Assembly: GCA_903930515.1 (NCBI GenBank)
Contig: CAIYYW010000281.1
Span: 1 to 15,059, forward strand
DNA from: an uncultured delta proteobacterium
Lineage (GTDB): Bacteria > RBG-13-61-14 > DRUE01
DNA length: 15,059 nucleotides
Reading direction: 5' to 3'
A program made the position numbers and the translations under genes. The notes under the pieces were generated by a model. The model saw only the letters and a program-made list of their open reading frames with translations. It was not told the DNA's origin and ran no database searches. This document shows positions 1 through 15,059 of the stretch, one piece after another (within the stretch, counting starts at the first letter, position 1; every line of letters begins with the position of its first letter).

Positions 1-2725
1 GGAGAAATTGGGATACCCGGTGGTGATCCGGCCCGCCTATACCATGGGCGGCACGGGCGGCGGAATGGTCTTCAATGAAGAGGAATTGAAAACCATCGCG
101 GCGCGCGGCCTGTCCGCCAGCCTGGTCGGTCAGATTTTGGTGGAAGAGGCGGTGCTCGGGTGGGAGGAGCTGGAGTTGGAAGTGGTGCGCGACCGGAAGA
201 ACCAGATGATCACGGTCTGCTTCATAGAGAATGTGGACGCGATGGGTGTTCATACCGGGGATTCTTATTGCGTGGCCCCGATGCTGACCATTGCCGAGGA
301 TCTCCAGAAAAAATTGCAGAATTATTCCTATGACATCGTGGAATCCATCCGCGTGATCGGCGGAACCAATATCCAGTTCGCGCACGATCCCAAGACCGGA
401 AGGGTGGTGGTGATTGAAATCAATCCCAGAACCTCCCGGTCCTCCGCGCTCGCCTCCAAGGCCACCGGGTTCCCGATCGCATTCGTGTCTTCACTCCTCG
501 CCGGCGGACTTAGCCTGGACGAAATCCCCTACTGGCGGGACGGGACTCTTGAAAAGTACACCCCCTCGGGAGACTATGTGGTGGTCAAATTTTCCCGATG
601 GGACTTTGAAAAATTCAAGGGCGCCCAGGACAAGCTCGGGACCCAGATGAGAGCGGTCGGGGAAGTTATGAGCATCGGTAAAAATTACAAGGAGGCGTTC
701 CAGAAATCGGTCCGCTCCCTGGAAAAAGGCCGCTACGGTCTCGGTTTTGTAAAAAACTTCAACAAGCTGTCACTTCCGGAGCTTTACCATATGCTCAACG
801 AGCCTTCCAGCGAGCGCCAGTTCCTGATGTATGAGGCCCTGCGCAAAGGCGCGGATATTGACACCTTATATCATAAGACCTACATCAAGCCCTGGTTCAT
901 CCGGCAGATGAAGGAGCTGGTGGAGTTAGAGGAAGAGATTCTCAAACATAAGGGCAAAATTCCTCCGGAAAAACTCCTGGTCCAGGCCAAGAAGGACGGC
1001 TTTTCCGACCGTTATCTGGCGAAGCTGGTCGGGCTGGGCGAAACCGAAATCCGGGACAAGCGGAAATCCCTGGGGATGATCAAAGCCTTTGATGCCGTGC
1101 CCGTGAGCGGGGTTGAAAACGCGGCTTATTATTATTCAACCTACAATGCCCCGGACCGGGTGAAAACCTCGGCCCGGAAAAAGGTGATGATCCTGGGGGG
1201 AGGCCCGAACCGGATCGGACAGGGGATTGAGTTTGACTACTGCTGCGTCCACGCCGCGTTCGCGCTCCGGGACCTGGGCTACGAGACCATTATGGTCAAC
1301 TGCAATCCGGAAACGGTGAGCACGGATTATGACACCTCGGACAAGCTTTATTTCGAGCCGCTCACGGTGGAAGATGTTTTGAGCATCTGTGAAAAGGAAA
1401 AACCGGAAGGAGCGATCGTCCAGTTCGGGGGCCAGACCCCGCTCAATATCGCGAACGAGCTGAATCAGTCGGGCTTGAAAATCCTGGGCACTTCCCCGGA
1501 AGCGATTGACCTGGCCGAGGACCGCGACCGGTTCCGGATGATGATGACCAAAATCGGAATCCCCCAGCCCCGGAGCGGAATGGCCAAAACCTTTGATCAA
1601 GCCATCCAGATCGCCAAGGAGATCGGGTACCCGTTGATGGTCCGGCCCTCTTATGTTTTGGGAGGACGGGCGATGGAATGCGTGCACGACGAGGAGATGC
1701 TAAAATTTTATCTGGAGCGGGCGGTGGAAATCTCGCCCGAGCGGCCGATCCTGATTGACAAATTTTTGGAAAATGCCCTGGAGTGCGAGGCGGACGCGAT
1801 CGCGGACGGCGCCGACGCGTTCGTTCCCACGGTGATGGAACACATTGAGCTGGCCGGGATCCATTCCGGCGACTCGGCCTGCGTAATCCCTCCCATCACC
1901 ATCCCGAAGAAACACCTGGACACCATCAATAACTACACCCGCGAGATCGCGATCAAGCTTCAGGTGGTGGGCTTGATGAATATCCAGTACGCGATCCATA
2001 ACGACCGGGTTTATATCCTGGAGGCCAACCCGCGCGCCAGCCGGACCGTGCCCTTGGTGAGCAAGGTCTGCAATATCCAGATGGCCCGGTGCGCCACCCA
2101 GATTATGATGGGCAAGAAGCTTGCCGACCTGAACCTTAAGCACCGGAACCTGAAACATTTCGGCGTGAAGGAATCGGTGTTCCCGTTCAATATGTTCCCG
2201 GAAGTTGACCCGCTCCTGGGGCCGGAGATGAGGTCCACCGGGGAAGTGCTGGGAATGGCCGAATCCTTCGGACTGGCTTTTTACAAGGCGGAGGAAGCCG
2301 CCAACCAGAGACTGCCCTCGGAAGGCGCCATCCTTCTGACCTTGAACGATGAGGACAAGGCTCCGGGAATGGAGGTCGCGCGCCGGTTCCAGAAACTGGG
2401 ATTCAAGATCCTGGCCTCAGCCGGGACCTATGCGCATTTGAATAAAAATGGAATTGAAGCCAGGCCGATCAAGAAGATGCACGAGGGCAGGCCCAATATC
2501 GTGGACGCGATTATGAACAAGGAGATCCAACTGGTGATCAACACCCCGGTGGGGAAACTGAGCAAATATGACGACTCCTACATCCGGAAGACCGCGATCA
2601 AATATAAGGTGCCTTACATCACCACCCTCGCCGCGGCCCTGGCCGCTTCGGTGGGGATTGAGGCCTATCGCAAGGGACACGGAGAATTGAAGTCCTTGCA
2701 GGAATATCACGCGGGAATTAAATAA
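1..2725 (+). CDS. carB: Carbamoyl-phosphate synthase large subunit, copy 1 (5' end outside window)
   Basis: Makes carbamoyl phosphate from bicarbonate, ATP and ammonia delivered by the small subunit CarA; cytoplasmic, feeds arginine and pyrimidine synthesis. The frame is open to the left edge, so the TTG at position 8 is not the start: the first residues (GYPVVIRPAYTMGGTGGG) match about residue 165 of the ~1073-residue E. coli protein, and roughly that many residues are missing. Visible domains: end of the carboxyphosphate ATP-grasp domain ([16 protein letters not shown]), oligomerisation domain (about residues 245-385 of the visible part), carbamoyl-phosphate ATP-grasp domain from [20 protein letters not shown] (about 390-770), then the MGS-like allosteric domain (about 775-905), which keeps the HEGRPNI effector-loop motif. 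The linker before the second half (VPVSGVENAAYYYSTYN) differs from the usual VDTCAAEF type seen in copy 2. A second carB follows after 55 bases. Family call is very secure; which pathway this copy serves is unknown. Confidence 0.96.
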   Translation, partial: EKLGYPVVIRPAYTMGGTGGGMVFNEEELKTIAARGLSASLVGQILVEEAVLGWEELELEVVRDRKNQMITVCFIENVDAMGVHTGDSYCVAPMLTIAEDLQKKLQNYSYDIVESIRVIGGTNIQFAHDPKTGRVVVIEINPRTSRSSALASKATGFPIAFVSSLLAGGLSLDEIPYWRDGTLEKYTPSGDYVVVKFSRWDFEKFKGAQDKLGTQMRAVGEVMSIGKNYKEAFQKSVRSLEKGRYGLGFVKNFNKLSLPELYHMLNEPSSERQFLMYEALRKGADIDTLYHKTYIKPWFIRQMKELVELEEEILKHKGKIPPEKLLVQAKKDGFSDRYLAKLVGLGETEIRDKRKSLGMIKAFDAVPVSGVENAAYYYSTYNAPDRVKTSARKKVMILGGGPNRIGQGIEFDYCCVHAAFALRDLGYETIMVNCNPETVSTDYDTSDKLYFEPLTVEDVLSICEKEKPEGAIVQFGGQTPLNIANELNQSGLKILGTSPEAIDLAEDRDRFRMMMTKIGIPQPRSGMAKTFDQAIQIAKEIGYPLMVRPSYVLGGRAMECVHDEEMLKFYLERAVEISPERPILIDKFLENALECEADAIADGADAFVPTVMEHIELAGIHSGDSACVIPPITIPKKHLDTINNYTREIAIKLQVVGLMNIQYAIHNDRVYILEANPRASRTVPLVSKVCNIQMARCATQIMMGKKLADLNLKHRNLKHFGVKESVFPFNMFPEVDPLLGPEMRSTGEVLGMAESFGLAFYKAEEAANQRLPSEGAILLTLNDEDKAPGMEVARRFQKLGFKILASAGTYAHLNKNGIEARPIKKMHEGRPNIVDAIMNKEIQLVINTPVGKLSKYDDSYIRKTAIKYKVPYITTLAAALAASVGIEAYRKGHGELKSLQEYHAGIK

Positions 2726-2729
2726 TTGC

Positions 2730-2764
2730 GCGCAGGGCTAGCGGAATACCCGGGATGCCTGCGC
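2730..2764 (+). other. Inverted repeat between the two carB genes
   Basis: A perfect 7-base inverted repeat (GCGCAGG at 2730-2736 and CCTGCGC at 2758-2764) with a 21-base loop fills most of the short gap between the tandem carB genes, just upstream of the weak ribosome site of copy 2. There is no T-run after it, so it is not an obvious intrinsic terminator. It could be an mRNA processing, stability or attenuation element, or a chance GC-rich hairpin. Confidence 0.35.
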
Positions 2765-2780
2765 CAGGAAAACTTAAAGG

Positions 2781-5700
2781 ATGCCGAAACGGACGGACAT
2801 AAAGAAGATCCTGATCATCGGCTCAGGCCCGATCATCATCGGACAGGCCTGCGAGTTTGATTATTCCGGGACCCAGGCCGTGAAGGCGCTCAGGGAAGAG
2901 GGATATCAAGTGTCGCTGATCAATTCCAATCCCGCCACCATAATGACCGACCCGGAATTGGCGCACCGGACCTATATTGAGCCGATCACGCCGGAGATGG
3001 CGGCCAAGGTGATTGAAGCGGAACGGCCGGACGCGCTCCTTCCCACCCTGGGCGGCCAGACCGCGCTCAATACCGCGGTGGCATTATCGGAAATGGGAGT
3101 GCTCAAGAAGTTCGGGGTGAAACTGATCGGCGCGAGCATAGAGGCGATCCACAAGGCCGAGAACCGGAACCTGTTCAAGAAGGCGATGGAAAAAATCGGT
3201 TTGAAGGTTCCGGTCTCGGGATTGGCCCGGAATATGGACGAGGCCTGGGAGGCGATTGAGGAGGTCTGGTACCCGGCGATCATAAGGCCCAGCTTCACCC
3301 TGGGGGGCACGGGCGGGAATGTCGCGCATAATAAGCAGGAGTTTGAGGAGTTCGCGCTCTGGGGATTGAAGGAAAGCCCGGTGAGAGAAATTTTGATCGA
3401 GCAGAGCGTGGTGGGCTGGAAAGAGTTTGAGCTGGAAGTGATGCGGGACCTGAAGGACAATGTGGTGATCGTCTGTCCGATTGAGAATTTTGACCCGATG
3501 GGAGTGCATACCGGCGATTCCATCACCGTGGCCCCGGCGCAAACCCTGACCGACAAGGAATACCAGATTATGCGAGACGCTTCCATCTCCATCATCCGCG
3601 AAATCGGCGTGGACACCGGCGGCAGCAACATCCAGTTCGCGGTCAACCCGGAGAACGGAGAGATGGTGGTGATTGAGATGAACCCGCGCGTGTCCCGCTC
3701 TTCCGCGCTCGCATCCAAGGCCACCGGGTTCCCGATCGCCAAGATCGCGGCCAAGCTCGCGGTCGGATACACCCTGGATGAGATCCAGAACGACATCACC
3801 CGCGAAACCCCGGCCTGCTTTGAGCCGACCATAGACTATGTGGTGGTGAAGGTTCCCCGCTTTACCTTTGAAAAATTCCCCGGAACCGAGGATAAGCTGA
3901 CCACCCAGATGAAAAGCGTGGGAGAAGTGATGGCGATCGGAAGGACCTTCAAGGAATCCCTCCAGAAAGCGATCCGCTCCCTGGAAATTGACTCCTACGG
4001 TTTGGAGCCTCAGATGAAGCATAACGGCAAGCCCGACCCGCTAACCATCAACATCATCAAGCAAAAGATCAAGACCCCCAATTCCAAGCGGCTCTGGTAT
4101 ATCGCGGACGGATTCCGCGCCGGCCTTTCAATTGAGGAAATGTTCAAGCTCTCTATGATTGATCCCTGGTTCCTGCGACAGATTGAGGAGATCGTGGGAT
4201 TTGAAAAAGAGTTGGAAAAATCCGCGAAACATTCCAAAAAAGTCGGCCCGGAGTTGATTTTGGAAGCCAAGCGGATGGGGTTCTCGGACCAGAGGCTCGG
4301 TCAATTGCTGGGCAAGAAGACCGAACAGATCCGGAAGATCCGCGCGGACAAAAATTTAAAGGTGTCTTTCAAGACCGTGGACACCTGCGCCGCGGAGTTT
4401 GAGGCCTACACGCCCTATCTCTATTCCACTTACGACCAGGAGGATGAGGCAAACCCGACCAACCGGAAAAAAGTGATGATCCTGGGCGGAGGCCCGAACC
4501 GGATCGGGCAGGGGATTGAGTTTGACTATTGTTGCGTGCACGCGGTGATGGCGCTGCGCGATCTTGGATACGAGACCATTATGGTCAACTGCAACCCGGA
4601 AACGGTGAGCACGGATTACGACACCTCGGACCGGCTCTATTTTGAGCCGCTCACCTTTGAGAATGTGATGGAGATTGTTCGGGAGGAAAATCCGCTCGGG
4701 GTGATGGTTCAGTTCGGGGGACAAACGCCCTTGAAACTAGCGGTGCCCCTGGAAAAAGCCGGAGTGAATATCCTGGGCACCAGCCCGGATTCCATTGACC
4801 GCGCCGAAGACCGGGAACGATTCGCAGAGATGCTGGACCGGCTCAAGCTCAAGCAGGCTGAAAACGGGACCGCGCGGTCTATTCCGGGAGCGGTCAAGAT
4901 CGCAACGCGGATCGGATACCCGGTCCTGGTCCGGCCCAGCTATGTCCTGGGCGGGCGGGCGATGGAGATTGTTTACGACCAGAGCGATCTCCGCCGTTAT
5001 ATGAAGGAAGCGGTGAAGGTTTCGCCCGATCATCCGATTCTGATTGACCGGTTCCTCAAAGACGCCATTGAAGTGGATGTGGACTGCGTGTGCGACGGCG
5101 AGACCGCGGTGATCGGAGGGATTATGGAGCATATTGAGGAAGCGGGTGTTCATTCGGGAGACTCGGCCTGCGCGCTCCCGCCTTATTCGCTGGACTGGGA
5201 AACCCAGTTGGAGATCGCTCGCCAGACCAAGGAGATGGCCCTGGAGCTGAAGGTGAAAGGCCTGATGAATGTCCAGTTCGCGGTCAAGGACAAGGAGATT
5301 TACATCCTGGAGGTCAACCCGCGGGCCTCCCGGACCATCCCTTTTGTCTCCAAGGCCATCGGCCATCCGCTGGCCAAAATCGCGGCCCGGGTGATGGTGG
5401 GCAAGAAGCTTGCGGAGTTGGGCTTTACCGAGGAAGTGATCCCGGCCCATATCTCGGTCAAGGAGTCCGTGTTCCCGTTCGCCAAATTCCCCAATGTGGA
5501 TGTGATCCTGGGGCCGGAAATGAAAAGCACCGGCGAAGTGATGGGCATTGATTACGAGTTCCCGGCCGCTTACGCCAAATCCCAACTGGCCGCGGGAATG
5601 AACCTCCCCACTTTTGGCCGCGCCTTTATCAGCGTTAAGGATTCGGACAAGCCCCTGATCGTGAAACTAGCGCTCCATCTCCTGGAGCTTGGTTTTGAAA

Positions 5701-6038
5701 TCGTGGCGACCAAAAACACCGCCAAATTCCTGAACCGGCGCGGATTATTCACGATCCAGACCGTCAACAAGGTCAAGGAAAAATCCCCCCATATCATTGA
5801 CCTGATTGAGCAGGGCAAGATCCAACTGGTGATCAATACCACTCAGGGCAAAACTGAAATCAAGGACAGCTTTCCGATCCGCAGAAGCACCTTGCTCAGA
5901 AACATCCCTTATTTCACCACCATCCCGGGAGCCTATGCCGGAGTCAATGCCATCGCCTGGCTCCAGAAACACGACCTTCCGGTCAAACCCCTCCAGGAAT
6001 ATTACCAGACCAGATCGCGCCAACTCAGGTTCTTGTAA
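2781..6038 (+). CDS. carB: Carbamoyl-phosphate synthase large subunit, copy 2 (complete)
   Basis: Complete 1085-residue carbamoyl-phosphate synthase large chain, the usual length. The start [17 protein letters not shown] matches the canonical N-terminus, which supports this ATG although the Shine-Dalgarno is weak (AGGA at 2766-2769, 11 bases away; a shorter AAAGG directly abuts the ATG). Domains in order: carboxyphosphate ATP-grasp (about 1-400, with [12 protein letters not shown] and [16 protein letters not shown]), oligomerisation domain (about 400-555, ending VDTCAAEF), carbamoyl-phosphate ATP-grasp (from about 563, [16 protein letters not shown] and [15 protein letters not shown]), and MGS-like effector domain (about 945-1085). 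The effector domain is diverged: the region equivalent to THGT reads TKNT, and the usual HEGRP segment reads KEKSP, so UMP/IMP control may be weakened or changed. It is the more E. coli-like copy in its catalytic parts. It ends 26 bases from the convergent kelch gene, with no clear terminator between them. Confidence 0.97.
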
Positions 6039-6064
6039 GCGTAAAGTGAAGCGTTGACCCCAGA

Positions 6065-7582
6065 TCAGGGAAAATACATTCCGCCGGTGCTGATGGCTCC
6101 GGTGCCGCTATATCCTCCCCAGACGATCATCGCCGTCGTGGTCCAGATGGAAGTGTGTTGAGAGACTGCGGTGGGCGCGCCGAAGAGGACGGTTAAGGTC
6201 CAGGAATCCGCGTCCGGGTTATATTTTCCGCCGGAATAAAACACCTGAGTATCATCTTTCCCGCCCCAGACAATCATCACCGGGGATGGCAAGCCGGTGG
6301 TCCAGACCGCGGTCTGGCCTGATCTTGCGGCCGGGGCATTGGTGGTGGTGACCTCTGTCCAGAGATCAGTCATCGGGTTATACTTCCCGCCGGTGTTGGT
6401 ATAGGTGGTACTTATGCCGCTGCCACTTTTTCCGCCCCAGACGATCATCTCGGTTCCGGACCAGACCGCGGTATGGGAATCTCTCGCCGTCGGAGCATTG
6501 GCGGTGGAAGTTGCAATCCAGGAATCATCCTCCGGGTTATAAATGGCTCCGTTATTGGTGTTAGCCAGGCACTCAGGCTCTCCCGGACTGTCAACCCCGG
6601 GATCAGGATCATCACATCCTCCCCAGACAATCATTTTCGATTCGGTCCAGACCGCGCTGCTCAGATGCCCAAACCCGATTTTGGGGACATAAGTGGCAGT
6701 CGGATTCCAGATGTTATTGGCCGGATTATATCGGGCGCCGGTCCCGGAAGACCAGATAATCATCTCGGCGCCGGTCCAGATGCAAGTAGGATGTCCCCCG
6801 TTCTTTCCCCCTGAATATAACTCTCCCGGAAACGCGCCGGCCTTGGAAATGCCCGCCCAGGAATCAGTGGCCGGGTTATATTTACCGCCGTTGGAAAGGC
6901 CGGATCGGAACGATGGGGATGCGCCGGAATGTTCATACCCGCCATAGATGATCATTCTGCTCCCGGTCCAGACCGCGGCCGGCCAAGCCCTTTCCGAAGG
7001 CGATCCCTTGGTGGAGGTTGCTTTCCAGCTATCCGTAACCGGGTTATACCTGGCCCCGGTTTTGATCACGGTGGTGCTGGCGATTTTGCCGCCCCAGATA
7101 ATCATTTCCGAACCGGTCCAGACCGCGGCGTGTTTATACCTTGCCGAGGGCGCACCGGTGGGGCTGACCAGGATCCATTTATCAATCGGAGCCGCAAAGT
7201 CAATAATCCAGTTATATTTTGCCGGGGTTTTGTCAGTCCTGCCGGCGCCGTCCGTGGCCTTGACCTGGAAATTATGCACGCCTTCAATAAGGCCGTTATA
7301 GGTCTTGGGAGAGCCGCATTTTTTAAAGCCCAGATTGTCCAGGTTGCATTTGAATGTGCAGGAAGCGGCGCTGCAGCTAAAAGAGAATTTTGCCGTGAGG
7401 GAGGCGGTGGTTTGAGCGGGCTTGGCCTTGATCGTGGTTTGAAGACCGGAACCCAGATAGTTTTCCCGAACCCCAAACCCATCCGGGCTTTGATTTATTC
7501 CCGAAGAATCCGGCCCGTCGCCGCATTGATAAAAAATTGCCGCAAGCATGATTCCTAAAACCGCTAGGCCTGTTCTTTTCAT
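6065..7582 (-). CDS. Secreted seven-repeat kelch protein, probable lipoprotein
   Basis: A 505-residue exported protein of unknown specific role. I place the start at the ATG at 7580-7582, not the upstream one at 7618, because AGGAGGG lies 6 bases before it and the protein then begins with a typical signal peptide (MKRTGLAVLGIMLAAIFYQC). Cysteine follows the hydrophobic core as in lipoproteins, but Q at -1 makes the lipobox non-standard, so lipidation is uncertain. After the signal comes one Ig-like domain with four cysteines (FSCSAASCTFKC ... KKCGSPKTYNGL, then VKATDGAGRTDKTP), a type common in bacterial surface proteins. The rest is seven kelch units, each with the pattern AVWTG..MI(I/V)WGG ... 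GG(K/R)YNP.TDSW, consistent with one seven-bladed beta-propeller. The last unit stops at GGMYFP, as expected if the first strand closes the ring. Likely a binding or structural protein at the cell surface or periplasm. It stands alone as a transcription unit. Confidence 0.88.
   Translation of the reverse strand: MKRTGLAVLGIMLAAIFYQCGDGPDSSGINQSPDGFGVRENYLGSGLQTTIKAKPAQTTASLTAKFSFSCSAASCTFKCNLDNLGFKKCGSPKTYNGLIEGVHNFQVKATDGAGRTDKTPAKYNWIIDFAAPIDKWILVSPTGAPSARYKHAAVWTGSEMIIWGGKIASTTVIKTGARYNPVTDSWKATSTKGSPSERAWPAAVWTGSRMIIYGGYEHSGASPSFRSGLSNGGKYNPATDSWAGISKAGAFPGELYSGGKNGGHPTCIWTGAEMIIWSSGTGARYNPANNIWNPTATYVPKIGFGHLSSAVWTESKMIVWGGCDDPDPGVDSPGEPECLANTNNGAIYNPEDDSWIATSTANAPTARDSHTAVWSGTEMIVWGGKSGSGISTTYTNTGGKYNPMTDLWTEVTTTNAPAARSGQTAVWTTGLPSPVMIVWGGKDDTQVFYSGGKYNPDADSWTLTVLFGAPTAVSQHTSIWTTTAMIVWGGYSGTGAISTGGMYFP
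6070..7170 (-). repeat. Internal kelch-repeat DNA (seven degenerate units of ~150 bp)
   Basis: The kelch repeats are visible in the DNA itself: variants of CCCCAGACGATCATC recur near 6118, 6267, 6435, 6622, 6750, 6946 and 7092, and GGTCCAGACCGCG recurs near 6298, 6460, 6646, 6965 and 7116. The similarity beyond what the protein needs suggests expansion by duplication of blades, and makes the region prone to assembly or recombination errors. Confidence 0.75.
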
Positions 7583-7588
7583 CTCCTG

Positions 7589-7595
7589 CCCTCCT
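7589..7595 (-). promoter_or_regulatory. Shine-Dalgarno deciding the kelch gene start
   Basis: AGGAGGG on the minus strand, 6 bases before the ATG at 7580-7582. It selects the internal ATG that begins the signal peptide over the longer 517-residue reading. Confidence 0.8.
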
Positions 7596-7704
7596 GGCTT
7601 AAAGACCCGGTCTGTCATCCTGAGAATCTTCCACTTCAGTCTTAGGCTTTGCTTTCCAAAATTCTCAGCAAAATCGCTATCTACAATCCCATCAATCTAT
7701 TCAA

Positions 7705-7733
7705 ATCTTATCCAAATATCCAAGCCCTGTCAA
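7705..7733 (-). promoter_or_regulatory. Sigma70-type promoter of the kelch gene
   Basis: On the minus strand TTGACA (7728-7733, perfect -35) is followed by a 17-base spacer and TAAGAT (7705-7710, close to TATAAT). Transcription would start near 7697 and give a leader of roughly 115 bases. The leader contains a 7-base inverted repeat (TGAGAAT at 7621-7627 with ATTCTCA at 7661-7667). The rest of the 7583-7810 gap holds no gene that I can support. Confidence 0.7.
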
Positions 7734-7810
7734 CCCAAAAAAATGTCGCATTTCCGGATTGACCTGAGCGAATCCCGCATAATCAAGGCCCGCGCCCTTG
7801 TTCCTCCAAT

Positions 7811-8803
7811 TCAGAGGAATTGCCCGAACAGGTAATAGCAAGCCGCGGCTATCAGGGCGGACAGGGGGATAGTGAGGACCCAGGCCCAAAGGATTCTTCC
7901 GGCCAAAAGCCAGCGCACGGAGCGGCGCCTGGTGACCAGTCCCACGCCGAGGATGGCTCCGGTGATGGTATGGGTGGTTGAGACGGGGATGCCCAGCTCC
8001 GAGACGGCCAGAATGGTGACGCCTCCGCCGGTCTCCGCGCAGAAGCCGTTCATCGGGTTCAACTTGGTGAGCCGGGTACCCATGGTGCGCACGATCCGGA
8101 ACCCGCCGGACAAAGTCCCCGCGGAGATGACGGTGTAGCAGGCAAAAATAATCCAGATCGGCATATGACTGTCAATGGAGATTTTTCCTCCGGCCACCAT
8201 CAATGCAAAGAGAATTCCCATGGTTTTCTGGGCGTCATTGGTGCCGTGGGAAAAGGAATAGATCGCGGAAGACACAAGCTGGAGTCGCTTGAAAAGGGTG
8301 TTCAAGGCGGGGGAAGACCTGCTGTTGCGCACCAACATTGCCACGATCACCTGGTTCAGGGCGCCCAAAGCCATTCCAATGATCGGGGCGAGTGCGATGA
8401 AAATCCCGATTTTGATCAGGCCGGCCGGGAGCAGCTTGCTGAAACCGCCGAACGCGACCGCGGCCCCGGCATAACCGCCGATCAGGGCGTGAGAGGATGA
8501 GGACGGCAGACCCAGCCGCCAGGTGATCAGGTTCCAGGCGATGGCTCCGACCAATCCGCACAGGATCACCGGCACGGTGATGGCGTCGGTGTGGACCACA
8601 CCCTTGCCCACCACCATCGCCACTTTTACCCCGAAGGTGAAGACGGCGGCGAAATTGAAAAAGGCGGCCCAAGCCACTCCCTGGCGGGGGGTGAGGACCC
8701 GGGTGGAGACCACGGTGGCGATGGAGTTGGCGGAGTCGTGGAACCCGTTTACGAAATCAAAAGCCAGAGCGAGAAAAATTGTGATCAGGATCAGAGCGGT
8801 CAT
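7811..8803 (-). CDS. PiT-family inorganic phosphate permease
   Basis: Inner-membrane low-affinity phosphate (or metal-phosphate) symporter driven by the ion gradient. The 330-residue protein is almost entirely hydrophobic segments and has the inverted-repeat architecture of the family: an N-terminal signature FDFVNGFHDSANSIAT (about 15-30) and its counterpart SHGTNDAQKTMG (about residue 190), plus the paired loops LPSSSSHALIGG and IPVSTTHTITGAI. Length fits the shorter bacterial PiT proteins, without the large central loop of E. coli PitA. Its ATG overlaps the stop codon of the upstream DUF47 gene by one base (TAATG), so the two are translationally coupled. A 17-base CAAGG/CCTTG inverted repeat follows the stop at 7784-7800, but it has no T-run. 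Substrate preference cannot be read from the sequence. Confidence 0.95.
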   Translation of the reverse strand: MTALILITIFLALAFDFVNGFHDSANSIATVVSTRVLTPRQGVAWAAFFNFAAVFTFGVKVAMVVGKGVVHTDAITVPVILCGLVGAIAWNLITWRLGLPSSSSHALIGGYAGAAVAFGGFSKLLPAGLIKIGIFIALAPIIGMALGALNQVIVAMLVRNSRSSPALNTLFKRLQLVSSAIYSFSHGTNDAQKTMGILFALMVAGGKISIDSHMPIWIIFACYTVISAGTLSGGFRIVRTMGTRLTKLNPMNGFCAETGGGVTILAVSELGIPVSTTHTITGAILGVGLVTRRRSVRWLLAGRILWAWVLTIPLSALIAAACYYLFGQFL

Positions 8804-9435
8804 TAAAAATGCTCCAGCACGATATTCTCAATGATGTCCGCGATGTCTTCGCATTTATCAATCGCTTCCTCAATGGTCTCGTAAATATTTTTGAGCTTGA
8901 TCACCAGGAGCGGATTATCGGCGTTGTCGCGGAACAGCTTGATGATTCCGCTATGATGAATATCGTCTCCCTGGTTCTCCAGGCTGTGGATCGCCTTGTG
9001 GATCTCGCGGAGCTTATCGCCATACTTGAACCCGGGGATCAGTTTCACCGCGTTGACCACCTGCTCCTGGGCCTGGGTCAGAACCTTGATCATCTCTTTC
9101 AGCTTGTCCGGAACCGACTTGATCTCGAAAAAAAGCATGGTCTTGGCCGCCCGGTCTATGGAGTCCATTACATCGTCCATTCTGGAAATCAGTTGAACAA
9201 TCTCGTCGCGGTCCAGCGGGGTGATAAAGGTCCGATGCAGGAGGTCCATGGTCATATGGGTGATGGAATCGCACTCGTGTTCCAACTCCTCCACCCGGTT
9301 CACCTTGTTGGTTATGTCCGGGATTTCGTCGCAGATCGTCAGCAGACACTGCGCCCCTTCCATGGTGGCCGCGGCGTGCCGGTTGAACAATTCAAAAAAA
9401 CCGTAATTCTTTCCCCCTAATAACCTTCTCCACAT
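8803..9435 (-). CDS. DUF47 / PhoU-like phosphate transport accessory protein
   Basis: A 210-residue, all-helical cytoplasmic protein of the DUF47 family (TIGR00153 type), related in fold to PhoU and regularly paired with PiT transporters, whose activity it is thought to control. Recognisable segments are VEELEHECDSITHMTMDLLH, FITPLDRDEIVQLISRMDDV and the closing IYETIEEAIDKCEDIADIIE; acidic E/DxxxD repeats of this kind bind metals in PhoU proteins. Two ATGs are possible, at 9439-9441 and 9433-9435. The first directly abuts GGAGGG with no spacer, while the second lies 6 bases from it, so I choose the second; the longer form would be 212 residues. It leads a two-gene operon with the PiT permease immediately downstream. 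Confidence 0.93.
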   Translation of the reverse strand: MWRRLLGGKNYGFFELFNRHAAATMEGAQCLLTICDEIPDITNKVNRVEELEHECDSITHMTMDLLHRTFITPLDRDEIVQLISRMDDVMDSIDRAAKTMLFFEIKSVPDKLKEMIKVLTQAQEQVVNAVKLIPGFKYGDKLREIHKAIHSLENQGDDIHHSGIIKLFRDNADNPLLVIKLKNIYETIEEAIDKCEDIADIIENIVLEHF

Positions 9436-9441
9436 TTCCAT

Positions 9442-9450
9442 CCCTCCTTA
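9442..9450 (-). promoter_or_regulatory. Strong Shine-Dalgarno of the DUF47 gene
   Basis: TAAGGAGGG on the minus strand, a near-perfect anti-16S match. Spacing favours the second of two nearby ATGs (9433-9435), since the first ATG has no spacer. Confidence 0.8.
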
Positions 9451-9871
9451 ATAAACAGCGCCTAAAAAAACCCCGGGACTCGGCGGAATTCCAGCCTCTT
9501 AATGGCTCCCTGATTCCATGACAATCATCTGGTCTGGCCCCGCTTCCTTTGCTCAAGCTGACTCGGACGGATTCGCAAATAGTTTAAACCTATTCTCCGG
9601 TTCCTGATTGCCGGACCGATTAACCATGCCGGGCCGGCGATGCGGCGATGGGTTGAAGGCTTCTCTGGAGCAACCTTCCCTCCAGGTTAATCTCCCCTGT
9701 CCAAATATAGCAAATCTTCTTGAAAACGCAAACCGAAAATCTCTCTTCCCGAGCGAAGCGAGTCCCGAGGAAATCCGGGGAGCGGAATCAGGCTGAACTT
9801 CGGGATCCGATAGATAAACGATCAACTCTGAATTAAATCTGAAACTCAAGCGCTATTTGGGCGACAGGCCC
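9451..9871. other. Non-coding leader region upstream of the phosphate module
   Basis: About 420 bases without a supportable gene. Read on the minus strand it holds a candidate promoter (9704-9731), then a perfect 6-base stem with a 9-base loop (CTGGAG at 9665-9670, CTCCAG at 9680-9685) and a small AGCC/GGCT hairpin near 9493-9507, giving a long leader of about 250 bases before the DUF47 gene. Near 9747-9768 the string TCCCGAG occurs twice around GCGAAGCGAG, a type of motif often seen in dispersed intergenic repeats. At 9859-9871 GGGC/GCCC could form a short hairpin after the E2-like gene, but no T-run follows. Short ORFs here lack ribosome sites and recognisable domains. Confidence 0.5.
9704..9731 (-). 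promoter_or_regulatory. Candidate promoter for the DUF47-PiT operon
   Basis: On the minus strand TTGCGT (9726-9731), a 16-base spacer and TATATT (9704-9709) resemble a sigma70 promoter. It lies in the AT-richer part of the gap and points to the phosphate module. It would imply an unusually long leader. The match to the -35 is only moderate. Confidence 0.45.
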
Positions 9872-10600
9872 TTAAGCCCGGCCCCCGCCTTTCTCGCTGG
9901 TTCCCAACTCAATGGGATCGTATCTTTTTTCAATCAGCTCTTTGGGAATGGTTTCGGGGTTTTCGTAGATTTTTTTGAACTCGGCGAGAAAATCCTTGCA
10001 ATAATCCACATTGGCGAAGGCGTGGGGACCTCCGAAGGTGGCCCAGACCTTATCGCCAAAGGGTATGGTAAGCACCCAGCACCAGTAGTTGTTTCCGAAA
10101 AAGGCGACGGGAAAACCCACATTGGGCATGGGGTTTCGGGAAACCATCAGGGCGAACCAGTTTTTCATTTCTCTCCGGGCGAAGAAATATTTCGCCAGCC
10201 AGATGGTCAGCCTCGGATATTTTCTAATCAGGTATTCTTCAATAAAGGCCAGATCCCGCCAGACCCATCTTTCCGCGAAATAATTTCCCTTTTCCCGCAC
10301 CGCCACGAACTCCAGTATGTCGCGGTCGGGATCTATCTTCCTGACATACCCGACCGGATACCGGGCGGGGAAGGCCTTTTTGCTGACCCCGACCACATAT
10401 TGGGGAAGATGTTTACTGCTCAGGCGGGCCGCAATCTTCATCACCAATTGGTTCGCGCGGAGTTTGTTGTCCTTGCAAAATTTGATCAAAGGCCGGTTGT
10501 CCAGTTCAAACAGGATATTGAAGCAGTAGCTCCGTTCCAGGTGCCAGTAATATTGAATCGGGCCCAACTCTTCTCCATACCAGGGATGATCCTTGAACAT
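9872..10600 (-). CDS. E2/CAT-like acyltransferase-fold protein with altered active-site motif
   Basis: A 242-residue protein I do not recognise with certainty. The middle segment LRANQLVMKIAARLSSKHLP (about 48-66) and the C-terminal HAFANVDYCKDFLAEFKKIY (193-212) resemble the catalytic domain of 2-oxoacid dehydrogenase E2 proteins, which belong to the chloramphenicol acetyltransferase fold. In that family the C-terminal motif is HxxxDG. Here the equivalent is H193-AFA-N197-V, so the aspartate and glycine are replaced and normal acyltransfer is doubtful. There is no lipoyl domain, linker or signal peptide. It is the last gene of the iron-sulfur/cysteine operon, starting 8 bases after the iscU-like stop; its only ribosome-site candidate is AAAGGA at the end of that gene, so coupling is likely. 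The role is unknown; a substrate-binding or degenerate acyltransferase is one possibility. Confidence 0.6.
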   Translation of the reverse strand: MFKDHPWYGEELGPIQYYWHLERSYCFNILFELDNRPLIKFCKDNKLRANQLVMKIAARLSSKHLPQYVVGVSKKAFPARYPVGYVRKIDPDRDILEFVAVREKGNYFAERWVWRDLAFIEEYLIRKYPRLTIWLAKYFFARREMKNWFALMVSRNPMPNVGFPVAFFGNNYWCWVLTIPFGDKVWATFGGPHAFANVDYCKDFLAEFKKIYENPETIPKELIEKRYDPIELGTSEKGGGRA

Positions 10601-10608
10601 TACTCAGT

Positions 10609-11142
10609 CTATCCTTTCAAGTTGATTTCTTTGCCGCATTTCGCGCGCCTCGCGCTTTTCAGTTCGCAGGTATCGCAAAGCTCCAAGCCCTCGCCCAGAA
10701 TCTCCTGACAATACGGGCAGCGGCCTTCCGCGCTCACCGGCTCCACATCAATCGTCTTGCGCTTCCCATCTCCGGTCTTGCCCCTCCAATCCTCAATCGC
10801 CATCTTGAGCGCGTCCAGGGCCTGGAACGGGCAATGCCATTTGCTCGGAGGCAGGGCCTTCAAATCCTCAAACAGGTCCTCCATCTTTATCTGTTCCACC
10901 TCCGCAACCGACTTGCCCTCGGCCAGTTCCGCGATATAGCTGGCGACCGCCTTGGCCGCTCCGCACCCCAGGCACTGGAACCGGACCTGGTCCAGGGTAT
11001 CGCCGTGAACCTTGATCTGGAAAGTCAGGATGTCTCCGCATTGCGCGTTGCCCACGATCCCGGTCCCGTCCGGGTCCGGGAGGTCTCCCCGCCGCTTCGG
11101 GCGCAGGAAATGCTCTTTCAATTTCTCCCGGCTAGCGTTCAT
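10609..11142 (-). CDS. IscU/NifU-N-type Fe-S scaffold fused to a zinc-ribbon-like tail
   Basis: Cytoplasmic scaffold on which Fe-S clusters are built from iron and sulfur supplied by a cysteine desulfurase. Of its 177 residues, about 10-122 form the IscU domain, with all ligand positions present: Cys35 and Asp37 in AQCGDILTF, Cys60 in CLGCGAAKA, and His103-Cys104 in [17 protein letters not shown]. The chaperone-binding motif LPPVK of E. coli IscU reads LPPSK. After a short charged linker, residues 141-170 carry CPYC, CDTC and a further Cys (KCGKEI), which looks like a zinc ribbon or rubredoxin-like knuckle not found in standard IscU. The gene overlaps the end of cysE by 11 bases, so the two are translationally coupled. 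It is a second scaffold in the same gene cluster as nifU, and the tail may set a different client or metal. Confidence 0.88.
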
Positions 11143-11857
11143 TGTTGGGGCCTTTGTTTTGAAAGGATTTGAGCGCCTGGTCGTAGTTTCGGATCAATTC
11201 CTTTTCCTTGATCCCGTGCTCCTGCTCCAGGCCCTGCAAGCGTTTCTCAAACTGCTCAAACAGTTTCAGCCAACTCGCGATCACATCCTGGAGAGGGTCG
11301 GGCAGATCCGAATGTTCCAGGTCCTTGTCCAGGTCGCCGGTGGTCTGCTTCTTGATCACCTTGCCGGGAATGCCCACCACGGTGGAGTTGGGCGGAACAT
11401 TTTCCACCACCACCGATCCGGACCCGATCCGGCTGTGCTCCCCGATCGTGATCGCGCCCAGGATGCAGGCATTGGACCCGACCACCACGCCCTTTTCCAG
11501 GGTGGGATGCCGCTTCTTCTTTTCCAGGTGCACCCCTCCTAAAACCACTCCCTTGTAAATCAGGCAATCGTCTCCCACTTCCGCGGTCTCTCCGATCACC
11601 ACTCCCATCCCGTGATCAATGAAGACCCTCTGTCCGATGGTTGCGCCGGGATGAATTTCAATCCCGGTGAAGAAGCGGTTGAAATGGGAAATCAGCCGGG
11701 AGAGGGTGTAGAAATTTTTCAAATATAGCCGGTGGGCGACCCGGTGGATCAGGAGCGCGTGCAAACCCGGATAAGCGAGCATAACCTCCACCCGGTTCCT
11801 GGCCGCGGGGTCGCGGTCAAATACCGCTTGAATATCTTCCCGGAACCGGTTGAACAT
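11132..11857 (-). CDS. cysE: Serine O-acetyltransferase
   Basis: Transfers acetyl from acetyl-CoA to L-serine, giving O-acetylserine, the first step of cysteine synthesis; cytoplasmic. The 241-residue protein has a short N-terminal helical domain (about 1-60), then the left-handed beta-helix of hexapeptide repeats (about 66-168) with [10 protein letters not shown], the catalytic His82 in [19 protein letters not shown], and [11 protein letters not shown] closing the helix. Residues about 172-241 form a charged helical extension ([20 protein letters not shown]) likely to be a coiled coil, longer than in the shorter EpsC/SRPB-type enzymes it otherwise resembles. The start is supported by GAGG 4 bases upstream. 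In an operon with nifS/nifU it would supply the cysteine that NifS uses as sulfur donor. The upstream region that should link it to nifS is now occupied by the repeat-bounded cassette. Confidence 0.94.
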
Positions 11858-11880
11858 CAGACCTCATCTCCAATTTTGCG

Positions 11881-11921
11881 GAAAATCTTTTTCACCGCAA
11901 AGGCGCAAAGAACGCAAAGAA
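11881..11921 (+). repeat. Left terminal inverted repeat (GCAAAG-type unit A)
   Basis: Pairs with 13464-13504 on the other strand with 4 mismatches in 41. The core contains three phased GCAAAG words (CCGCAAAG, GCGCAAAG, AACGCAAAG). Confidence 0.85.
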
Positions 11922-11937
11922 AATTAATATTGGTTTT

Positions 11938-11967
11938 TACCGCAAAGGCGCAAAGGACGCAAAGAAA
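11938..11967 (+). repeat. GCAAAG-type repeat unit B, direct copy of unit A
   Basis: Same orientation as unit A, 14 bases after it; shares ACCGCAAAGGCGCAAAG then GACGCAAAGAAA. The AT-rich spacer between A and B, read on the minus strand with the repeat, offers TTGCGC and TATTAA about 18 bases apart, a weak candidate promoter towards cysE. A partial GCGCAAAG also occurs at 11997-12004. Confidence 0.8.
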
Positions 11968-12026
11968 TAACTTGGGGCCTTGGAAAAACTTCCCTTGCGC
12001 AAAGCCATCAGAGGTCAACGGATTTT

Positions 12027-12413
12027 TCATTTTTCCTCCAACCCCAATACCAGCCGCTTTATGCCGTCCTTGATGCGCGGCGTGTTGAAATTGATCAACA
12101 TCCCGAGCTTCAAGCCGGTAAGTTTAAGATAAGTCAAAACCTGCGCTTCATAGACGGGCAACATTCTCTCCACGGCTTTGGCTTCCACCACAACCTTCCC
12201 TTCCACCACCAAATCCAACCGATAGCCGCAATCCAATTTGATCCCCTTGTATTCCACCGGCAAATCTTTCTGCCTTTCAAACGCCAGGCCTTGAAGATGC
12301 AATTCATGACACAAACATTCCTCGTAGGCTGATTCCAATAATCCAGGGCCCAGCGCCTTGTGCGCCTCAATCGCCGCACCAATAATTTTATTACTCAACT
12401 CGTTTTCATCCAT
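12027..12413 (-). CDS. GxxExxY protein, PD-(D/E)XK nuclease-like (PDDEXK_3)
   Basis: A 128-residue protein of the GxxExxY family (Pfam PDDEXK_3, TIGR04256). The naming motif is at 24-30 (GLLESAY, in KALGPGLLESAYEECL). Nuclease-like positions follow: Asp67 in YRLDLVVEGK, Glu77-x-Lys79 in VVVEAKAVE, and a Gln91-xxx-Tyr95 pair (AQVLTYLKLTG), the arrangement of RecB-like PD-(D/E)XK enzymes. It ends with the family-typical LKLGMLINFN. Length is normal and the frame intact. AGGGG lies 8 bases before the ATG. The gene sits between repeat unit B and the middle repeat unit, so it may be a sub-cassette of its own. Its cellular role is not established; whether it cuts DNA is unknown to me. Confidence 0.9.
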   Translation of the reverse strand: MDENELSNKIIGAAIEAHKALGPGLLESAYEECLCHELHLQGLAFERQKDLPVEYKGIKLDCGYRLDLVVEGKVVVEAKAVERMLPVYEAQVLTYLKLTGLKLGMLINFNTPRIKDGIKRLVLGLEEK

Positions 12414-12430
12414 TCCAAAATCCCCTATTT

Positions 12431-12447
12431 ACGCAAAGACGCAAAGA
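12431..12447 (+). repeat. Middle partial GCAAAG-type repeat
   Basis: ACGCAAAGACGCAAAGA matches the inner half of units A and B in the same orientation. It fills most of the 38-base gap between the two nuclease-like genes, as expected if the cassette were built by stacking two repeat-flanked modules. Confidence 0.7.
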
Positions 12448-12451
12448 TTTC

Positions 12452-13432
12452 TTATTTTTTCATTTCTTCTAATATATCTTTAATCATGTTCCTATATTCT
12501 TCTATGATTTTAAACCCTGTGTTTCCTGTCGCATCCTTTTTGTATTCCACGATTTGGCGCAAATAATCCCGGGGAGGGTATCCCCATTCCTTGATTATGG
12601 CTCCGAACAGGGATTCTAAACGACCTTGCTCGCCTTGTTTATCAAATTCTTCTATGATCTGCTCTTTGGCGACGAACTCATGTTTTAAGCATAATGGCAG
12701 CAGGATTTTTCTAATCCGGTTCGGAGTCGGCTTATCTTGAGATAAATAGTCAATCAATATTTTTATCAATTCTTCAGAATTATAATTCCCCGGCAGATTG
12801 GACATCTGCCAGCCCTTTCTCTGTTTATGCCTCACCTTTTCCTGCTCCTCCACCTCAGGAATAATCATAGTTCTAGCAATTAACTCGTCTCCTCCTTCGC
12901 TCTTTATATATCTCAGGACTAGATAATTGATAGCTAACTCGTATTCTTCAGAAAGCCATTCCACCATTCTTTGCAATGGCTCCTCTATAAAAAATCCAAC
13001 AAGTAAAATCCTCTGGGTTTGATTAAAGGAAATGTTTTCCAAATCTATATCTTTAAAATTTTCGCTAAGATATTCATCAAGCGGGAATTTGGTGTATGCC
13101 AGGCAAATTTCATTCAGTTTGTCAAAATCCCAGGAAGCTGCGTCGGAGGCATAATCTATTGCCTGCGCCAGAGCTTCTCTAGGAATTTTATCTCTTTTTA
13201 GTTCAATGATAACGGTGTTGCCGGATTTATCTATTCCAAACAAGTCTAAAGGACCCGATCTTGTTTGAACTTGCTCCCCAATTATCAGGATGTTTTCACC
13301 CAATATTTCTGGGTTAGCTTTTATCCAACTCTCGAGGTCTTTAGGTTCAGTTCTCCCGACTCCAGCCAAAGTGGTTTCCAATGATTCTAATTTCCCATTT
13401 TTTATTTGCCAAACTTTTATTTCAGTGCCCAT
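12452..13432 (-). CDS. NucS/DUF91-like PD-(D/E)XK nuclease-family protein
   Basis: A 326-residue protein with an N-terminal nuclease-like domain. After a short beta hairpin (KVWQIKNGKLESL), it shows Glu42 in ANPEILG, Asp63 in SGPLDLFGID, Glu77-x-Lys79 in VIIELKRDK, and Gln90-xxx-Tyr94 in ALAQAIDYASDA. This is the E...D...ExK...QxxxY order of RecB-like and NucS-like enzymes. The second half (about 150-326) is helical and charged and I do not recognise it; it may bind DNA or a partner. The gene is markedly AT-rich, and lacks a clear Shine-Dalgarno before its ATG, unlike the operon genes around it, which points to foreign origin. It lies between the middle and right repeats. A role in repair, element maintenance or defence is possible but not shown. 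Confidence 0.78.
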   Translation of the reverse strand: MGTEIKVWQIKNGKLESLETTLAGVGRTEPKDLESWIKANPEILGENILIIGEQVQTRSGPLDLFGIDKSGNTVIIELKRDKIPREALAQAIDYASDAASWDFDKLNEICLAYTKFPLDEYLSENFKDIDLENISFNQTQRILLVGFFIEEPLQRMVEWLSEEYELAINYLVLRYIKSEGGDELIARTMIIPEVEEQEKVRHKQRKGWQMSNLPGNYNSEELIKILIDYLSQDKPTPNRIRKILLPLCLKHEFVAKEQIIEEFDKQGEQGRLESLFGAIIKEWGYPPRDYLRQIVEYKKDATGNTGFKIIEEYRNMIKDILEEMKK

Positions 13433-13463
13433 TGTTATTGTCGTTTTTCAGAAACAGAAAGTA

Positions 13464-13504
13464 TTCTTTGCGTCCTTTGCGCCTTTGCGGTGAAGAATAT
13501 ATTC
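13464..13504 (-). repeat. Right terminal inverted repeat (GCAAAG-type)
   Basis: Reverse complement of the left end with 4 mismatches in 41. Its outer edge includes a perfect 10-base palindrome, GAATATATTC (13495-13504), 16 bases after the nifS stop codon on the minus strand. Confidence 0.85.
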
Positions 13505-13520
13505 ATTGAATTATTAGAGC

Positions 13521-14702
13521 TTACTTTCTCGCCCAGAGCGGACTCATCTCGCGCAGCTCCTGGATTACGCGGGGCACAACCTTAAGCGCGTAATCAATGT
13601 CTTCTTCATTATTCTCAATCCCCAGGCTGAAGCGGATGGTGCCGTGGGCGTGTTCGTGGGGAAGGCCGATGGCCAAAAGCACATGGCTCGGCTCCAGGCT
13701 TCCGCTCGCGCAGGCCGAACCAGTGCTGACCGCGATCCCTTCCAGGTTGAGCCGGAGCAAAATGGATTCGCCTTCTATGTATTTAAAGGTGACGCTCAGG
13801 GTGGTGGGGATGACTTTTTCCGGATCTCCGTTGATCATCACTTCCGGAACTTTTTCCAGAATGCCCATCCGCAGTTTCTCCCGCAGTTTCCAGATCTTGG
13901 CCACTTCCTGCTCGCGCCCCTGCATCGCCAGTTCGCAGGCCCTGCCCAGGGCGACGATCCCCAGGTTGTTCTCGGTGCCTCCGCGCAATCCCCGCTCCTG
14001 GTGTCCTCCCTGGAGGGTGGGGCATACGAACACCCCCTTGCGGATATAAAGCGCGGCCACCCCCTTGGGAGCGTAGAGCTTGTGGCCGGATAAGGAAAGG
14101 AAATCCACCCCCAGCTCCTTGACATCAATCTTCATCTTGCCCACGCCCTGGACCGCGTCGGTATGGAAATAGACCTCGCGCTCGCGCGCGATCCTGGCGA
14201 GCTCCGCGATCGGCTCAATGGTTCCGATCTCGTTGTTCGCGGTCATTACCGTGATCAGGACGGTCTGCTTGGTGATGGCCTTTTTCACCAGGTCCGGGTC
14301 CACCAGTCCAAAGGAATCCACCGGCAGCCAGGTGACCTTGAACCCCTGTCGCTCCAGGGTCCGGATCGGGATGATCACCGAGGGATGCTCAATCTGGCTG
14401 GTGATGATGTGCTTGCCCGGATGAGACCCGTTCGGCTTGCAATACACATCCTGGCAGGTCACCCCCTTGATCACCAGGTTGTTGGACTCGGAGCCGCAAC
14501 TGGTAAAAATAATCTCCTCGGGCAAGGCGTTGAGCAAGGCCGCAACCTTCTTCCGGGAGTCCTCAATCGCCTTCCGGGCCTCCTGTCCGTAGGAGTGGAT
14601 GCTGGAGGCGTTCCCGAACAAATCCAGCGATTCCGTGATCGCTTTTTTCACTTCCGGATGAAGCGGGGTGGTGGCGTTATTGTCCAGGTAAACCTTGCGC
14701 AT
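13521..14702 (-). CDS. nifS: Cysteine desulfurase, NifS/IscS type (group I)
   Basis: PLP enzyme that removes sulfur from cysteine as a persulfide and passes it to the scaffold. The 393-residue protein has all expected landmarks: YLDNNATTPLHPEV at the N-terminus, His106 in IEHPSV stacking on PLP, Asp182 in HTDAVQ, the PLP lysine Lys208 in SLSGHKLYAPKG, and the persulfide cysteine Cys331 in STGSACASGSLEPSHVL on the long flexible loop of group I enzymes. A small Cys-containing insertion lies at about 82-98. The start is supported by AAGGAG, 9 bases upstream inside the end of nifU, and the two genes are 6 bases apart, so they form the classical nifU-nifS pair (here in the order nifU then nifS). 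I use nifS because of the BFD-containing NifU partner; an iscS name would be equally defensible. Confidence 0.95.
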   Translation of the reverse strand: MRKVYLDNNATTPLHPEVKKAITESLDLFGNASSIHSYGQEARKAIEDSRKKVAALLNALPEEIIFTSCGSESNNLVIKGVTCQDVYCKPNGSHPGKHIITSQIEHPSVIIPIRTLERQGFKVTWLPVDSFGLVDPDLVKKAITKQTVLITVMTANNEIGTIEPIAELARIAREREVYFHTDAVQGVGKMKIDVKELGVDFLSLSGHKLYAPKGVAALYIRKGVFVCPTLQGGHQERGLRGGTENNLGIVALGRACELAMQGREQEVAKIWKLREKLRMGILEKVPEVMINGDPEKVIPTTLSVTFKYIEGESILLRLNLEGIAVSTGSACASGSLEPSHVLLAIGLPHEHAHGTIRFSLGIENNEEDIDYALKVVPRVIQELREMSPLWARK

Positions 14703-14708
14703 TTAATC

Positions 14709-15059
14709 CTACTCCTTTTGTTTAGGTCGGTACTTGTCCAGGATCTTTTCAATCTCCGGCTTGCACCGGACACCCCCGCATTCCCCCTTGGTCGCCCCGG
14801 TGGCCTCTGCGATCATCTCCACCGTGTAGGCCCCGTGCTGGATCGCTTCCTCAATCTTCTCCCGGGGGATCTTCTTGCATTTGCAAATATATCCCAATTC
14901 CTCCGCCTGGGACGGCTTGATCCCGAGGTAGTTGTCAATCGCCTGGTTGATCGCCTCCGAGGCCAAAACCGAACAATGGATCTTATGCTCGGGCAATCCC
15001 CCCAGGGCCTCCGCGATCTCCAGGTTGCTAACCTTGCGCGCGTCTTTGTAATGCTTGCC
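14709..15059 (-). CDS. nifU: NifU-like Fe-S scaffold with BFD-like [2Fe-2S] domain (5' end outside window)
   Basis: The last 116 residues of a NifU-type scaffold; the frame runs off the right edge, so the TTG near 14996 is not the start. The visible part begins in the IscU domain (VSNLEIAEALGGLP) and includes its third ligand cysteine in KIHCSVLASEAINQAI. It then continues into a BFD-like domain with CKC (visible residues 59 and 61) and CGGVRC (94 and 99), that is C-x-C-x32-C-x4-C, and KPEIEKIL. Classical nitrogen-fixation NifU has C-x2-C at the second pair and a further C-terminal Nfu domain; here the spacing is wider and the protein stops after the BFD domain. It lies directly upstream of nifS with a 6-base gap. 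It probably serves general Fe-S assembly; nothing here indicates nitrogen fixation. Confidence 0.92.
   Translation of the reverse strand, partial: GKHYKDARKVSNLEIAEALGGLPEHKIHCSVLASEAINQAIDNYLGIKPSQAEELGYICKCKKIPREKIEEAIQHGAYTVEMIAEATGATKGECGGVRCKPEIEKILDKYRPKQKE

Follow-up and report, generated by a model that had tools for sequence, protein, structure and literature searches.

Between nifS and cysE of an uncultured delta proteobacterium lies a short segment that carries two putative nuclease genes and is closed at both ends by inverted repeats. What are these repeats, and which of the two genes, if either, acts on them? The original prediction was that both nucleases may recognise or cut the repeats, so that no classical transposase would be needed to move or maintain the cassette.

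An inverted-repeat cassette between nifS and cysE

The window (the whole stretch of DNA analysed, 15,059 nt) is contig C281 of the source genome (G000), a 3.65 Mb draft, and three genomes stand for the phylum in this study. The segment between nifS and cysE is bounded by inverted copies of ACCGCAAAGGCGCAAAGRACGCAAAG, and has the following features:

11132..11857, minus strand: flanking gene cysE (serine acetyltransferase by sequence); the cassette genes are on the same strand
11889..11922, plus strand: left-end array, copy 1, with TTTTCACC and then three CGCAAAG heptamers separated by gaps of 1 and 2 nt, reading inward
11934..11967, plus strand: left array, copy 2, a direct duplicate with 94% identity to copy 1
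12027..12413, minus strand: gene of the GxxExxY protein, 128 aa (TIGR04256/PF13366)
12432..12446, plus strand: two-unit array fragment, located between the two cassette genes
12452..13432, minus strand: gene of a NucS_C-like PD-(D/E)XK protein, 326 aa, PADLOC PDC-S11 candidate, passenger
13464..13494, minus strand: right-end array, inverted, reading inward
13521..14702, minus strand: flanking gene nifS (cysteine desulfurase by sequence)

Most of what had been described at this locus was reproduced. The end arms at 11881-11921 and 13464-13504 are complementary at 37 of 41 positions (90% over 41 nt), with a conserved core at 11889-11922 and 13464-13494 and weaker outermost bases. The internal direct copies are a full copy (11934-11967) and a two-unit fragment (12432-12446). 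Both genes are intact, and the D..ExK..QxxxY motif can be read in both products. The reported drop in GC is likewise present: 0.387 in the second gene against 0.57-0.59 in the flanking genes (nifS 0.585; cysE 0.565), with 0.483 in the GxxExxY gene and 0.543 in the window. It is also true that no transposase lies inside the cassette, as the Pfam and NCBIfam matches of both genes are to nucleases only.

Comparison of orthologous nifS-cysE loci had been proposed as a means of defining the ends and any target duplication. In G002, a genome of the same order and the only one in this comparison (the contig of the same-genus G001 stops within nifS), the gap is ~120 nt long and cassette-free, which gives an empty site. 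The empty gap (L099:4900-5023) carries a different short-period repeat, GAATACGAAATACGGAATACTGAATACG.

GxxExxY is a predicted minimal PD-(D/E)XK nuclease

The GxxExxY protein scores 158.7 bits against TIGR04256 (cut-off 35) and 150 bits against PF13366 (PDDEXK_3; cut-off 22). Among 88 GxxExxY proteins, E27 and K79 are invariant, and D67, E77, Q91 and Y95 are each present in at least 90%. Purifying selection was seen in the few pairs for which it could be computed. A sequence search for a solved structure gave a chance-level match only. The predicted structure (pLDDT 95) has its best structural match in SSO0001 (4ic1; Z 9.5, rmsd 3.8 over 99 residues), which we take to be a Cas4 protein, the entry title giving only the name SSO0001. 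All other matches have Z below 8, a range that the tool flags for common arrangements, and the Cas4 family model itself scores 13 bits, below its cut-off of 22.7. The structural model suggests that GxxExxY is a minimal PD-(D/E)XK nuclease with intact catalytic residues. The original assignment of this protein to the PD-(D/E)XK superfamily, for which a structure prediction had been suggested as a check, is borne out by both the curated cut-offs and the Cas4-like predicted fold. The family is present in about one-fifth of a broad genome panel (79 of 386 genomes).

Inward-facing heptamer arrays flank GxxExxY genes across phyla

The general unit is a GxxExxY (TIGR04256) gene with inward-facing arrays of about three CRCNRAK heptamers. 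The second GxxExxY gene of the source genome (contig C326), which adjoins purA, has arrays with a different letter, CACAGAG. With six GxxExxY proteins as queries, a search of genome contigs yielded 80 loci, the closest relatives of the repeat-associated queries, from Chloroflexota, Planctomycetes, Acidobacteria, Proteobacteria, Bacteroidetes, Cyanobacteria, Verrucomicrobia, an archaeon and others. CRCNRAG arrays lie within 300 nt of the gene at all 80 loci, and 67 of these have a plus-strand array on the left and a minus-strand array on the right. Array density falls from 7.8 per kb within 200 nt to 0.47 per kb beyond 1.5 kb. Variable letters agree between the two arms of a locus at a frequency of 0.78, compared with 0.50 ± 0.026 between loci.

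Since the 80/80 result is partly due to the choice of close relatives, a broader sample of 67 loci was taken from the 386-genome panel. The AG unit alone gave arrays at 38 of the 67, and the remaining loci mostly had inverted repeats of related units, such as CGCAGATTA, CGCCGATGAA and CACGAATT (AT and AA types). With CRCNRAK (at most one mismatch), a unit widened after the data had been seen, arrays were found at 56 of the 67 loci and faced inward on both sides at 45 (0.000 in shuffles). Independent of this widening is a pattern-free test, in which flanking inverted repeats scoring at least 14 were found at 117 of 191 GxxExxY loci, compared with 1 in shuffled sequences and 9 with swapped flanks. 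About one-sixth of the broader loci are without any array, and one-third are without an inward pair. A chance origin of the arrays is ruled out by the reversed-pattern and shuffle controls.

The repeat letter follows the protein tree

When the AG or AT type of the unit is mapped onto the tree of GxxExxY proteins, only 3 changes are needed, compared with a mean of 24.4 (minimum 20) for shuffled labels and of 11.6 (minimum 6) for shuffling confined to copies of the same genome. Linkage alone would also give a repeat type that follows the gene. Synonymous sites are saturated between most GxxExxY pairs and the arrays are still recognisable, so something maintains them; from this saturation we argue that the arrays are under selection beyond plain linkage to the gene. 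Counts of AG arrays did not separate carriers of AG-type from carriers of AT-type genes under the incomplete sampling available, and one genome (G242) has 31 AG arrays and one AT-type GxxExxY gene.

Genomes rich in dispersed arrays nearly always carry GxxExxY

The pattern CCRCARAG-N-CRCARAG-NN-CRCARAG (at most one mismatch) has 35, 35 and 37 matches in the source genome, G001 and G002, and its reversed form has none; in G002, ten of the ten close neighbouring array pairs counted face inward. The 386-genome panel was searched with one fixed array spacing. At least ten arrays were found in 30 of the 79 genomes with GxxExxY and in 1 of the 307 without it (p = 3e-22), and at least 20 arrays in 22 and none, respectively. 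The sole array-rich genome that lacks the gene (G014) has 13 arrays, and its family-mate G162 has the gene and 33 arrays. Families with both gene states point in the same direction (9 vs 3; Wilcoxon p = 0.028). Many genomes with the gene have few or no dispersed arrays at the searched spacing.

The dispersed arrays are largely extragenic. Only 7 of 34 and 0 of 23 lie inside long ORFs, against backgrounds of 61% and 68%, and close pairs face inward (+-) in 60 cases and outward (-+) in 8. The complete genome G048 has one GxxExxY gene and 136 arrays. Most of these are single and extragenic, and two of them flank the gene. At the G048 loci L295 and L315-L344, long purine-rich tracts and heptanucleotide repeats such as GCAAGAG surround the arrays.

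A search for the end sequence in this and related genomes had been proposed, and repeats scattered without association with the cassette genes had been named as counter-evidence. Dispersed copies were indeed found, yet their distribution is strongly associated with GxxExxY, and not with the pair of nucleases.

Could another enzyme spread the arrays? Y1_Tnp is present in 28 of the 31 array-rich genomes, and among genomes with GxxExxY at least ten arrays occur in 28 of 58 with Y1 and in 2 of 21 without. These counts would fit a Y1 (IS200-like/RAYT) transposase, the most likely such enzyme, spreading the arrays in trans while GxxExxY is a passenger or a stabilising nuclease attached to the repeats; Y1-type movement would also fit the missing target duplication. 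We consider this explanation unlikely, because none of the 125 genomes with Y1 but without GxxExxY is array-rich, and array-richness is predicted far better by GxxExxY (odds ratio 187) than by Y1 (odds ratio 12). Moreover, none of the Y1 genes listed for G048 is found within 3 kb of a listed array, and the units of a single array are repeated directly and do not make up a hairpin palindrome. Y1 as the sole mover is thus unsupported. Since Y1 carriers are richer in arrays within the genomes that have GxxExxY, Y1 may have a helper role.

Cassettes end at their arrays at unrelated chromosomal sites

Comparison of homologous cassettes at unrelated sites (L217/L218/L276 and L148/L163/L160) shows an identity of 85-100% inside, with 88-100% in the last 26 nt at each end, whereas identity just outside drops to 15-42%. 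There is no target duplication: an excess of matching outer k-mers was not found at 54 loci. A tandem pair in G142 has the ends TGTCCCACGCAGATT and AATCTGCGTGGGACA. This genome has 9 GxxExxY matches, several within ~40 kb (L368, G142:C1:786477-827837), where cassettes are tandem and clustered; two of the clustered cassettes are ~95% identical and lie head to tail.

Most array-bounded cassettes have GxxExxY as their only gene. The family is essentially chromosomal: none of 50,697 phage records contains it, and it was found in 6 of 72,556 plasmid records and in 1 viral contig. Where the neighbours are co-directional, GxxExxY has their orientation in 39 cases and the opposite one in 4 (p = 3e-8). 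This bias suggests that the gene relies on the host operon for its expression, probably through read-through.

By eye, the carA-carB gap holds cassettes in three Alphaproteobacteria (L141, L171, L193) and the trpE-trpG gap in three Betaproteobacteria (L136, L143, L164). These cassettes are not all mutual nearest relatives, which would fit either long-standing inheritance or recurrent use of one spot. One GxxExxY match (L100, G001 contig C728, 14441-16241) lies near genes read by eye as cas2 and cas1, possibly in the position of cas4.

The co-orientation with surrounding operons also bears on a different explanation, in which the arrays serve in cis as control or protection sites (for autoregulation, for insulation, or as marks that GxxExxY avoids or reads), functionally kept beside the gene and dispersed by ordinary recombination. 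Array conservation that exceeds synonymous saturation and the resemblance of GxxExxY to Cas4 are both consistent with such a role. It is nevertheless improbable, for homologous cassettes that end at their arrays are found at unrelated sites, and the array load of G048 is excessive for the control sites of one gene.

The second protein is an occasional passenger

The second protein has a weak match to NucS_C, above the cut-off (27.4 vs 24 bits), and scores 48.7 bits against the NucS equivalog (cut-off 216), so that only the model of the C-terminal nuclease domain is passed. It also matches the PADLOC phage-defence candidate PDC-S11 (E 1.5e-42). Relatives occur in 16 of the 386 genomes, and those outside the source genome have no arrays of the cassette's kind nearby.

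The original prediction was that both nucleases may recognise the repeats and move the cassette. In its favour, two array-bounded cassettes hold GxxExxY with a PDC-S11 protein: the one in the window, and one in G002 (contig C75; L103:4044-5808), where the pair lies between inward arrays and a GxxExxY-only cassette follows soon after. In addition, all three PDC-S11 relatives of the source genome lie near arrays. Joint action is nonetheless very improbable, given that GxxExxY stands alone in most cassettes and that no such arrays accompany the second protein's relatives outside the source genome; we reject a two-nuclease system. Another segment of the source genome (L084, contig C199, 413-2355) has a PIN-domain gene and the phage-defence candidate PDC-M32A between inward arrays, without GxxExxY. 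Together with the PDC-S11 cases, it suggests that cassettes sometimes carry defence candidates, and the second protein is an occasional passenger of this kind.

Discussion

We take the autonomous unit to be a small GxxExxY gene of predicted Cas4 fold between two inward-facing arrays, each of about three CRCNRAK heptamers. The occurrence of arrays beside the gene across phyla, the agreement of repeat type with the protein tree, the gene-tied dispersal and the ends that coincide with arrays all support the idea that repeats and nuclease form one unit. With a probability of roughly 60%, we propose that this is a repeat-plus-nuclease system that works like REP/RAYT with different parts, and in which GxxExxY would act on the arrays. 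Of the original idea that repeats and nucleases spread or are maintained as one unit without a classical transposase, the part concerning GxxExxY is supported by these correlations; the part concerning the second nuclease is not supported.

How could such a unit spread? We infer that GxxExxY may recognise the arrays and cut or nick at them, and that repair or copying of the broken ends would put arrays at new extragenic sites. New copies would be single arrays or short inverted pairs, at times accompanied by the gene itself or by a captured neighbour, for example a defence gene. Both the action of the enzyme on the arrays and the manner of copying are suggested here by comparative evidence.

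REP/REPIN-RAYT systems consist of short extragenic high-copy repeats, inverted pairs among them, with a repeat-flanked, usually low-copy chromosomal gene, and enzyme and repeat have co-diversified (PMC3116915, PMC8266576). The GxxExxY arrays are similarly dispersed, extragenic, high in copy and tied to the presence of the gene. However, RAYT is a Y1 HUH transposase and the array-flanked GxxExxY a PD-(D/E)XK protein, and a REP is a palindrome that is recognised as a hairpin and has a conserved motif, for instance GTAG, whereas the arrays are triplets of direct heptamers with gaps of 1-2 nt. As enzyme and repeat both differ, the GxxExxY system is not a member of REP/RAYT.

Terminal inverted repeats around a gene, discrete ends at unrelated sites and gene-free inverted pairs are features that the cassettes share with insertion sequences and MITEs. 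The GxxExxY cassette differs from them in that it encodes no recombinase of the DDE, HUH, serine or tyrosine type and shows no target duplication, and in that both of its ends are arrays of direct heptamers. With Cas4 and other RecB-family PD-(D/E)XK proteins, GxxExxY has in common the predicted fold and the D..ExK..QxxxY motif, but it is only 128 aa long, falls under the Cas4 family cut-off and is not tied to CRISPR loci.

In the literature searched, which left most subscription journals and preprints outside, GxxExxY is mentioned in passing in two papers; neither a function nor an association with repeats was found, and the array words are absent from the relevant papers. Within that scope, the sequence evidence looks like a self-spreading repeat system that is seemingly undescribed. 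We see about an even chance that it represents a new class of mobile repeat, in which a minimal Cas4-like PD-(D/E)XK nuclease recognises trimeric heptamer arrays and spreads them chromosomally without a transposase, the repeat letter having changed along with the protein and defence genes being carried occasionally.

Mobile elements are classed by the chemistry of their transposases. If our proposal is true, an element with a PD-(D/E)XK nuclease as its only gene would be an additional class. It would also give the uncharacterised GxxExxY family a function and account for a dispersed repeat of many phyla. The agreement between repeat type and protein lineage makes the recognition code directly testable, and the Cas4-like fold of GxxExxY may bear on the origin of Cas4 action at repeat boundaries.
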